Source: a virus. Taken from it: a stretch of 64,000 nt of DNA. Location: the IMG/VR virus record IMGVR_UViG_3300026484_000007, positions 1-64,000 of that record. The stretch is one strand, 5' to 3'. A program made the position numbers and the translations under genes. Shown here piece after piece: positions 1-64,000 of this stretch (within the stretch, counting starts at the first letter, position 1; every line of letters starts with the position of its first letter). Under the pieces are notes generated by a model. It was not told the origin of the DNA. It did no database searches and saw only the letters and a list, made by a program, of their open reading frames with translations.

Positions 1-1
1 A

Positions 2-610
2 GTAAATAGTTCTTTAGAAAAAGTTTTAAAAAATCATAAAGCTTTTAAAGAAAATTCTTCAGCTATAACTATTGCTCAAATGATACAATTTCAATATAAT
101 AGAAAATATAAAGAAGAAGTTAAAGAACTATCTAAAAAAGAAGGTTTTGATTATTGCACATGGATTAAATGTTATCCATCTGAAAATTATATTAAAAATA
201 TCAGACCAGAAAAAAAGATTGAAAAATTTTATGAGCAATTTTTTAAAGATGAAATATTTATGAAAGAAAATCATATAATATGCGATGCTTATAATAGAAA
301 AGAAATATATTTATCTCATAATAATTATATTTATTTATGTGGGGTACATGATGAAGTTAAATCTTCTCCTTTTAAAAAATATAGAGCTAAATTAGATGAA
401 AATTTTGAAGAAATATTTATGAAATTAAATAAACAATTAAAATCTATTAATAATCCTATTTGCAAATCTAATTGTAATATAATGTGTTATAACGTTGGTA
501 AATATTCCCCGGATTATGTAAATAATTTAAAAAATAATACACAATACGAAATAAATTATTTCTCAAAAGAATTGACCAATATTGAAGAGCAAAAATTAAA
601 ATTAATATAA
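2..610 (+). CDS. Radical SAM/SPASM-like protein, C-terminal part (5' end outside window)
   Basis: The reading frame is open to the first bases of the window, so this is the 3' part of a longer gene; the first internal ATG is at 80. What is visible resembles the end of a radical SAM enzyme with a SPASM-type extension. A strand with a charged helix (QFQYNRKYKEEVKELSKKEG) looks like the last part of the barrel. It is followed by ICDAY, then a strand-turn ending YLCG about 20 residues later, and a late cluster CKSNCNIMC. Cysteines spaced like this would hold an auxiliary iron-sulfur cluster. The N-terminal CxxxCxxC motif that would prove the family lies outside the window. It heads a run of sugar or small-molecule genes (aminotransferase, deacetylase, epimerase). 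A bare zinc protein is the alternative. Confidence 0.5.
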   Translation, partial: VNSSLEKVLKNHKAFKENSSAITIAQMIQFQYNRKYKEEVKELSKKEGFDYCTWIKCYPSENYIKNIRPEKKIEKFYEQFFKDEIFMKENHIICDAYNRKEIYLSHNNYIYLCGVHDEVKSSPFKKYRAKLDENFEEIFMKLNKQLKSINNPICKSNCNIMCYNVGKYSPDYVNNLKNNTQYEINYFSKELTNIEEQKLKLI

Positions 611-619
611 ATATAAATA
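606..619 (+). promoter_or_regulatory. Two overlapping TATAAATA boxes (late-promoter-like)
   Basis: TATAAATA occurs at 606-613 and again at 612-619, starting in the stop region of the upstream gene and 15-28 bases before the aminotransferase start. This octamer is the T4 late-promoter consensus. In DNA this AT-rich a chance match is possible, and no second element supports it. Confidence 0.3.
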
Positions 620-633
620 TAAGGAAATTAAAA

Positions 634-1269
634 ATGAAATTCAATAATAACCATGATTTAATTCTATTATTCGAAAAAAAATTATCTGAATTTACAGGTG
701 CTCCTTTTGTTGTATTAGTGGATAGTGCAACAAATGGTATTTTTTTAACTTTGAAATTATTAAAATATTTAAAAGAAATTCCATCTGATACAATAATTAA
801 AGTCCCTAAACATACTTACATAAGCGTACCGCAAAGTATATTACATGCAGGTTTTTCTATTGAATTTATTGATAAAGAATGGGTAAATTATTATGAACTC
901 GAGCCTTTAAAAATAATTGATGCTGCTGTAGGATTTGATAAAAATATTTATAAACCTAATCATTATATGATTTTATCTTTTCAACAGAAAAAAACTTTAA
1001 ACATTGGCAAAGGTGGGGCAATTTTATTAGATGATGAAGAAAAATATAAAATCTTAAAAAGAATGACATGGGATGGAAGAGATGCTAGTATGCCTATTTA
1101 TAAAGATAAAAATATTTTACCTCCAGAACTATCTTACCATATGAATTTTACTCCAGATATGGCTACTGAAGGAATTTTATTATTAAATCAATTAACAGAG
1201 CAAAGAATAAAGACGTATAAAAAAAGTTACAAGGATTATTCAGATATTTCGTGTTTTTTTAAAAAATAA
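634..1269 (+). CDS. DegT/DnrJ/EryC1-type PLP aminotransferase, short form
   Basis: The 211-residue protein looks like the N-terminal two thirds of a sugar aminotransferase of the DegT/DnrJ/EryC1 family. FTGAPFVVLVDSATNGIFL corresponds to the cofactor phosphate-binding entry region. KVPKHTYISVPQSILHAG matches the usual 'vp..tf.at..av...G' stretch. SFQQKKTLNIGKGGAIL carries the lysine expected to bind pyridoxal phosphate, just before the GxGGA signature. Family members are normally about 370 residues. This one ends after the 'NQLTEQRIKTYKK' helix, at a run of seven T and six A (about 1256-1266). It is therefore either a truncated form or a gene broken by a homopolymer slip. It may aminate a keto-sugar nucleotide together with the epimerase at 3410. 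Confidence 0.7.
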   Translation: MKFNNNHDLILLFEKKLSEFTGAPFVVLVDSATNGIFLTLKLLKYLKEIPSDTIIKVPKHTYISVPQSILHAGFSIEFIDKEWVNYYELEPLKIIDAAVGFDKNIYKPNHYMILSFQQKKTLNIGKGGAILLDDEEKYKILKRMTWDGRDASMPIYKDKNILPPELSYHMNFTPDMATEGILLLNQLTEQRIKTYKKSYKDYSDISCFFKK

Positions 1270-1385
1270 TACTCATTTAATTCATCGATTACTAAAGTGA
1301 TCTAAAAAAGATCACTAAAAAGAATTTAAAAAAGAATTTAAAAAAGAATTCTATAAATATAATAATTCCAGATAGTTATTTTACT
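1270..1385 (+). repeat. Intergenic palindrome and AAGAATTTAAA-type tandem repeat
   Basis: A perfect hairpin, AGTGATCT-AAAAA-AGATCACT, lies at 1296-1316, followed by about three copies of a 10-11 base unit (AAGAATTTAAA) at 1320-1350. A TATAAATA octamer is at 1352-1359. The palindrome belongs to the dispersed ATCT...AGAT family described under findings. Confidence 0.7.
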
Positions 1386-1589
1386 ATGGGTGAATTTTAC
1401 GAGGCATTGTATTATCTTAAAAGATATAAAGGATCTAAAAAAGATCTTTTTAAGATCTATATAGATTTAAATTTTAAAACTAAGCAAAATAGTTTAAATT
1501 TTACAGAAAAAGAAATAGCATCTTTTTTAGATCTTTTTTTGGATAAAAAAAATTATTATATTATGAACTGTATTAAAAAATCGCATTAA
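1386..1589 (+). CDS. Small uncharacterised protein carrying palindrome-encoded peptides
   Basis: This 67-residue reading frame contains both peptide forms of the dispersed palindrome: GSKKDLF (about 1432-1450) and ASFLDLFLD (about 1517-1540). The frame is open upstream to 1320, so the N-terminus is uncertain, and there is no convincing ribosome binding site before ATG 1386. It could be a genuine small gene, or a fragment left after rearrangement of the region behind the short aminotransferase. I see no recognisable domain. Confidence 0.35.
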   Translation: MGEFYEALYYLKRYKGSKKDLFKIYIDLNFKTKQNSLNFTEKEIASFLDLFLDKKNYYIMNCIKKSH

Positions 1590-1601
1590 AAAAGGAAGAA
1601 A

Positions 1602-2186
1602 ATGAAATCGTTTTTATTACATGGATTAAATCAAGATATGTTAGAGTATCTAAAAGAGATTCATAATAGTCTTTTAACATTCGATGATGGTTTAGCTAGT
1701 GTTTATAAATACAGAAATGATCTAAAAAAGATCACTTCTGAAAATAATTTAAAAGTTATTCTTTTTATCAATCCAGGGATACTTTTACAAGCACCAGAAA
1801 ATAATATATTAGATTTTATTAGATGTTCTGTAGCTCATGAAAAAATTCGAGAAAATTCCAGAGAAGGTTTCTTGTATTTCATGAATCTTAATCAATTAAA
1901 AGAAATGATCTCTCTTGGATACGAAGTGGGTTTTCATAGTTATGATCATTTTCTTTTTACTAAAAAACCAAAACGGTTAAAAGACCAAATAAAGATCTTT
2001 TCCGAAGATATAAATAAACAGATAAAATTTGCAGAAGAAAATAATATAGATTTCAAATATTTTGCTTGGCCTTATAATGAAGAGATTCCTATTTATAAAA
2101 CTCTTTTAATCAAGGAATTCGGAGATATAAAATTCTATGGAAAAGAAAGATTATCATTGCCTTTCTTTAATCTTTATGAGAAATAA
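1602..2186 (+). CDS. NodB-type polysaccharide deacetylase
   Basis: The 194-residue protein shows carbohydrate esterase family 4 (NodB) motifs in order. LLTFDDG near residue 30 supplies the catalytic and metal-binding aspartates. VGFHSYDH near residue 110 supplies the HxxxH metal ligands. FAWPYN near residue 150 corresponds to the usual R/W-x-P-Y/F motif. It would be a metal-dependent de-N- or de-O-acetylase acting on a glycan or sugar intermediate. There is no signal peptide, so it probably acts in the cytoplasm. The start follows AAAAAAGGAAG. A copy of the dispersed palindrome (about 1714-1732) is read in frame as NDLKKITS between motifs. It lies among aminotransferase and epimerase genes, suggesting one sugar-modification pathway. 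Confidence 0.8.
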   Translation: MKSFLLHGLNQDMLEYLKEIHNSLLTFDDGLASVYKYRNDLKKITSENNLKVILFINPGILLQAPENNILDFIRCSVAHEKIRENSREGFLYFMNLNQLKEMISLGYEVGFHSYDHFLFTKKPKRLKDQIKIFSEDINKQIKFAEENNIDFKYFAWPYNEEIPIYKTLLIKEFGDIKFYGKERLSLPFFNLYEK

Positions 2187-2264
2187 AGTAAGGGCAAAGA
2201 AAAGATAATAAAGATATAATTGCTAGCATATTAATGCACCAGAAAAAAATTTAAAGGATAAAAA

Positions 2265-3470
2265 ATGAGGGAAGTATGGAAAATACAAGTTGCTCCAGAT
2301 ATCAAATATGCTGATTGCAACGAATGCGCTAAATATACTAAATACGAAAAATATGAAAAATTTTCTGATTTATTTAAATTATCTCCAGCGGAATCGTTTT
2401 TAGAACGTCAAAAATATTTATTTGATGATTCGGATGCTTTATCAGATCGAACAACTATTTCCGAAATTATAAATCTTAAAAATATAAAAGAATTAAGAGA
2501 GTTTATTCAAACCCCAAAACATACTAAAATTTTTAATACTTTAAAAAAAGAAAAGGTTGAATTCAAAGATATGACGAGCATGAAAATCATTCTTACTGAA
2601 GAAAATTTTGATGAAATAATAAATAAAGTTTATTTAAAATTATTTTTTCAGCAATTTATAGAAAAAATGAATGGCTTAATAATTATGCCCGAATACGATA
2701 AAAATATTCTTAGAGCGAATTTATTTTTCGCAGGAAATATAGATTTATCGTATCCATTGATGTATTTAGATAATCCAACTGAAAATTTAACGTTAGAAAA
2801 TTTTAATTTTAAAAATTACGAGGATCCTAACTCTTTTAATCCAGTAGCTTTCGATATAAATTTTCGATTATCTAGAGAAATCAATTTAAGAAATAAACAT
2901 GAATGTCTAAGAACTGTAAAATTTTTAATTACTTCAATTATTGCAAGTTCCGAAAGAAGCGTAAGTCTAAGAAGATCGTTAGAGTACGTAGATGTTCAAT
3001 ATTTTAAGGAATACCATCGAGTAATTGATGAGGTCGGAATAGAAAAACGCTATCAAGATTTATCTTATTTAATAGATTTATACAATAGATATTTTCATAG
3101 TCGAACAACGGAAAAAATCGATATTTATAATAAATTTGAAATTTCTAAAAAATTAAATAATCAAGAGAATCACCGCATCGTCGTTTTATCTTACGACTTC
3201 AGAATTTATATTGAAAATATAAAAATTATAAATACAGAAAAATTTTCTAATTTATTATTTGAAACGAGAAATCAAACTAGAAGAAAAATTACTTCTTATT
3301 TTAATTCGTGTCTAAAAAAAGCTTTAGAAAATAATTTACAAAATAAAATAATTAATTTACATTTAAGATTAAATGATAAAATTAATTCAAAATATAAAAG
3401 GATTGAATTATGGCCGATACAAATACGACGCGCAAAAAGCATTTTATCTTGCTTGGAGGAGGATTCGTAG
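2265..3470 (+). CDS. Uncharacterised 401-residue protein
   Basis: I do not recognise this protein. It has no signal peptide or membrane segment. Near residue 20 it has CNECAKYTKYEKYEK, which might be half of a metal site, and a mixed alpha/beta charge pattern follows. The ATG at 2265 has AAAGGATAAAAA upstream. The 3' end overlaps the epimerase gene by 61 bases in another frame, so the two are probably translationally coupled and may act together in the sugar island. Aromatic and charged residues are spread evenly, with no low-complexity stretch. Confidence 0.6.
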   Translation: MREVWKIQVAPDIKYADCNECAKYTKYEKYEKFSDLFKLSPAESFLERQKYLFDDSDALSDRTTISEIINLKNIKELREFIQTPKHTKIFNTLKKEKVEFKDMTSMKIILTEENFDEIINKVYLKLFFQQFIEKMNGLIIMPEYDKNILRANLFFAGNIDLSYPLMYLDNPTENLTLENFNFKNYEDPNSFNPVAFDINFRLSREINLRNKHECLRTVKFLITSIIASSERSVSLRRSLEYVDVQYFKEYHRVIDEVGIEKRYQDLSYLIDLYNRYFHSRTTEKIDIYNKFEISKKLNNQENHRIVVLSYDFRIYIENIKIINTEKFSNLLFETRNQTRRKITSYFNSCLKKALENNLQNKIINLHLRLNDKINSKYKRIELWPIQIRRAKSILSCLEEDS

Positions 3471-4642
3471 GATCTTATTTAGCAACTGAGATCCTAAAAA
3501 GATCTTTAGAAGATCAAGATTATTCTTATAAAATTACAGTAATTGATAAAGATATGAATACAGGTACAGAAACCGCAACTGATTATAAATTATTAAAAAT
3601 CAAAGAGAATATTGATAAATTATATCCAGAAATAGATACTCCAGAAAAGATCTTTGAAGGATCCGAAGAGAAAATGAATTTACTTCAAATGGATCTTTCT
3701 TCTTTCACTCAGTTTCCATCAACTGTTATTAATACTATTTTTAATGAAACTGATCCATTAGAAAATTATTCGGAAGATGATAGGATTATTATATTCAATC
3801 TTGCTGCAAATCTTGGCGTGCAAAATGTTATAGAAGATAAGAATTATCTTCAACGAGAACTTTTATTGCAAGATAGTTTATTCATGATCAATCAAGAATT
3901 GTATTATTCTTTAATTGATTTAGAAAAAGATCCAAAAAAGATCCTAACTATAAATTATTTTAGCACTAGTGAAGTTTATGGAGATAAAAAATATATGAGA
4001 GAAGATTCTTCTTGCGAAATACATTTAAATAATCCTAATTATTCATTCGAAAGACAACGATATGCATTAATAAAATTATTTACAGAAGCTTTGTATAAAG
4101 AATTTCATTTAAATACAGAGATAGATGTTAATATAATTAGACCATTTAATGTAATAGGTCCTTTTCAAAATGAAAATTTTGTAATACCTAAAATGTTTTC
4201 AAATTTAATAAATGATCCTCATAAGATCACGATATATGGAGACGGTCTTCAAAAAAGAACTTTCATATACGTAAAAGATTTCGTAGTAAGTCTTTTAGAT
4301 TTTATAGATCGAAAAGCATCAGATGAAGAAAAAAGATATTCTTGCGAGTTTATTAATCTTGCAAATATTATGAATGTATTCGCTGTAAAAGATTTAGCGA
4401 TAAAAATAATTAATACAGTGAATGAAAATAATTATCTTAAAAATTTTATTCCGGAAGATTCGGATTATTCTGAAGTTTATTTTGGAGATTTTATTGAATA
4501 CTTAGAAGTCGATGGATACGTTGGCGAAAAAGAAAGAGTTCCAAATATTAATAAATTGTATAAAGAATATCGAGTAAAACCAAGAACTCCATTAACCAAA
4601 ATTCTAAAGATTTATAAAGATATACATTATTCTAATATATAA
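3410..4642 (+). CDS. NAD-dependent epimerase/dehydratase (extended SDR)
   Basis: The 410-residue protein is a nucleotide-sugar-modifying extended SDR. FILLGGGFVGSYLA near the start is the GxxGxxG dinucleotide-binding loop. NLAANLGVQNVI is the NAG-like segment. TINYFSTSEVYG contains the catalytic-region serine/threonine. YALIK (in SFERQRYALIKLFTE) gives the YxxxK catalytic pair. NIIRPFNVIGP and KRTFIYVKDFV are the usual C-terminal signatures of 4,6-dehydratases and UDP-glucuronate decarboxylase-type enzymes. The exact substrate cannot be read from sequence. The start at 3410 lies inside the previous gene, but AAAAGG precedes it at good spacing. Palindrome relatives occur in frame (EILKRS, KDPKKIL). 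Confidence 0.85.
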   Translation: MADTNTTRKKHFILLGGGFVGSYLATEILKRSLEDQDYSYKITVIDKDMNTGTETATDYKLLKIKENIDKLYPEIDTPEKIFEGSEEKMNLLQMDLSSFTQFPSTVINTIFNETDPLENYSEDDRIIIFNLAANLGVQNVIEDKNYLQRELLLQDSLFMINQELYYSLIDLEKDPKKILTINYFSTSEVYGDKKYMREDSSCEIHLNNPNYSFERQRYALIKLFTEALYKEFHLNTEIDVNIIRPFNVIGPFQNENFVIPKMFSNLINDPHKITIYGDGLQKRTFIYVKDFVVSLLDFIDRKASDEEKRYSCEFINLANIMNVFAVKDLAIKIINTVNENNYLKNFIPEDSDYSEVYFGDFIEYLEVDGYVGEKERVPNINKLYKEYRVKPRTPLTKILKIYKDIHYSNI

Positions 4643-4674
4643 ATTTGCTCGTTCGTAGACGAGCAAATTTTTTT
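4641..4674 (+). terminator. Rho-independent terminator of the sugar operon
   Basis: AAATTTGCTCGT (4641-4652) pairs perfectly with ACGAGCAAATTT (4659-4670) around a six-base loop and runs into seven T. The left arm begins in the epimerase stop codon. Confidence 0.9.
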
Positions 4675-4762
4675 GTCGTTAGAAAAAATCTATGGAAAAT
4701 TTTAGAACTCGTATATATCGCTCGTATCTAAAAAAGATGCTACTTAAAAAAAGGAGAATTTT
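4675..4762 (+). promoter_or_regulatory. Post-terminator tag plus half copy of the large intergenic element
   Basis: The conserved tag GTCGTTAGAAAAAAT is at 4675-4689, directly after the terminator U-tract. At about 4698-4746 there is a right-half copy of the dispersed inverted repeat (TTTTAGAACT, GTATATATC, GTATCTAAAAAAGATGCTACTT). AAAAAAAGGAG then leads into the polymerase fragment gene. Confidence 0.6.
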
Positions 4763-6094
4763 ATGGTAAAAATTAGAAGTCTAAGAGAATTGCAATTAAA
4801 AGATGTTAAAAAATATGGGGCGTGGTTAAAAGTGCAAGGAGCGTATGTTCAACAACCAGATCCAAGCGTTGTTGGCTTAGAAAAGGATATTGTTGTCGCA
4901 AGTTTCGACGCAAGTGCTCTATATCCAACAATTGAAATTCTTTTTAATATAGGATATGAAACTTTAAAACATAGAGTGTATGATACAGGAATTCATGATA
5001 ACTTTATTAATTTAATTTATACAATTTCAAAAAATAAAGGTAAGCTTGATATAGTAAAACCACAAGCAACCAAAGCATTTGAAATTGCTTTAGATAATTT
5101 AATAAAAAATTATACTTCAAGAAAATCAGTAGGAAATAAAACAGAGTTTACTGATGTTAATAAATTAATGCTAATGAGATCTTTTGAAAAAATAATCGAT
5201 TATTTGCTTGATCCTAACCCGAACAACACTGTTGAAAATTTATTTTCTCCTAAAACAGATCAAGAGTATTTTTTATTAAGATCAAATTTTTATTTATTAA
5301 TGGAAAGTATTTATTGGCTTTCGGAAAGAAATAAAGGTTATTGCGAATTTGTAGTTGATTGGGGATACTTGCCTAATCAATTTCATCAAAAATATCAAGA
5401 TAAAAAAATTTATATTTTCACTGATATACATAGCACTAAATTAAATTTTAAAATTTTATCTTTAGATGAAATCATCCCTTATTTTGAAAAATATGTAATT
5501 AATCCATATGGTGTTCTTTTTACTAAACATGAAGAGTACTTATCATTCAATGCTTCCGAAAACATTAAAGGTTTATCGAGAAGACGTCAAGTGAAAAACG
5601 CAATGCTTGCTTTAAGAGGTCTTTACGAAGCAAAAAATAGATTACCTGAAAATCATTTAAAATTATTTTTAAATAAAATCAAAGAATCTAAAAAAGATGC
5701 GAAAGATTCGTTTGGATTAAATGAGCAAGAATTATTTGATATTTTTATGATAGTAGATAAAAATCATGAGAGTTCTGCTAAAAAGAAAACGAGTTCTTTA
5801 AAAGATTTTGAATTCTTAAATACGTTTATCGATGATATATCGACGATGTCTGATGATCAAATTCTTGAAGATTTTTTTGATTGGATAAATTTAAGAGTTC
5901 AGCAGTTAGATAATGTGCAGCAAGGAATTAAGGTCTCGCTAAATTCAGGTTATGGAATTTTGGGGCTTATTTCGTATCAATACAGTTCACCGCTCGCAGG
6001 AAATTCAATCACAACTGGAGGAAAAATTGTTGGAATTAAGACATTCCAGCAAATCGCAGTTAATGCTATGCATGCTCATTATAAGCAAAATTGA
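4763..6094 (+). CDS. 43: Family-B DNA polymerase (T4 gp43-like), central fragment only
   Basis: The 443-residue protein aligns by eye with the middle of T4 gp43. QGAYVQQPDP precedes motif A, SFDASALYPTIE (residues about 45-56), which holds the first catalytic aspartate. SRRRQVKNAMLALRG (about 270-285) resembles the fingers helix. KVSLNSGYGILG (about 389-400) is motif B, followed by the 'ITTGGKIVGIKTFQQIA' helix. The 3'-5' exonuclease domain, the motif C DTDS and the thumb are absent. The protein starts at ATG 4763 behind a strong AAAAAAAGGAG and stops just before where motif C should come. The parts must be supplied by other genes for activity, or this is a relic. No intein motifs are visible at its ends. 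SKKD from the dispersed palindrome lies at about residue 310. Confidence 0.8.
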   Translation: MVKIRSLRELQLKDVKKYGAWLKVQGAYVQQPDPSVVGLEKDIVVASFDASALYPTIEILFNIGYETLKHRVYDTGIHDNFINLIYTISKNKGKLDIVKPQATKAFEIALDNLIKNYTSRKSVGNKTEFTDVNKLMLMRSFEKIIDYLLDPNPNNTVENLFSPKTDQEYFLLRSNFYLLMESIYWLSERNKGYCEFVVDWGYLPNQFHQKYQDKKIYIFTDIHSTKLNFKILSLDEIIPYFEKYVINPYGVLFTKHEEYLSFNASENIKGLSRRRQVKNAMLALRGLYEAKNRLPENHLKLFLNKIKESKKDAKDSFGLNEQELFDIFMIVDKNHESSAKKKTSSLKDFEFLNTFIDDISTMSDDQILEDFFDWINLRVQQLDNVQQGIKVSLNSGYGILGLISYQYSSPLAGNSITTGGKIVGIKTFQQIAVNAMHAHYKQN

Positions 6095-6135
6095 GCAAAT
6101 TCCTGAGCAAATTCCCGAGCATTAAATTTTTAAAA

Positions 6136-6162
6136 GGATCTATAAAAGATCTTTTTTAGATC
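6136..6162 (+). terminator. ATCT...AGAT palindrome behind the polymerase fragment, possible terminator
   Basis: AAGGATCTATAAAAGATCTTTTTTAGATC contains nested copies of the dispersed palindrome; the hairpin around AAAAGATCTTTT leads into a short T run. Termination here is plausible but weaker than at the GC-rich hairpins. Confidence 0.4.
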
Positions 6163-6199
6163 ATCTCCTTAACCAAAGAACAAAAATAGTTAAGGAGAT
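6163..6199 (+). promoter_or_regulatory. Hairpin that sequesters the ribosome binding site of the prohead protease gene
   Basis: ATCTCCTTAAC (6163-6173) is the perfect complement of GTTAAGGAGAT (6189-6199), with a 15-base loop. The right arm contains the AAGGAG ribosome binding site (6192-6197) of the gene starting at 6204. In the mRNA the ribosome binding site would be paired, so translation of the protease is probably held low or made conditional. Confidence 0.65.
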
Positions 6200-6203
6200 T
6201 TTT

Positions 6204-7040
6204 ATGTCAAAAATTTATATGATATCGGAAGAGGCTGCTCCTACCAAAATTGAAATACTTGAGGAAAATGCAGTTGCTCTTGAGGCTGCAGCGCCAGTTG
6301 GAGGTTTACCTCAAGGTAATCAAGCTTATCGAGTAAAATTCAGAGCACGATTACAAACTGCAAATGAAGCAAATAATAATAAAAGAATTTATGGAACAGA
6401 TACTCTTCAAGAAGTTTTTAATCAATTATATCCAAAAATTAAAGAAGGAAAATTACTTGGAGAGCTTGATCATCCTCAAGTAATGACGTCTGATAAAAAT
6501 GGTCAAATGAAAAGATCAAGTACTATTTTATTACAAAATTCTTGCGTGCATTTCTTAGATTTATCTTATGATGGACAACACATTGATGCAATTTGTCAAA
6601 CAACGACTAATAGAGCTGGACTTGATGCTTACGCATTTATTAAAGATGGTGTAACGATTGGATTCTCTTTAAGAGCTTTTGGTGAAGTTGAAAAAGAAGG
6701 AGAATATCTTAAAGTTTCTGCTAAAGGTTTAAAAGCAATTACTTACGATCTAGTAGCGAATCCATCTCACGGAAATGCTTTAATTTTAGAAATGCTTAAT
6801 GAAAGCACTGACGTTAGCACTCTTATAAAAGATATGAAAGATTATAAAGATACTTTAATAAAAGTATCTAAAGAAAAGAAAATGAATATCATTGAAGAAG
6901 CTGAAATAGTTACAGAAACTGGTTTAGTTTGTACTAATGGTATTTGTGAACTTAGACCTATCGAAGAAACGATTGATTATCTTGTAGAGCAAGCTCTAAG
7001 CAATCCATCATTTAAAAGAATTAAAATAAAATTAAAATAA
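6204..7040 (+). CDS. 21: Prohead core protease (T4 gp21-like)
   Basis: The 278-residue protein has the signatures of the T4-type prohead serine protease (herpesvirus protease fold). KLLGELDHP near residue 93 holds the catalytic histidine. GFSLRAFGEV near residue 155 holds the serine. ITYDLVANPSH near residue 185 follows in the usual place. It would cut scaffold and head proteins after Leu/Ile-x-Glu during head maturation. It has such sites itself (EILEEN near residue 18), consistent with self-processing. It directly precedes the internal-protein and capsid genes, as gene 21 does in T4. Its ribosome binding site lies in a hairpin (6163-6199), suggesting translational control. The terminator follows at 7068. 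Confidence 0.85.
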   Translation: MSKIYMISEEAAPTKIEILEENAVALEAAAPVGGLPQGNQAYRVKFRARLQTANEANNNKRIYGTDTLQEVFNQLYPKIKEGKLLGELDHPQVMTSDKNGQMKRSSTILLQNSCVHFLDLSYDGQHIDAICQTTTNRAGLDAYAFIKDGVTIGFSLRAFGEVEKEGEYLKVSAKGLKAITYDLVANPSHGNALILEMLNESTDVSTLIKDMKDYKDTLIKVSKEKKMNIIEEAEIVTETGLVCTNGICELRPIEETIDYLVEQALSNPSFKRIKIKLK

Positions 7041-7094
7041 AATTAAAATAAAATTAAAATAAATATTAACCCTCGCATAAGCGAGGGTTTTTTT
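7041..7094 (+). terminator. Tandem ATTAAAATAA repeats and a GC-rich terminator
   Basis: Three to four copies of a 10-base unit (ATTAAAATAA) start in the last codons and stop of the protease gene. AACCCTCGC (7068-7076) then pairs with GCGAGGGTT (7081-7089) around ATAA and is followed by seven T: a strong rho-independent terminator. The same hairpin sequence is used at 20694. Confidence 0.9.
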
Positions 7095-7109
7095 GTCGTT
7101 AGAAAAAAT
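7095..7109 (+). promoter_or_regulatory. Post-terminator tag GTCGTTAGAAAAAAT
   Basis: This is an exact copy of the tag that follows the T-tract of most terminators in the window. Function is unknown. Confidence 0.6.
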
Positions 7110-7130
7110 TCTATAGAAAAAGATTATAAA

Positions 7131-7273
7131 ACTTTTGAAAAACTCGTGATCCGCGGACGTTGCGCATCATTGGATACACAAAGATATATAGCAGTTCTAA
7201 AAATTTTAGAACTGCTTTTATATCGCTTGTATCTAAAAAAGATGCTACTTAGAAAAACAAGTTTTTCAAAAGT
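7131..7273 (+). repeat. Large intergenic inverted-repeat element, complete copy
   Basis: The outer arms ACTTTTGAAAAACT (7131-7144) and AGTTTTTCAAAAGT (7260-7273) are perfect complements. The centre GCAGTTCTAAAA/TTTTAGAACTGC is also a palindrome, flanked by GATATATA on the left and TATATC on the right. The left inner arm carries CCGCGGACGTTGCGCATCAT; the right carries GTATCTAAAAAAGATGCTAC. Related copies are near 4698, 21780, 21940, 30771, 42283, 42361, 53370 and 53569. The stretch 7041-7450 holds no gene: it contains the terminator, the tag, this element and the tandem repeat at 7316. Confidence 0.75.
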
Positions 7274-7310
7274 TTTTTTCTAAAAAATAAATTATATTAT
7301 CACATTAACT

Positions 7311-7377
7311 AATATGATTAATATGACTAATATGACTAATACAACTAATACAACTAATACAACTAATACAACTAACA
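7311..7377 (+). repeat. Tandem repeat of ACTAATATG / ACTAATACA units
   Basis: Nine- to ten-base units (TAATATGAC, then ACTAATACA four times) are repeated before the leader of the gene at 7451. The bases after it are AT-rich and otherwise featureless up to AAAAAGGAGAATAA before the start codon. Confidence 0.8.
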
Positions 7378-7450
7378 TCGATCTAACGAAGATAAAAATT
7401 ATTTTTTTGTATTTTTTTTACACTATTTTTTATATTAAAAAGGAGAATAA

Positions 7451-9169
7451 ATGTTAAACAGTGAAGTTCTTTCAAGATCATTAAATATTAAAAACATTTC
7501 ATCATTAATTGAAGAATCGTATGCAACGAATGTAGCTAAAGAATTATTAGAAAATTTTGGTCCTCATCCGATGCCGATGCCAATGCATCGACCGCCTCAG
7601 CCTATGCCTGGGTTATTATCTGGATCACATCCACCACATCCAATGAATTCGGAGCCTAATAATTCAGGTTCATCTTCATCCGGTTCATCTAATTTTGCGA
7701 AAAACGCAGTAGGAATTGGTGCTGCGTTAGCAGGAGGGATAGGTATAGGTCATTTTGCTTCTGACTTTTTTGATCATCATGATGCTGCAGATGCTCATCA
7801 AAATGCTACCGAAGCAGGTAAAGAAGCAAGTAAAGAAGCAGGTAAAACTACTGAAGTAAATAAAGCTAATGAAGCAAAAGAAGCACCTAAATCGACTGAA
7901 ACTATTAAACAACCAGTAGCATCTGAACCACCAAAAGTGACAAAACCAGATCCAGACGCTTTTAAAAAAGAAGGATTAATTCGTACTAAGGCAGATCTAA
8001 ATAATTTTGAAGATAAACATCGAGTAGATTTATCTTATATAAATGATCCAAGTAGTTTTAAAGATCAAATAATCGATAAACATAATGTTACTAATGATAT
8101 TTTGAATAAATTATCTCCAGAAGAACGAGAAATGTATCTTGAAGATGGAAAATATGGAGATGCGAGAAACGTAGTAATCGTTAGAGATCCTGTTACTCAC
8201 GAATATCATGCAGTCGCAATACATGCTAAAAATGCTTGGTATGATTTTTTTCATAATGAAGACGAATACGTTAATCAACGAAGAGATATTCTTGCAGATA
8301 AAGGTTATTATGATTTTAATGCTCAAGAAAAATTAGATCCAAATAAGATAAATGATTATTTAACTAATAATACTTGGTCTGCAAAAAATTTCGGAGAATT
8401 AGTTGATCGAGGTCAAGCGACAATCATTGATAAAAATGAACTTTTCAATAATCCTAATTATAAAGCTTTCTTTGATAGTCATCCAGAAATGAGAAAATTA
8501 TTATTAAACAATGATCATACAGTGCCTTTCATTGATAAAAATGGTAATATACAAATTGCTCAAATTCAAAATAATGGACATGATAACTGGTATTCCTATA
8601 AAGATCATATTCGACCGCATGGTTATGGACGACAAATCAATGACGTTGACGCAATTCATAAACGAGATTGGGAGTGGGAAACTACTACGAAACAACTAAA
8701 TGGACAAGCTCAGCCAAATGGATCAGCTCAGCATGTGGCTCAATCAGCTCAAGTTCAGGGGCAACCAGCTCAGCAACCAAATGGATCATCAAATTCATTC
8801 AATTTGAATCAATTTAACTCAACTTCATTTAATGCTCCTTCATCTAATGATTATCAATATACTGATTCGAATGGAAAAGTTGTAAACGATTATAATTATA
8901 TGAATGCAATAAATAAATCATTTATTCAAGATGGAAAACTTACCCAAAATGAAATTGACGCAATGAATCAAAAATTCTCAATGAATCCTAAATTATTTAA
9001 TCCAGAAAATCCAGAAGTTCAACGATGGGCTCATGATCATGGATTAAAATGGAATCCACTTAGCGGTTGGGAAAGAGATCCATTAGCATTAAATATGACA
9101 AATTATGGTTATGGATCTAATTTTTATTCTGGACCAGGGTTCAGTAAAATGCCTGGTACCAGAAACTAA
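7451..9169 (+). CDS. Probable head-associated internal protein with glycine-zipper segment and C-terminal EF-hand-like domain
   Basis: The 572-residue protein lies between the prohead protease and the capsid gene, where T4 has its scaffold. Residues 1-25 contain SSLIEES, a Leu/Ile-x-Glu site of the kind the gp21 protease cuts. A Pro/Met/His-rich stretch (about 35-60) and a Ser/Gly linker follow. A hydrophobic glycine-zipper segment, GIGAALAGGIGIGHF, is near residue 92. A Lys/Glu/Ala-rich hinge leads to a folded region, then a Gln/Asn-rich linker. The last 80 residues contain DGKLTQNEIDAMNQKF and a tail HGLKWNP, shared with the next two genes. The role is inferred: prohead core or a DNA-ejection protein. 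Confidence 0.6.
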   Translation: MLNSEVLSRSLNIKNISSLIEESYATNVAKELLENFGPHPMPMPMHRPPQPMPGLLSGSHPPHPMNSEPNNSGSSSSGSSNFAKNAVGIGAALAGGIGIGHFASDFFDHHDAADAHQNATEAGKEASKEAGKTTEVNKANEAKEAPKSTETIKQPVASEPPKVTKPDPDAFKKEGLIRTKADLNNFEDKHRVDLSYINDPSSFKDQIIDKHNVTNDILNKLSPEEREMYLEDGKYGDARNVVIVRDPVTHEYHAVAIHAKNAWYDFFHNEDEYVNQRRDILADKGYYDFNAQEKLDPNKINDYLTNNTWSAKNFGELVDRGQATIIDKNELFNNPNYKAFFDSHPEMRKLLLNNDHTVPFIDKNGNIQIAQIQNNGHDNWYSYKDHIRPHGYGRQINDVDAIHKRDWEWETTTKQLNGQAQPNGSAQHVAQSAQVQGQPAQQPNGSSNSFNLNQFNSTSFNAPSSNDYQYTDSNGKVVNDYNYMNAINKSFIQDGKLTQNEIDAMNQKFSMNPKLFNPENPEVQRWAHDHGLKWNPLSGWERDPLALNMTNYGYGSNFYSGPGFSKMPGTRN

Positions 9170-9207
9170 TTAAATTTTAAATAGACCTCATTAATTAAGG
9201 ATCGCAA

Positions 9208-9843
9208 ATGAAACAATATAAATCATTTAAACAGACAATTCCAAATCTTAATATTTTAATCGAAGAAATGGAAAAATTTCATAAAGGTTATTCTGAGGAT
9301 CTTCCTCAGATCATTTATGAAGCAGTAATATCTTCGGGTATAAGAAATGCTGGAATATTAGCTGGTGGAGCAATTGCTGGTTTAGTGGCTAATGAAGAAA
9401 TCAATGGATCAGCTCCTGAATCAACTGAGCCGACGGAACCGACTGAGCCAACTAAGCCAGTTGATCAACAACCAGCAGCAGCTGAACAAACCGAACATCA
9501 AAAATCAGAACCAGAACAGATGGCTCCGTTATCTAAAGAAGAATTCTTAAAAAATAAACTAACTCCAGAACAATATCAGCGTTATTTAAACGATGGTAAT
9601 TATAAAGCAAGTATAGATTATATGTGGAAGATCACGCATAGTCCTGGACCACATAATACTATTAATTTCTCAGATGGAATTTCTCAAGATGAATTAAATC
9701 AATTAAATAGTATTTATAAAGAAGGTGGGCCGTATGCACAAGAGCAAGGTCCTGGTTTTCTAAGAGAAAATCCTGCTGTTCAAGATTATTTAAAAGCTAA
9801 TGATCTTCAATTTCAAAATAATAAAATAATAAAAGGAGAATAA
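9208..9843 (+). CDS. Probable head-associated internal protein, short paralogue
   Basis: The 211-residue protein has the same plan as its upstream neighbour in reduced form. The leader (MKQYKSFKQTIPNLNILIEE) recalls T4 capsid-targeting leaders that start MKxYxxF, and contains the protease-type site ILIEE. A glycine-zipper hydrophobic segment (AGILAGGAIAGLVA, about 50-63) follows. A Thr/Glu/Pro repeat (about 70-85) forms a linker. The C-terminus has DGISQDELNQLNSIY and NPAVQDYLKANDLQF, matching the EF-hand-like domain of the neighbours, although the metal-binding positions are poorly kept. It begins 38 bases after the previous gene with AAGGATCGCAA upstream and ends five bases before the next start. 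Packaging in the head is inferred, not proven. Confidence 0.55.
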   Translation: MKQYKSFKQTIPNLNILIEEMEKFHKGYSEDLPQIIYEAVISSGIRNAGILAGGAIAGLVANEEINGSAPESTEPTEPTEPTKPVDQQPAAAEQTEHQKSEPEQMAPLSKEEFLKNKLTPEQYQRYLNDGNYKASIDYMWKITHSPGPHNTINFSDGISQDELNQLNSIYKEGGPYAQEQGPGFLRENPAVQDYLKANDLQFQNNKIIKGE

Positions 9844-9847
9844 ATAA

Positions 9848-12283
9848 ATGGCCAATTATATAAATGAATCAATTTCCTCAATGTTTGATGGAGATTTCTG
9901 GAATAATCATAATTCATCTCCTGATGCAAATTATCTTAAAAAGATCTTTGGATCTAAAATAGATGCTGATCACGATGGAAAATTAACTCAATCTGATCTT
10001 CAAAAGATCAACGATAGTTATTTGAATTCTCACGGCAAACGTGTTTGGAGCGAAGATAATTCTTTAATCAAAAAAATGGCTAAGAATTATAATTTAAAAT
10101 GGGATAATGCTCATCACAAATTTGAATTTAAAGATCAATCTTCGATAGATACCAATTCTGCTGCAACTGGAGGAGGTACTGGTGGTGTTAGTAGTGCTAG
10201 TGGTGCTGGTAATACTGGTGGTGCTGGTAATACACCTCCAACGGGGGTCGATCTAACACAAAAATCTCAAATCAAAATTCCTACGTCTTACGACGATATT
10301 ATAACTGGAAAACCTTTAATTGGAAATTCTCCGTTGGGAAATAACACTTCCATAAGTAAAATTGTAGATGAATATAAAAATGATTTATCGGCTCAATCTC
10401 TTGGCCCTGGACATAATATAAATACTACTCCCGAAGTAAATAAGCAAAATATTTATAATGATTTTTTGACAAATAATACTGGTGGGGAAACATATGTTCA
10501 ATCTGGTTTTAGGGTTGGAGATAAAACTTTCTCTGCAAGATATGCGGATTATAACATATCAACCGAACCGCTAACGAAAACGATCGATGGTAAAACGTAT
10601 ACTTGGAATGACAATTTGCATAAATGGACTTATGGAGACGGTGATAATGTATCTACAGCGGATGCTACTAATATTCATGGAAGAATTAATAATCCTGCGG
10701 AGTTGCAAGCAGTTAAACAATACATTTTAAATCATGCTTCAAACATGTCTCCTAAACAATATAACATGTTCATAGAAGGACTAAGAAATAGAGGTATTGA
10801 ACTTGGAGCTTTAGATAAAGCTGAAGCATTCAATGATGTCCCAAATGATACCAATCCAAATAAAATAACTTACGATGAATTAAAAGACAGAATTGATCAA
10901 ATTAAATTAAAAACTGGAGAAGAATTGTTTGGTCCTAGTCAAAATGGTGAACCAATAAATCTCGAAAAAACAATCAAGATTGAAAAAGATGGAAAAATGG
11001 TTCCTATAACAATAAAAGATTTAATTATGAATCGTAACGATCTTTTAACAACTGAGCATTTCACTCCTCAACAATTACAATACTTGCATGATAATATTCA
11101 GCAATATCGATTCGCTTACGATGCAGATGGTTCTGGTTCAGGAAATGCTTATAAAGTTGATAATGATCTTAATTGGGAAACATATAAAAAGGTTTATGGC
11201 GATCAACAAGAATTGAAAACGTTTACCAGCGGTGAAAACAATGCTCCGAATGAAATTAAGGTTAACGGAATTACCATCAATAAAAATGTAATTGATCCTG
11301 ACCAATTAGCGTATGAATACGATCCAAAAAGTAATCAATATAAATTAAATTTTAAAGATGATTCGGGGACTGGAACCGCAGAAGGCCATTTTCATCAACT
11401 TCAACCTAATGAATCTTTTAAAAAAATATACACATCAGCACAAAAAAATTATAATTTTATAAATAATCCAACAGATGCAAATGCAGTGTATGGCGACTCT
11501 CCAGATACATTATATAAATCCAGCGATGGATATCATTTACATTATCAAGATTTAGATCGAGATACTAGTGGAAATCAAGGAGTGGATTTAGATCTTAAAG
11601 GTGAATTAAAATACAATCCTAAAACTGGATACATAGAATATACTCCTCAAAATGGGGGGACGACTCAATATTTTAAAGATAAAAATGAGTTAATGGAGCA
11701 TTTCAAAAAAGATGCAGAATTTAAACGAGAGTATGCGACTTCTTTAAATAAAACTGCTTTAGATGATTCAGGAATTCTTAAGTGGGATCCAAGTACTCAT
11801 AAACCATATGTGATCGGAGATGATGGTATTCATGGTGGCTTTAGATATTATCTTGACACTAAAGAAAAATATAACAAGTTTCTGGATAATTATGGCAAAA
11901 TGATGTCTAATATTGACAACGGAATTAATTTTGGTCAACCAGCAACATCTACGAATTCAAATATTAGCACACTTAATCCAGTATTTAACGTAAATACGGG
12001 AAATGATACGGTAACCATAAATAATGGACCTACCGCACCATCAATAGATGTAAATTATAAAAATGCTGCCACTAAATATTTAGAAAATTATTATAAAAAT
12101 CCATACGATCCATTTAAAGGAATGACTCCAGACGAAATCAAAGCGCTTGGATATTATTCTCAAGGTAATAATAACTGGGCTCCAATAGAAAACTCAGATT
12201 ATCATAAAAATATGGAAAAATATTTAGGTATTAGAAAAAAGGCAATGTTAGACGCTTATAAAGCAGTCCCTAATCACAATTAA
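9848..12283 (+). CDS. Large protein with N-terminal EF-hand-like domain, head-module position
   Basis: The 811-residue protein is tightly coupled to the gene before it. Near residue 39-50 it has DADHDGKLTQSDL, a nearly canonical calcium loop (D at 1, 3 and 5, G at 6, acid at 12). This is followed by a helix and NLKWDNAHHKFEF, the same module that ends the two upstream proteins. A Gly/Thr/Ser linker (about 110-135) separates it from a long, hydrophilic, Asn/Asp-rich body. The body has further acidic loops such as DADGSGSGN (about 424) and DLDRDTSGN. No membrane segment or enzyme motif is visible. It may be a scaffold or internal head protein, or a capsid decoration; position is the main argument. 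Confidence 0.5.
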   Translation: MANYINESISSMFDGDFWNNHNSSPDANYLKKIFGSKIDADHDGKLTQSDLQKINDSYLNSHGKRVWSEDNSLIKKMAKNYNLKWDNAHHKFEFKDQSSIDTNSAATGGGTGGVSSASGAGNTGGAGNTPPTGVDLTQKSQIKIPTSYDDIITGKPLIGNSPLGNNTSISKIVDEYKNDLSAQSLGPGHNINTTPEVNKQNIYNDFLTNNTGGETYVQSGFRVGDKTFSARYADYNISTEPLTKTIDGKTYTWNDNLHKWTYGDGDNVSTADATNIHGRINNPAELQAVKQYILNHASNMSPKQYNMFIEGLRNRGIELGALDKAEAFNDVPNDTNPNKITYDELKDRIDQIKLKTGEELFGPSQNGEPINLEKTIKIEKDGKMVPITIKDLIMNRNDLLTTEHFTPQQLQYLHDNIQQYRFAYDADGSGSGNAYKVDNDLNWETYKKVYGDQQELKTFTSGENNAPNEIKVNGITINKNVIDPDQLAYEYDPKSNQYKLNFKDDSGTGTAEGHFHQLQPNESFKKIYTSAQKNYNFINNPTDANAVYGDSPDTLYKSSDGYHLHYQDLDRDTSGNQGVDLDLKGELKYNPKTGYIEYTPQNGGTTQYFKDKNELMEHFKKDAEFKREYATSLNKTALDDSGILKWDPSTHKPYVIGDDGIHGGFRYYLDTKEKYNKFLDNYGKMMSNIDNGINFGQPATSTNSNISTLNPVFNVNTGNDTVTINNGPTAPSIDVNYKNAATKYLENYYKNPYDPFKGMTPDEIKALGYYSQGNNNWAPIENSDYHKNMEKYLGIRKKAMLDAYKAVPNHN

Positions 12284-12512
12284 TTCTATACACTTTCTAA
12301 CATATAAATGAACACGAAAAATCTAATTTATATAACAATAGAAAAAAATAAAAATTTATTTTTTTAAATATTTTTACGTTTGAACACCTAACTGAATACG
12401 TAAAAATATTTTTAATAAACAATATTAAAATTAAAGATCTTCAAAAGATCTTTAATTGATCTATCAACTATAGATCAATTAAAAAAATTTTATTAAAAAA
12501 TAAGGAGTTTTA
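12284..12512 (+). promoter_or_regulatory. Leader of the capsid gene with three successive hairpins
   Basis: After TATAAATG (12303-12310, a possible late-type promoter) come three inverted repeats. The first is AAATATTTTTACGT / ACGTAAAAATATTT (12366-12379 with 12398-12411). The second is AAAGATCTT-C-AAAAGATCTTT (12433-12453). The third is AATTGATCTAT / ATAGATCAATT (12454-12464 with 12470-12480). TAAGGAG then precedes the start at 12513. A long structured leader suggests control of transcript stability or translation of the most strongly expressed gene. Confidence 0.5.
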
Positions 12513-14075
12513 ATGCCAAGTGTTGACAATTTAATTCTTGAAAATTACGATGCGTTCGTTACAGAGAATGAAGAAAATTTATTTACTGATCCAACATCGA
12601 CTGTAGACGTTGTTGCTGATGATAGTTATTATGACATGTTTAAATCAAGATTACTTCAAGGGTTAGATTTAGAAGAATCTGAACTTAGAAAAATCAATGA
12701 AGTACTTGATAGACAAAGAGCGATGATATTAGAGGAAGCTAACTCATTAATGAGTTCACCAGACGCAATTGCATATGCAGTAGCAAGTTTTCCAATGATC
12801 GTTAATATCTATGCAGATCCATTATTACAAAAAGTTGCTTCAGTTTTCCCAACTGACAAACCAACAATGTCTATCTCTAGATTAAGATGGGTAGCGAAAA
12901 TTATCGATGAAAAAGGTAATATTCAAGAATACATGTTCCCAACTGCAACTAGAATGATTAGACCAGATTTCAAACAATTCAAAGTTCCAACTAGTGATAA
13001 TTTATTTACTGAATTAGGTGTTGCTAAAGGTGACTTCAGAATTTCTAAAAGAAATTTCAAAGTTATCAGCGTAGATGTTAAAGTTGATGACGGTGATAAC
13101 ACTGAAATCGTTAATGTTCCTATTATTGCATTAGCAGATGCTAGAGGTAACTTTGCTTACGATAATTTAGTAGTTCCAGGTGTTGACGGTGGAATCTATA
13201 AAGTTCAAGGTTCTGTAGATTTCGAAAGTGGTGCAATTACTTGGGCATTAGTAGTAATTGAGCCAGGTGATAAAACTGTAACTGCTGAAAAATTAGAAAT
13301 CAAATTCAGAATTTTCGGAAACGGAAATGGTAGAGGTGTAGTAAGAGCTTACCCAAGACAAGACATCATCGATGTTAACGCTGATATCGAAGATAGCTTT
13401 GAAGTAGAAAACATTGAAGAAGTTATCCAAGATTGGAAATCATTATTCAACGTAAACATTATCGCTGAATTAAAAGATTTCGTTAAACATCAAATGAAAC
13501 TTAACAGAGACTTCGAAATCGCTGAAATTCTTGAAAGTAACATTCCTTACTTACAAACTATTAATCAATATAGAGAAGTAGATTTAAGTCAATTCGTTGG
13601 AGACGATTTCAAAGCTGCAAACGTTCTTGATGTATTCAAAAACATCATCCCAGCAATTAACGCTTTAGTTGAGCAAATGAGAAGAACAACTAACATGGAA
13701 GTAAGAACGTTAGTATGTGGAATCGATGTAGCAGCAATCTTAAAATCTATGCAAGAATTCGCTATCAAATTCGAAAAATTTGAAGGTAATACTGGTTTCA
13801 AAGGTTCTGGTGTAGCAGAATTCAATAAACTTGAAATCATCGAATCTTACGCTGTAAGTCCAGATTTAATTCACTTAATCGTTCACAGTCCTACATTAAG
13901 CCAAGCTACTTTAGTAATGATTACATATAAACCATTATATGTATTAATGAGTGTTGATAACTCAATCAAAAGAACTTATATCAAAAGTAGAAACTGGATA
14001 GGGCTTGTAAGAAGTGAAGGTCAAGGTACTATCAAACTTAAAAATTATGAAGCATTCTTAAGTATGGGAGCATAA
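12513..14075 (+). CDS. 23: Major capsid protein (T4 gp23-like)
   Basis: The 520-residue protein matches T4 gp23 in length and in position after the protease. The N-terminus (NLILENYDAF) carries a Leu-x-Glu site for the prohead protease, within an acidic propeptide-like stretch of about 60 residues. AYAVASFPMIVNIYADPLL, FPTDKPTMSISRLRW and EYMFPTATRMIRPDF look like the start of an HK97-type fold. Codon use differs from its neighbours: many codons end in C (ATC, TTC, AAC, GAC), as expected for a very highly expressed gene. No cysteine-rich or membrane segment is present. The assignment rests on position, length and expression signature rather than one diagnostic motif. Confidence 0.75.
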   Translation: MPSVDNLILENYDAFVTENEENLFTDPTSTVDVVADDSYYDMFKSRLLQGLDLEESELRKINEVLDRQRAMILEEANSLMSSPDAIAYAVASFPMIVNIYADPLLQKVASVFPTDKPTMSISRLRWVAKIIDEKGNIQEYMFPTATRMIRPDFKQFKVPTSDNLFTELGVAKGDFRISKRNFKVISVDVKVDDGDNTEIVNVPIIALADARGNFAYDNLVVPGVDGGIYKVQGSVDFESGAITWALVVIEPGDKTVTAEKLEIKFRIFGNGNGRGVVRAYPRQDIIDVNADIEDSFEVENIEEVIQDWKSLFNVNIIAELKDFVKHQMKLNRDFEIAEILESNIPYLQTINQYREVDLSQFVGDDFKAANVLDVFKNIIPAINALVEQMRRTTNMEVRTLVCGIDVAAILKSMQEFAIKFEKFEGNTGFKGSGVAEFNKLEIIESYAVSPDLIHLIVHSPTLSQATLVMITYKPLYVLMSVDNSIKRTYIKSRNWIGLVRSEGQGTIKLKNYEAFLSMGA

Positions 14076-14087
14076 GAACCCTTAAAA

Positions 14088-14129
14088 TAGGGTCTCTTTC
14101 TCCTATCTTTTTTTGTCGTTAGAAAAAAT
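14088..14129 (+). terminator. Weak terminator with T-run, followed by the tag
   Basis: ACCCT-TAAAAT-AGGGT forms a short hairpin, with outer GGAG/CTCC possible, ending in seven T at 14108-14114. The tag GTCGTTAGAAAAAAT follows at 14115-14129. Confidence 0.65.
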
Positions 14130-14176
14130 TATTAAAGATCTTAAAGATCCCAAAGATCTTATTGAAATAAAAGTCG

Positions 14177-14208
14177 AGAGAGAGCTTGCTATATAGCAAG
14201 CTCTCTCT
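14177..14208 (+). repeat. Perfect 32-base palindrome
   Basis: A perfectly self-complementary 32-base sequence centred on GCTATATAGC, with outer AGAGAGAG/CTCTCTCT. The outer bases TCGAG and CTCGA nearby (14174 and 14218) could close a second stem. It may be a hairpin in either transcript or a protein-binding site between the capsid gene and the next unit. Confidence 0.7.
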
Positions 14209-14245
14209 TTCACTGTCGCTCGAATAAATAAATAAAAATTATTCC

Positions 14246-14277
14246 AGAGATCTAAAAGTGATCTTTTTTAGATCTCT
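14246..14277 (+). repeat. Palindrome AGAGATCTAAAA...TTTTAGATCTCT
   Basis: Twelve-base arms of the dispersed ATCT/AGAT family around a short loop. The rest of 14130-14342 has further GATCTT/AAGATC repeats (14136-14160) and an AT-rich leader before AAAGGG and the next start. No gene is visible in this stretch. Confidence 0.7.
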
Positions 14278-14342
14278 TCGGATAACGAAAAAACAGTCCG
14301 TATAATAATATAATTAAATACAATTAAATATAAAGGGAATGC

Positions 14343-15005
14343 ATGAAAACAATCAATTATTTAAATTCCAAAACAGAAAGATATTTAGAAGAAAATCATT
14401 TATGGGATACCGTTAAAGCTCGAATGGCTGGGGCAGCTAGTGGAGCTACACTTGGTGCTCTTGCTGGAGCTGGTTATGATGGATTAATGAATGACTTTGA
14501 TGTCGATTTTGGATCTTCTGAAGATCCTAATCCTTATATAGCTAGAGGAGCAGGAATAGGAGCAGCTCTCGGAGCTTTAGGAAGTTATCCTTATTCAATG
14601 TACAATTTAGTGAAAGATGAATTCAAAACAGATCCTTCAAAGATCAAAAAAGACGGAAAAGGAAATTCAACATTTGAAAAACCAAGCATGAAAATGTTAA
14701 CAATGGGATATTTACCAGCAATATCTGGAGGAGCTTTTGCTGGTCTTGAACTGGAACATTTATTAGGAGATGGAGAAATTTCTCCAGTAGAAAATGTTGT
14801 AGCTGGAGGAACCGGTGCAGCTGTTGGACTTTCAATGGCTCATGGGGCTAGAGCTTTAGCTCAAAAAGATGCAATCCAAGAATACAAAGAAAAACTTGAA
14901 AAATTATCTCGACCAGTACTTCCAGGAGAAGAAACTCAAGAAAAAATCGAAGCAAAAATTAATCAATTTGTGCCAGCAATGGCAGTCTCAAAAACTCAAA
15001 AATAA
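14343..15005 (+). CDS. Glycine-zipper protein, candidate internal or ejection protein
   Basis: The 220-residue protein has four small-residue hydrophobic segments of glycine-zipper type: GAASGATLGALAGAGY (about 31-46), GAGIGAALGALG (about 71-82), SGGAFAGLELEHLL (about 126-140) and GGTGAAVGLSMAHGA (about 152-166). A short leader (MKTINYLNSKTERYLEENHLW) contains YLEE, resembling a prohead protease site. Such segments can insert in membranes. With its place behind the capsid gene, this suggests a packaged protein that helps DNA pass the inner membrane; that is inference. It ends five bases before the helicase start. An ordinary membrane protein is the alternative. Confidence 0.5.
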   Translation: MKTINYLNSKTERYLEENHLWDTVKARMAGAASGATLGALAGAGYDGLMNDFDVDFGSSEDPNPYIARGAGIGAALGALGSYPYSMYNLVKDEFKTDPSKIKKDGKGNSTFEKPSMKMLTMGYLPAISGGAFAGLELEHLLGDGEISPVENVVAGGTGAAVGLSMAHGARALAQKDAIQEYKEKLEKLSRPVLPGEETQEKIEAKINQFVPAMAVSKTQK

Positions 15006-15010
15006 AAGGC

Positions 15011-17497
15011 TTGAAGATGAATTTAAAATTACCAAAAGAATTAAGAAAAGAATACATCTATGTGTTTAGCGTGCAGGATAAAAAAATTAGAATTGTTAAT
15101 CAAAAATACCAAGGCAAAGCAACCGCACAAAAACTATTTGGAACTCATTCAAAATTATATTTTTACGAATTTCCAGATTTAGTAACTCTTAATGCTTTTA
15201 CGATTTATGATAGTGTTAAAAATAAAAAAAGTTTAACTGATTTAGTTAATTCAAGTAGAGAATATTGTCAGGATGTTCCTGCGTGGGTTTTAGAATATTC
15301 TGCGATTTGGGATTTAATTAAAGATGATATAGCAATATCATTTTTACCTGGAGCAAGAGTAAATCGTGCTTCAAAAGCTACGCCAGAAAAACTAAAAAAA
15401 TTTTTAAATATTAAAGTAGGATCTAAAAAAGATATCTTAGATGGAAAGGTATCAACTGTCTTTATAAATCTTGATACGAACGTTAATAAAATTGTCGAAA
15501 AAATAAAAAAAGGAAAATTTTTAGATGTTCGATCTGCCTTCGTTAGATATAAAGAAGCTGGTGGGACTAGTTCTTATATAGGAACTGGATTTTATGGTAC
15601 TGAAACGAGCAATAAAAATCAATATATTATTCTTCCAGAATATAAAAAAATTGCTAGACCTGATCCAATTTTAAAAGATCTTTTATCGTATTTCGAAAGA
15701 AGTACAGGATATCCAGTAAGTTTAAATAGCAATCCAGATTCTATCTCTTTTGAAAATTTAAAAAAATTATTATCAAAATACGATAATATTCTTTCAGTTT
15801 CATTTGGATCAAAAGGGGAAAATAAAATAAAATTCTTAAAAATTTCTAACGTTATTACAGACTACGTTAATTATGGAATGAACCTTATTGAAAAATTAAT
15901 TAATGAATATCAAAATGGATACATTATTCATTATGGGGATATTTTTATTTTCGATAAAGAAGAAGTCGAAAAATCTATCGATAGATTAACTGATTTATTC
16001 ATGTCAAAAGATTTCAAAGAATTCATCGAAAATATTAAAGTAGGAAATGATCTTAAAAAGAAAGATGATAAAATTATTTCTTCTTTGAAAAAAGATAAAG
16101 AATTTTTAGCGGAATTATTTCCTCATCAAGAAATAAGTGTAAGTTGGATTACTAATCTGTATCGAAAAAAGATCCCTGGCGCGCTTCTTGCAGATGATAT
16201 GGGGTTAGGTAAAACATTAAGTACCATTGGTTTTTTAAGTACACTTCCAAAAGGTAAAGATATTACAATTATCGCGACAGCGACTCTCGTTGGTAACTGG
16301 GAAAATGAAATTGAAAAATTTAATCCAACTTTATTCAAAAATCATAAAATAAAAATTTTAAGTTATGAAAAAGCTTTACGAGAGAAAATAGGAAAGACTG
16401 ATATTTTGATTCTCGACGAAGCGCAAAAGATCAAAAACCATAAAACAGAGCAGTTTAAAAATATTGCTAGTATTAAAAAAGAATTTACATTAATTTTAAC
16501 TGGTACTCCTATTGAAAATGGTATTGAAGATATTATCAATATCCTAACAGTGATAGATCCAGTATTTCAAAAATTAAAAGTTCTTAAAAAGTTTCAAAAG
16601 CGAATGGATATTTTTGCGATCAAAATTAGATCTTTAATAGATCCTATCTATCTTCAGCGAAAAAAATCTGATATAAAAAATATAGATTTAGAATCGGAAT
16701 TACGTCAAATTCCTGAATACATAGAAGCGACTAAAGAAGAAATTCAATTGGTAAAAGAAATTAAAGCAATTTATGCTGATAAATTAATTAAAGAAAATGC
16801 TAAGAATAATTATGAATTCTATGAACCATTGCAAATCCTTACTGGTTTAATGAGAATTCGACAAGCGGTTTCTTATCCAGCAGCATTACCTCAAGACTTA
16901 ATTGATCTTTTAAGTCCTAAAATGAAGGTCTTTGTGAAATCAGGTATTTTGCCATCTAAGTATAAAAAATTAGAAAGCTTTTTACTTAAGAATAAAAAGA
17001 ATAATGAAAGATCAGTAGTATTCGCTCAATTCACTGAAACAATAAAATTCTTAAAAGATGAATTAATTAAAAAAGGACTTAAAGTAATTACTTTAACAGG
17101 TTCTGATTCTAGCACAAAACGTAAAATGATCGTTGAAAGTTTTCAACAAGGTTTATTCGATGTAATTATTATCTCATTGAAAGCTGGGAATGCAGGAATT
17201 ACGTTAACTGAAGCGAATCATGTATATATTTATGATCTATGGTTTAACCCTCAAGTGCTTGCTCAAGCAATTGCCAGAGTTCATAGAATTGGTCAAAATA
17301 AAGATGTTAATGCTCACTTTTTAATTCTTAAAAATACTTTCGATGAAAATATATATGATATTCTTTACAAGAAAAAAGATTTAATTAATAAATTTGAAAC
17401 TGGAAAACTAAATTCCCCTGATAACATGAACGAAAATAAAATTGCGATTAAACTTGGAGAAGATTTCTTCTTAAATAAAGGTAGATTTAAAAAGTGA
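15011..17497 (+). CDS. SNF2-family DNA helicase/translocase
   Basis: The 828-residue protein has about 370 residues of unrecognised N-terminal sequence followed by a complete SNF2 ATPase. LFPHQEISVSWI (motif Q region) is followed by LLADDMGLGKTLSTI (Walker A, about residue 394), IIATATLVGNW (Ia), ILDEAQKIKN (DEAQ box, about 467) and LILTGTPIEN (III). Then come SVVFAQFTETIKFL (IV), IISLKAGNAGITL (V) and QAIARVHRIGQ (VI, about 758). It should be a double-stranded DNA translocase that remodels protein-DNA complexes. Its place in the head module, five bases from a glycine-zipper gene, raises the possibility that it is packaged or acts at infection. SKKD from the dispersed palindrome is at about residue 137. 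The stop codon lies in the left arm of a hairpin. Confidence 0.9.
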   Translation: MKMNLKLPKELRKEYIYVFSVQDKKIRIVNQKYQGKATAQKLFGTHSKLYFYEFPDLVTLNAFTIYDSVKNKKSLTDLVNSSREYCQDVPAWVLEYSAIWDLIKDDIAISFLPGARVNRASKATPEKLKKFLNIKVGSKKDILDGKVSTVFINLDTNVNKIVEKIKKGKFLDVRSAFVRYKEAGGTSSYIGTGFYGTETSNKNQYIILPEYKKIARPDPILKDLLSYFERSTGYPVSLNSNPDSISFENLKKLLSKYDNILSVSFGSKGENKIKFLKISNVITDYVNYGMNLIEKLINEYQNGYIIHYGDIFIFDKEEVEKSIDRLTDLFMSKDFKEFIENIKVGNDLKKKDDKIISSLKKDKEFLAELFPHQEISVSWITNLYRKKIPGALLADDMGLGKTLSTIGFLSTLPKGKDITIIATATLVGNWENEIEKFNPTLFKNHKIKILSYEKALREKIGKTDILILDEAQKIKNHKTEQFKNIASIKKEFTLILTGTPIENGIEDIINILTVIDPVFQKLKVLKKFQKRMDIFAIKIRSLIDPIYLQRKKSDIKNIDLESELRQIPEYIEATKEEIQLVKEIKAIYADKLIKENAKNNYEFYEPLQILTGLMRIRQAVSYPAALPQDLIDLLSPKMKVFVKSGILPSKYKKLESFLLKNKKNNERSVVFAQFTETIKFLKDELIKKGLKVITLTGSDSSTKRKMIVESFQQGLFDVIIISLKAGNAGITLTEANHVYIYDLWFNPQVLAQAIARVHRIGQNKDVNAHFLILKNTFDENIYDILYKKKDLINKFETGKLNSPDNMNENKIAIKLGEDFFLNKGRFKK

Positions 17498-17516
17498 TCT
17501 TTTTTAGATCACTTTT
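17490..17516 (+). terminator. ATCT...AGAT-family hairpin overlapping the helicase stop codon
   Basis: AAAAGTGATCT and AGATCACTTTT pair perfectly around five T. The helicase TGA (17495-17497) is inside the left arm. Only a short T run follows, so termination may be partial with read-through to the gene at 17544. Confidence 0.6.
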
Positions 17517-17543
17517 GTAAAAGATTTACAAAGGATAATTATT

Positions 17544-17786
17544 ATGATTAAAGATCTAACTGAATTAACTTCAAAAACAGAACAATTAAAATATAAAATC
17601 ATACATTCTCTTGATAGTTCTAGAATAGATATGGAACGATTGCTGACGGATGAAAATCTTTATATTTTAATTAGAAGATTAGTAGATGCAGGAATGTTTA
17701 CTGCGTTTTGTACTTGTGAAAATTTTCCGGAAGTTACTTTTGATAAAGAAGAACTTACAACATCTATTGATGAGATGTTCAAATAA
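17544..17786 (+). CDS. Small uncharacterised acidic protein
   Basis: The 80-residue protein starts with AAAGGATAATTATT upstream of the ATG. It is mostly helical by composition, contains FCTCENFPEV with two cysteines in its second half, and has no membrane segment. I recognise no family. It sits between the helicase and the tRNA cluster; an inverted repeat of the dispersed type (AGATCTTTTAAAGATCT) follows its stop at about 17798-17814. Confidence 0.5.
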   Translation: MIKDLTELTSKTEQLKYKIIHSLDSSRIDMERLLTDENLYILIRRLVDAGMFTAFCTCENFPEVTFDKEELTTSIDEMFK

Positions 17787-17823
17787 TTTTTCTCGAGAGA
17801 TCTTTTAAAGATCTTTCTTGATA

Positions 17824-17831
17824 TATAAATC
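17824..17831 (+). promoter_or_regulatory. TATAAATC box before the tRNA cluster
   Basis: ATATATAAATC is one base off the T4 late-type octamer TATAAATA and lies about 35 bases before the first tRNA. It could drive the tRNA cluster. Support is sequence similarity and position only. Confidence 0.3.
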
Positions 17832-17864
17832 TGTGATTATAAAATCCATAAAATAAATTTTTAA

Positions 17865-17941
17865 CCCTCATTAGCTCAATTGGATAGAGCGACGGACTTC
17901 GGATCCGTAGGTTGCGGGTTCAACTCCTGCATGGGGGTCCA
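17865..17941 (+). tRNA. tRNA-Arg (UCG)
   Basis: Acceptor CCCTCAT pairs with ATGGGGG (one T-G pair). The D arm is GCTC/GAGC. The anticodon loop CTTCGGA lies between ACGGA and TCCGT, giving UCG. The T arm GCGGG-TTCAACT-CCTGC is regular. CCA is encoded at 17939-17941. Confidence 0.93.
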
Positions 17942-17943
17942 TT

Positions 17944-18033
17944 GGAAAGTTGGCCGAGTGGTCGAAGGCGCTCGCCTGGAACGCGAGTAGACTGTAACAG
18001 GTCTCAAGAGTTCGAATCTCTTACTTTCCGCCA
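17944..18033 (+). tRNA. tRNA-Ser (GGA)
   Basis: Acceptor GGAAAGT/ACTTTCC. The anticodon loop CTGGAAC in the CTCGC/GCGAG stem gives GGA. A long class II variable arm (AGACTG...CAGGTCT) is present, with T arm AAGAG/CTCTT and encoded CCA. Confidence 0.93.
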
Positions 18034-18063
18034 TGTGCCACCACATAACATATATTTATATAA

Positions 18064-18139
18064 TCCTCCATAGCTCAGTTGGTAGAGCAACGGACTGTTA
18101 ATCCGTGGGTCGCTGGTTCGAGCCCAGCTGGAGGAGCCA
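18064..18139 (+). tRNA. tRNA-Asn (GUU)
   Basis: Acceptor TCCTCCA/TGGAGGA, canonical D arm with AGTTGGTA, anticodon loop CTGTTAA in ACGGA/TCCGT, T arm GCTGG-TTCGAGC-CCAGC, encoded CCA. Confidence 0.95.
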
Positions 18140-18142
18140 TAT

Positions 18143-18218
18143 GCTATCATAGCTCAGTCGGTAGAGCACTTCCTTGGTAGGGAAGAGGTCATCGGTTCAA
18201 TTCCGATTGATAGCTCCA
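18143..18218 (+). tRNA. tRNA-Thr (GGU)
   Basis: Acceptor GCTATCA/TGATAGC, D loop AGTCGGTA, anticodon loop TTGGTAG in CTTCC/GGAAG, T arm ATCGG-TTCAATT-CCGAT, encoded CCA. Confidence 0.94.
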
Positions 18219-18239
18219 CGGGTAATGGGGGTAATGTAA

Positions 18240-18313
18240 TCCAGGGTCGTCTAATGGTAGGACAACTGGTTTTGGTCCAGTTTATCGGGGTTCGAGTCCC
18301 TGCCCTGGAACCA
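18240..18313 (+). tRNA. tRNA-Gln (UUG)
   Basis: Acceptor TCCAGGG pairs with CCCTGGA. The anticodon loop TTTTGGT in ACTGG/CCAGT gives UUG. The T arm has GGTTCGAGTCC, and CCA is encoded at 18311-18313. Confidence 0.94.
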
Positions 18314-18317
18314 GAAT

Positions 18318-18394
18318 GCATTCGTAGTTTAACGAGTAAAACGTTATCGATGAAAAGATAAAGTTATTGGTGCAAGTCCAATCGAATGCTTCCA
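18318..18394 (+). tRNA. Degenerate tRNA, Phe (GAA)-like, with eight-base anticodon loop
   Basis: A cloverleaf is still visible: acceptor GCATTCG/CGAATGC, D stem GTTT/AAAC, anticodon stem TTATC/GATAA and T stem ATTGG/CCAAT. It is abnormal in several ways. The anticodon loop GATGAAAA has eight bases; reading T as position 33 gives GAA. The D loop AACGAGTA lacks GG. The T loop is TGCAAGT instead of TTC-type. Two T precede CCA. It may be a decayed tRNA or a tRNA-like RNA with another role. Confidence 0.55.
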
Positions 18395-18475
18395 TAAATT
18401 CACCCATATAACACATTCATAACTCTTGTCTAATTCACTCAATTCTTTTTGCAAAATATTTTTCTGCCATTGCTA

Positions 18476-18483
18476 TATAAATA
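18476..18483 (+). promoter_or_regulatory. TATAAATA late-promoter-like box behind the tRNA cluster
   Basis: GCTATATAAATATC contains an exact TATAAATA. No protein gene follows for 400 bases, but a strong terminator does (18766-18809), so it may drive a non-coding transcript. Confidence 0.4.
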
Positions 18484-18765
18484 TCATTTTAATTCCTTTT
18501 GGGTTTATTTTTTTTTAAACAATTTCATAGTCCTTTAATAATTTTAAAAAATCCTATAAATCCTATAAATCCTATAAATCCTATAAATTTCTATTAATCC
18601 TATAAATTTCTAACTCTTCTTTCCATTGTAGTTATTTATTATATTTAGCAAGCCGGCACGAAATTCTCCTTGTGATTTATTTTGCTATTTTTAATCTTTC
18701 TCGAGGTTTCACTCTCTTTCCCTCGAGTTTGACTTTATTATAAAATTTATTTTAACTCTTTTATG
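18484..18765 (+). ncRNA. Possible non-coding transcript between late-type promoter and strong terminator
   Basis: The 18395-18897 stretch has no credible reading frame. It holds five copies of TCCTATAAA-type repeats (18550-18609), a GCAAGCCGGCACG patch unusually GC-rich for this genome (18647-18660), and CTCGAG...CTCGAG (about 18701-18727) that can form a stem. It ends in the terminator at 18766. A transcript is inferred only from the promoter-like box and the terminator. Confidence 0.25.
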
Positions 18766-18809
18766 AATCTATTTAAGATTTCTACGGAAATCTTAAATAG
18801 ATTTTTTTT
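18766..18809 (+). terminator. Strong terminator with 17-bp stem
   Basis: AATCTATTTAAGATTTC (18766-18782) and its exact complement (18787-18803) flank a TACG loop, followed by a T run to 18809. The tag GTCGTTAGAAAAAAT follows at 18810-18824. No gene ends just upstream, so it must end the tRNA or a non-coding transcript. Confidence 0.9.
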
Positions 18810-18897
18810 GTCGTTAGAAAAAATCATAAAAATAAAATCATAACTATATAAAAATTATATAAAAATTATATAAAAAATCATCAGAAAGGATATTAAA

Positions 18898-19944
18898 ATG
18901 AATGAAACACAAAAACATGTACCAGATGAACTTCTAAGTTCTTTTGAACAACATGCGAAAGAAGTTAAAGAGACAAATTCAAACGAAATCTCTAACGAAG
19001 CAGGTGGAGTAAGCGGAGCGGGCGAAACAGGTGAAACGATGTCTAAATCTAAAATGGCTTTAGATTTCATTCTTGAAGAAACGGAAACAGAACCGATTGA
19101 AATTTATTTACCAGCAATGAAAAAGAATGTTATCGTAACGCCAATTTTATCAGACGAAGATCTTTTAATTAATACATTAAGAGTGAGTTTTGATTCTTTT
19201 ATGAAAAGATTAAATGAAGTTCTTTTAAAACATATAATTATCGATGATAAACCAGGAATTGAATTCTTTGGATCTTATGATAATTTCGTAGAATCAATCT
19301 TACCAAATGATAGAACATTAATAATTTTTGCATTATTAAAAGTAAGTTTCGATGATTTCAGTGAAGAACAAGTGGCTTGTCAAAAATGTGGTAAAGAATT
19401 TATTTTTGAAAGTAAATCGAAAAATATGGAATTTAGATACCACGAACCATTAAAGAAAAATTTTGATTTTTATAATTATTCATTCTCTCAAAAATTCATT
19501 AATGGATTATTAGAAATTGAATTTGGATTTAATCCAGAGGCTATGAGATTAATTCTTTCAGAAAAAGAAAGAGAAGAAAATATTAAAAAGAATGTATCTC
19601 AAGAAGATTCAATCTTAAGTCAATTAAATAGCTTTATTTATTTTATCAAAAGTGTAAAAATTTATAAAAAAGGTTCTAAAAAACCTTACCAAGAATTTAG
19701 AATTCTTCATCCATTATCAGAAGACGAAAATAATAAAGAATTAAATGAATTAATTGAATTCATATACGGTCTTCCAATTAAAATAAAAGAGCAATTATTT
19801 AAAGAAATTGATTTTGAAAAACTTGAAAAGTTTGCTCCTTTATACTTTTTCCATATGGCATGTCCATTCTGTGGTCATGAAAATGAATTAATCTTCTCTC
19901 CTGAAACAGAATTTTTTCGTAAAGCCTTATCTTTCATTGGATGA
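18898..19944 (+). CDS. 26: gp26-like baseplate hub assembly protein with two CxxC pairs
   Basis: The 348-residue protein resembles T4 gp26. A first zinc half-site, VACQKCGKEFIFE (about residue 160), corresponds to the gp26 segment FTCPKCNKE. It is followed by strands, and a second site, FHMACPFCGHENELIF near residue 325, corresponds to the gp26 segment LHMSC. T4 gp26 is about 208 residues; here about 100 residues with a Gly/Thr/Glu-rich linker are added at the N-terminus. It would act as a cytoplasmic assembly factor for the baseplate hub rather than as a virion enzyme. AAAGGATATTAAA precedes ATG 18898. Its last codons overlap the next small gene by eight bases. Confidence 0.6.
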   Translation: MNETQKHVPDELLSSFEQHAKEVKETNSNEISNEAGGVSGAGETGETMSKSKMALDFILEETETEPIEIYLPAMKKNVIVTPILSDEDLLINTLRVSFDSFMKRLNEVLLKHIIIDDKPGIEFFGSYDNFVESILPNDRTLIIFALLKVSFDDFSEEQVACQKCGKEFIFESKSKNMEFRYHEPLKKNFDFYNYSFSQKFINGLLEIEFGFNPEAMRLILSEKEREENIKKNVSQEDSILSQLNSFIYFIKSVKIYKKGSKKPYQEFRILHPLSEDENNKELNELIEFIYGLPIKIKEQLFKEIDFEKLEKFAPLYFFHMACPFCGHENELIFSPETEFFRKALSFIG

Positions 19945-20128
19945 GGAAAAGGTAGAGAAAGTATGGAAGTATCATTATGATCAATTCATTAAAGCTTCCA
20001 TGTTTGAAAATCTACCTTTTTCCTACACGGAGATGCAAAAATTTCCAGTAAAGGTAAGGGACTATATTTATAATAAGATTCATGAAATTGCAGAAAAGAG
20101 ATCAAAAATTCTAAGTCAAAAAAATTAA
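19937..20128 (+). CDS. Small overlapping protein, possible assembly chaperone partner
   Basis: The 63-residue frame opens with TTG at 19937 inside the end of the gp26-like gene (ATTGGATGAGG), with no ATG available in frame until FENLPFSYTEMQKF. It is a compact helical protein (KVWKYHYDQFIKAS, KVRDYIYNKIHEIAEK). The eight-base overlap suggests coupled translation by re-initiation, or a frameshift that would add this segment to the gp26-like protein. It may be the short gp51-type partner seen beside gp26 in some T4 relatives; that is a guess from context. No membrane segment. Confidence 0.5.
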   Translation: MDEEKVEKVWKYHYDQFIKASMFENLPFSYTEMQKFPVKVRDYIYNKIHEIAEKRSKILSQKN

Positions 20129-20138
20129 AAGGACTCAA

Positions 20139-20687
20139 ATGAAAACTTTAGAAAATTCTACAACCGTTCCCCAAATTTCCCCTATTACAAAAGATGATCT
20201 TCAAAAGATCTCTTTTGATACAATTGATGCAGTTGAAGAAAAATTTAAAAATATCATTAGATCTCTTAATCCAAATATAAAATTTAAAACTATGCAAATT
20301 AAACCAGCATCTCCAAAAATTTTTAAATACGTTCCAGAAAATGATTTATTCGTTATTCAGGATAATGTAATTCATGATGACTGGAATTATATCTTAACGT
20401 TTGATTTTGTATTCTCGGAAATGTCTAAAAAATTTCCTGAGAATTTTAAAAATAAAGAAATTCAAATTCTTTATTTATTACCATTTCCAATATACAATCT
20501 TTTTTTACATTTTATGACGTTAACTCAAGAGTATCAAGTTACGATTTTTATTAGTAAAGATGATATTAATGAAATAAAAAATTCTGAAAATTATATAAAA
20601 ATTACTGAAAATTTTCCAAACCTTTTTATTTTAAAAACTTTAGAAGATGCAGAAAAATTAAATTATATAAAAATCAAAAAAGATTAA
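20139..20687 (+). CDS. Uncharacterised 182-residue protein
   Basis: It starts ten bases after the previous gene with AAAAGGACTCAA upstream of the ATG. The N-terminal 25 residues are polar with a palindrome-encoded DDLQKIS (about 20190). The body has alternating strands (VPENDLFVIQDNVIH, EIQILYLLPFPIYNLFLHF) typical of a small alpha/beta fold, and there is no clear membrane helix or metal site. I do not recognise the family. It ends the operon that begins with the gp26-like gene, closed by the terminator at 20694. Confidence 0.55.
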   Translation: MKTLENSTTVPQISPITKDDLQKISFDTIDAVEEKFKNIIRSLNPNIKFKTMQIKPASPKIFKYVPENDLFVIQDNVIHDDWNYILTFDFVFSEMSKKFPENFKNKEIQILYLLPFPIYNLFLHFMTLTQEYQVTIFISKDDINEIKNSENYIKITENFPNLFILKTLEDAEKLNYIKIKKD

Positions 20688-20693
20688 CATTTA

Positions 20694-20720
20694 AACCCTC
20701 GCATAAGCGAGGGTTTTTTT
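20694..20720 (+). terminator. GC-rich terminator
   Basis: AACCCTCGC/GCGAGGGTT around ATAA, then a T run: the same hairpin as at 7068. A diverged tag (GTCGTCAGAT) follows at 20721. Confidence 0.92.
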
Positions 20721-20756
20721 GTCGTCAGATTTAAACGAATCTAAAAAGGATCTGAT

Positions 20757-21173
20757 ATGTTAGACTTTTTTAAAAATTTAAGTTTTTCAAAAATCGCAAT
20801 AATTCTTTCAAATGTTTTATTCATCGGGATGATGATTTTAATTTTTGAAATGTATTTTAAATTAAATGAAAAAGATTCAAAAATCAAAAGACTACATGAT
20901 ATGAATTTAAAATATCAAATCGCAATCAATAATTATCAAGTGAAACTTAAGAAATTAAACGATGAAATTCAAATTATGAAATTTGAAGAAAAAGAAAAAA
21001 ATAAAAAAGAGATCTTTTTAAGATCAATAAAAAAAGATTCGAAAAAAGATTCGAACCTGACGAAATTAATTAAAGATGTATCTAAAAAAGATACAACTGA
21101 CGTATCGACCACAAAACAATCAACGAACACAAATCAAGATCAAGAAATTGAATTAATATATACAATTTATTAA
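20757..21173 (+). CDS. Candidate inner-membrane spanin (i-spanin-like)
   Basis: The 138-residue protein has one N-terminal membrane helix (about 13-32, IAIILSNVLFIGMMILIF). It is followed by a charged coiled coil of about 50 residues (KLNEKDSKIKRLHDMNLKYQ onward) and a Ser/Thr/Lys tail. This is the build of Rz-type i-spanins, which link the inner membrane to an outer-membrane lipoprotein at lysis. The next gene encodes a small lipoprotein, supporting the pair. Several palindrome copies are read in frame in the tail (EIFLRS, KKDSKKDS, VSKKDTT). A generic membrane protein is the alternative; no lysozyme or holin gene is visible nearby. Confidence 0.5.
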   Translation: MLDFFKNLSFSKIAIILSNVLFIGMMILIFEMYFKLNEKDSKIKRLHDMNLKYQIAINNYQVKLKKLNDEIQIMKFEEKEKNKKEIFLRSIKKDSKKDSNLTKLIKDVSKKDTTDVSTTKQSTNTNQDQEIELIYTIY

Positions 21174-21225
21174 AAATTTATTAAAAATTTATTAAAAAAA
21201 TAATTAAAGATTAAAAGGAGCTGTA

Positions 21226-21474
21226 TTGGAAAAAACTGAAAAATTTGATATCATGACTTTTGGGGCAATTGTTTTAACGATCATTATGGTTTTCTTTATT
21301 CTTTTTGGTATTACTGGTTGTGGATCAAAAGATTCTAACGTAATCATTAAACAAGAATACGTTAAACCAGATTTGCCAAAACTTCAAAAGGTATCTTTAA
21401 AAGATCTTAACCTTAGCAATGAAGAAAAAAAACCTTTAACCTTACATTTGAAAATTATTAAAAAGGATAAATAA
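21226..21474 (+). CDS. Candidate outer-membrane spanin lipoprotein
   Basis: The 82-residue protein begins with TTG at 21226, chosen because AAAAGGAG sits six bases upstream. A hydrophobic signal (FGAIVLTIIMVFFILFG) leads into the lipobox FGITGC with Cys near residue 32. After the cysteine the mature part is about 50 residues with a Pro/Lys-rich segment (YVKPDLPKLQKV). A short lipoprotein right behind a membrane-anchored coiled-coil protein fits a two-component spanin (Rz/Rz1) and implies a host with an outer membrane. The stop overlaps the next start by one base. The lipobox is the firm part; the lysis role is inferred. Confidence 0.5.
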   Translation: MEKTEKFDIMTFGAIVLTIIMVFFILFGITGCGSKDSNVIIKQEYVKPDLPKLQKVSLKDLNLSNEEKKPLTLHLKIIKKDK

Positions 21475-21728
21475 TGGAATCAACGATGGAATCAACAGAA
21501 TACGTAGAATACGTTCAAATGTCAAAAGAAGAATTTGAAGCTTTAATGAAAAAATTAAAATCATATGAAGAAGACAATGAAAAGTTAAAGAAAGCCGTAG
21601 ATTTTCTAAACGAGCAAATCGACGATTATAATCAATTAAAGAAAAACTTTGAAAATTCAAAGAGATCGGAAAATGAAATTGATTTAAATAATCCACCAGA
21701 ATTAAAGAATCATGGAGTTGTGATCTAA
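21474..21728 (+). CDS. Small coiled-coil protein
   Basis: The 84-residue protein starts at an ATG overlapping the lipoprotein stop (TAATG). It is almost wholly heptad-like: EEFEALMKKLKSYEEDNEKL and KKAVDFLNEQIDDYNQLKKN. There is no signal or membrane segment. It may assist the spanin candidates or be unrelated. Its last codons GTG-ATC-TAA are the left arm of the terminator palindrome, so the hairpin provides the stop codon. Confidence 0.55.
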   Translation: MESTMESTEYVEYVQMSKEEFEALMKKLKSYEEDNEKLKKAVDFLNEQIDDYNQLKKNFENSKRSENEIDLNNPPELKNHGVVI

Positions 21729-21743
21729 AAAAGATCACTTCTC
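21713..21743 (+). terminator. Terminator built on the ATCT...AGAT palindrome
   Basis: TGGAG-TT-GTGATCT pairs with AGATCAC-TT-CTCCA and is followed by seven T. The left arm lies in the coding end of the preceding gene. The tag GTCGTTAGAAAAAAT follows at 21744-21758. The same outer stem recurs at 30693 and 53291. Confidence 0.9.
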
Positions 21744-21779
21744 CAGTTTTTTTGTCGTTAGAAAAAATTCATAGAAAAA

Positions 21780-22071
21780 CTTTTGAAAAACTTGATTTTT
21801 AAAGTAGCATCTATTTTAGATCTTCCGCGATATATACGAGTTCTAAAATTTCTAAAGTGATTTTAGAACTGCTATATATCTTTAGATATCTAATGAAGCG
21901 CAACGTTTGCGAGACACGAGTTTTCAATTAAAATTATATCGAAAACTTTGATTTTTAAAGTAGCATCTTTTTTAGATACAAGCGATATATGGCAGTTCTA
22001 AAATTTTTAGAACTGCTATATATCTTTGTGTATCCAATGATGCGCAACGTCCGCGGATCACGAGTTTTTCG
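21780..22071 (+). repeat. Two tandem copies of the large intergenic inverted-repeat element
   Basis: Copy 1 runs about 21780-21925 and copy 2 about 21940-22071. Each has an A-type left arm (GATTTTTAAAGTAGCATCT...TTAGAT), a centre AGTTCTAAAA/TTTTAGAACTGC, TATATATC, and a B-type right arm with GCGCAACGT. The B arm differs inside: TTGCGAGACACGAG in copy 1, CCGCGGATCACGAG in copy 2. This fills the 397-base gap between the spanin-like genes and the baseplate operon; no gene is present. Confidence 0.75.
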
Positions 22072-22125
22072 TTTTCAATTTCTATTTTTACGATTTTTTT
22101 TAAACGAAGCCAAAAAGGATCTTTT

Positions 22126-22965
22126 ATGGATACATATGGTAATTTACAAAATCAGTATTCACCAGAATTATTTTTTACTTTAGATAAATCAAAAATAATT
22201 ATTAAAATTGACGATATTAAACGTAATCAAAAGCTACAAAAATATATTCGTTTAGATAAATTATTAGAAACTGAAAAAATTTATTTAACCGATTTATCTT
22301 TTAAAGATCAAAATGAGGTTATAAAATTATTCTTAAAAGAATACAATTTTATCATAAAGATCGCAAACGACGAATATTTTAACTACACTAAATTATATCA
22401 ATTCTGGAAACATAATACTTATTTTATCCAATACTTTTCTGGAATGAAGCCTGATTTAACGATTAAAGTAAATGATAAAGAAAACGAAGAAGAATATTTC
22501 CATATGGACAAAATTGATTCAATTATGTTAAATTATATTGGAGTATTATTTTTCTCCGCGTATTCAAAAATCGAGAACGAAAAAGTCTTCGTTCAAAAAA
22601 CTTACGATTTCTTTACTGACTGTTATTTTGATGGATATAAATTTGGAGTTATTGAAGATTTTCAAGAGTTCTTCGTTAAACAATTTTTGACTTTTATTAA
22701 TACAACTCATGGATCTTTTTTTGGATCATATAATTTTGGATCAAATTTAAAAAATGTTTTATATTCAAAAGAAGGAAAATTGGATCATTTAGCGAAAATG
22801 GATATCGAAGGTTTCGTGAATGATATATCCGTTTTATACAATACCTTTTTAAAATTAGATTATATTGAAATGTCATATTCCGAAGATACTTATACTTTAA
22901 CTATCAATTTAGGAATAATATTAAACGATAAACAATTAGATTTCGTGTTTATCAAAAAGGATTAA
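22126..22965 (+). CDS. Putative baseplate wedge protein with gp25-like C-terminal part
   Basis: In this 279-residue protein the region near residues 190-215, FINTTHGSFFGSYNFGSNLKNVLY, has the pattern of gp25-type baseplate wedge proteins ('tpxGsrpfxpxfGsxLxxll'). It is followed by a helix and a two-stranded end (IEMSYSEDTYTLTINLGIIL) as in that family. The first 170 residues are not recognised, so it would be a longer wedge protein than the about 130-residue T4 gp25. The leader (TTTAAACGAAGCCAAAAAGG) is also found before the spike gene at 30966. It is followed at three bases by the next baseplate candidate. Confidence 0.45.
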   Translation: MDTYGNLQNQYSPELFFTLDKSKIIIKIDDIKRNQKLQKYIRLDKLLETEKIYLTDLSFKDQNEVIKLFLKEYNFIIKIANDEYFNYTKLYQFWKHNTYFIQYFSGMKPDLTIKVNDKENEEEYFHMDKIDSIMLNYIGVLFFSAYSKIENEKVFVQKTYDFFTDCYFDGYKFGVIEDFQEFFVKQFLTFINTTHGSFFGSYNFGSNLKNVLYSKEGKLDHLAKMDIEGFVNDISVLYNTFLKLDYIEMSYSEDTYTLTINLGIILNDKQLDFVFIKKD

Positions 22966-22968
22966 TCG

Positions 22969-24435
22969 ATGTTAAATCAAATAAATTCAAATCTTTATAT
23001 GTACGAAATATACGATGAATATTTAGAAAGATACAATCAGAATCTTATTAATTATTCATTATCAAATGGATTATCTATAAAATATTTTCATATCAAAGTT
23101 GATGAAAGTTATAACTTTGATTCTGAGATTAATATTCATACTTCATTTCGTAATTTTAAATACGATTTATATCATTTTATGCCAGTTTTTGATATGGAAA
23201 CATTTACTTCGCAATCTTCATTCGATCCTTCATTGCAAGGAACCAGTTATTCTACTACGGTTTCAATGACAATCGTTTGTGTAGATAATCCAGTTCCAGG
23301 AGATGTTTTCCATTTTTACGATATTACTGGTCAATATAAAATTGACAAAACCGATATTTTCCGAATTAAGCATGTGCATTATGTAAGAAATTTTAATATA
23401 AATAATGATAAAAATAATTTAAAAATTTATAAAGTGGAAGCGGAAAGCGCTCCTTTTAAATTTAATACAATTGAAGAAATTGAAGAAAATAATATTTTAA
23501 GAACTTATTTTTGGGATAATGAATCTGGATCTTTTATCGATGATGATCGTTATGAATTTTTAATTTATCTAAGAGATGAAAAAGAAAAAAAATATAATTT
23601 ATGGAAAGAAGGATCTTATAAAGATCCTATCGCGCTTTTAGCAATTAAAAAACTTTATGAATTAAATAATGGAAGTACCACTGCTTCATATGGATGGTAT
23701 AAATTTAATACAATTATGAATTTTTATCAAAAAAATTTATTAGAAAGCTCGCGATCGATTGGTATTTGTGCTGGTCCTTATATGAAATTAGAAATAGGCG
23801 TTTTTATGTCTTTCTTTGATCTTTATTTTAAATCAAAGAATGAATCTCCGATTTTCAAAGATAGATCTTTTGAAGATCAGTTTTTAAAATACAATGATGA
23901 ACTTTATAGTACTTATCAACAGTATTTGGATAATCTGATTAATCAAATAAAAGATGAAGAAAATAATCCTGATGGAGTATTATTTCAAGATTATGAAATA
24001 TCTTCCGATGCAAAAGAAACAGATTCGTCAAAATCGTTAAGTGTTTTGAGAATTAAGAATTCTGAAGCTGATGAAGAAGACAGCGAAGATAATGAAGATA
24101 ACGAAGACAGCGAAGATAATTTTGAATTTATTTTTAATGAAAACGAGGACGATCGTTATGAATCTTATTTCGATGCTTTATTAGGAATATATAAAATTTT
24201 ATTTTCATACCGATTAATAAATCCTAATTTTTATGATAAATCTATAATCATACCTTATATCGAAAACGGAGAAACTTTAAATTCCATAAACAATGATGTA
24301 TTATTTTATAATGTAGATGGAGAAGTTACTGGACCATTCTACGAAACAGAAGTGAATTATGATCCAGGTTATGTATTATCATATCAAGGTGGAGTAAAAT
24401 ATTTTAGCCCACATGACGGTGTTTTATCTTTTTAA
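22969..24435 (+). CDS. Uncharacterised virion-module protein (possible neck/baseplate component)
   Basis: The 488-residue protein starts three bases after its neighbour. A beta-rich N-terminal part contains VPGDVFHFYDITG and later IFRIKHVHYVRNF...KVEAESAPFKF. This pattern resembles the 'PGDxxyF...lFeikyv' motif of neck or tail-completion proteins of several myoviruses, but it is not decisive. Around residues 340-390 there is an acidic low-complexity stretch (EADEEDSEDNEDNEDSEDN). Palindrome copies read GSYKDP and RSFEDQF. It is translated in an operon with the gp25-like and tail-protein-I-like genes, so a structural role is likely. Confidence 0.4.
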   Translation: MLNQINSNLYMYEIYDEYLERYNQNLINYSLSNGLSIKYFHIKVDESYNFDSEINIHTSFRNFKYDLYHFMPVFDMETFTSQSSFDPSLQGTSYSTTVSMTIVCVDNPVPGDVFHFYDITGQYKIDKTDIFRIKHVHYVRNFNINNDKNNLKIYKVEAESAPFKFNTIEEIEENNILRTYFWDNESGSFIDDDRYEFLIYLRDEKEKKYNLWKEGSYKDPIALLAIKKLYELNNGSTTASYGWYKFNTIMNFYQKNLLESSRSIGICAGPYMKLEIGVFMSFFDLYFKSKNESPIFKDRSFEDQFLKYNDELYSTYQQYLDNLINQIKDEENNPDGVLFQDYEISSDAKETDSSKSLSVLRIKNSEADEEDSEDNEDNEDSEDNFEFIFNENEDDRYESYFDALLGIYKILFSYRLINPNFYDKSIIIPYIENGETLNSINNDVLFYNVDGEVTGPFYETEVNYDPGYVLSYQGGVKYFSPHDGVLSF

Positions 24436-24445
24436 AGGAGATTAA

Positions 24446-26422
24446 ATGTATTTTTTAGAAAAGCAAGACGTCCAAAACTGGAAAGACATAATAATGGAAG
24501 CTCCAGCTTTGATGACTTTAAATGACAATATTAGAGAAAATCTTTCATTAACGTTCGACCAATTTTTAAATACTTTATATATTGAAAGACCGCAAGTTAT
24601 AAAAAGTTTTTTCAATTACGAAGTAACAGATGAACATATCGACATAATATTGAATCAATATGGGATCGATAGTAAATACTATAAAAAATTAAATAAATCA
24701 TTCAAAAAAATTTTAACATATTTCATAGAAACTGCTTATCAGAATAAAGGTTCTATCAGTACTTTAAAAATATTTTCTGATATTTTTAGAACAATCTTTG
24801 GATCTGTAAATTTTTACAGAATCATTGTTACTAAAAACGAGACAATCAAAGACGATGTTAGATCGTATTATTTAACTTATGAATTAGAACCCTTAATGAT
24901 TTCCGATAAGAATCATATTTTGACATCTTTTGGAGATCAAGTTTCGTTAACCGGAAAACATTTAATGAGACTTGAGCAATACTCAGACGAGCATTCATTT
25001 CCTATTAAAACTAATTTAATTTATATTCAATTTTTAAGTACTCAGTCTAATATAGATAACTTTGACATTTTTAACGTTGGATTAAGAATGTATTCAGAAA
25101 CAACTCTTCATAATAATATGATAAAATTGAAAAATTTTTATAATAAATATTTTGAATTTAATGGTTCTGATATTATAGCGATTCTTCAATTCGCCGATTT
25201 TACAAGATTGCGCGCGGAATCGCCAGGATTCGATTTTCAATACGATGAAATTATTAATAAATATAATTTAATTATTGATAAAAATCATATTTATACTTTA
25301 GAAGATTTTTTACATGAATACGAAGGAATTCGATATAGTGATCTTAAACAGATGACATCGTTTAAACGACGATGGAAATACTTCATTAGTAATTATACTA
25401 CTCCAAAAAAAGCTTACACAAATTATAGAGAATTGAAAGATTATTTATTAAAAGAATGTCCAGAAATCGTAGAAATTATTTTATCTTTAGAAAGTGCTAA
25501 AACTGAAGATAATGATCCATACCAAGATTTTTATTTAGCGTTATATAACGCTATTGTCGCGAATATAAATATTAATGATAAATATTTAACTATGTTTTTG
25601 AACGCGATCTTTTTAAATCTTTTAACTGGAGAATCTTTTTTAGATTACTTCTTCATGCCTTTATATAATATTTTTAAAAAATATTTATTTCCGATAGAAT
25701 TAGATTTTCTTAATAGAATTTCTAATAGTATTTTTATTAAATCTAAATTTGATGCGTTCGCCACTTCCAATGAAACCAGAACAATGCTTTATTCATCTGG
25801 TTATATGAGTAAATTATATCATTTTGCGGATGAAGTAAAATTATGGTATCTTAGAAGATTCCATTCTCACGAAAACGAAAAACTCGATGATAGAGAATAC
25901 ATAGAAGTAAAAACTCGTGCTGCTAGTACGTTGATCTTTCAAAGATACGTTCGGTTCTTTATCAAATCAAGATTTTTTGATTCTTATAATTCTTTATTAA
26001 GCGATAAAAATATCGTTATAGTTAGACCAAGGTTCTCATCGAAAAATCTTTATGATTCTATAAAGGATCCTTCAAAGATCACAACAACGTCATTCATAAG
26101 AAATTCTATGAATTTCGAAGATAAAAATAAAATATTAATTTTATCTAATTTTGAATCTTCGAATGTATCTAAAAAAGATGCTAACGATGATGCTACGTTT
26201 TTTATTAATTCTTTTTTTAAAGATAAAAATAATTATTCTGAAGAAATTTTTGAAAAATGGATCAGGTTTGATTATTTAAATAAATACGGGGACTTAGATA
26301 TTTATTTAATTTTTAACATAGAACAATATAGAAAATTAAGTTCTTATGAACAAAATTTATCGTTCAAATTTTCAAATATTTCGGATAATTTATATATGAC
26401 TCATTATAAATTATTCGAATAA
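24446..26422 (+). CDS. Putative baseplate wedge protein (gp7 / tail protein I-like)
   Basis: The 658-residue protein contains ETAYQNKGSISTLKIFSDIF and GSVNFYRIIVTKNE at about residues 100-135. This matches the 'xxkGtxxslkxflxxfG...v.v.e' segment found in phage tail protein I and gp7-type baseplate wedges. The rest is helical and aromatic-rich without recognisable enzymatic motifs. AAAGGAGATTAA gives a strong start. It lies between two structural candidates and before the sheath gene, as expected for a wedge. Palindrome copies read DPSKIT and VSKKDAND. Assignment is tentative. Confidence 0.4.
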   Translation: MYFLEKQDVQNWKDIIMEAPALMTLNDNIRENLSLTFDQFLNTLYIERPQVIKSFFNYEVTDEHIDIILNQYGIDSKYYKKLNKSFKKILTYFIETAYQNKGSISTLKIFSDIFRTIFGSVNFYRIIVTKNETIKDDVRSYYLTYELEPLMISDKNHILTSFGDQVSLTGKHLMRLEQYSDEHSFPIKTNLIYIQFLSTQSNIDNFDIFNVGLRMYSETTLHNNMIKLKNFYNKYFEFNGSDIIAILQFADFTRLRAESPGFDFQYDEIINKYNLIIDKNHIYTLEDFLHEYEGIRYSDLKQMTSFKRRWKYFISNYTTPKKAYTNYRELKDYLLKECPEIVEIILSLESAKTEDNDPYQDFYLALYNAIVANININDKYLTMFLNAIFLNLLTGESFLDYFFMPLYNIFKKYLFPIELDFLNRISNSIFIKSKFDAFATSNETRTMLYSSGYMSKLYHFADEVKLWYLRRFHSHENEKLDDREYIEVKTRAASTLIFQRYVRFFIKSRFFDSYNSLLSDKNIVIVRPRFSSKNLYDSIKDPSKITTTSFIRNSMNFEDKNKILILSNFESSNVSKKDANDDATFFINSFFKDKNNYSEEIFEKWIRFDYLNKYGDLDIYLIFNIEQYRKLSSYEQNLSFKFSNISDNLYMTHYKLFE

Positions 26423-26439
26423 AACATTTTTAAGGAGAA

Positions 26440-27159
26440 ATGATGGCTGATATAAAAACTCTTTCAGTGATTGACAAAAAAATTCTTACTCCCGAAGATA
26501 TGATTACGGTTAATTATAAAGGTGAAAGAAAATCTGTAAAAGCTTTTATAGGTTTGCCTAAAATTTATAATTTAAAAACTGGGGAATTAATTGCTGAAGA
26601 AGAGAATCTTGTTGTTCTTGATGGTAGAGAATTTATGGCTCAAAAAGTGTCTAGTTTAGCGAACCCGGAAAAAGATTTACGAGGTTATGAAATTAGATAT
26701 TTTGGTGTAGGTAGTGGTGGAGCAGATGGAACTACTACTGATGATCCACAAGACGACGATACATCTTTAGCGGATCCTAAAAAGATCAGTACCACTGGAA
26801 TTAGTACTTCTTCGAATGACTATAGATACATTGATGATGGTTATTTAAAAAGAATTTTAAGTACTGATAAAGATCCAAGTGGGGATATTCAAATTGTAAA
26901 AGAAACTCATGTAATTAATACTGATGATGGTGAAAGTACTGTTGAAAAATACACAACAATTAAATTCACTTTAATTCTTGAAGAAAATGAGCCAGCAAGT
27001 AAACCATTTACATTCAATGAGATGGGATTATTTGCAGTGAAGTATGATGACGATGGAAATCCAACCGACAACAAAATTATGGTAGCAAGATTTACTACTA
27101 TGGACAAAAATCTTGGAGCAAATGATGGTCTAAGAGTTGAATGGTCTGTATTAGTATAA
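26440..27159 (+). CDS. Virion structural protein, probable baseplate or fibre-attachment subunit
   Basis: In this 239-residue protein the pattern YFGVGSGGADGTT...DPQDDDTSLADP and then FNEMGLFAVKYDDD...KIMVARFTTMDK...LRVEWSVLV is common to small beta-rich phage baseplate/fibre-network proteins. They share a 'GxGt...p...dt.L' loop and a 'neaGLfa...mvAr..fp.i.K....e..W.i' end. The function cannot be fixed further. Two in-frame ATGs (26440 and 26443) are possible behind TAAGGAGAA. DPKKIS is a palindrome-derived segment. It precedes the sheath gene. Confidence 0.5.
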   Translation: MMADIKTLSVIDKKILTPEDMITVNYKGERKSVKAFIGLPKIYNLKTGELIAEEENLVVLDGREFMAQKVSSLANPEKDLRGYEIRYFGVGSGGADGTTTDDPQDDDTSLADPKKISTTGISTSSNDYRYIDDGYLKRILSTDKDPSGDIQIVKETHVINTDDGESTVEKYTTIKFTLILEENEPASKPFTFNEMGLFAVKYDDDGNPTDNKIMVARFTTMDKNLGANDGLRVEWSVLV

Positions 27160-27299
27160 TTATGCTTAATTAAATATAATTAAATTGCATTTATAATGCA
27201 TTTATGATGTATTTATAATACATTTATAATGTAATTATTTAGATTCAAATATATTTAGAATTGCTTAATTTTATAAGTAATAAAAATTAAGGAGAAATA
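27160..27299 (+). repeat. AT-rich leader with repeated TGCATTTATAA units before the sheath gene
   Basis: Imperfect 11-13 base units (TGCATTTATAA, TGTATTTATAA, TACATTTATAA) repeat at about 27187-27236. TAAGGAG then leads to the sheath start. No promoter can be singled out. Confidence 0.5.
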
Positions 27300-29324
27300 A
27301 TGGCAACTTATGATATACCAGGAATTACTACCTCGGTAATTGACTATAGTCAAACAACCCCCGCTCTTCCAGGTGGAAGAACACCTTTAATTGCTGCTCC
27401 ATTTAAATTCGGTTCGGAAGATTTGATGATTCTTGCGAATTATGAAGATTGTATTTATAAAACTGGAGGAGCGAATAGTATAAAATACGGTTTAGGAATG
27501 GAATATATATTAGGTGCTTTAACAGTAACTGGTTCTGTTCTAGTAAAAAGATTATTACCAAATGACGCTACATACGCAAATATCGGAATCGATAATAATT
27601 TTGATTCTATTTCATATTCTGAAGTAATTGATGGAAGTTATTTAAAAGAAGTAGGATACTTTAATCATTTAGCGAAAGCTAGAGGAGATGGTTATAATGA
27701 ATTCTTCGTAAGATACGAAGCTGCTCCAGATCTTGAAAAAGTTTACGCTGATGGCGAAGGTGATCCTAAATATCGATATAATTTCTTACGAGCGACAATT
27801 TATCAAAATTCTCCATCAGGTATTAAAACAATTAAATCAAACATTCCATTATCTTTAATCGATACTGATCCAAAAGATAATGTTCCTGTTTATGATTATA
27901 GTACTGGAGAAACTTTATATATTAATGATAAATTCTCGAACTCTAACGATTTCGTTGATGCGTTCATTAATGAAGATATCTTAATTGAACTTAAAAAATA
28001 TTTAACGATCGATGAAGTTAATAAAGAAAAAGGTACACCAGAAATTATTTTAAAAGATACAAACACTGGGACAAATTATAAATTAATGGCTGATAAAGAT
28101 AAAAATCTTTATCTAACAAGTACAATTCAAGAAGGTATGGACAGAGTAATCCTTGAATACGATAACAATGGTAGTACGAATTATGTAAAAATTTATGTTC
28201 AAAATGGACAAATTTTTAAAGAAAGTACAACTGACGTTAGTTCAAGCGATGAAACATATACACATATTTATTTCCCAGGAGATTTATATTTCATAGATGC
28301 ATATATTGATTCTGATAGTGGAGATCTTATTTTAGACGAATACAAAACAATCAGATCAAGTCTTTATCAAAAACTTTTAAGTAAAGTTTGGATACTTGAA
28401 AACGGTACAGATGGTAAAAATCTTCATATTAATGGAATTATCAATTTCAATGGACCTGGAGATGTTGATCATCAAAACGTTAAACAATTGTTAGTAGAAT
28501 TCTTTAGTACTAATAAAGTTATTAAAGAAGTTATGTATCCAGAATTTGATTTTAATTATGTAGTTGATTGGACTGCGGACTTAGATGTAATGAATTCTAT
28601 CATTAATCTAACTGATGATATTGGTAATGCATTAGGTATTTTATGTCTTCCATTATCTTATGATATGGAATCAGATAAAAAAGCTAGAACTGAAAGCTTA
28701 TATCAAAGTACTTACAATAATGCACTTTATAGTGGACAATGGAATTTAAAACATTACGATGAATATCTTGGAAGAAGAATTACAATGCCATTGAGCTATT
28801 ATATGATGATTCTTCATTTAAAAATTGATTCTCAAATAAGTATAACTGAGCCAGTTGCTGGAATGGTTAAAGCTCAACTTCCAGTAAGTAATGTAAAACT
28901 TTCATATAACATTGATTCTTATGGAATTCAAACTTTAAGAAATCTTCAAATAAATACTATCATAAAAGAAACTGATGGAATTTATTGTATTGATCAACTT
29001 ACAATGTATAAAAAAGCAAGTAAGTTATCGAGAATTAACGTTGTTAAAGTTATTCATCAGATGAGAAGAGATCTTCCAAAGCTACTAAAACAATTTATTC
29101 AAACTAAAGAAACTAGCAATATACTTGGTAAAGTATCTAGTACAGTAAATAATTATATGAATAAATGGTTAGCTGGAGGAGATACAACAAATCCAAATGA
29201 AATCTTTAAATACGCTAATACAAATATTATTTATATTCCTGAAGAATATAAATTAGTAGTAAGTATTAGAGTTAACCCTATTGGAACAATTGAGAAAATC
29301 GATATTCCAATTATCGTAGAATAA
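27300..29324 (+). CDS. 18: Tail sheath protein (gp18-like)
   Basis: The 674-residue protein starts with the sheath signature: YDIPGITTSVIDYS, then GRTPLIAAPFKFG and VLVKRLLPNDATYANI. The C-terminal half has the conserved folded part (YVVDWTADLDVMNSIINLT, YSGQWNLKHYDEYLGRRITM, PVAGMVKAQLPVS). The last strands (IPEEYKLVVSIRVNPIGTIEKIDIPIIV) form the domain that links neighbouring subunits. T4 gp18 is 659 residues, so the length fits. It polymerises around the tube and contracts on infection. The tube gene follows after a palindrome terminator. The middle (about 150-350) is a less conserved insertion domain exposed on the tail surface. Confidence 0.85.
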   Translation: MATYDIPGITTSVIDYSQTTPALPGGRTPLIAAPFKFGSEDLMILANYEDCIYKTGGANSIKYGLGMEYILGALTVTGSVLVKRLLPNDATYANIGIDNNFDSISYSEVIDGSYLKEVGYFNHLAKARGDGYNEFFVRYEAAPDLEKVYADGEGDPKYRYNFLRATIYQNSPSGIKTIKSNIPLSLIDTDPKDNVPVYDYSTGETLYINDKFSNSNDFVDAFINEDILIELKKYLTIDEVNKEKGTPEIILKDTNTGTNYKLMADKDKNLYLTSTIQEGMDRVILEYDNNGSTNYVKIYVQNGQIFKESTTDVSSSDETYTHIYFPGDLYFIDAYIDSDSGDLILDEYKTIRSSLYQKLLSKVWILENGTDGKNLHINGIINFNGPGDVDHQNVKQLLVEFFSTNKVIKEVMYPEFDFNYVVDWTADLDVMNSIINLTDDIGNALGILCLPLSYDMESDKKARTESLYQSTYNNALYSGQWNLKHYDEYLGRRITMPLSYYMMILHLKIDSQISITEPVAGMVKAQLPVSNVKLSYNIDSYGIQTLRNLQINTIIKETDGIYCIDQLTMYKKASKLSRINVVKVIHQMRRDLPKLLKQFIQTKETSNILGKVSSTVNNYMNKWLAGGDTTNPNEIFKYANTNIIYIPEEYKLVVSIRVNPIGTIEKIDIPIIVE

Positions 29325-29385
29325 TATAATAAAATAATAAAATAATAAAATAATAAAATAATATAAAATTTTTATAAAATTTATT

Positions 29386-29410
29386 AAAAGGATCTTTTTT
29401 AGATCCTTTT
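29386..29410 (+). terminator. ATCT...AGAT hairpin between sheath and tube genes
   Basis: AAAAGGATCT and AGATCCTTTT pair perfectly. The preceding 29325-29365 is a tandem AATAATAAA repeat starting in the sheath stop region. The hairpin lies only 20 bases before the tube start, so it may set the sheath:tube transcript ratio or act as an mRNA end stabiliser. Confidence 0.6.
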
Positions 29411-29429
29411 CTAAAATCAAGGAGTTATT

Positions 29430-30176
29430 ATGGCTTTGAATTACACTAACGATTTCACTAATGTTAGCACGGTAAATTCTTCAAACAGATACTTAGGAGG
29501 TTCGGATAAAACGGTTCACCCTTATGTAAAAGGATATTTTTACGTTTTCTTCGAATTCCCTCCAATCGTAGCTAAAAAAGTTGGAGAAGCGAATGCTAAT
29601 GTTGGCGGTAAAATCTTATTATCTCTTTGCGAAGGATTTACGCCTCCAGGAGATAGACAATTAAAAACAGAAACAGTAACTGGAATGGGTGGTTTAGACG
29701 CTGATTTCGTTACTGGTCAAACTCTTGATAGAAGTTTCTCATTAATGTATAGAGAATTATGGGGAAATCCAATTTTCGTATATCATAGAGCATGGACAGG
29801 AATTATTGATCCTTATCTTGGATTAAATAATTCAGGTTTAAAATATATTCCAAAAAATTATAAAGGTAGAGTTCTTGTGGTTCAGACCAAACCGAATATA
29901 GTGAATTCTGCTGGTGGCGGTGATTCAGGTGGTGAAAGTAATGTTAAAGATAATATCATAAAAGTTAATTTATTTGATGGTGTTGTACCAATAACTGATT
30001 TAAGTTCTGTTTATGATTCAAATATCAACGACAATTCTATCGCAAGACCAACCATATCATATAGATTCGATGGTAAAGATTATGATGAAACTTATGAAGG
30101 AGTTCTTGATACTGCAGTAGCTGTATTAAGCTCACATATTACTATTTCAGCTAAATCAGCATCCATTAATCTTTAA
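29430..30176 (+). CDS. 19: Tail tube protein (gp19-like)
   Basis: The 248-residue protein directly follows the sheath gene, the usual order. Features include LLSLCEGFTPPGDRQLKTET (the loop between strands that stacks rings) and GMGGLDADFVTGQTLDRSFSLMYREL (the strand pair with a conserved helix). HRAWTGIIDPYLGL and a late strand pair RPTISYRFDGKDY follow. T4 gp19 is 163 residues, so this form carries extra loops, including the Gly/Ser insertion near residue 160 (SAGGGDSGGE). AAGGAG precedes the start. Its codons are more C-ending than average, as in the capsid gene, consistent with high expression. Confidence 0.7.
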   Translation: MALNYTNDFTNVSTVNSSNRYLGGSDKTVHPYVKGYFYVFFEFPPIVAKKVGEANANVGGKILLSLCEGFTPPGDRQLKTETVTGMGGLDADFVTGQTLDRSFSLMYRELWGNPIFVYHRAWTGIIDPYLGLNNSGLKYIPKNYKGRVLVVQTKPNIVNSAGGGDSGGESNVKDNIIKVNLFDGVVPITDLSSVYDSNINDNSIARPTISYRFDGKDYDETYEGVLDTAVAVLSSHITISAKSASINL

Positions 30177-30200
30177 AATGATCTTTAAAAGATCATTTTT
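30175..30200 (+). terminator. Terminator of the tail tube gene
   Basis: AAAATGATCTTT pairs with AAAGATCATTTT and is followed by T. The arm starts in the tube stop codon. Confidence 0.7.
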
Positions 30201-30226
30201 ATAATTTTTAATTAAAAGGAGAAATA

Positions 30227-30649
30227 ATGAAAGTTACTTTTAAATCTTATAATGAATTAAAAGAATATTATACAGAAGATGGAAAAACTTTAGATAGTGG
30301 TTTTGATTGGTTTTTACAGCAAATTGGTGGAGAAACTGTTGCTGTTCAAACATATAAAATCAGTGGTGGTGGATCTAAAAAAGAAATGTTCACTATTGAT
30401 ACTGCAAGTGTAGGAACTGATGGTGGTTTCAATACAAACACAGTATTCGAACATTTCGAATTCCCTAAAGACATTCTTGATTCTGTAGATTATGAAGGTA
30501 AAACATATTATACTTGTATCCAATGTGGATTCACTGTTCAAGATACTCAAAGAACAATGTTCTATCCTTCAAAAACATATGCAGATTTAGGTGTAGAAAA
30601 CTGCGTTTGTCCATTATGTTTTACTAAATCTTTTCATAAAGTAAATTAA
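30227..30649 (+). CDS. Small zinc-ribbon-like protein
   Basis: The 140-residue protein has four cysteines in two CxxC pairs in its last 45 residues: YTCIQCGFTVQDTQ and NCVCPLCFTKSF, a zinc-ribbon arrangement. The first part is alpha/beta with a Gly-rich loop (ISGGGSKKEMF, a decayed palindrome copy). It stands as its own unit between the terminators of the tube gene and the next module, preceded by AAAAGGAG. The role is unknown; small zinc proteins beside tube genes can be assembly chaperones, but nothing here proves that. Confidence 0.55.
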   Translation: MKVTFKSYNELKEYYTEDGKTLDSGFDWFLQQIGGETVAVQTYKISGGGSKKEMFTIDTASVGTDGGFNTNTVFEHFEFPKDILDSVDYEGKTYYTCIQCGFTVQDTQRTMFYPSKTYADLGVENCVCPLCFTKSFHKVN

Positions 30650-30692
30650 AATAAATTAAAATAAATTAAAATAAATTAAAATAAATTTTAAA
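30650..30692 (+). repeat. Tandem AAATTAAAAT repeat starting in a stop codon
   Basis: Four copies of a ten-base unit (AAATAAATTA phase) start with the end of the preceding gene and its TAA. Similar stop-region repeats follow other genes (7041, 21173, 29324, 53336). Confidence 0.8.
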
Positions 30693-30749
30693 TGGAGTTG
30701 TGATCTTTAAAAGATCACTTCTCCAGCTTTTTTTGTCGTTAGAAAAAAT
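30693..30749 (+). terminator. Terminator with ATCT/AGAT stem, followed by the tag
   Basis: TGGAG-TT-GTGATCTTT pairs with AAAGATCAC-TT-CTCCA, then CTTTTTTT. The tag GTCGTTAGAAAAAAT is at 30735-30749. Confidence 0.9.
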
Positions 30750-30770
30750 TCTATAGAAAAATTATAAAAA

Positions 30771-30912
30771 AACTTTTAAAAAACCGAGATCCTAAAACGT
30801 TAAGCATCAATAGATACACAAAGATATATAGCAGTTCTAAAACGGTTTTAGAACTGCTATATATCCTTAGTATCGAAAAAAGATGCTACTTAAAAAATCA
30901 AGTTTTTCAAAG
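30771..30912 (+). repeat. Large intergenic inverted-repeat element
   Basis: Outer arms ACTTTTAAAAAAC and GTTTTTCAAAGT, inner GATATATAGCAGTTCTAAAAC and GTTTTAGAACTGCTATATC (a perfect inverted repeat of at least 18 bases per side), and an A-type right arm with GTATCGAAAAAAGATGCTACTT. The B-type left arm is degenerate. This, the terminator and the leader fill 30650-30965; no gene is present. Confidence 0.75.
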
Positions 30913-30965
30913 TCAAAAATATAATCTATAAAAATTTTAAACGAAGCCAAAAAAAGGATTTATCA

Positions 30966-32312
30966 ATGAATTCTATTTCATCGGCTTCAAACCATTTGGA
31001 AGGAAAATTTTTTAAAGGAATTGTTGCACCATATCCTTCTGATTCTCTTAAAAAAATTCCAGTGCTAGTCACTGGATTATTCAGCGAACCAGATAAAGTG
31101 GTTTATTGTACTGATTTGATTAATACTTTTTTCCGAGGTCGATCTCCTTATGGTAAACAAGAATACTTAAGTTATGGATCGTATTCTCCATTATTACCTG
31201 GAACTCAAGTGATCGTATTCTTTATTAATAATATCGATAATGGTTATATAATTGGAATTGATGGAGATATCAAAGCTCCAACCTCTGGATCAAATCAACA
31301 TATAATTTTTAAATCTCCGAATGGTTCAACTATTCTTTTCAATGAATCCGTAAATAAATCTTCAAAAGATAATTTTATTATTAAAACTAGTCAAGGTTAT
31401 AGCACTGTATATATTGATGAAGATAAAATATCATTATCTTTACTTCAGCAATCGATAGATGAAACAGATACAGTTGAACGAGTTAGTTATATTGATTTAA
31501 AGAAAGATGAAATTATTTTTAATGTAAATGGAGCTGCTTATAAATTTGGAAGAAATGGAATTTCATTTAATACTGGAGAAGAATCTGCGACAATTTTTGA
31601 TATCGGTCCAAAAGGAATTACATTAATTGGAAAGGATTATGTAAATATTGCTACAGCAAATGATGGAGGTTCTATACATATAAAAGGTGGAGATACTTAT
31701 GTTACTGGTATTAATGAATTACATTTAAAAGCAAATGATGCTCGTCTAAATGGAGTTCAAAAAACTCAGATCACTGGAACCACCGTCAACGTTCAATCTT
31801 TTTATAGTGTTCATTTAAAAAGTATGTACGTAGGAATTGAAGCAAAATTAAAATTTACTGAAAGATCTTTATTAAAAGATGTTAACGTTTTAGGTGCGTA
31901 TAATGAAAACTGCGTAACTAAAAATATTAATTCAACTGTTCTTTCAATAACGACTGGAACTTATTCAAAAGCTGCTGGAACCATTTTGGAAGATGGTTTA
32001 ACTTTATCAGGAATGGGATTAGGTGCAAGTGTGAGTTCAAGTATGTCTGCGAGTTTCATTGGGTTAATGTTATCAACCGAAGCAACATTGACTACTATTG
32101 GAACTGGATTATTATTAAACGATCCTTTTACTGGAGCAACGAATGCTTCATTATCGAGCACAATTGCTGGATCTGCGAATGAAGCAAGTGGTCCAGTTTT
32201 ATCTCCTGGAACAGGAGATGATTCTCGAATCGATGACATCGCAAGTATTACTAATTATTTAAATAGAATTGAAAAAAATAAAGAAACTTATGTTCAATTT
32301 CCAAAACTCTAA
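30966..32312 (+). CDS. Baseplate central spike protein with OB-fold (gp5/VgrG-like)
   Basis: In this 448-residue protein the N-terminal 100 residues form an OB-fold of the gp5/gpV/VgrG type: FKGIVAPYPSDSLKKIPVLVTGLF...YSPLLPGTQVIVFFINNIDNGYIIGIDGD. Next come HIIFKSPNGSTILFNES and KTSQGYSTVYIDEDKISL, as in proteins where the OB domain leads to a triple-stranded beta-helix. Residues about 220-330 (GGSIHIKGGDTYVTGINELHLKANDARLNG) look like the beta-helical spike. The C-terminal 120 residues are Ala/Gly/Ser-rich. No lysozyme domain is present, unlike T4 gp5. A PAAR tip is encoded at 42503. The leader TTTTAAACGAAGCCAAAAA is shared with the gene at 22126. Confidence 0.7.
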   Translation: MNSISSASNHLEGKFFKGIVAPYPSDSLKKIPVLVTGLFSEPDKVVYCTDLINTFFRGRSPYGKQEYLSYGSYSPLLPGTQVIVFFINNIDNGYIIGIDGDIKAPTSGSNQHIIFKSPNGSTILFNESVNKSSKDNFIIKTSQGYSTVYIDEDKISLSLLQQSIDETDTVERVSYIDLKKDEIIFNVNGAAYKFGRNGISFNTGEESATIFDIGPKGITLIGKDYVNIATANDGGSIHIKGGDTYVTGINELHLKANDARLNGVQKTQITGTTVNVQSFYSVHLKSMYVGIEAKLKFTERSLLKDVNVLGAYNENCVTKNINSTVLSITTGTYSKAAGTILEDGLTLSGMGLGASVSSSMSASFIGLMLSTEATLTTIGTGLLLNDPFTGATNASLSSTIAGSANEASGPVLSPGTGDDSRIDDIASITNYLNRIEKNKETYVQFPKL

Positions 32313-32325
32313 AAGGAGAAAATAA

Positions 32326-35300
32326 ATGGCAAATTTAACTTCAGAAAAACAAAGCGTAACTGAAGCTATAAATACAGTAAATTCTTTTCATGATTCTTAT
32401 TATAAAGAATCTTATTATGGAGATTCGACTAAAGGAGGAGCTGCGTCTGTAGTAGTTTCTGGATCTATTCAGACGGTTACTGTATCAGACGAAGAATTCA
32501 TGAATTCAAATATTACTCCTCTTTCTGTAATGATGAGTGGATCAACAGGCTCTGAAGGCATTAGTGATCAAAATGGGATATTTAATTGTAATTTTTCTTT
32601 TAATTTTTCGACGAATATAGATCTTAAATTACCTAACTTCAATGCTCCATCTCCGGATTATTCTTTAATGTATAGAGTTCAAGATTTTACTAATGAGATA
32701 TCTTTAATAAATGATATATTAATTAATGGTATTCAAAGTCTTGGATGTTGTGATGTAGCTGAGGCATATAATAGATCAATCGTCCCGATATTTCGATGGT
32801 TAGCTGATCATGAGGATATAAAGAATTGTACTGCTAATCCTAATGATCCAGATAATGATAATTCTTGTGGTCCAAAGTTCGGTTCGCCAACCTTTCCAAA
32901 AATGATTCTTGAATTGAATGAAGTTTTGATCCAAGCGTATTTAATAGTAAGACCGTTAGTATGTCTTTTAAGACCATTACCAGGAAATCCGTGGTTCCCA
33001 TTCGATATCGATCAATTGTATTTCGTAAGATACATTGTAGCATATTTTGATCTTTATTATGATATTTTTATTTCTGGAAAAATTTTAGATCCATTGATTA
33101 GACCGACTAAAAAAATTCGAGAGAATATTAATAAATGTATTAATGGTGGAGGTTGTGGCGAAAGCATTTTTGAAAAAGAAATTAATAATGTAGAAGATCC
33201 TACGGAGATACAATGTAAATTTTTTGTGAAGAAGATAGTCAATCAAAATAAAGAGATTAATAAGTTAAGAGATCAGCGTAGGGAAATTTTTGGTAAAGCA
33301 ATAAGTATTGATCCAAATAATATCCCATTGGACATGGGTGGAAATACATCGGAATATACCCTTACATATTTAAATAAAATAATAAATAATTTATTAAAAA
33401 TACCAAATCAAAAGAATGAAATTAAATCTGTTATAGTTCGCGACGCAAATTATTCTGAAAAAGAATTAACTACATTAATAAATGAATTAAAAAATAGTAT
33501 AGATTTATTAGAAAATTTTCAAAAACCTTTTGATGATTATGGCGATAATGAAACATCAAATGAGCATCTGAAAAAAATGTTTTTATACGGAGCATATGAG
33601 GTTTTAAAGAATGATATAAACGGCTTAACATGTTCAAAAAATGAATATTCTGTCAGTGGAAAAGATTTAAATTGCTCAAGCGACAAAGGCTCTTCAAAAT
33701 ATTTTAAATGTTCATGTTCGATTGAAAACGTTGAAACGACAGCAGATGGGACTGAAGTAGGAGACGTTATCTACAAGAAAGTCTTCAAAGCTAATAAAAA
33801 TAATGTCGGAATAACTATTACGTATGATGCTTTTGATCTAAAAAAGATCTTTTTTGCTCCAACCGAAGGATCTTTTTATTTTTCAGTTATTTCTCAATTA
33901 GAATCCGCTCGCGATGAATTAATTGATTTAATGATTGACGATATAGAAAAAGCTATAGAAATTTCAGAAAGAATACTTGAATTAGTAAAATTAAGAAATC
34001 AAAATTATAATATTCTTAAAAAAATTGTGAAACCAAATAGCTTGTCTGGTTTACCAGATACATCATTCGGTTTACCAAATGCGGATAAAGTTAATTTTGA
34101 CACAGTGCCTTGCAAACCAGATAAAATCAAATACAACGTTATGACTACGACTAGCGTTGAAACAACCGAAAGAAAAACAGCAGAATTGATTTATCGATTT
34201 ACTGATAATGAAAACATTTGCGACTGTCTTTGGGATTCGATGGCCGCTGTTTTTGATAAAGAAGGATTGGTTCCTATACCAGAAACCCTTGAAAAATTCG
34301 AGAGCGAAGATGATTTTTCAAAATTTTTAAATAAAACGCTAGTCAATGTAACGTATAAAGATTTTGTCACGAAAGCTTATAATAAATACAAGACGCAGCT
34401 TAAAAATATCGATAAGCCTATAAATTTATCAGCATTAGCAGCAACACCAAATTGTAGTCAAATTAAAAAATTTTTAATTGGAGTATTTAATTGGGATAAA
34501 AGCATTTTCCCGAAAACAATTGATGACAAAAAATGCAAAAAATTATATAATAAAAATATTAAAATAAATAAAAATACAATAAAAAGTATCTTCAATGGAT
34601 ATCGAAAATTTATTTCAGCTCAAGATATCAAAAAAGAAGTTTCCGAAGATGTAATTAAAAAATTATTTATTAATTATCTCGATAATTTATCTGGGCTTAA
34701 GACGGATAAGACGACTAAGGATAAGACGACTAAGGATATTGATTACGATGATATTGCGTTTATCTTATTTGTAGCTTATATGGATGCTATCGATAGCGGC
34801 GATGTGACTTTTATGTACACAATTGAAGAAAAAGAAGAACATCCAAATTCAGCATTATTGAAGTTAATTGATTCGCCAATGTTTGAAATTAATGATATGA
34901 CCTATTCTCATTTCGATAGAAATATTATTCCTACGGTAAATGTAAAATTCTCCGAAAGAATTTCAGCTCAAGCATTCGCCGAAAAATACATGATAAAAGT
35001 TCAAGATACATTTAGTACAGCAAACAATATGGTCGCACAAGTTCAAAAAGAAGATTATTATAATTTTCAATATGCTAAAAATGAAGCAGAAAAATTAATT
35101 AAGTTGTTAAGTATTTACTCTAGTAATAAAAAGTACATTGAAGAAAATGTCATTGATAAAAAATCTTCATATATCGGTGAAAGTACTATAGTTCAATTGA
35201 GATACGCAAATTATCTTGTTTATTGTCGTCATGTTTATGATCAATTCTTTAATAAATATCATCCAATCGATTTAATTAATGATCCAAATGAATCTTTTAT

Positions 35301-36357
35301 GGATGCTTTTTATCATCATGATTATGAAGAAGATTTGGAAAATATTTATTTACCATACACGATTGATAAAATTATTGACGAATACATAGATAAACGAAAA
35401 GCATTATTAACCACAACCGTTACCTCAAATTCATATAAATCGGCAGGAGGAACACCTTACGGAATTCCTTTCAAATTTGACTTAGTTTCTTCAAAAGATT
35501 CAAATTTAACTTACGCTCAATTATTTTATGTAAGAGATCTTATGCAGAACGAGATTAGTTCAATAATGGCTTGGAAAAGAATGCTTCCAAGTATTGAAAC
35601 ATTTTTAGTCTGGGAAAAACCAGATTTTTCACGAATATGCTCTTGTAACTTTTTCTGTGATTTTCTTCAAAAAATAATTGATTATATTTTATCTTTAGCA
35701 AATAAAATTGTTCAATTTATTTACGCTCTAATTACTGACTGGTTTTGGAAAACTTGGATCGGACAATTAATTAAATTTATTTTGATGAAAGTTCGATGTT
35801 ATATGGAAATTCTTAATCTTAAAGATGATTTTAAAAATCTACGGAATATCAAAGAAAGCATTTATGAATCTTTAAAAAATAATATTAGATTATATGTGGA
35901 TAATCCTAAATGTTTTGAGAAAAAATTAATAGAAAACCCAACGGATCCATCTATTAACCCGCCAACCAAAGATCCATATGATAACATTGAAGATTTAATA
36001 AATAATTATCTTAATAATCAAGAAGAAGAAAAAGAAGCATCTAAGAACAATGGTGTAGCGGAAGATCCTAAATCGGAAGAATCTTATGAAACTGAAAGTG
36101 GAGATCTTGTAATTAAGAATTCTAATCCAGATGTACCTCCAAAAATAAAAGCGAAAGTTTTACCTGGAACGAATCAAACTAGATTAGGAGCAAAATTAAC
36201 AGTAATTGGCGATGTTAATAATTTAGGTACTATAAAATATACTGCTCATACTTTTTATCAATTAGAATTCAAATGTAATTGCGAAGATTCTTGTGTAGAC
36301 TGCGACGACAAAATTCGTGAAGAAACTATTAAGAAAATTGAATCTATTATAAATTGA
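32326..36357 (+). CDS. Very large virion-module protein, cysteine-rich, with C-terminal membrane-like stretch
   Basis: I do not recognise this 1343-residue protein. Cysteines are frequent: SLGCCDVAEAY near residue 145, KCSCSIEN near 462, ENICDCLWDS near 630, and a late set, EFKCNCEDSCVDCDD, close to the end. Near residues 1105-1155 a run of cysteine, aromatic and hydrophobic residues (CSCNFFCDFLQKIIDYIL... through WFWKTWIGQLIKFIL) could be membrane-associated. A 15-base tandem DNA repeat encodes TKDKTTKDKTTKD (about 34703-34735). It follows the spike gene with AAAAGGAG and nearly overlaps the next gene, so a baseplate or hub role is possible but unproven. Confidence 0.45.
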   Translation: MANLTSEKQSVTEAINTVNSFHDSYYKESYYGDSTKGGAASVVVSGSIQTVTVSDEEFMNSNITPLSVMMSGSTGSEGISDQNGIFNCNFSFNFSTNIDLKLPNFNAPSPDYSLMYRVQDFTNEISLINDILINGIQSLGCCDVAEAYNRSIVPIFRWLADHEDIKNCTANPNDPDNDNSCGPKFGSPTFPKMILELNEVLIQAYLIVRPLVCLLRPLPGNPWFPFDIDQLYFVRYIVAYFDLYYDIFISGKILDPLIRPTKKIRENINKCINGGGCGESIFEKEINNVEDPTEIQCKFFVKKIVNQNKEINKLRDQRREIFGKAISIDPNNIPLDMGGNTSEYTLTYLNKIINNLLKIPNQKNEIKSVIVRDANYSEKELTTLINELKNSIDLLENFQKPFDDYGDNETSNEHLKKMFLYGAYEVLKNDINGLTCSKNEYSVSGKDLNCSSDKGSSKYFKCSCSIENVETTADGTEVGDVIYKKVFKANKNNVGITITYDAFDLKKIFFAPTEGSFYFSVISQLESARDELIDLMIDDIEKAIEISERILELVKLRNQNYNILKKIVKPNSLSGLPDTSFGLPNADKVNFDTVPCKPDKIKYNVMTTTSVETTERKTAELIYRFTDNENICDCLWDSMAAVFDKEGLVPIPETLEKFESEDDFSKFLNKTLVNVTYKDFVTKAYNKYKTQLKNIDKPINLSALAATPNCSQIKKFLIGVFNWDKSIFPKTIDDKKCKKLYNKNIKINKNTIKSIFNGYRKFISAQDIKKEVSEDVIKKLFINYLDNLSGLKTDKTTKDKTTKDIDYDDIAFILFVAYMDAIDSGDVTFMYTIEEKEEHPNSALLKLIDSPMFEINDMTYSHFDRNIIPTVNVKFSERISAQAFAEKYMIKVQDTFSTANNMVAQVQKEDYYNFQYAKNEAEKLIKLLSIYSSNKKYIEENVIDKKSSYIGESTIVQLRYANYLVYCRHVYDQFFNKYHPIDLINDPNESFMDAFYHHDYEEDLENIYLPYTIDKIIDEYIDKRKALLTTTVTSNSYKSAGGTPYGIPFKFDLVSSKDSNLTYAQLFYVRDLMQNEISSIMAWKRMLPSIETFLVWEKPDFSRICSCNFFCDFLQKIIDYILSLANKIVQFIYALITDWFWKTWIGQLIKFILMKVRCYMEILNLKDDFKNLRNIKESIYESLKNNIRLYVDNPKCFEKKLIENPTDPSINPPTKDPYDNIEDLINNYLNNQEEEKEASKNNGVAEDPKSEESYETESGDLVIKNSNPDVPPKIKAKVLPGTNQTRLGAKLTVIGDVNNLGTIKYTAHTFYQLEFKCNCEDSCVDCDDKIREETIKKIESIIN

Positions 36358-36374
36358 TTTTAAAAGGAAAAAAT

Positions 36375-37319
36375 ATGAGCTTAGAAACTTTTGAAATACA
36401 GGAAACCGGCGTTGAAAATGTTTTTAAAGAACCGATTCAGAAAAAGATCGATCGATCTTTTTTAATTGAATCTTTTTTAGATACAACTGAAAAAATTGAA
36501 AATTTTAAAAAAAAATTTTCATTCAAATTTAAGATTATACCAGATGAATCTTTTTTAGATCTCTCTGAATCTAATTTAAATATTTTATTGCAGTTTACTT
36601 ACAATGATCGCAAATTACCATCTTTACCAAATTTAAAAATTGAAATATATTCTTTCGAAGATTTTTATTCGAATGAATCTGTCGAACCAGAAATGAATTT
36701 TTTTATAAATGAAAAAGTTAAAAAAATTTCATTGACTTCAAAGAATTACGTTATATCTATTTTCGTGGAGACTCGAATAAATGAAGAAGTTTCTTACGAA
36801 TTAATTCATCAGCAAGATCTTTTATTTAAAGATGGACTTAATTATATTAATTATAAAATCAAAGAAGGATCTTTTTTAGATCCTTTATTTAAAGACACAT
36901 TCATGAAAGAAAATAATTTAACTCTCGTGGATTCATTTTTAGATCTTTTTAGAAAAAATTATATAAGAATTGCATACAACGAAGAAGTTCTAACTGAGGA
37001 GAATATTCGTCAATACGATATTATTTATTCTGATTCATCGAAAGCTAGCGAATCGATCCCCGTAAGATACTTATCTTTTTTAGATCTCTCTGGAAAAGCA
37101 ATATATGATTTTTATTGCTTAAGAAGAGGAACGTTTTATTATAAAAATGAATTCAAAGATGATTTTGTTTTAGCAGAACCGATCTTTGAAAGATTCATTA
37201 AGTACTTATTAAATGAAATTTTACATCTGATTTCGATTAATATTAAAAAAGACATTTATCGTTTTTTTATAATTAATCCTTTTGATAAATTAAATACAGT
37301 TATTATAGATATTGAATAA
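36375..37319 (+). CDS. Protein saturated with palindrome-encoded SFLD peptides (first of pair)
   Basis: The 314-residue protein starts at ATG 36375 behind AAAAGGAAAA, rather than at TTG 36354, which overlaps the previous stop. It contains five SFLD copies: ESFLDT, ESFLDL, GSFLDP, DSFLDL and LSFLDL, at DNA positions about 36470, 36547, 36869, 36935 and 37075. Each is encoded by TCN-TTT-TTA-GAT, the dispersed palindrome (the 36935 copy is TCA-TTT-TTA-GAT). Between them the protein is alpha/beta with many Phe, Ile and Lys. No known domain is recognised. Spacing of the copies is irregular, so they look inserted rather than part of a regular repeat fold. Position suggests a virion or assembly role. 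Confidence 0.5.
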   Translation: MSLETFEIQETGVENVFKEPIQKKIDRSFLIESFLDTTEKIENFKKKFSFKFKIIPDESFLDLSESNLNILLQFTYNDRKLPSLPNLKIEIYSFEDFYSNESVEPEMNFFINEKVKKISLTSKNYVISIFVETRINEEVSYELIHQQDLLFKDGLNYINYKIKEGSFLDPLFKDTFMKENNLTLVDSFLDLFRKNYIRIAYNEEVLTEENIRQYDIIYSDSSKASESIPVRYLSFLDLSGKAIYDFYCLRRGTFYYKNEFKDDFVLAEPIFERFIKYLLNEILHLISINIKKDIYRFFIINPFDKLNTVIIDIE

Positions 37320-37328
37320 GGAGCTCAT

Positions 37329-38480
37329 ATGGCAAAATTTGAAAATATAAATTCTGACTTTTTACAAGATATTACCGCTCCTGTCGATTCAAGCAAAACG
37401 CCATTTTCTAAGATTGTATCTTTTTTAGATCCTTGTATGACAATTGATAAAAATAAAATAATAATTTATTTTAATAAATTATTTTTAAAGTATAATTTTA
37501 ACGCAATCGATAAAGAATCTTTTTTAGATCTTTTTAATAAATCCACTTCTGACCAAATGTATAATTATTTGACCTCTAATTTAATTTTTGAAATCGAGAT
37601 TTTAGAAAATGAAAATAAAGTGTTATACAAAGAAGGATCTTTTTTAGATCTCTTTTCAGAGAACTCGTTTTTTAAAACTTATTTTTTATACGAAGATCAA
37701 AACAGATCTTTTTTAGATCTTTTTAATACCAAAATTCATTTTAGAATGTACGATAAAGATGATCAAGAAAATAAAATTTTTTCAATCGAAGAATCTTTCG
37801 GATCTATTTTAGATACAATTAAAAATAATTTTTATTTCAAAGAATCTTTTTTAGATACATATTCGATAGATATCAATAATGCCGAAAATATAAATGAAAG
37901 ATTTAATATTATTTATTTATCTGATTTTTCTTTTTTAAAAAATTTTTCTACGTCGTATCCTTTATCGATACAATCTAAAGATAACTATGCATTTTATATA
38001 AATAAAAAAATTAATATACTTAAAGATTATTTTGGAGATAAATCAAATGTTTTTTTAGAAGAAAAGGTTTCAAATTTCATCACTAACTTTGATGCTATTT
38101 ATTGTGCAGATTATTCTTTCCAAGATTTTATTGATCTAAAAATCGTAGGAATTAATCGATCGTTTTCTGACGAGTCTAGTATAAATGTTTTATATGATAA
38201 TAATAAGAAAAAATATATTGATCCAAAAAAGATACTTTTGACTTACAATGAAAATTTAATGAACTTTAAAAAATACATAAATACTTTTACTAATCTAAAA
38301 GGATCTTTTAAAGATCCGAAAATTATAAAAGAAGAAATTTTTAAAGATAAAAAATATATAACCTCGTTTTATATTTTTATAATTAAAACAATTGGATCTT
38401 TTATTGATCCATCATCAGAATCTATTTTGGATTCAAAAAAAGAAAAAATTATTTATTTTTTATCAACTGACGTAATATAA
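37329..38480 (+). CDS. Protein saturated with palindrome-encoded SFLD peptides (second of pair)
   Basis: This 383-residue neighbour starts nine bases later behind AAGGAG. It has VSFLDP, ESFLDL, GSFLDL, RSFLDL and ESFLDT (DNA about 37418, 37517, 37634, 37706, 37846). Variants are FGSILDT (37798), DPKKIL (38224), GSFKDP (38299), GSFIDP (38394) and ESILDS (38420). The same DNA element therefore appears about ten times in 1.1 kb. The rest of the sequence is low-complexity AT-coded (Asn, Lys, Ile, Phe, Tyr) with no recognisable motif. It may be a diverged paralogue of the gene before it. Function is unknown. Confidence 0.5.
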   Translation: MAKFENINSDFLQDITAPVDSSKTPFSKIVSFLDPCMTIDKNKIIIYFNKLFLKYNFNAIDKESFLDLFNKSTSDQMYNYLTSNLIFEIEILENENKVLYKEGSFLDLFSENSFFKTYFLYEDQNRSFLDLFNTKIHFRMYDKDDQENKIFSIEESFGSILDTIKNNFYFKESFLDTYSIDINNAENINERFNIIYLSDFSFLKNFSTSYPLSIQSKDNYAFYINKKINILKDYFGDKSNVFLEEKVSNFITNFDAIYCADYSFQDFIDLKIVGINRSFSDESSINVLYDNNKKKYIDPKKILLTYNENLMNFKKYINTFTNLKGSFKDPKIIKEEIFKDKKYITSFYIFIIKTIGSFIDPSSESILDSKKEKIIYFLSTDVI

Positions 38481-38527
38481 TAAATTTAATAAATATAATA
38501 ATTTTAATAATATATAAAGGAGAACTT

Positions 38528-40363
38528 ATGGCAGATACATTAACTTTAGAAGATATTGGCTTCGAATTTTCTCAACCAGAAAATTATGAAGAATATCAAA
38601 ATTATTTTAAAGATCTAATCGTTCCTACTACTAAATTAATCGAAATTCCAGATAAAATTAATAATTCATTATTAAAAGCTTATGATTACTCTTCTGATCT
38701 TGTGGAGACTAACATAGAGAGTATAGTAGAATCAATTGGGACTTTTTATAATAATAAATTAGATGAAATTAAATCAAGTATTGAAGAAAATCTTGCTTTA
38801 GATCCTAATACGACTTATGATATAAAAACGACTAAATGTGAAAAAGCAGACGACTCCGCAAAATTCAATGGAAAAGATGAAACAACCTTTATTTCAAATC
38901 TTCAAACGAATTATATTGCGCCTGCGACTGTAGCAAATGCAGTAAAATTTGCAAATAAAACTGAAAATGAATGGAAAGATGTAATTGCTGCATCGACCGT
39001 TGCATCAGCAAATAATGCCGCAAAACTCGAAAATAGAGATTTCGCGACTTTAAAAAATGAAATATTAAATTCTGTTGATACCAGTTCTAATATAACTTTA
39101 GATGACGTTAAACATAAAGTCGAAGATGAATGGACTGCTCACAAATCTGCTGATGCTGATAAATTTGCAGGAGATTCTAAAGATGATTGGATTGATACAA
39201 TTACCAAAACTAAAGTTGATAATGCTAGCGATGCTGATACTGTTGGGACAAAATCTTTTACAGATATCCAAGATGAAATTGATTCTAAAATAACTACGTT
39301 TAAATCTTCAGATGATTTTAAAAATACTGTAAAAACAATTAAAGTTGATAACGCTGCAAAAGCAGACAGTGCTACAAAAGCAGACGATTCTGATAAATTT
39401 GCAGGAGATTCTAAAGATGATTGGATTACTACTATAGTTGGAACTAAAGTTTCTAATGCGAGTAATGCGGATAATGCGGATAAATTTGGTAATGAAACAA
39501 CTGATCAATGGAGTGCAAAGTTCACTACTTTAAAAAATGATATTGAAGATTTAGTGACTTTAGAAAATGGTTGGACTGCTTACAAAGCAAAAACTGCAGA
39601 AAAAGTAGAATACATTGGAGATACTGAAGTTGCAAAATTTGACGATCATATTAAAAAAATTGCTGGAAATGTAATTTCAGAATCTGAATTTACTGATATC
39701 GATGCATCAAAATTAGATGGTAAAACATACGACGAAATTAAAACAGATATTCGGGATAATGTTACAGTAAATAACGCTAAGAATGCTACGAGCGCGGGGT
39801 ATGCTAAAGCTGCAGGAGCTTTAACTGATGATAATGATACCGAATACGATTTCAAATCTTTATTAACAACGTATTTTGGAATCGTTACAGATGAATTTTT
39901 TACATATCCTCATAATTATCCAGATTTAGCTGAATCTTTTGGCCCATTTGCTCTTGGAACTTTTTTACAAACTATCAACGTTCCAAATGATGAGGAGTGT
40001 ATATTTGAATACGACGAAGATGAAGATGAAACTACTTTTAAGCAATTTGATTATATTAATCCAGATTCATTATTAAATGGAGCTAGTGCAAAATCTTACG
40101 AATACACTAATGGTAAAATTTCAAAAGTTAAGTACTCTGATTTTTCATCAAATAAAAATAATTTCGTAATTAAAGAATTTACATATTCTGGAGATAAAAT
40201 AACTCAAGAAGATATTACATTTACTTTATTCTTTAATGCGGAAGAATCAGGAGATGTTGAAAAAACCGAAATCAAATTCCAGAAAAAATTTACATATTCT
40301 GGAAATACAATATCTTCATCAACAAGCACATTAGTATCAATTACAGATTACACGAAAGAATAA
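38528..40363 (+). CDS. Tail fibre-like protein with DKFAGDSKDDW repeats
   Basis: The 611-residue protein is built of imperfect repeats of about 20-40 residues: ADDSAKFNGKDETTF, DADKFAGDSKDDWIDTI, KADDSDKFAGDSKDDWITTI, NADKFGNETTDQW and DASKLDGKTYDEI. They follow the 'nAdtLdGkdss' pattern common in phage tail fibres. Two repeats are nearly identical in DNA (about 39160 and 39390), so recent duplication or recombination is likely. The last 130 residues form a beta-rich end (ESFGPFALGTFLQTINVP, EFTYSGDKITQEDITFTLF) that may be the attachment or tip domain. AAAGGAG precedes the start. Receptor binding is inferred from the repeat type. Confidence 0.6.
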   Translation: MADTLTLEDIGFEFSQPENYEEYQNYFKDLIVPTTKLIEIPDKINNSLLKAYDYSSDLVETNIESIVESIGTFYNNKLDEIKSSIEENLALDPNTTYDIKTTKCEKADDSAKFNGKDETTFISNLQTNYIAPATVANAVKFANKTENEWKDVIAASTVASANNAAKLENRDFATLKNEILNSVDTSSNITLDDVKHKVEDEWTAHKSADADKFAGDSKDDWIDTITKTKVDNASDADTVGTKSFTDIQDEIDSKITTFKSSDDFKNTVKTIKVDNAAKADSATKADDSDKFAGDSKDDWITTIVGTKVSNASNADNADKFGNETTDQWSAKFTTLKNDIEDLVTLENGWTAYKAKTAEKVEYIGDTEVAKFDDHIKKIAGNVISESEFTDIDASKLDGKTYDEIKTDIRDNVTVNNAKNATSAGYAKAAGALTDDNDTEYDFKSLLTTYFGIVTDEFFTYPHNYPDLAESFGPFALGTFLQTINVPNDEECIFEYDEDEDETTFKQFDYINPDSLLNGASAKSYEYTNGKISKVKYSDFSSNKNNFVIKEFTYSGDKITQEDITFTLFFNAEESGDVEKTEIKFQKKFTYSGNTISSSTSTLVSITDYTKE

Positions 40364-40378
40364 AATTAAGGATCTTTT

Positions 40379-42280
40379 ATGGCTAATTTATGTCCAGGAA
40401 TAGTGGTTTCTGAATTCATGTATGCGAATAATTTTACTTTATTAATAAGATTATGTCCAGAATATTCTCATTTAATTATGGATGAACCGATAACCATTGG
40501 AGAAAAGGAAGTAATTCCTGCTCCATCTCCTACTATCAATGATGAACCATTAGATTCTAGCGATGGAAATTCTGAAATAATTAATTCAGACGTAATTACG
40601 CATTTGACTGCTCAAATAACTTTAATTGAACAAACTATATCAGATTTAAAAAAATCTATTGAAGATAATCTTAATCCAGATATTGATCCCGAAGAAGATT
40701 GTGATCCAAATGATTATTCTGATCAAGATATTGATCAAGATACTGAAACAGCTAAATACACTGAATTCTTAAGCCCTGAACAGAATCCTTATTATATTAC
40801 TACAGAAGATGTCGCATCTGGAAAAGATCCTATTGTAATTTTCTGTCCAGATAAAGATAATGAAGATGGAGAGAGTACGCCTAAATTCGTGAAAGAAGAT
40901 TTACCAATCGATGGAAAAGATCTTTTAAAGATACAACTTAAGACTCCATTATGCGAAATTCCAGATTCTAAAGTAAAAAGTACTGTATCTGATTTAGAAG
41001 ATATTACGAAGTACATCAACGATGATACATTATCTGATTTATCTGATTTAGATACTTTAATTACTAATACTCAATCTAAGAAATTAGATTTGGATCCTGA
41101 TAATAGCGAAATTACTGCAGCCGATTATTATAATACATACAATGAAACGTTTGAAGAAAAAACTACAATTCTTCAACCGAAGGAAGTTAAACTTGGAATA
41201 CCATTAGCTACTTTAAATAAAGAAGAAGAAATTCATCTTCAGATAATTGATTCTAAAGTAGAAGTTACTAATCTTTTTCAATTGACAAAAGGTTTAAAAA
41301 TTGATAAAGAATTAGAACCGGGAGTGGTTTATACAATTATTTTTAGGACTAACGGATTTAGTCATTCATTGTATTTATACGATGAGAATAATAATGAATT
41401 TTATTCAGATTCTTTATCGACAATAAAAGATCTTACAGTAACCACGATAGCGATGGATGCTTTAGCTAGAAAACATTTTTGTGGAAAAATTTTAGACGTT
41501 CAAATTTTTGCAAATCAAATTGCTACTCCAGAAGAAGTAGTGAAAGAAAAAGCTTTATTTACAGTGCCAGATGGAGTACTTGCATTCTACGATTGGAATG
41601 AAATAAGAGTTCATAAAAATTTATCATTCTCTTTACCAAGTTTCGAATATCCTTTAAAAATGTTTCCAAATTATTATAATAATTTTATTCTCGAAGAAAA
41701 TACTTTACCATATAAAAGTCTTAAACATGGATACATTACAAACTTCTTTTGTAATCAAATCCTTTCAGAGAATGAATTTACGATCGCGGCGTGGTTTAAA
41801 ATTGAAGATGATAGCAATATATATAATGAAAGAGGCTTCCCAGATTATCGTGGAATTATCGATGATGATATTCATGGAACTACTTTAATGTATGATAGAT
41901 ACACTAATAAATTTAAATTACAAATACTATCTAAAGAAGGATCTTTTGAAGATCAATTTTTTGATTATTATCTGAGAGATAATTCTTGGTACTTTATCAC
42001 TTTTAAATTAAAAAGAAAAGATACAGAGACTCCAGAAGATAAAATTATTTTTAGAATTCATGATGAAGAAAATAATATTGATGAAATTGAATTTAAAGTT
42101 CCCGAGAATTTTAAATTTATTTTAATGACAATGTTTGCTCAATTCGTCGGAAGAAATTATACGAATTTCTTTGATGTAAAAATTGGGAATGTTGCATTGT
42201 TTAAATCGGTAATTTCCGAAGGTCAAGAAGATGCAATATTCTATGATGGAATTAAAGTTTTAAAAAATAGAAAAATGTAA
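40379..42280 (+). CDS. Adhesin/fibre-like protein with a concanavalin-like (LamG-type) C-terminus
   Basis: The 633-residue protein has an acidic, aspartate-rich N-terminal half (NPDIDPEEDCDPNDYSDQDI, residues about 100-125) and a C-terminal jelly-roll pattern. NEFTIAAWFKIEDDSNIYN, GTTLMYDRYTNKFKLQIL, NSWYFITFKLKR and FFDVKIGNVALFKSVISE follow the order of LamG/concanavalin-like lectin domains. An earlier half-copy of similar strands (VYTIIFRTNGFSHSLYLYD...AFYDWNEIRVH) suggests two such domains. It probably binds surface glycan. A start with AAGGATCTTTT just upstream uses half of the palindrome as ribosome binding site. GSFEDQF is a palindrome-encoded peptide. Confidence 0.6.
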   Translation: MANLCPGIVVSEFMYANNFTLLIRLCPEYSHLIMDEPITIGEKEVIPAPSPTINDEPLDSSDGNSEIINSDVITHLTAQITLIEQTISDLKKSIEDNLNPDIDPEEDCDPNDYSDQDIDQDTETAKYTEFLSPEQNPYYITTEDVASGKDPIVIFCPDKDNEDGESTPKFVKEDLPIDGKDLLKIQLKTPLCEIPDSKVKSTVSDLEDITKYINDDTLSDLSDLDTLITNTQSKKLDLDPDNSEITAADYYNTYNETFEEKTTILQPKEVKLGIPLATLNKEEEIHLQIIDSKVEVTNLFQLTKGLKIDKELEPGVVYTIIFRTNGFSHSLYLYDENNNEFYSDSLSTIKDLTVTTIAMDALARKHFCGKILDVQIFANQIATPEEVVKEKALFTVPDGVLAFYDWNEIRVHKNLSFSLPSFEYPLKMFPNYYNNFILEENTLPYKSLKHGYITNFFCNQILSENEFTIAAWFKIEDDSNIYNERGFPDYRGIIDDDIHGTTLMYDRYTNKFKLQILSKEGSFEDQFFDYYLRDNSWYFITFKLKRKDTETPEDKIIFRIHDEENNIDEIEFKVPENFKFILMTMFAQFVGRNYTNFFDVKIGNVALFKSVISEGQEDAIFYDGIKVLKNRKM

Positions 42281-42282
42281 TT

Positions 42283-42490
42283 TTTTAGAACTGCTATATA
42301 TCCATTGTATCTAAAAAAGATGCTACTTTAAAAATCAAAGTTTTCAATATAATTTTTAATGAAAACTCGTGTCTCGCAAACGTTGCGCTTCAATGGATAC
42401 ACAAAGATATAAAAGCAGTTCTAAAAATTTTAGAACTGCTATATATCCATTGTATCTAAAAAAGATGATACTTTAAAAATCAAAGTTTTC
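42283..42490 (+). repeat. Half and full copies of the large intergenic inverted-repeat element
   Basis: A right-half copy (TTTTAGAACTGCTATATATCC, GTATCTAAAAAAGATGCTAC; 42283-42348) is followed by a full copy (42361-42490) with outer GAAAACT/AGTTTTC and a B arm with TCTCGCAAACGTTGCG. In the full copy the palindrome reads GTATCTAAAAAAGATGATAC. The element stops about a dozen bases before the PAAR gene start, so it supplies the promoter region of the following unit. Confidence 0.75.
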
Positions 42491-42502
42491 AAAGGTTAAA
42501 AA

Positions 42503-42796
42503 ATGATTACTGCAAGAATTGGTGATATCGCTGTCGGAGTTTGTCCTTGTCCGCCAACGGGAATGTGTCCCGCGACTGGCGTTGTTGTTACTGGAGATCC
42601 ATTGCATCTTAATGGAGGATCTCCTACGACTCGAATTGGAGATATTGTAATGTTTCCTTGTGGTGGATTCACTATCGTAACAGGAATGTTTCAATCCTTT
42701 CAAGGCGGAATGCCATTGGCTTCTATTGGATCAAATTGTATTGGAGCAGGATCAGGAATGATTGTTACAGGAAATCCTCTAGTTATGAAATCTTAA
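42503..42796 (+). CDS. PAAR-motif spike tip protein
   Basis: The 97-residue protein has glycine- and proline-rich repeats with the PAAR family layout: MITARIGDIAVGVCPCPPT, TGVVVTGDPLHLNGGSPTT, ARIGDI/TRIGDI pairs, MPLASIGSNCIGAGSG and IVTGNPLV. PAAR proteins form a small cone, usually with a bound metal, that sharpens the tip of the central spike (T4 gp5.4, VgrG tips). The presumed partner is the spike protein at 30966. The start follows AAAGGTTAAAAA, a modest ribosome binding site, just after an intergenic element copy. Confidence 0.85.
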   Translation: MITARIGDIAVGVCPCPPTGMCPATGVVVTGDPLHLNGGSPTTRIGDIVMFPCGGFTIVTGMFQSFQGGMPLASIGSNCIGAGSGMIVTGNPLVMKS

Positions 42797-42819
42797 ACGA
42801 ATCGGAAAAAAGGATTCAG

Positions 42820-43902
42820 ATGGCCGAAGAAACAACAACCACAACAATCAAATTTGATTCTTCTGAATGCGTGGATACTTATAATGTTGGAGCAGGAGAT
42901 TATTCCGATATATATGAAGCACGAGCGCATTTATATGATCAAAAGATTTTTGACGCAGTTGAAAAATTAAGATATGATCTTAAAACTAACTTAGATGAAT
43001 ACAAGAATAATGGAGGAGATATTACCGCTTCCCGATATACTGATAATTTAAATTTATATGATTATTTAAATGATGATAAATTTAAAACTTTCTTTAGAGA
43101 TAATGCTAAATACACGGATGGTTATGGAAACTCTTATGATTATATTAAAGAATTAATGAAACTTTCATTGACTTATAATGAACATTTTATGGAAAACTTA
43201 ATGATGGTAAAACAGATTAAACCTTTCGATTGTTGTTATTATGATACCTTTTTTTATTTGAAAGAACTCTTTCAAGATTTTTTTAATAAAGGTAGAAATC
43301 TTTGCCATTATGATAAAATTGTAAAAACATTCGTAGACAACTTCGGATCTTATTTAGATGCTTTTTATGATGATACTGATGACAAAAGTGGGTTAGAGTA
43401 TTACACTCAAGTTCTTGATAATGCTTTAGATGAGAATACTGATATTTATAACGAGATTGATACTTTACAATCTAATATAGAAGACACTACTAAAGACTAT
43501 AGTGATCTTTCTTATAAAATTAAAAAATATTTAGATAATTTAAAATTATTAATAAAATTAATTGCAGTTACTAATATTATTTTTACTTTATCAGATGAAG
43601 AACGAGCTCATGCGAATGATTATGCTGACACTATGAATAATATAATTAATCAAGATAGTTCTAAGACTGGTCATACATATTATGAATTAAGATCTTTCGA
43701 GATTACGCAATATCAAATAAAAATTGCAGTTAAGTATCGAGGTAACGTGGATTCAATGAGACGAAATTATAACAATATGTTAAAATTATCATTGATCGCC
43801 GGCGTTCGATATTTCGGATTTGATATAGATTGCTTAGATGTTTATAAAGATTTACAAGTGATTCTACCAACATTGAATGAAAATTCTTCTAATGAATCTT
43901 AA
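42820..43902 (+). CDS. Uncharacterised 360-residue protein of the baseplate region
   Basis: ATG 42820 is the likely start: AAAAAAGGATTCAG precedes it, whereas an in-frame upstream start would lie inside the PAAR gene. The first residues are Thr-rich (EETTTTTIKFD). The body is largely helical with long aromatic-rich stretches (DCCYYDTFFYLKELFQDFF) and a heptad-like part near residue 215-250 (YNEIDTLQSNIEDTTKDYSD). No domain is recognised. It forms a dense + strand run with the next three genes, separated by under 15 bases, so a shared virion-assembly role is likely. Confidence 0.5.
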   Translation: MAEETTTTTIKFDSSECVDTYNVGAGDYSDIYEARAHLYDQKIFDAVEKLRYDLKTNLDEYKNNGGDITASRYTDNLNLYDYLNDDKFKTFFRDNAKYTDGYGNSYDYIKELMKLSLTYNEHFMENLMMVKQIKPFDCCYYDTFFYLKELFQDFFNKGRNLCHYDKIVKTFVDNFGSYLDAFYDDTDDKSGLEYYTQVLDNALDENTDIYNEIDTLQSNIEDTTKDYSDLSYKIKKYLDNLKLLIKLIAVTNIIFTLSDEERAHANDYADTMNNIINQDSSKTGHTYYELRSFEITQYQIKIAVKYRGNVDSMRRNYNNMLKLSLIAGVRYFGFDIDCLDVYKDLQVILPTLNENSSNES

Positions 43903-43913
43903 AAGGATCTTTT

Positions 43914-44438
43914 ATGGCTACTTTAATTGATACACAAAATGGATACAATCCACAATACGAAAATAAATTCGTAAGACAAAATTATAATGATTCACCAAAT
44001 GGTTGGGTAATTATGGATACTTGGAATAATCCATATTACCCTATCAATCATACGATAAAATATAGTTCTAAAGATTTCGATATTCCAAAATTTAAAAAAT
44101 TATTTCATAGTGAATATGGTGGGCGACCGAATGATTTATTTCTTCCGTGGCATTATATTATAGACAATGTAAATGATTTTCCGTATGTTATTAATTCCAG
44201 ACCATTCAATTATAAAACTTATCTCCCAGGGATTGAAAATAAATTATGTATTTTATTAATTGGAGATTCTGAAGCGGATCTTTATCAGGACTCTTTTTAT
44301 AAAATAATTGCAGAATTAATAATTAATCCTTTTAAAATAATGACTGGAGCGTATTATATGAATAACACGAGGGATAAATTTACATTTTTAACAGGAAAAG
44401 GTTTTAAAAAAGACCGATTATTCAATTATATAATTTAA
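43914..44438 (+). CDS. Uncharacterised 174-residue protein
   Basis: The start follows AAAGGATCTTTT, the half-palindrome used as a ribosome binding site here and at 40379 and 44449. The protein is aromatic-rich (NGWVIMDTWNNPYYPINH, FLPWHYIIDNVNDFPYV) and seems to be one compact beta-rich domain. The composition is like small tail or baseplate subunits, but I cannot match it to gp53, gp15 or gp3. It lies in the packed run between the PAAR tip and the giant gene at 47562. Confidence 0.5.
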   Translation: MATLIDTQNGYNPQYENKFVRQNYNDSPNGWVIMDTWNNPYYPINHTIKYSSKDFDIPKFKKLFHSEYGGRPNDLFLPWHYIIDNVNDFPYVINSRPFNYKTYLPGIENKLCILLIGDSEADLYQDSFYKIIAELIINPFKIMTGAYYMNNTRDKFTFLTGKGFKKDRLFNYII

Positions 44439-44448
44439 AGGATCTTTT

Positions 44449-44958
44449 ATGGCTAAGAAAAATTCACCAGAATTAGAATATGAATTAAACATCGATTCTC
44501 AACGCGAGAGTATCAATAAAAAAATTCAAAATCTAGAAAATAAATTAATTTCATTAAATAATAAAGAATCAATTATTAATACTTTAATTATTAAAATTAA
44601 TAACGAGTTAGAAAATATCGATCCTAAACATTTTAAAGCAGTTTCTCAAATGAGAACCACTTTGAATAAACAATTCGAAACGTTAGGATTGATTACCGAT
44701 ATGATAGCAAAATACGAAGACATGATTCAAAAATATAGAAAAATGTTAATTGATATTGAAAATCAAAAAATCAACAATATTATAAAATTCCAAAACATGA
44801 TTAAAGGTGCGGAATCTGCAGAGAACGATGCTGCAAAAATTTTACTTCAAATAAATGAAAGATTAAATTCGATGAATGAAAATGGATCTAAAGAAGATCA
44901 AGCGAATCCTTTTTATGCTGAAGTAATCCAAGAATTAGAGGATAAAGGAGATTTATAA
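44449..44958 (+). CDS. Coiled-coil protein
   Basis: The 169-residue protein is nearly all predicted coiled coil by heptad pattern: SINKKIQNLENKLISLNNKE, NTLIIKINNELENIDPKHF, then MIAKYEDMIQKYRKMLIDIE. No signal or membrane helix. The gene starts after AAAGGATCTTTT and its stop overlaps the next ATG (TAATG), so it is translationally coupled to the following gene and probably interacts with its product. Assembly chaperone or structural fibre are both possible. Confidence 0.5.
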   Translation: MAKKNSPELEYELNIDSQRESINKKIQNLENKLISLNNKESIINTLIIKINNELENIDPKHFKAVSQMRTTLNKQFETLGLITDMIAKYEDMIQKYRKMLIDIENQKINNIIKFQNMIKGAESAENDAAKILLQINERLNSMNENGSKEDQANPFYAEVIQELEDKGDL

Positions 44959-46457
44959 TGTCAACTCTTTCACGAACCTTACAGAATAATTCCAGTAATA
45001 CTGGTAATTCCAATTTACCAAAAAGTGAAGAATTATTTTCAAAAATTATAAAAAATGAATTTGAAAAATTACGAAAAGAACCAGATACTCTTTTTGAAAA
45101 TCTTACGGTATCATTAGATTACGAAAAAGAATATCAAAAATTCAAAAAATCAAAATATTATTTAACTTTCTTACACGAATCAGAATATAATAAAATTAGA
45201 ACTTTAAAAAGTTATTTTTTAGGCGAAATTATGATTCCTATTATAGAAGAAGTTATGTTGAGAACCGATGATAACATTGGTTTCACTGACGAAATTCTTC
45301 TTGAAAATTCTTATGATATTTTATTAAAAAAATTAAATCCAAAATTAGAACCAGTTCTTGAAAAATTTGATACATTAAATGAAACTGAACAACTTCAGTT
45401 TATCGTTGAAAATACTAGAGTATTAAAGCAATATGGTTTAATTGAAGAAGGACCTTTAAGAAATTTTGCAGAAAAATTAATGGTAAATAATAAAAATGTT
45501 TTTTTTAGAATATCAAGAATAATTATAAAAAATATAGATTTATTATTAAAATCAATGGGAAATTTTTTACAAGTTTTATTTGGAGGTTTCCGAGATATCG
45601 CTACTGTCGTTCCTTTCGTGAGCGGATTCCTAACATCAATGGCTCAATTAAATGAAGATAAAAAATTTCTTTTACGAGCAAATCTTGGAGATTCTCCATA
45701 CTTAAATGATTTTATGAGATCGTATGGTAAAATATCCGTTGGAGATATTGGAAAACGATGTTGGGAAAAATCAATGGCGTTAATGACTGTAAAATTTGAT
45801 CCAGAATTTGACGCTAAACTATTGAGTTATTTTTACACATTGAATGGAGTAAATTATTCTTTTAAAAATCCTCATGATTATGACTTAGAAGATTCTAGAA
45901 ATGATTATATTTTTAAAAAATTTTTAGATACTATCAATACCGATAAAGAATTTAATAAAAAAGTTCATTATTATCGAAAATGTCTTTATGGAAATTTAAT
46001 TGATTATATTACTGGATTTTTAAGAGTTTCTATCGAAATGGATGGCGTTGAAAAATCACTTTTAAAAAATATTAGATTTTTAAAAGATGATGGTCATCAG
46101 TTCGTAAAAACATTTCGAGAATTTTATGATTTTAAACCTAAAAACGAAGCGGAAAGAATTTTTATAAATGCAACTATCGCTTTATTAGATTTAAAAGGTT
46201 TAGCTCTTGAAACACTTTCTAATATAAATAAATACAGAATGCAAGATATTTATTTACAAGAAGATATGGAATTCGTGGTAAATAAAATTCGTCAGGCGTT
46301 TAATGATATCGATCAAATGTCTAATGATGTTTTAAGAGATACAAAACCAGTAACTGGTTATAAAAAATATGAAGAAAATATGAGACAAAATAAAGAAGAG
46401 CGAACAATGATTGGTAATAATGATAAAAAACCAAAAAAACTTTCGCTGTTTGATTAG
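44958..46457 (+). CDS. Uncharacterised 499-residue helical protein
   Basis: The ATG overlaps the preceding stop. The N-terminal 20 residues are Ser/Asn-rich and flexible. The body is long and helical with many acidic and leucine residues. A small hydrophobic segment, LLLKSMGNFLQVLFGGF...VVPFVSGFLTSM (about 195-233), might contact membrane or be a buried core. The last 20 residues are lysine-rich (MIGNNDKKPKKLSLFD). I do not recognise a family. Coupling with the coiled-coil gene suggests they act as a pair. Confidence 0.5.
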   Translation: MSTLSRTLQNNSSNTGNSNLPKSEELFSKIIKNEFEKLRKEPDTLFENLTVSLDYEKEYQKFKKSKYYLTFLHESEYNKIRTLKSYFLGEIMIPIIEEVMLRTDDNIGFTDEILLENSYDILLKKLNPKLEPVLEKFDTLNETEQLQFIVENTRVLKQYGLIEEGPLRNFAEKLMVNNKNVFFRISRIIIKNIDLLLKSMGNFLQVLFGGFRDIATVVPFVSGFLTSMAQLNEDKKFLLRANLGDSPYLNDFMRSYGKISVGDIGKRCWEKSMALMTVKFDPEFDAKLLSYFYTLNGVNYSFKNPHDYDLEDSRNDYIFKKFLDTINTDKEFNKKVHYYRKCLYGNLIDYITGFLRVSIEMDGVEKSLLKNIRFLKDDGHQFVKTFREFYDFKPKNEAERIFINATIALLDLKGLALETLSNINKYRMQDIYLQEDMEFVVNKIRQAFNDIDQMSNDVLRDTKPVTGYKKYEENMRQNKEERTMIGNNDKKPKKLSLFD

Positions 46458-46495
46458 TATTTAAATAATATTTAATTAATTTAAAAGGAGCAAAA

Positions 46496-46819
46496 ATGAC
46501 TAAACTTAAAAAGGATCTAAAAAAGATCACTGAATTAATAGAATCAGTTGATAGCGTTGATCAAATCAATGAAAATGAAATCAATGAAATCGTAGAAATC
46601 ACTGAAAGCATTACAAATTCGATCGTGACAAGATCAAGAGATTCTAAGATTGCTGCAGCAATCGGAGCAATAGCTTATGGAATTGCTAAACAGAAGAACG
46701 ATCCTCTGTATTTAAAAGCTGCTAAATATAAAAAATTATGGAAGCAAAATAAAGAACAGATTATGCAAAAATATGGATCTCTTGCTCGACAAAAATGGTT
46801 AGAAAGAAGTCAAGGATAA
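46496..46819 (+). CDS. Small basic protein with palindrome-encoded N-terminus
   Basis: The 107-residue protein begins MTKLKKDLKKITELIESVD. Here the dispersed palindrome (46514-46532) encodes DLKKIT directly after the start, followed by LIES, which resembles a prohead protease site. The second half is basic with an Ala/Gly-rich helix (KIAAAIGAIAYGIAKQK) and a C-terminal Lys/Arg-rich region. This is similar in style to the head-associated proteins at 9208 and 14343 but smaller, so packaging in the head is a weak possibility. AAAAGGAG precedes the start. Confidence 0.5.
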   Translation: MTKLKKDLKKITELIESVDSVDQINENEINEIVEITESITNSIVTRSRDSKIAAAIGAIAYGIAKQKNDPLYLKAAKYKKLWKQNKEQIMQKYGSLARQKWLERSQG

Positions 46820-46823
46820 AACT

Positions 46824-47516
46824 TTGTCTTTAATTGATCAAGTTTACAAAAAGCGATCTAAAAAAGATACAAACGAAGAAGTCAAAAAAGAATCAAAAAA
46901 ATTGGAGAAGAGGGAGAAGACTCCCTCTTCTCCATCAATTTCTGTCGAGCAGAAAACCCCACAAGAACCACAAGAACCACAAGAACCACAAGAAAAAGAA
47001 TTCAATAAACTCGAAGAAGCTGGCGAAGTTAAAAAAAAGAATTCCAAAAAAGAATCTAAAAAAGATTCAAAGATTGTGCAAGAAGAGACTGATCAAGAAG
47101 GATCTTTTTTCGATCCTTATAAATTAAATAGTTTTAAACTCTTTTTAAATTGCAAAAAGCTATTTGATAAAAATTTATTTTATCAGGATTCTCTTGATTC
47201 TCTTGATTCTTCTAAGTTTTTAAAATTATTAATTTCTAATGAAAAATTTTCGGATTTTTTCTATATTAAAAACGAAAGTGTAGTAATTCCTTTTAATGAT
47301 ATTAAAATTGCTTTTTATTTAAAAGAACAATTTGAATCTTTTTTAGATACGAATAAAATAAATTCATTTTTCTTAAATAAAAAAATTTTTTTATTCGAAG
47401 ATTTGGATAAATTAGCATCTTTTTTAGATGCTAATTTAAATGATTTAAATAAATCAAAATGTTTATTCTGCCCATTTTTTATCAAAAAGGATAAAGAATT
47501 TAAATGTACTCTTTAA
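46824..47516 (+). CDS. Protein rich in SFLD/SKKD and PQE repeats
   Basis: The 230-residue frame starts with TTG 46824 behind CAAGGATAAAAC; there is no suitably placed ATG. It carries RSKKDT, ESKKDS, GSFFDP, ESFLDT and ASFLDA, five palindrome copies in both orientations (DNA about 46855, 47050, 47099, 47336, 47418). It also has a PQEPQEPQEPQE tract near residue 48-60, from a nine-base tandem repeat. Two regions alternate: a lysine/glutamate-rich N-terminal half and an aromatic C-terminal half that ends with CLFCPFFIKKDKEFKC, perhaps a metal site. No family is recognised. Confidence 0.5.
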   Translation: MSLIDQVYKKRSKKDTNEEVKKESKKLEKREKTPSSPSISVEQKTPQEPQEPQEPQEKEFNKLEEAGEVKKKNSKKESKKDSKIVQEETDQEGSFFDPYKLNSFKLFLNCKKLFDKNLFYQDSLDSLDSSKFLKLLISNEKFSDFFYIKNESVVIPFNDIKIAFYLKEQFESFLDTNKINSFFLNKKIFLFEDLDKLASFLDANLNDLNKSKCLFCPFFIKKDKEFKCTL

Positions 47517-47561
47517 AACAATAAAGAAATGATCTTTAAAAGATCCAAAAAAGGAGAATTA

Positions 47562-50500
47562 ATGATTAAAATTAATTTTGGAAGTTTTCCGTTAATTAAT
47601 ATAGATCAGCGAACGAGATTATGTTTAGATAAATATTTAATTAAGACATTTTCTAATCAATTTCAAATGCATGATAAATTAACCACTCTTGGCACTGGTA
47701 AAGATTTTTATTTTTTAACGCCAGAGAAAATTCTAGACGAATTGCTTAGTTGGGATAAAAAATCGAACAGATTATCAGATATTCAGCCAAAAAATTCGGC
47801 TGGTGTTTTTGGCTCATCAAACTATAATTCATCATCTAGATTTAATGGATATTTACCTGAGTCAACTGAGATCGTTGAAGTTGTATCTAAAAAAGATGCA
47901 ACGAAAGAAATTTTTTTAATTCCTAATTATCTAAGTACTCAACGATTGCTTGCTATGAGATCTTTAGAAGAAGCTATTTTTGAAATGGAAGATTCTGGAG
48001 ATGAAAATGAATTTAATTTTTATGATCTTTATAAATTTTTAATTACTTATAGCAATCAACCGGAATTGGTAGATCTTTTTCCTATATTATTAAACGTGGC
48101 TGATGAATTCGAAGAAACAACTCTTGCTCAAATTGAACACGATATTATATTTTTCATTAAGCAGTTTAAAAAATATTTAGCTCTTAATGGAGATACTTTA
48201 AGTATTCTTGAAGATATCGATGATATAATTGATCCAACTCAAGATCCATTGTTAATTCTGAAAATTTTTGAAGAAATTACTATTTATTTAAATGATAAAT
48301 TTAATCTTGAAATGGATGAAATCAATTTAATTAATCTTCCAGATATCGTAGATAAAGATGATCTTGAAAACGGCGCAAATGATATGAACATCGAAGAATC
48401 TGAGAAAGTACTTTTAGAAGAAAAAAACAATAAAAATTTTAATTATTCAATGTTAGATAATGCTGATGCTTATACTGCTTTAATTAAAAGAGCTTTTATA
48501 TTAATGAGCAAGTATTATCAAGAAATCGCTAGAGATGGTTTTTATAGAAATAAATTCGTATTACCGATTTATAGCGAAAAGTTAGTGTCAATGGATATTA
48601 ATAATCCAGGAAGCGCCAACACCCAATTTAAATATTCATTTTATTTACTTACGAATTCTTTAACAGACTCAATTAAATTAGATAATATTGCTTACAACGA
48701 AAGCACTGTTATCAATATGCTATATATTTTTAATCAATTATTTCCAACATTGTCATTAAATGAATTTAATGATAGGCATATGGAAATGGTAATGAAATTC
48801 TATAATTTTATTGAAAAGAATGATATGAAACCAGTTGAATTTTTTACAACATTTTATAGATTAGTGTATATAATTAATCATTATGAACCTGGAAACTATA
48901 ATGAAATAAATGATATAATTAATTCAAGCAATAATAATCAAGATCAATTTTTTGATAAAGAGTTAGTAGTTGAAATGGTTCAAATTATTAATCATTTAAG
49001 TCCTTCGGTTCAGGATGAATTAAAATTAATGGCTAAAAAAATTACTAGAACGTTGAAAGATTTAAGAATAATCAATCCTGCAAATAAACCTGAATTAACT
49101 TATGATAGAGATATGTCTATCGATTACAGTAGACAAGTAATTGCGTTATTTGAAGCTTTTTTAAGAAATAAGAATACTTCATTTTCAGGTAATCTATCAA
49201 CAGAATTCCGAAGAGTTCAACATTTAAATGATAATATAAAATTTAGGGATATAATTATTTTATTTCAAGAGCTCGTTAGATATAATAAATTATCTTATAA
49301 AGACATTATTGTTCAAGATAATGATTTTATTGATTTTAGTATGGAAATTTCAAATACGAGATTGAATTTTAATGAGTTAACCACTAAACGATATCTTGAT
49401 CAAAATTTTAGAGATTTCGTAAAAATGAGTTATGAAAATTATATCGATACCATTATGAAAAATACTATTTTAAATAGCGTTGCTGTACGCGATTGTACTG
49501 ATTTTGATTTAGTGCATTATAATGCGGCTACTGGAGAAGTAAGACTTTCGGATCCAGCGTACTCAATTACGGAATCAATAAAATATAAATTACCTAAAAT
49601 GAGTTTAGAAGAAGTAATTATAAATAATGCAATTTTAAAAGATTTAATCTATGATCTTTTTGATGCAGCGCAAAGTAAATTAAGAACTCCATTGAGCGCA
49701 GCGGATCGAATAGTATATGGTAGAATGGCAAATTATTTAGATAAACTTTATCATGAAAGATATACAACAGGATCTATTTTAGCTACTTTAAATAAAGATA
49801 GAAGAGATGAAATTCATGAATTATTAAATTTACCTATCATTTACGATACTTTAGATTTCGATGATTTATTTGAAAAAGTTTATAAAATTTTTAAACAGAC
49901 CCATTATCCAACGAGAGGTGGTATGGCGCGTCGACCAATTACTGTTGAAGAATATGTAGATGAATTTTTCCGAATACTACAAAGTTTTTATACCGTAGAT
50001 GCTTCTAGAATGGGCTCTGGTGGATCCGGAGGATCAGGATCCGGTGGTAGTACTGCGAGTGGATCAGGAGGCTCAGGTGGTTCTGGTGGTTCTGGTGGAT
50101 CTGGTCGATCCGGAGGAGGTTCGGGATCTGGAGGAAGCTCAAGTGGCTCTGGAGGAGGATCAGGAAGCTCTGGCTCTGGAGGAGGTTCTGGTGGCTCTGG
50201 TGGATCCGGTGGATCTGGAGGAGGTTCGGGATCTGGCGTAACCTTATTCGATAAAGATCACGGAGGAATTTATCCTAAATTAAGAACCACTTATGGAAAT
50301 ATATATGATATATTAACTAATCTATTTCTTAGCCCAGAAATATTCGCATTAATTATTAAAAATAACATAGATGATTCCGATAAGTTCGAATCATTCATTT
50401 CAAAAGATGAAAATTCTTTAGAAGATAATGAAAAACTTTTATTATATAATTTAAAAAATCTTAATACATCAATTATGGATCTCGTAGTAGATTCGACTGA

Positions 50501-51416
50501 ATATTATGAAATGCTTTTAGAAAAAGAATTATTTGAGAAAGCAACCGATTGTTTGAAAAAAGGACGCTTAGTTTCACATATTGATCATCATATTTTATAT
50601 GATATTATCGAAATGCTTATCGATAAAAATACGAATCAAAATGTTAGAGATAGATTTCAACGAAAGTCTTATAAAAGACTTCTTAAGATTTTAATCGATA
50701 AAGTTTTTAGACCATTGATTCTAAAATTCAAAAACATGTCTTTATCGAAAGAAGTTGAATTCAAAGAAGTTTCAAATGGTTTAAATCCATTATTGAAAAA
50801 GATTGTTAAAAATCCTCAGCATTTTAAATCTTATATTATAAGTACTAACGTTATTAATATTTTATATGAACTTTTATATATTACAGATACTCAAAAATTC
50901 ATTATTGGAGCAAGTGGACAAAACGCTGGATTAATCCAAGTACCACGAAAGTATACAATGATGAATAATAAAATAGAATACATTTTAGATAATATTTTAA
51001 AATTAAAACATAATCCTATTTGGCTTATAAGTAAAGATAAAATTTATCTTTCTTTACCAGATTATTTATCTTTAACGCACAATAGAATTATAGGTAGTGT
51101 TCCAAAAGATGAAATTCAAAATTATTGTCGAATGGATTTCGCAAAAATATGGAGCGCTAAAGAAATCGGTAATACTTTAAAAGGTACTCAGAATGTTGGT
51201 AAAGCGACAGCAGATTATCTTTCAACTCTTAAAAAATTAACTGATAAGAAAAATTTTAAAAGCAGCAAATGTAATGGTAAAAATAAAAATAAAGACAATA
51301 AATGTAAAAATATTGATTCTGAAATTAAAGCAATTGAACAAGAACTTAAAGTAAAAGAAGCGGCTTTAAAAATCGTAGGAATTGATATTAATAATATTAA
51401 GAAAAACGGAACATAA
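47562..51416 (+). CDS. Giant uncharacterised protein with Gly/Ser linker
   Basis: The start is ATG 47562 after AAAAAAGGAG; the longer in-frame form from 47529 lacks a ribosome binding site. The 1284-residue protein has a helical N-terminal region of about 820 residues. A nearly pure Gly/Ser linker follows (about residues 817-893, DNA 50012-50236, built of GGSGGSG-like units). Then comes a C-terminal region of about 390 residues with charged helices and a final KCNGKNKNKDNKCKN patch. It looks like two modules on a flexible tether. VSKKDAT (DNA 47884) is a palindrome copy. No homologue is recognised. The large size and operon position suggest a virion protein. Confidence 0.5.
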   Translation: MIKINFGSFPLINIDQRTRLCLDKYLIKTFSNQFQMHDKLTTLGTGKDFYFLTPEKILDELLSWDKKSNRLSDIQPKNSAGVFGSSNYNSSSRFNGYLPESTEIVEVVSKKDATKEIFLIPNYLSTQRLLAMRSLEEAIFEMEDSGDENEFNFYDLYKFLITYSNQPELVDLFPILLNVADEFEETTLAQIEHDIIFFIKQFKKYLALNGDTLSILEDIDDIIDPTQDPLLILKIFEEITIYLNDKFNLEMDEINLINLPDIVDKDDLENGANDMNIEESEKVLLEEKNNKNFNYSMLDNADAYTALIKRAFILMSKYYQEIARDGFYRNKFVLPIYSEKLVSMDINNPGSANTQFKYSFYLLTNSLTDSIKLDNIAYNESTVINMLYIFNQLFPTLSLNEFNDRHMEMVMKFYNFIEKNDMKPVEFFTTFYRLVYIINHYEPGNYNEINDIINSSNNNQDQFFDKELVVEMVQIINHLSPSVQDELKLMAKKITRTLKDLRIINPANKPELTYDRDMSIDYSRQVIALFEAFLRNKNTSFSGNLSTEFRRVQHLNDNIKFRDIIILFQELVRYNKLSYKDIIVQDNDFIDFSMEISNTRLNFNELTTKRYLDQNFRDFVKMSYENYIDTIMKNTILNSVAVRDCTDFDLVHYNAATGEVRLSDPAYSITESIKYKLPKMSLEEVIINNAILKDLIYDLFDAAQSKLRTPLSAADRIVYGRMANYLDKLYHERYTTGSILATLNKDRRDEIHELLNLPIIYDTLDFDDLFEKVYKIFKQTHYPTRGGMARRPITVEEYVDEFFRILQSFYTVDASRMGSGGSGGSGSGGSTASGSGGSGGSGGSGGSGRSGGGSGSGGSSSGSGGGSGSSGSGGGSGGSGGSGGSGGGSGSGVTLFDKDHGGIYPKLRTTYGNIYDILTNLFLSPEIFALIIKNNIDDSDKFESFISKDENSLEDNEKLLLYNLKNLNTSIMDLVVDSTEYYEMLLEKELFEKATDCLKKGRLVSHIDHHILYDIIEMLIDKNTNQNVRDRFQRKSYKRLLKILIDKVFRPLILKFKNMSLSKEVEFKEVSNGLNPLLKKIVKNPQHFKSYIISTNVINILYELLYITDTQKFIIGASGQNAGLIQVPRKYTMMNNKIEYILDNILKLKHNPIWLISKDKIYLSLPDYLSLTHNRIIGSVPKDEIQNYCRMDFAKIWSAKEIGNTLKGTQNVGKATADYLSTLKKLTDKKNFKSSKCNGKNKNKDNKCKNIDSEIKAIEQELKVKEAALKIVGIDINNIKKNGT

Positions 51417-51455
51417 ATCTTTTAAACCAAAAAACCAATTTAATTAAATTTAATC

Positions 51456-51482
51456 GAAAGTGATCTTTTTTAGATCACTTTT
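51456..51482 (+). terminator. ATCT...AGAT hairpin behind the giant gene
   Basis: AAAGTGATCT and AGATCACTTT pair around T residues and are followed by TTAAAA; the same arm sequence is used at 17490. Termination is plausible but the T-tract is short. Confidence 0.6.
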
Positions 51483-51532
51483 AAAAAACTAAGAAAAAAA
51501 TAAAATTACCTTTTAAAAATTAAGGAGACATA

Positions 51533-53281
51533 ATGTATAAATTTAGAATTAAAGATATTGATGAAAAAATAAAATATATCAAACCAAATTCATTTTATAA
51601 AAATGCTATGGAAAAGATTAAGAAGTCTAAAATTTTTGAAGAAATTCAAGAAAGTGCTGTATCTTACGAAATTGAAACGAAACAGATTCAAATCGATAAA
51701 AATTCAACTGCTGCAGAAAATAATAAAATGATTGTGGAAGAGACATATGGTAATCCTTTATCTTTTATGAAAACTGTTAGTTCTAAGATAGCTAAAGCTA
51801 AAAAACAAGAACGAAGAAAAATGGAACTTATCACTGAAAGTTTTAATTCAAACGTTTTCGAAGATAAAACTTTAAAAGATTTAAAATATTTTAATTATTT
51901 AATCGAGAGCACTTTAAACCCTCTTGAAAATGAAATTAAAAATATTAATGAATTAAAAGAAGTTCTTTATGATAAAATTAAAGAAGCTTTAGTAGAATCA
52001 GTTACTTTATATAAAGAAACTAACGTTAAACCAAGATTCTTAACACCAGCTTTCGCTAAAAAAGAATTAACCGAAAATGAATTAATTAATCTTTATGAAG
52101 TAAATTTTAAAAAATTTCTTACTGAAAATTATTTAACTCCTGTAAGAAAAAATGAATTCAAAGATGAGATCAAGAGTGATCTAAAAAAGATCACTAAGTA
52201 TTTAACGGAGAATGGTATTGATGCGAACTTAGATACTTTAACTCTTTATTTACCTTTTGAAAAAAGTATTAGAGAATTCTTCGAATCAATTTTAATCCCT
52301 GAACCATCTAAATATAAAATTAATTTATTTTTAGAAAATCAAGATCCAATTTATTTCGAATTATTCGAAAACAATGCTAAAATTCTTCAAGAAAATGTTG
52401 AAGAAAAAATTGCTCATATTGCTTCTATGATTGGACCATTTTTATTTAAAAATAAAGTTGATACAGATTTAGAATCTGGTTACAATCCATTAAAATTAGC
52501 TGGTTTATCAATTGCATGTGAAAGAATTGATGATGGACCTATGGTTTGTAAAGCTAAAAAAGCTGAAGGTATTGGAGCTGAAGAAGATTTAGAAGATGAA
52601 ATTCCAGATGTATCTGATAAAGATGCAAGCGTAGCTGATGTAGCTGATGATATCGATGATATCGATGATATTGATATTGAAAAAGAAAAAGAAGCTGTTG
52701 AAAAAGCTGCTGAAGAAGAAGCGGTTGATCTTGATAAAGATGAAGATTCTGTAGAAGATGCAATCGTTGATGAACTTGAAGCAGAGCTTGAAGCTGAAAT
52801 GGAAGATAAAGTTGCTGGGCCAGATGATAATATCGATATTGAAAAAGAAATGGAAAATGTTCCAGAAGATTCAATAGATTCTGAAGGATCAGATGAAGAT
52901 AAAGATGAAGATAAAGATCATGATGGAAAAAAAGATTCTGAAGAAGATCATGGAGAACTTCCAGAAGATTTCGAAGGTGATCATGAAGACGCTGAGAAAG
53001 AATCTAAAAAGAAAGATGAAAAAAAAACGCTAAGTGAATCAGATGAAAGTGGTATAGATCCTACACCATTAGATAATGATTCTAAAATTTCAAGATCAAT
53101 CAAGTTAGCTGAAGAGCCTGGTGATCTTAAAAATTTAAAAGAAGTATATAAAGAACATAAAAATTTTAACACTGAAATCAATAAAGAAGAATTCGTTGGC
53201 GATGAAAGCGCGAATATCAATAAATTGGAAGACGTGGTAAAAACTCACGAAGATCAAAATTTTAAAAATTTTGACAAATAA
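51533..53281 (+). CDS. Acidic protein, candidate head scaffold/core protein
   Basis: In this 582-residue protein the first 330 residues are charged helix with several Leu/Ile-x-Glu sites of prohead protease type (ELITESF, YLIEST, ALVESV). Residues about 350-500 are extremely acidic (runs such as DDIDDIDDIDIEKEKEAVEK and DEDKDEDKDHDGKKDSEEDH). The tail is mixed. An acidic, helical, cuttable protein is what the T4 prohead core (gp22) looks like, and no gp22 is evident between protease and capsid genes. That assignment is inference. TAAGGAG precedes the start. SDLKKITK is a palindrome copy (DNA 52176-52196). The terminator lies ten bases after the stop. Confidence 0.45.
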   Translation: MYKFRIKDIDEKIKYIKPNSFYKNAMEKIKKSKIFEEIQESAVSYEIETKQIQIDKNSTAAENNKMIVEETYGNPLSFMKTVSSKIAKAKKQERRKMELITESFNSNVFEDKTLKDLKYFNYLIESTLNPLENEIKNINELKEVLYDKIKEALVESVTLYKETNVKPRFLTPAFAKKELTENELINLYEVNFKKFLTENYLTPVRKNEFKDEIKSDLKKITKYLTENGIDANLDTLTLYLPFEKSIREFFESILIPEPSKYKINLFLENQDPIYFELFENNAKILQENVEEKIAHIASMIGPFLFKNKVDTDLESGYNPLKLAGLSIACERIDDGPMVCKAKKAEGIGAEEDLEDEIPDVSDKDASVADVADDIDDIDDIDIEKEKEAVEKAAEEEAVDLDKDEDSVEDAIVDELEAELEAEMEDKVAGPDDNIDIEKEMENVPEDSIDSEGSDEDKDEDKDHDGKKDSEEDHGELPEDFEGDHEDAEKESKKKDEKKTLSESDESGIDPTPLDNDSKISRSIKLAEEPGDLKNLKEVYKEHKNFNTEINKEEFVGDESANINKLEDVVKTHEDQNFKNFDK

Positions 53282-53290
53282 AAAGTTTTT

Positions 53291-53346
53291 TGGAGATGTG
53301 ATCTTTTAAAGATCACTCTCCAGCTTTTTTTGTCGTTAGATAAAAT
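53291..53346 (+). terminator. Terminator of the acidic gene with the tag
   Basis: TGGAGATGTGATCTTT pairs with AAAGATCAC-TCTCCA, then CTTTTTTT. The tag variant GTCGTTAGATAAAAT is at 53332-53346, followed by two more TAGATAAAAT repeats. Confidence 0.88.
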
Positions 53347-53369
53347 TAGATAAAATTAGATAAAAATAA

Positions 53370-53430
53370 ATTTTAGAACTCGTATATATCCTTAGTATCT
53401 AAAAAAGATGCTACATTGAAAATCAAAGTT
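53370..53430 (+). repeat. Half copy of the large intergenic element
   Basis: TTTTAGAACTCGTATATATCC, GTATCTAAAAAAGATGCTAC and AAAATCAAAGTTTTT match the right half of the copies at 42361 and 30771. Confidence 0.7.
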
Positions 53431-53458
53431 TTTTTAAAAAAATAAAATAAATAAAAAA

Positions 53459-53542
53459 GAAGACAGCTCTAGAATCCGAAGATTCTAGAGCTCGAGGACT
53501 AAAGTCCTCAGAGAGTTATCCGAAGATAACTCTCTTGTCTTC
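53459..53542 (-). ncRNA. Candidate four-way-junction RNA with two UUCG tetraloops
   Basis: GAAGACA (53459-53465) pairs with TGTCTTC (53536-53542). Inside are three back-to-back perfect hairpins: 11 bp at 53466-53491, 6 bp at 53494-53509 and 10 bp at 53511-53534. Only zero to two unpaired bases separate them. Read on the minus strand, the first and third loops are C(UUCG)G, the most stable RNA tetraloop, and the middle one is UUUA. On the same strand TATAAATA lies immediately upstream and six T directly downstream. The strand choice rests on these three points. Confidence 0.6.
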
Positions 53543-53544
53543 AC

Positions 53545-53552
53545 TATTTATA
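53545..53552 (-). promoter_or_regulatory. TATAAATA late-promoter-like box for the four-way-junction RNA
   Basis: On the minus strand the sequence reads TATAAATAGTGAAGACA, placing initiation at or just inside the outer stem. TATAAAAATAGTGAAG occurs before the minus-strand gene at 55711, so the context is shared. Confidence 0.55.
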
Positions 53553-53568
53553 TATCTTTTAAAAGAAT

Positions 53569-53660
53569 ACGAGTTCTAAAATTTTTAGTGTAATTTTAGA
53601 ACTGCTATATATCCTTAGTATCTAAAATAGATGCTACATAGAAAATCAAAGTTTTCAAAA
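53569..53660 (+). repeat. Partial copy of the large intergenic element
   Basis: GAGTTCTAAAATTTTTAGTG...TTTTAGAACTGCTATATATCC, GTATCTAAAATAGATGCTAC and AAAATCAAAGTTTTC. It lies between the RNA and the convergent terminator; no gene is present between 53282 and 53736. Confidence 0.7.
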
Positions 53661-53678
53661 GTTTTTTTCTATAATTTC

Positions 53679-53726
53679 ATTTTTTCTAACGACAAAAAAA
53701 GAAGTGATCTTTTAAAGATCACTTCT
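53679..53726 (-). terminator. Minus-strand terminator followed by the tag
   Basis: Read on the minus strand, AGAAGTGATCTTT pairs with AAAGATCACTTCT, then a T run, then GTCGTTAGAAAAAAT (53693 to 53679). The tag therefore follows the direction of transcription, as on the + strand. Confidence 0.88.
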
Positions 53727-53736
53727 AAAATTATTT

Positions 53737-54333
53737 CTAAAAGTTTCTTTCGAAACCTTTATATTTTTTCTGAATAATTATATCTTTTATTCCTAACGGA
53801 AAAGATTTAATATCAGATTTTGATAAATTAAATTGTTTTGCTAAAGCAACGATGTTTTTATTGTAATCATTAATACTTTCACATTCAGAAGTAATTAATG
53901 TTACAATTTTCTTCCCTTGTTTATAAGCAGTAACTTTACTTACAAAGCTATCTTTATCGTCACCTACTATTTTGAATTCTTCGTCAATTCTTATTATAGC
54001 ATGTTTATCCAATTCTTTTGGATCAGGTGCCTTATCTAATTTTTCTTTAACTTTCTTTATCTGACCATTAGAAGAAGAAGAAATTTTGAACCATCCTTTA
54101 TCCTTCCAACCGTTTATATATCTAATTCTATAAGTATTGAAATACCAATCTTTTTTCCCAGCATCTTTCATATACTCATTTAAAGAATCGTATTGATTCT
54201 TATTTAATTTAATCAGGAATCTGATTTCCTTTCCTGATTTAATCATTTGAGTTTCTTTTGATGTTAGAGATAAATTTTCAATTGCTTCTGTAATTGTCAT
54301 TAATAATTTTTCTGTTTTTTTATTTAAAAACAT
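53737..54333 (-). CDS. Uncharacterised 198-residue minus-strand protein
   Basis: The protein is basic and alpha/beta, with no membrane segment: KEIRFLIKLNKNQYDSL, YFNTYRIRYINGWKDKGWFKI and IKSFPLGIKDIIIQKKYKGF. The aromatic/basic pattern would suit nucleic-acid binding but is not diagnostic. The leader contains three tandem ACGAAGGA(A/G) units directly before the start (54338-54367), giving three ribosome-binding-site-like sequences. An internal start at MTITEAIENL is also possible. It forms a unit with the minus-strand gene upstream and ends in the convergent terminator. Confidence 0.5.
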   Translation of the reverse strand: MFLNKKTEKLLMTITEAIENLSLTSKETQMIKSGKEIRFLIKLNKNQYDSLNEYMKDAGKKDWYFNTYRIRYINGWKDKGWFKISSSSNGQIKKVKEKLDKAPDPKELDKHAIIRIDEEFKIVGDDKDSFVSKVTAYKQGKKIVTLITSECESINDYNKNIVALAKQFNLSKSDIKSFPLGIKDIIIQKKYKGFERNF

Positions 54334-54373
54334 ATTCTTCTCCTTCGTTTCCTTCGTTTCCTTCGTTTTTCTA

Positions 54374-55711
54374 TTATTTCTTACACGTCAATTTTTTTAC
54401 ATATAAAATTAAAGCATAATTTACGATAGATAATAATCTATACCAACTTTGAGCACCCAGTTTTTCATAAGCGCTTTGTCCAAAGATTTCTTTCGTAATT
54501 TGCTCTCTGTATTGCTTAATTTTAATATATGCTTCATTCTTTTTAGCATTACCAATATTTTTAATTAAAACATCAATATTGATTCCACAGAATTCTTCAA
54601 CGCTCGTTGGCTGAATTCCTTCTAATAAAAGATCTACAATAATTTTTAAATCTTCTTCATTATTAAGAATCCATTCATTAATACTTTCAATTACTTTATC
54701 GGAAATTCTAAATTTATTTTTTAAGACATTGCTAATCGCTGGATCATTGATTCCAGTTTTATCCATTAAAGCATTCTTATCAAAAGTATCCCCAATTTGA
54801 TCAATAATATTTTTGATAGTTTCTCTTTTTTCAACCATCTCTTGATTATCTTGATATGCTTTTGCGTAAGCATCTTCTGCAGTTTCTTTTAATCCTTTTT
54901 CATAAGCTTCGTAATAATGTTTTGCTAAAGTTGTAACTACGATAGTTCTTAATCCTGGCTGAATTACTGTTAATAATTTAATCATTCCAGTTTTAGGATC
55001 TGCTGCATCTTGTCTTACATATCTTGGAATAAATTGTCTTTTTTGAGGGACAAAATGATTAAATAAAAATGCATAAGGTGTTCCAAGTTTTACATAATCA
55101 GAATTACTCTTAATCATATAATTTTGAACATATCTTGCAATATCTGGATTACATCCTAATTTCCAAGATCTTTTTACTAAAGCATTCCAAAATCTTGCTG
55201 CAACTAAAAGAATTGGAATTGTAATCATTGTATCATTATCGATATACATTCCCATAGTAGCAACGATACATAATGTTAAATAATAAGGTTCTGAGTAATT
55301 TCTTTGACCTTGATAAAAACCAATTTTCGACATTTCTGTTTTTAATTCACTTTCCGTTAGACCAAAAATCTTAGTTAATCTTTTTCCAAGATCACTTGGG
55401 TATACGAAAGTATCACAAAATGTTTGATGTTCATGAGCGTGTTTTACTAAAATCTGAACAGCTCTATGAAGTTCTTTTAAGATTGCTTCTTTATATGCTT
55501 CATCTTCTTTAACTCTTTTAATTACAGCTTGTAATTTTTCAGGTAAATTAGAAATATTACAACCCTCAACATAAACTTGTTTTGGTGGTTTTGCTGCTAG
55601 ACCTTTTTTATTTAAATTCTTAATAAAATTAATTCTATCTTTATGAGATAGATCTTTGAAAGATGTAACTGTTTTTAAAATTGCTTTTTCTGTAACATTT
55701 GGATTAGCCAT
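54374..55711 (-). CDS. Uncharacterised 445-residue minus-strand protein
   Basis: The start at MANPNVTEKAIL (55711) has AAAAGGAGCACTT before it; a longer frame from 55765 lacks one. The protein is mostly helical with a cysteine at YVEGCNISNL, several helical hydrophobic stretches (YYLTLCIVATMGMYI, MITIPILLVAARFWNALV) and basic patches. No known motif is evident. Its codons are C- and T-rich compared with + strand neighbours, perhaps from high expression. Being alone on the minus strand in a structural region with its own late-type promoter suggests a separate module, perhaps acquired or moved. Virion or assembly role unknown. Confidence 0.5.
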   Translation of the reverse strand: MANPNVTEKAILKTVTSFKDLSHKDRINFIKNLNKKGLAAKPPKQVYVEGCNISNLPEKLQAVIKRVKEDEAYKEAILKELHRAVQILVKHAHEHQTFCDTFVYPSDLGKRLTKIFGLTESELKTEMSKIGFYQGQRNYSEPYYLTLCIVATMGMYIDNDTMITIPILLVAARFWNALVKRSWKLGCNPDIARYVQNYMIKSNSDYVKLGTPYAFLFNHFVPQKRQFIPRYVRQDAADPKTGMIKLLTVIQPGLRTIVVTTLAKHYYEAYEKGLKETAEDAYAKAYQDNQEMVEKRETIKNIIDQIGDTFDKNALMDKTGINDPAISNVLKNKFRISDKVIESINEWILNNEEDLKIIVDLLLEGIQPTSVEEFCGINIDVLIKNIGNAKKNEAYIKIKQYREQITKEIFGQSAYEKLGAQSWYRLLSIVNYALILYVKKLTCKK

Positions 55712-55812
55712 AAGTGCTCCTTTTCTTTTATTGTTTTTAGATGTCGTAAATATCTTTTGAATCAAAAAAAGATTCTAAAGATAATGAAGCAAGATCTCTC
55801 CTCTTACTTCAC

Positions 55813-55822
55813 TATTTTTATA
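55813..55822 (-). promoter_or_regulatory. TATAAAAATA promoter-like box of the minus-strand unit
   Basis: On the minus strand AGATATAAAAATAGTGAAGTAAG resembles the context at 53552 (TATAAATAGTGAAG). The GAAGTAAG/CTTGCTTC pair just downstream may form a 5' hairpin. Confidence 0.45.
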
Positions 55823-55904
55823 TCTATGCTAAAAAAAGGAATTCTAAAACAAAAAGGAATTCAAAAACAAAGCGAAAAATTAAGATTTCAAAGGATGATA
55901 TGAA

Positions 55905-58148
55905 ATGGGTACAACAACAACTACAACAACAATAAATTCACCAAAACCGATGTTCGATTTAAAATCCGAGTTATCAAAAAAATTTAATACTGATAAATCT
56001 TCACATTCGCAGCTTTTTCCAAACCCTGTTTCTACTAATAATACTCCTACTAGTACTAGTACAGATAATAGCTATACAATTAAGAATTACGCAAATCTAT
56101 CTCAACCAACTAACGCGTTTGAAAATTTTAAAAAGTTGGTAAGTTCTATTGGTGTAAATCTTGGCGGGAGCCTTGGGAATTTTGCTCCTTATATCAATGG
56201 AAATTATATAATTCTTATGGAACATGGAGCATGGACTAAAGTAACGCCAAATAATTTTGATATAGCTAAGGGTATGGTTAGTACAATATCGGAATCGAGT
56301 AATACGCATACATCTTCTTTCTTAGATGGTCTAAATGAAATTAAAAATCAACAGACATTTGTGACGTTAGCGACCGACGTTGCGTTACCTGAACCTATAA
56401 AAGAATTTATAATGGTAAGTTCGCGAAATCCCGCGTTAACCATTTATGATAAAGATACCGTTTTAACAGATTTTTCTATATCATATCTTGATAATTATGA
56501 TTTAAATTTAATTCAATATTACGAAGTTTGGCATAAATTTATTGAATTTTATAAGCGAGGATATATTTGGTATAACGATAAAGGTAGAAAACGACAATCT
56601 TATATTGAGGCAAATTGTGGTAATTCCAAGTTCTCAAAATATTTTTATTCTTTGCCTTATTTAAATAATTTATATATTTTAGCATTTGATATGGATATGA
56701 ATATTAGAGCAGCGTTTTTGATCCCTGGTATAAAACCAACATCAATGCCTCTAAAGCAAATTCTTGGAAATCGTGGTCAAAATCGAATGACTACGTATTC
56801 GATTCAGCATAAAAGTACTGGGCAATTGATTTATAAATTTTATAAAAATTCAGAACATTTTTTTAAAGAAGCAAATCAAAAATCAGAAAACGACAATTCT
56901 ACATCCGTTCCTAATGAATTCAATTTAGCTGCAAAAATAGTAAATTTATTCGATTCGACATCTTCAGAAAATATTAAGAATACAGGTTCAACTAAAACTA
57001 ATTCGAATGATTGTAAAGCGAGTTTTGCCAATGGAAGTTCGACTAAACCGATACCTACAACTCTTGACGAATTAAGAGAAGCATTGAAAAATTGTAAAAA
57101 TCAGGCTACGGAAGATAAAACTTATTGCGCGAAAATAAAAGATCGGCTGCAAGCAAAATTAGCTGCAGAAGGTATTCAACTTGGCCAAAATTTTAATACC
57201 AGCGAAATGGAAAATAAAATCAAAGAATTCAAAGAAAAATATGCGGAAAATGAAAAGAAACGTTTAGCAAGTTTAGCAAAAATTGAAGCTGTTTCAAAAA
57301 ATATTGACAATATGATAAAAGATTATGAAGATGAGAAAGATGACATTGCTGAAGAAATGAGAGAAAAAAATTGTAGTAATGATTCTACGATAGAGGGATG
57401 CGAAAGTTTACAAACGAAAATGACAGAATTAACTGAAAAAATTGATAAGTTAAAAAATTTCAAAGAAAAAATTAAAAGATCTGATAAAGATGGGACCGTT
57501 GACCCAGATTTTATTATGGGGCTCGATGCAGATTATGAAAAAGTAGCTGATGTTTTTACTGATACTTTTCCAATGGTTCAAGCGTCTAAAAAAGCAATAT
57601 CACCAAATTCAAAATCAGACAGAGAAAACCCTGTATCAAAAATTAATAAATTTTTTACAGATAATAAAATTGATAGCGATTCGCCACCGTTGCTTTCAAA
57701 TGACGGGACAGAAGTTAAAGATTTGACGACGCAAGTCCTCGTTAATGGTAAACTTCAAACAATAAAAATTAATGGTTCTGGAAATAATTCAATTAAAGTT
57801 ACTGGTAATCAAGTTTATGCTGTGCTTTATGAAGTGCTTTTAGCTCAAGGTCATACTAAAAAGCAAATCGAAGAAGCAATTGAAGTCAAAAGAGATGGTC
57901 AGGGTAATATCGTTGACATCAAAGATACTGGTAAAGGAATTTTCAATTTACCTGAAAGAGTAAATGAGCAACTTACCGTCTCAATTGCGAAGCTGTTAGT
58001 TACTCATCCAGAGTATTTTGGAGAATCAGAAATAAAATCAAATACAAAGCCTCCAATACCAGTTAAAAAAGGAAAGTATTTAGCAATCAATTCAGCAAAT
58101 AAAGAAGCAATTGAAGCGCTTAATGAGATATACGAAGCACACAATTAA
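55905..58148 (+). CDS. Putative tail-tube initiator/baseplate-associated protein
   Basis: The 747-residue protein has a Thr/Ser-rich flexible N-terminus (first 60 residues) before a folded part. LTDFSISYLDNYDLNLIQYYEVWHKFIEFYKRG, YLNNLYILAFDMDMNIRAAFLIPGIKPTSMPLKQIL and MTTYSIQHKSTGQLIYKFY follow the strand pattern of tube/tube-initiator proteins (gp54/gp48/gp19 type, 'yy..W..f...G...ld......v..p.siP'). After residue 340 there is a linker and a long charged coiled coil (ENKIKEFKEKYAENEKKRLA), then a C-terminal alpha/beta part. Neighbouring gp6-like and fibre genes support a baseplate role. AAAGGATGATATGAA precedes ATG 55905. Confidence 0.4.
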   Translation: MGTTTTTTTINSPKPMFDLKSELSKKFNTDKSSHSQLFPNPVSTNNTPTSTSTDNSYTIKNYANLSQPTNAFENFKKLVSSIGVNLGGSLGNFAPYINGNYIILMEHGAWTKVTPNNFDIAKGMVSTISESSNTHTSSFLDGLNEIKNQQTFVTLATDVALPEPIKEFIMVSSRNPALTIYDKDTVLTDFSISYLDNYDLNLIQYYEVWHKFIEFYKRGYIWYNDKGRKRQSYIEANCGNSKFSKYFYSLPYLNNLYILAFDMDMNIRAAFLIPGIKPTSMPLKQILGNRGQNRMTTYSIQHKSTGQLIYKFYKNSEHFFKEANQKSENDNSTSVPNEFNLAAKIVNLFDSTSSENIKNTGSTKTNSNDCKASFANGSSTKPIPTTLDELREALKNCKNQATEDKTYCAKIKDRLQAKLAAEGIQLGQNFNTSEMENKIKEFKEKYAENEKKRLASLAKIEAVSKNIDNMIKDYEDEKDDIAEEMREKNCSNDSTIEGCESLQTKMTELTEKIDKLKNFKEKIKRSDKDGTVDPDFIMGLDADYEKVADVFTDTFPMVQASKKAISPNSKSDRENPVSKINKFFTDNKIDSDSPPLLSNDGTEVKDLTTQVLVNGKLQTIKINGSGNNSIKVTGNQVYAVLYEVLLAQGHTKKQIEEAIEVKRDGQGNIVDIKDTGKGIFNLPERVNEQLTVSIAKLLVTHPEYFGESEIKSNTKPPIPVKKGKYLAINSANKEAIEALNEIYEAHN

Positions 58149-58208
58149 TATATATAATACATATAATACATATAATTAATATAATCTATACAATTTTAAG
58201 GAGAATTA

Positions 58209-60677
58209 ATGGCAATTCAAAGTTACGAAAATAATATTTTGAAATATCAGCAAATTGTTCAAGATAATTTTAAAGTACAAAACCCACATTTATTGAAAAC
58301 TGGAGTTCTTGGAACTCTTGTTAATATTCTTGCTCTTCAAGAATACGATACTTTCGATTATTACAATAAAGTATTTCAAGAAAACAATCCATCATTAGCA
58401 AAAGATTTTAATTCAATGTTATTCCATTCGAATTTTTACAACGTTGATATTACTTTTGCTGAACCTGCGACACTTAGCGTGTATCTTCAAATTCCAAAAA
58501 TCAATACGGATAATATTAGATATTATGAATACACTATTCCAAAAAATAGTCCATTTATTTCAAAAGATGGGATGGATTTTATTATTGAATCAGAAGTAAG
58601 AATTATTCAATCTCAATCTAAAATTAAAGCTTATCAATACACTAGCACCGAAGGTAAAGTGGATTGTAATATTATTACAAGCACTGATTTTTATGGTAAT
58701 GAGGTGTATCTGGTTCAGATCAATGATGTAAAACAATACAGAAGACGTTTTTATAAATACACTGTTCCTTTTTATCAATTTGGAAGTACCTTTAATTTTG
58801 ACGTTTCTGTTAAATCGTATAAAGAGATTTATCAGATAAATGCTTGGTTAAATGAAAATCCAGATTCTCCAATTGATGAGTTAACTCTTGATAAATTTTC
58901 ATCTATTGAAATTAGTCCATCTTTTGGAATAAAAGAGATGAATATTAAATACTATCAATTCGGTAGTTCTCGTTATGATTATGATCTGTTTTTAGATATC
59001 AAAGATTCTACATTATCATTCAAAACAGGAAATGGAATTAATGGAATTTATTTACAGCCTGGTCAAGAAATTATAATTGAGACAAAAAATACTTTAGGTG
59101 AATACGGGAACGTAGAAAACATTGAATTCGCTATCGAAAACGTGATGGTTACTACTGTAGATTTAGATGGTAAGCAAAGTGTATACAACACTGTTCTTAA
59201 TGGATTTTCAGTTAATGGAGCGTCTGGAGGAAAATCAGTTGAAGATATTGAAAGTATTCGAAGTAAGATCTTCAATAAAATAAAAATAAGAAATGGTATT
59301 GTTACGCAAGCAGATTTCGAATCTGTTTTTTCAAATGAAGGAATTAATCCTTTTATTGATGTGAAATTTATCAATAATAATACTACGGTTTTCGTGTTTA
59401 ATGTTTTAAAAGATAATGGCGAAGTTATTCCAACAACGGCTTTAAACATTTCAGAAGTTAATCTATCAAATGATCCTTTTTATCCAACGATGGTGGTAAA
59501 TGATCAAGAATTTATTTCACCTTTTTATTATAAAAAATTAAATAATAATATTACTCAAGCTTTTATGGTAGATACTAATATCGAAGTTCCATTGTTTACG
59601 AGCGCAACTGTTGATCAAACCGTTCGTTTAAATAATGAAATTAAATTATTTATTACTTATGATTTTATTGATCGAAAATCATATATAAAAATCGAAGGCG
59701 CTCATGATGATTATACTTATAAATTAAGTTGTAATTTATTTGACGTAGAATTAAATTTTGGAAATAATTTTACTTACGAAGTTAATACTCGATACACTGA
59801 TAGCTTTTGTATTATAAATAATTACCTTTATGATTTTACTATTGACGTTTATGATCCTAATGGGATCAAAGTAATTACATTTTTCAATTACGAATCTGAA
59901 GATCGACGATATTATCAATTAATTCCTCAGCAAGAAATTTATAAATTTTATATTGAAATTGAAGCTCAAGACATTGAACCTCAAGAAACATCAGCAGCTT
60001 TAGATTATTTAGATAATGAATTTGCAAGTATTATGAACACGATTGAATCGTTATACGAGCCGATAAAAGATGGGGAATTATCTTACGCTCTTAGATTACC
60101 ATTTATTTCAAAAGATTATTTTGATAAAACCGATTATCAAAAACTATATTCTATTTTGGATTCTTTCTTTAAAATAAATAAAAATAAAGAAAATTTTCCT
60201 TTAACAACTAGAGTTCAACAAACGTTTTTTAATACTGTCGATATTGATCCTAAATATCAACCGTTTTTATTTGAACAAAGCAGTATATTAATCAATAATC
60301 CAAAAATACCTATCATGATGGATGTTGTAATTGATAAACAACAATTGATCTTAAGTAGATACGATTCCGAATATGATTTGGAATTCGATATACAATTAAA
60401 AACAATTGAATTTCTTAAAAAGAAAGAAGGATTTGAGATAGAATTTTACGAATCTGAATTAGAAGATTATTTATATAATTACTATAATGAAGATAAAAAT
60501 TTTCCATTATTGAAAAATATAAATATCAAATCTCCTTCGATGTTCGTGATAAATAACCCTGACGATATTTACTATAATATGTCGAAAGAACTTACAATAA
60601 AAGAAATTTTAGATTTCATACCACCATATTTTTATTATGATTATGAAAATATCATAATTAATCCAATTTTAAATTAA
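58209..60677 (+). CDS. 6: Baseplate wedge protein (gp6 / baseplate J-like)
   Basis: The 822-residue protein has the diagnostic segment GFSVNGASGGKSVEDIESIRSK followed by IRNGIVTQADFESVF (residues about 335-380). It matches the 'GasGGkdaEsieeiR...R.VT..DYe' motif of baseplate J and T4 gp6. The N-terminal part has SVYLQIPK...RYYEYTIPKNSPFISKDGMDFIIE, as in gp6-like wedges, where a beta domain precedes the motif. T4 gp6 is 660 residues; here an extra C-terminal part of 200 residues with many acidic helices is present. It would dimerise to form the hub-surrounding ring of the baseplate. TAAGGAG precedes the start. Confidence 0.75.
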   Translation: MAIQSYENNILKYQQIVQDNFKVQNPHLLKTGVLGTLVNILALQEYDTFDYYNKVFQENNPSLAKDFNSMLFHSNFYNVDITFAEPATLSVYLQIPKINTDNIRYYEYTIPKNSPFISKDGMDFIIESEVRIIQSQSKIKAYQYTSTEGKVDCNIITSTDFYGNEVYLVQINDVKQYRRRFYKYTVPFYQFGSTFNFDVSVKSYKEIYQINAWLNENPDSPIDELTLDKFSSIEISPSFGIKEMNIKYYQFGSSRYDYDLFLDIKDSTLSFKTGNGINGIYLQPGQEIIIETKNTLGEYGNVENIEFAIENVMVTTVDLDGKQSVYNTVLNGFSVNGASGGKSVEDIESIRSKIFNKIKIRNGIVTQADFESVFSNEGINPFIDVKFINNNTTVFVFNVLKDNGEVIPTTALNISEVNLSNDPFYPTMVVNDQEFISPFYYKKLNNNITQAFMVDTNIEVPLFTSATVDQTVRLNNEIKLFITYDFIDRKSYIKIEGAHDDYTYKLSCNLFDVELNFGNNFTYEVNTRYTDSFCIINNYLYDFTIDVYDPNGIKVITFFNYESEDRRYYQLIPQQEIYKFYIEIEAQDIEPQETSAALDYLDNEFASIMNTIESLYEPIKDGELSYALRLPFISKDYFDKTDYQKLYSILDSFFKINKNKENFPLTTRVQQTFFNTVDIDPKYQPFLFEQSSILINNPKIPIMMDVVIDKQQLILSRYDSEYDLEFDIQLKTIEFLKKKEGFEIEFYESELEDYLYNYYNEDKNFPLLKNINIKSPSMFVINNPDDIYYNMSKELTIKEILDFIPPYFYYDYENIIINPILN

Positions 60678-60690
60678 ATAAGGAGTTCCA

Positions 60691-63600
60691 ATGGCAACTG
60701 ATTACGATATCACTATAGATGATTTCAATACTGGAGATGAAGCTACTACATCTAATGAAGCAAGTACTCCTACTAATGAATTAGATTTAATTCCTGTTAG
60801 TAGTTTAACCATTGAAGATATTAAAAATTATATTACAAAAATCGCTGATAACGCTGGTCTTTTAACGACTGATGAAATAAAAGATCTTATCGCTCAAACT
60901 TTAAATACTCTTGGAGTTGTTAAAAGTTCTGATATAATCGAATTAGCGAAAGAAGCATTAAATGAAGCTGGAGCAATGAATACTGATGATATTCAAAAAT
61001 TCATTGTCGATACAATAGTTCAAAAAATGATAGAGCTGAATGATAATATGGATTATATTAATCAAGTTAAAGATAATCTTCAAAAGCAAATCGATTATAC
61101 AGCTCTTGAAATTAAAAAAGTAAATGATGATATAAATTCTAATTCTGGGGATATCTTCAGAATCAAAGATGATTTAAATAATAAATATCAAATTCTAACT
61201 TCAGCAATTGAATCTTTAGAAGATACAATTAATACTATCATTGATAATGATACTTTTTATAAAACAGTAGTTTTTGAACAAGAAGCAAGAATTGCTGCAG
61301 ACGAAGAAATTAAAAATGAATTAATTTCTCAAATTTCTAACGTTGTGGCTCAAATCAATAATACTAATAATAATTTAGAAATTTTCAAAAATCAATTTAA
61401 TCAAGAAATTACTGAGATTAAAAATGATGTTACTATAAAATACAACGATATTGTTCAAGAAATTTCTAATATCCAAGTTAGCTTAACTGCGGAAAAATCT
61501 AAGTTAGATACTTTATTACTAAGTACAAGTGATCTTCAATCTAAATTAGATCTTATAAGAACTTTTGATGAAGATGGAAGTATTAATGACTTAGTATCTA
61601 AAGTAGAAACTTTAATCAATGATTTAAATCAAGAAATTTCTAAAGTTCAAGAAATTGAATCTAATATAGATACTACTATTAAAAATTTAACTGATAATTA
61701 CGATTCTAAAATATCTGATTTAGAATTCAAAATCTCTATGGAAGGTACTAAAAGATCTGCTGCAGATCAAGAAATACAATCCAAAGTGGATGCAGAAGTT
61801 CAAGAAAGAATTAACGATGTTCAAACTTTAAAAGTAGCTATCGATGATCTTAAAAAATATGCTGAAAAATTAAATTTTTCTACAACAGAAGTAGTAAATT
61901 CTTTAAAAGATTTAATTAATGAAAACAATGAATCTATTTTAGATAAAATCAATAATGAAGAAAAATTAAGATTGGCTGCAGATAGTACTCTTCGATCAGA
62001 TATGAAAGAAGAATTTGCTAAAATCTATGATAAAATATCTAATATAGATCAAACTGAAGAAATCGCTGAGATACAATTATCCATTAATAAAATTAATGAA
62101 AGACTTACTGGAGATGAAGCTAAATTTTCTAATTTATCAAACACAGTAAAACTAGTTCAATCCACTGTTAATTCTTTTGAAAATTCTATGAGAGATACAA
62201 TTAAAACATTTATTTCTCAAGAGCAAATGGATAGAGATGCTGCTATCTTAAAAACTCAAGAAAATATTATTAGTACTTATAACGCAAAACTTGCAGAGAT
62301 TGAAACATTAAAAACCGAAATTAAATCCTTACAAGATTTAATTAATACTACGATAACTTATGATGCAACTGAAGCAGATCAAAGTTTAGTGGCAAGCAAT
62401 TTAAATACTATTCTAAATAAATACAACGATCTTGTTACTCAAATTAATGATATCAATACTGAGTTAAACTCGATTGATGCAGAGTACACAAATAAATTAA
62501 ATTTAATGGATCAATCAATTGATTTATTAAAAAATGATTTTAATACTTTAATTACAAACGAAGCTAACGCAAGAATTGCTCAAGATAATATTTTAAATGA
62601 TAATATTAATGAAGTTAATACTAAAGTTATAGAAATTGTTGGAGGTTTAACGTCTGACAATACATTCCCTGAAATAAACAATAAAATTTTATTAAATCAA
62701 AATAAAATTGAAACTCTTGATAATAACATTAAAGATGTTTACGATAATTTAAATAATAAATTCATGAGTCTTATAAATGACTTAAAAGATTCAATTATTG
62801 AATTTAATAATTCATTATCAAATGAGATCGAAAATAGATCTAATGCTTTAGGGGAAATTGCTAATAAATTATTAGATGAAAGTACTGATAGAGCAAAAGG
62901 AGATCAAGAAATTTTAGATTTACTTGCGCAAGCAAAATCTGAAATCGAGACTGGAATTTCCGATAACTCTACTAAAATTAATCAAGAAATTCAAGATAGA
63001 GCTAATGCGATCACTGCGCTTGATGATAAGTACACTGAGATTACTAATCAGAATCTTGCAAAGATCAATGATACTATCACTGATTTAAATAATGAGATTC
63101 AAACAAGAGTATCTGAAGATAAAGTTATTTCTGATAAATTAGATCAAGAAATTCAAGATAGAGTTCTTGCAATTAACACTGTTGTTCAAAAAATTGCTGA
63201 TGAAGCGAAACTTAGAAACGACGCTGATATCAATCTTACAAATGAAATTTCAAATATTAATGCTAAATTGAGTGCGATCTTTGATGGATCAACTGTAGAT
63301 CTTGATAGTTTCAAAGAAGTAGTTGATTATATTAATAAATTAAAGAATGATGAAGACGAAATCATCACAAACTTAGTTGATCAAGTTAATGCGAAGTACA
63401 CTGAAGTTAATCAATTAATTCTTGATAAAGAAAATGAAATTAAATCTGACCTTAGCGCTTTAGAAGATAAAGTTAATACTGAAGCAGAAATTCGATCTCA
63501 AGCAGATACTGTTTTAACTGAAAATATTAATAAAGAAGTTCAAGCAAGACAAGATGCGATTGCCCTTCTTAATAATACAATAAATAATATTAATTTAACG

Positions 63601-64000
63601 ATTACCAATAATCATAATGAAGTTCTTTTAAAAATTGATCAAGAGGTTCAAGATAGATCTACCGCAGATCAAGAAATAAAAGATTTAATAAGTGATACTA
63701 AAGATTCTTTTAATACTAAAGTTTCTGAAATTAATAATGCGTTAGTTCAAGAGGTTCAAGATAGAAAAGTAGCTGATACTGATCTTAAACAGATCACTGA
63801 TAATATCCTTCAAGATATTTCTGATAAATACAATATTTATCTAAACGACAGCAACGCTATTCATAATGAATTTACTAATATTTATGGTGGAGCACCAGAA
63901 GATTTTAGAAACTTCGCAGTAGTAAAAAATACAATCGATAATAACGAAGCGTATTTTAAAAAGGCTGTATCAGATTTAGATAATAAGTATAAAAATATTA
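60691..64000 (+). CDS. Very long coiled-coil tail fibre protein (3' end outside window)
   Basis: The gene starts at ATG 60691 behind AAATAAGGAG and is open for over 1100 codons to the window edge. After a short Asp/Thr/Ser-rich start (DYDITIDDFNTGDE) it is nearly all coiled coil. Recurrent units of 'QEIQDRxxAxxxL' type appear: KRSAADQEIQSKVDAEVQER, EIQDRANAITALDDK, EIQDRVLAINTVVQK, EVQDRSTADQEIKDL, EVQDRKVADTDLKQI. Units of this kind form phage fibre shafts. LSAIFDGSTVDLDSFKEVVDYI is another common fibre motif. No DNA copies of the SFLD palindrome are evident. It is probably a proximal long tail fibre, with the receptor-binding end outside the window. Confidence 0.7.
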   Translation, partial: MATDYDITIDDFNTGDEATTSNEASTPTNELDLIPVSSLTIEDIKNYITKIADNAGLLTTDEIKDLIAQTLNTLGVVKSSDIIELAKEALNEAGAMNTDDIQKFIVDTIVQKMIELNDNMDYINQVKDNLQKQIDYTALEIKKVNDDINSNSGDIFRIKDDLNNKYQILTSAIESLEDTINTIIDNDTFYKTVVFEQEARIAADEEIKNELISQISNVVAQINNTNNNLEIFKNQFNQEITEIKNDVTIKYNDIVQEISNIQVSLTAEKSKLDTLLLSTSDLQSKLDLIRTFDEDGSINDLVSKVETLINDLNQEISKVQEIESNIDTTIKNLTDNYDSKISDLEFKISMEGTKRSAADQEIQSKVDAEVQERINDVQTLKVAIDDLKKYAEKLNFSTTEVVNSLKDLINENNESILDKINNEEKLRLAADSTLRSDMKEEFAKIYDKISNIDQTEEIAEIQLSINKINERLTGDEAKFSNLSNTVKLVQSTVNSFENSMRDTIKTFISQEQMDRDAAILKTQENIISTYNAKLAEIETLKTEIKSLQDLINTTITYDATEADQSLVASNLNTILNKYNDLVTQINDINTELNSIDAEYTNKLNLMDQSIDLLKNDFNTLITNEANARIAQDNILNDNINEVNTKVIEIVGGLTSDNTFPEINNKILLNQNKIETLDNNIKDVYDNLNNKFMSLINDLKDSIIEFNNSLSNEIENRSNALGEIANKLLDESTDRAKGDQEILDLLAQAKSEIETGISDNSTKINQEIQDRANAITALDDKYTEITNQNLAKINDTITDLNNEIQTRVSEDKVISDKLDQEIQDRVLAINTVVQKIADEAKLRNDADINLTNEISNINAKLSAIFDGSTVDLDSFKEVVDYINKLKNDEDEIITNLVDQVNAKYTEVNQLILDKENEIKSDLSALEDKVNTEAEIRSQADTVLTENINKEVQARQDAIALLNNTINNINLTITNNHNEVLLKIDQEVQDRSTADQEIKDLISDTKDSFNTKVSEINNALVQEVQDRKVADTDLKQITDNILQDISDKYNIYLNDSNAIHNEFTNIYGGAPEDFRNFAVVKNTIDNNEAYFKKAVSDLDNKYKNI

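Follow-up and report, generated by a model that had tools for sequence, protein, structure and literature searches.

Hairpin-packed transcripts of one promoter class, coding and noncoding, in a putative jumbo phage and their possible part in counter-defence

A 272,602-base virus record encodes a set of predicted transcripts, both coding and noncoding and defined by their promoter, whose tandem hairpins go far beyond the needs of the protein code. The starting point for this analysis was a compact minus-strand structure in the window (the whole 64,000-nucleotide stretch, bases 1-64000 of the record), which the original prediction described as a four-way-junction RNA with its own promoter. Behind the same promoter class lie five structured noncoding RNAs, of which the element is one, and at least 13 hairpin-packed genes. 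This relationship had been missed; the membership of the element in the set is well supported. Our preferred reading, to which we give a probability of roughly 0.4, places the element, as a short noncoding RNA, in an early counter-defence regulon, the transcripts of which would fold to resist RNA-targeting immunity.

The element is a compact fold between promoter and T-run

Folding bears out the three perfect hairpins and the compact four-way junction proposed for this locus. On the minus strand, the 87 nt from 53459 to 53545 form hairpins of 11, 6 and 12 bp within a closing stem (Table 1), and just two bases of the junction are unpaired; the closing stem itself is present, at 6 bp and not the 7 bp first described. 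The minimum free energy is -50.3 kcal/mol (z -7.5 against dinucleotide shuffles), and when flanks are included z falls to -9.6, with equal stability in none of 200 shuffles. Among 5,112 overlapping 100-mers taken from both strands of the window, the top two are the element, one on each strand. Its stems are near perfect and foldable on both strands; two of the loops read C(UUCG)G on the minus strand and CGAA on the plus strand.

The promoter directly upstream and the T-run directly downstream were also correctly recognized: the string TATAAATA, as part of GATATATAAATAG, adjoins the element upstream, and six T residues follow it (53458-53453). Promoter and T6 run together imply that a noncoding RNA of about 85 nt would be made from the minus strand, a transcription that we infer from these sequence signals. 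No tRNA or tmRNA was found at the element by ARAGORN or Rfam, in agreement with the prediction that it is not a tRNA. The further statement that it matches no known RNA family holds as well: at the gathering threshold, Rfam finds in the window only tRNAs located elsewhere and nothing at the element, and a permissive scan that included the CRISPR repeat families gives sub-threshold matches only. We rejected the near-misses of that scan (FtrB, Ref66, PyrR and others), which lie far under their gathering scores and several of which overrun the promoter. Translation of the element was likewise considered and rejected (inside it there is no ATG with a ribosome-binding site).

Table 1. Features at and around the element (window coordinates)
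Feature	Position	Strand	Basis or remark
Predicted noncoding RNA (closing stem plus three hairpins in a four-way junction)	53459..53545	-	Folding, 100-mer ranking
Closing stem, 5' strand (GAAGAC in RNA)	53537..53542	-	Folding; pairs with 53459-53464
Closing stem, 3' strand (GUCUUC in RNA)	53459..53464	-	Folding
Hairpin 1, 11 bp, loop UUCG	53510..53535	-	
Hairpin 2, 6 bp, loop UUUA	53494..53509	-	
Hairpin 3, 12 bp, loop UUCG	53465..53492	-	
T6 run directly after closing stem, likely termination site	53453..53458	-	Sequence
Promoter core GATATATAAATAG	53544..53556	-	Exact 13-mer search
Upstream promoter box TTTTAGAACT	53572..53581	-	Common to about 50 bidirectional promoter-like repeats genome-wide
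Promoter-like repeat B, head to head with element promoter	53592..53655	+	
Promoter-like repeat A, 94% identical to B, facing element from opposite side	53369..53432	+	
Hairpin terminator of plus-strand gene 51533-53281	53291..53325	+	
Hairpin terminator of minus-strand gene 54333-53737	53700..53726	-	

Two other features of the window were recorded in passing. Bases 47529-51416 encode a protein of 1295 aa, about 100 residues of which form a long Gly-Ser-rich tract, and for which Pfam and PHROG gave no matches, and a tRNA gene cluster occupies 17865-18390 (five genes by ARAGORN, for Arg, Ser, Asn, Thr and Gln, and a sixth by Rfam at 18318-18390).

One promoter class precedes structured RNAs and small genes

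The promoter of the element reads TTTTAGAACT-N15-GATATATAAATAG (53581-53544, minus strand), with an exact core. The exact 13-mer GATATATAAATAG has eight sites in the 272.6-kb record, all eight on the minus strand: five precede structured noncoding RNAs, and three precede the small genes 166446, 166956 and 167199, which have A-rich leaders and strong ribosome-binding sites. The 15-nt spacing from TTTTAGAACT to the core is kept in every one of the five noncoding members (53556, 128697, 174919, 215722 and 216572). The link from promoter class to hairpin packing is strong, not absolute: a core with one mismatch at window 55812-55824 on the minus strand (TTTTAGAATT-N15-GATATAAAAATAG) precedes an unstructured gene of 463 aa, whose 5' leader opens with two hairpins and which has homologues in relatives.

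The TTTTAGAACT box also opens about 50 intergenic repeats before genes throughout the regions examined, often head to head. These bidirectional promoter-like repeats (TTTTAGAACT[GC][GC]TATATATC..., for example at window 21802-22005, 30702-30911 and 42276-42497) have two downstream types, TATCTAAAAAAGATGCTAC and TATCTATNGATGCKCAACG, and head-to-head pairs are often 2-15 bp apart. When IMG/VR was scanned for exact copies of the repeat TTTTAGAACTSSTATATATC, five matches came up in three unrelated groups of contigs; one or more of the matches fell within coding sequence, and we took them as chance.

Coding sequences of the class are packed with hairpins

Between 158 and 183 kb, each minus-strand gene was compared with its own synonymous-codon shuffles, in which protein and codon usage are kept. 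Fourteen genes of 46 to 199 aa in this interval are packed, with folding energies of -0.26 to -0.50 kcal/mol per nt and z scores of -3.5 to -10.9; ordinary genes fold at about -0.09 to -0.20 kcal/mol per nt. Packing was found in 13 of the 14 genes with the promoter class and in 1 of the 23 genes without it (Fisher p 5e-8), the exceptions being gene 160814, which has the motif and a z of only -1.3, and gene 162910, which is packed without the motif. Our survey covered targeted stretches of the record, so that the number of hairpin-packed genes given here is a minimum for the whole genome.

Near-unbroken chains of hairpins, with loops mostly of 3-6 nt, make up the packed coding sequences. Pairing averages about 0.2 in the leader (-30 to 0), 0.34 from 0 to +20 and about 0.6 further in. 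Among control genes, none of 42 in the window lies below -0.22 kcal/mol per nt, none of 40 phiR1-37 genes is hairpin-packed, and no packed gene was found among 45 of phiKZ or 33 of AR9 (criteria z < -4.5 and excess > 0.06). Two window genes, 20139-20687 and 53737-54333, fold moderately below their synonymous shuffles (z -6.2 and -4.9), with energies short of those in the packed genes.

The mismatches within stems indicate the level at which this structure is maintained. A symmetric inverted-repeat search, in which all mismatches were treated alike, gave 14 G-T, 1 A-C and 4 other mismatches in the packed genes, and 18 G-T, 11 A-C and many others in control genes. A G-T mismatch becomes a permissible G-U pair in the transcript, while A-C stays a mismatch, so the asymmetry points to selection acting on the sense RNA. 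When folded at full length, all 14 packed genes favor the sense strand; by windowed energies the sense strand is favored in 12 of 14, the antisense strand beats it in 2 of 14 and equals it in a third, and the strand bias is a trend in these windowed energies. Selection at the RNA level, which the original prediction had read from the two C(UUCG)G loops, is upheld for the transcript class by wobble and sense folding, but such loops are not a feature of the class: only two of them occur among the hairpins tallied.

Other noncoding members

The noncoding members range in z from -6.6 to -11.2. Locus 128697 is a structured RNA of 250 nt (z -8.4), locus 174919 (127 nt, z -6.6) shows a closing stem and three arms once its 3' end is included, and loci 215722 and 216572 are three-hairpin RNAs (z -11.2 and -7.1, respectively). 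A related promoter at 215940 precedes a further structured RNA (z -7.1). A separate observation concerns G000:C1:215264-215389, a possible circularly permuted tRNA-Trp(CCA) gene in which the 3' half (ending CTTTCCCA) precedes the 5' half (starting GGGAAAG) by 8 nt; the circular mode of ARAGORN joins the halves as tRNA-Trp [218,209], broken within the anticodon loop, and Rfam gives a weak tmRNA match only.

Virus type and possible timing

Tail sheath, DNA polymerase and helicase families identify the virus as a myophage. The record has two separate loci for RNA polymerase beta parts, as in phiKZ-type phages, and its nearest named relatives, reached via one RNA polymerase beta protein at about 22-27% identity, are Staphylococcus phage S6, phiR1-37, Fusobacterium phages and PBS1; because of the two loci and of the relatives by that protein, we take the record for a phiKZ-type jumbo phage. 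Eight IMG/VR contigs carry the same RNA polymerase beta protein at 42-49% identity, and no DNA similarity to named phages was found.

The promoter had been called late. A T4-type late promoter is a TATAAATA recognized by a host polymerase with phage late factors; the string is present here, but the extended motif appears nearer to the early (virion-polymerase) promoters of phiKZ-type phages. The early, virion-polymerase promoter of AR9 is AAATATATATTAT-6N-G (PMC5312081), and the annotated promoter of phiR1-37 is ATTGATATATTATWWT. Like phiKZ, AR9 and phiR1-37 with their early transcription, the present phage has multisubunit RNA polymerase beta genes in two sets, and its AT-rich promoter core resembles the virion RNA polymerase (vRNAP) consensus, as in phiKZ-type phages (PMC5312081). 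With the two polymerase loci and this motif, the late assignment is not supported, and the element and its regulon may instead be early. The present phage differs from phiKZ, AR9 and phiR1-37 in the extra TTTTAGAACT box 15 nt upstream of the core and in its hairpin-packed coding regions, which the tested genes of those phages lack.

Relatives show the property on unrelated genes

Among 523 genes of the relatives, 7 pass thresholds of z < -4.5 and E < -0.22; three of these lie in one stretch of relative G001, and one, with z -10, is in G002. Neither the packed genes of G001 nor the z -10 gene show homology to those of the present phage, and therefore the property recurs on unrelated genes; overall, the cases in relatives are weaker. 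Two small non-homologous genes of G001 (L091:3448-4590 and 12620-12934) have tandem hairpins through the coding sequence, and the former is preceded by a TATATAAATAA-like motif. The promoter core is not conserved in the relatives.

The element itself, as far as can be seen, appears to be lineage-specific. Searches of IMG/VR with single flanking proteins found no relatives, and no homologous locus was found in the related genomes; homologues of the 463-aa neighbor occur in G001, G002 and G005, but without the convergent arrangement or a comparable intergenic RNA.

Two packed genes encode predicted counter-defence enzymes

Type III CRISPR systems sense phage RNA and signal through second messengers, of which Csx3 removes cyclic tetra-adenylate and SAM-AMP lyase removes SAM-AMP. 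Two of the packed genes are predicted to encode these two enzymes. By sequence, gene 173339-173635 is a Csx3/Crn3 ring nuclease (TIGR02579, an NCBIfam equivalog, E 2.5e-26, 91.8 bits against a cut-off of 55.4; PDB AF_1864, E 5e-18), and residues H57, H60, D69, R71 and H80, which are essential or conserved in Csx3/Crn3 (PMC7371418), are conserved in the PDB alignment. Gene 166446-166829, whose promoter core is identical to that of the element, aligns along its full length with SAM-AMP lyase structures (residues 5-126; 9gad, E 6e-28; 9lqd, E 5e-28) and also matches the PADLOC model Mvol_0529 (E 4e-33); its aligned Glu and Gln fit the catalytic residues E71 and Q108 (PMC12255297), with a steady one-residue offset in numbering.

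These regulon members are homologues of known enzymes against type III messengers (PMC12255297), from which the present case differs in that both occur together and that their transcripts are hairpin-packed. Homologues of the two proteins were not found in the eight related records (mostly fragments) or in 50,697 named phage records. Searches of Pfam, PADLOC and the PDB gave no confident names for the other packed proteins (2 of about 14 are named).

A possible counter-defence regulon and the alternatives

Three things coincide here: one class of promoter, RNA-level hairpin packing and two enzymes against type III CRISPR. The simplest joint reading of the three is an early counter-defence regulon. 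Nucleus-forming phages hide their DNA and stay open to RNA-targeting type III and Cas13 systems (PMC13282480). Under the mechanism that we propose, the element would be a minus-strand product of TTTTAGAACT-N15-GATATATAAATAG that ends at the T-run, as one of a set of early transcripts devoted to counter-defence. The hairpins may deny single-stranded targets both to crRNA pairing and to ribonucleases specific for single-stranded RNA, while the unpaired A-rich leader would stay open for the ribosome, so that folded transcripts could last long enough for the messenger-degrading enzymes to be produced. The noncoding member, whose two ends are paired in its closing stem, might be a long-lived RNA of the same program, perhaps a decoy. 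Protection from RNA-targeting defense is a step of this scheme that we infer from the coincidence above, and the function given to the regulon is hypothetical throughout. The complete version, in which a DNA phage shields a dedicated early regulon, coding and noncoding, from type III CRISPR and collateral ribonucleases by tandem-hairpin folding while enzymes of the regulon destroy cA4 and SAM-AMP and the noncoding hairpin RNAs join in the counter-defence, is tentative and, taken with all its parts, somewhat doubtful. The role of the noncoding RNA is the least secure part of the scheme: a decoy for host proteins that sense or cut RNA is our first candidate, though by itself an unlikely one.

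The strongest competitor is general RNA stability, in which folding resists ordinary host or phage ribonucleases (RNase E-like enzymes, the degradosome) with no link to CRISPR, and the small RNA is a stable regulator or a by-product. Resistance of this kind accounts for the folding as well as the counter-defence reading does: short-loop hairpins run through the coding as well as the noncoding members, the leaders are open while the two ends of the noncoding RNA are paired, and most members are unnamed small proteins, which need not serve counter-defence. It leaves the gene content unexplained, however, given that two members match enzymes against type III CRISPR, and other genes of the same phage, which should also need stable messages, lack the feature. 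We regard it as rather unlikely.

Next comes a role that depends on the particular shape of the element, which might serve as a scaffold, regulate by binding protein or by antisense pairing, or work as an RNA anti-CRISPR. The nearly gap-free junction and the pair of C(UUCG)G loops would suit such a role, as would the closing stem and three arms of the second noncoding member, 174919. Against this, the five noncoding members have no evident common sequence beyond the promoter, except within the 215-216 kb group, and the element has neither an Rfam match (CRISPR repeat families included) nor a counterpart in relatives, which leaves a sequence-specific function distinctly unlikely. Improbable, too, is an action during transcription, with nascent hairpins blocking polymerase backtracking or R-loops, or marking RNA for export via a nucleic-acid-binding phage protein such as ChmC: the feature does follow a promoter class, and phiKZ-type phages keep transcription apart from translation, perhaps with an RNA-binding factor for export (PMC13282480), but long transcripts should then show the feature too, and they do not.

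A feature of the DNA (a cruciform, an origin, a packaging or recombination site, or the by-product of palindrome-making mutation) would fit stems that are near perfect and fold on both strands; the 14-to-1 preference for G-T over A-C mismatches on the transcribed strand, and the tight tie to promoter, T-run and reading frames, make it very improbable. Least probable of all is a plain bidirectional terminator or insulator, because, although the element lies between convergent genes and its 53465-53492 hairpin with the T-run scores as a terminator, each of those genes has its own hairpin terminator, one on either side, and two more hairpins, a closing stem and a promoter common to other structured RNAs exceed an intrinsic terminator. 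The original prediction had also set a plain terminator aside.

Relation to known systems and significance

Genome-scale ordered RNA structure (GORS) in RNA viruses extends along the whole RNA genome and is often discussed as evasion of RNA sensing. The packed genes resemble GORS in that folding across the coding sequence exceeds that of codon-shuffled controls; they differ in belonging to a DNA phage and in being confined, together with noncoding RNAs, to one promoter class of small genes, with the remaining genome examined lacking the property. As a short structured transcript with its own promoter, the element would be akin to phage small noncoding RNAs (phiKZ ncRNAs, phi29 pRNA and RNA anti-CRISPRs), from which it differs in having no Rfam match. 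No equivalent of a hairpin-packed, promoter-defined regulon was found in the open-access literature, and within that literature we claim it as novel.

If the counter-defence reading is true, the regulon would represent a cis-acting form of anti-defense on RNA, new in kind, in which promoter-defined transcripts carry hairpins selected at synonymous positions and include those for enzymes against type III CRISPR. Hairpin-packed coding sequence could then serve as a guide to counter-defence genes among the small phage genes of no known function. Jumbo phages that form a nucleus conceal their DNA but still have to expose their messages, and the regulon would be a testable answer to how those messages survive under RNA-targeting immunity.
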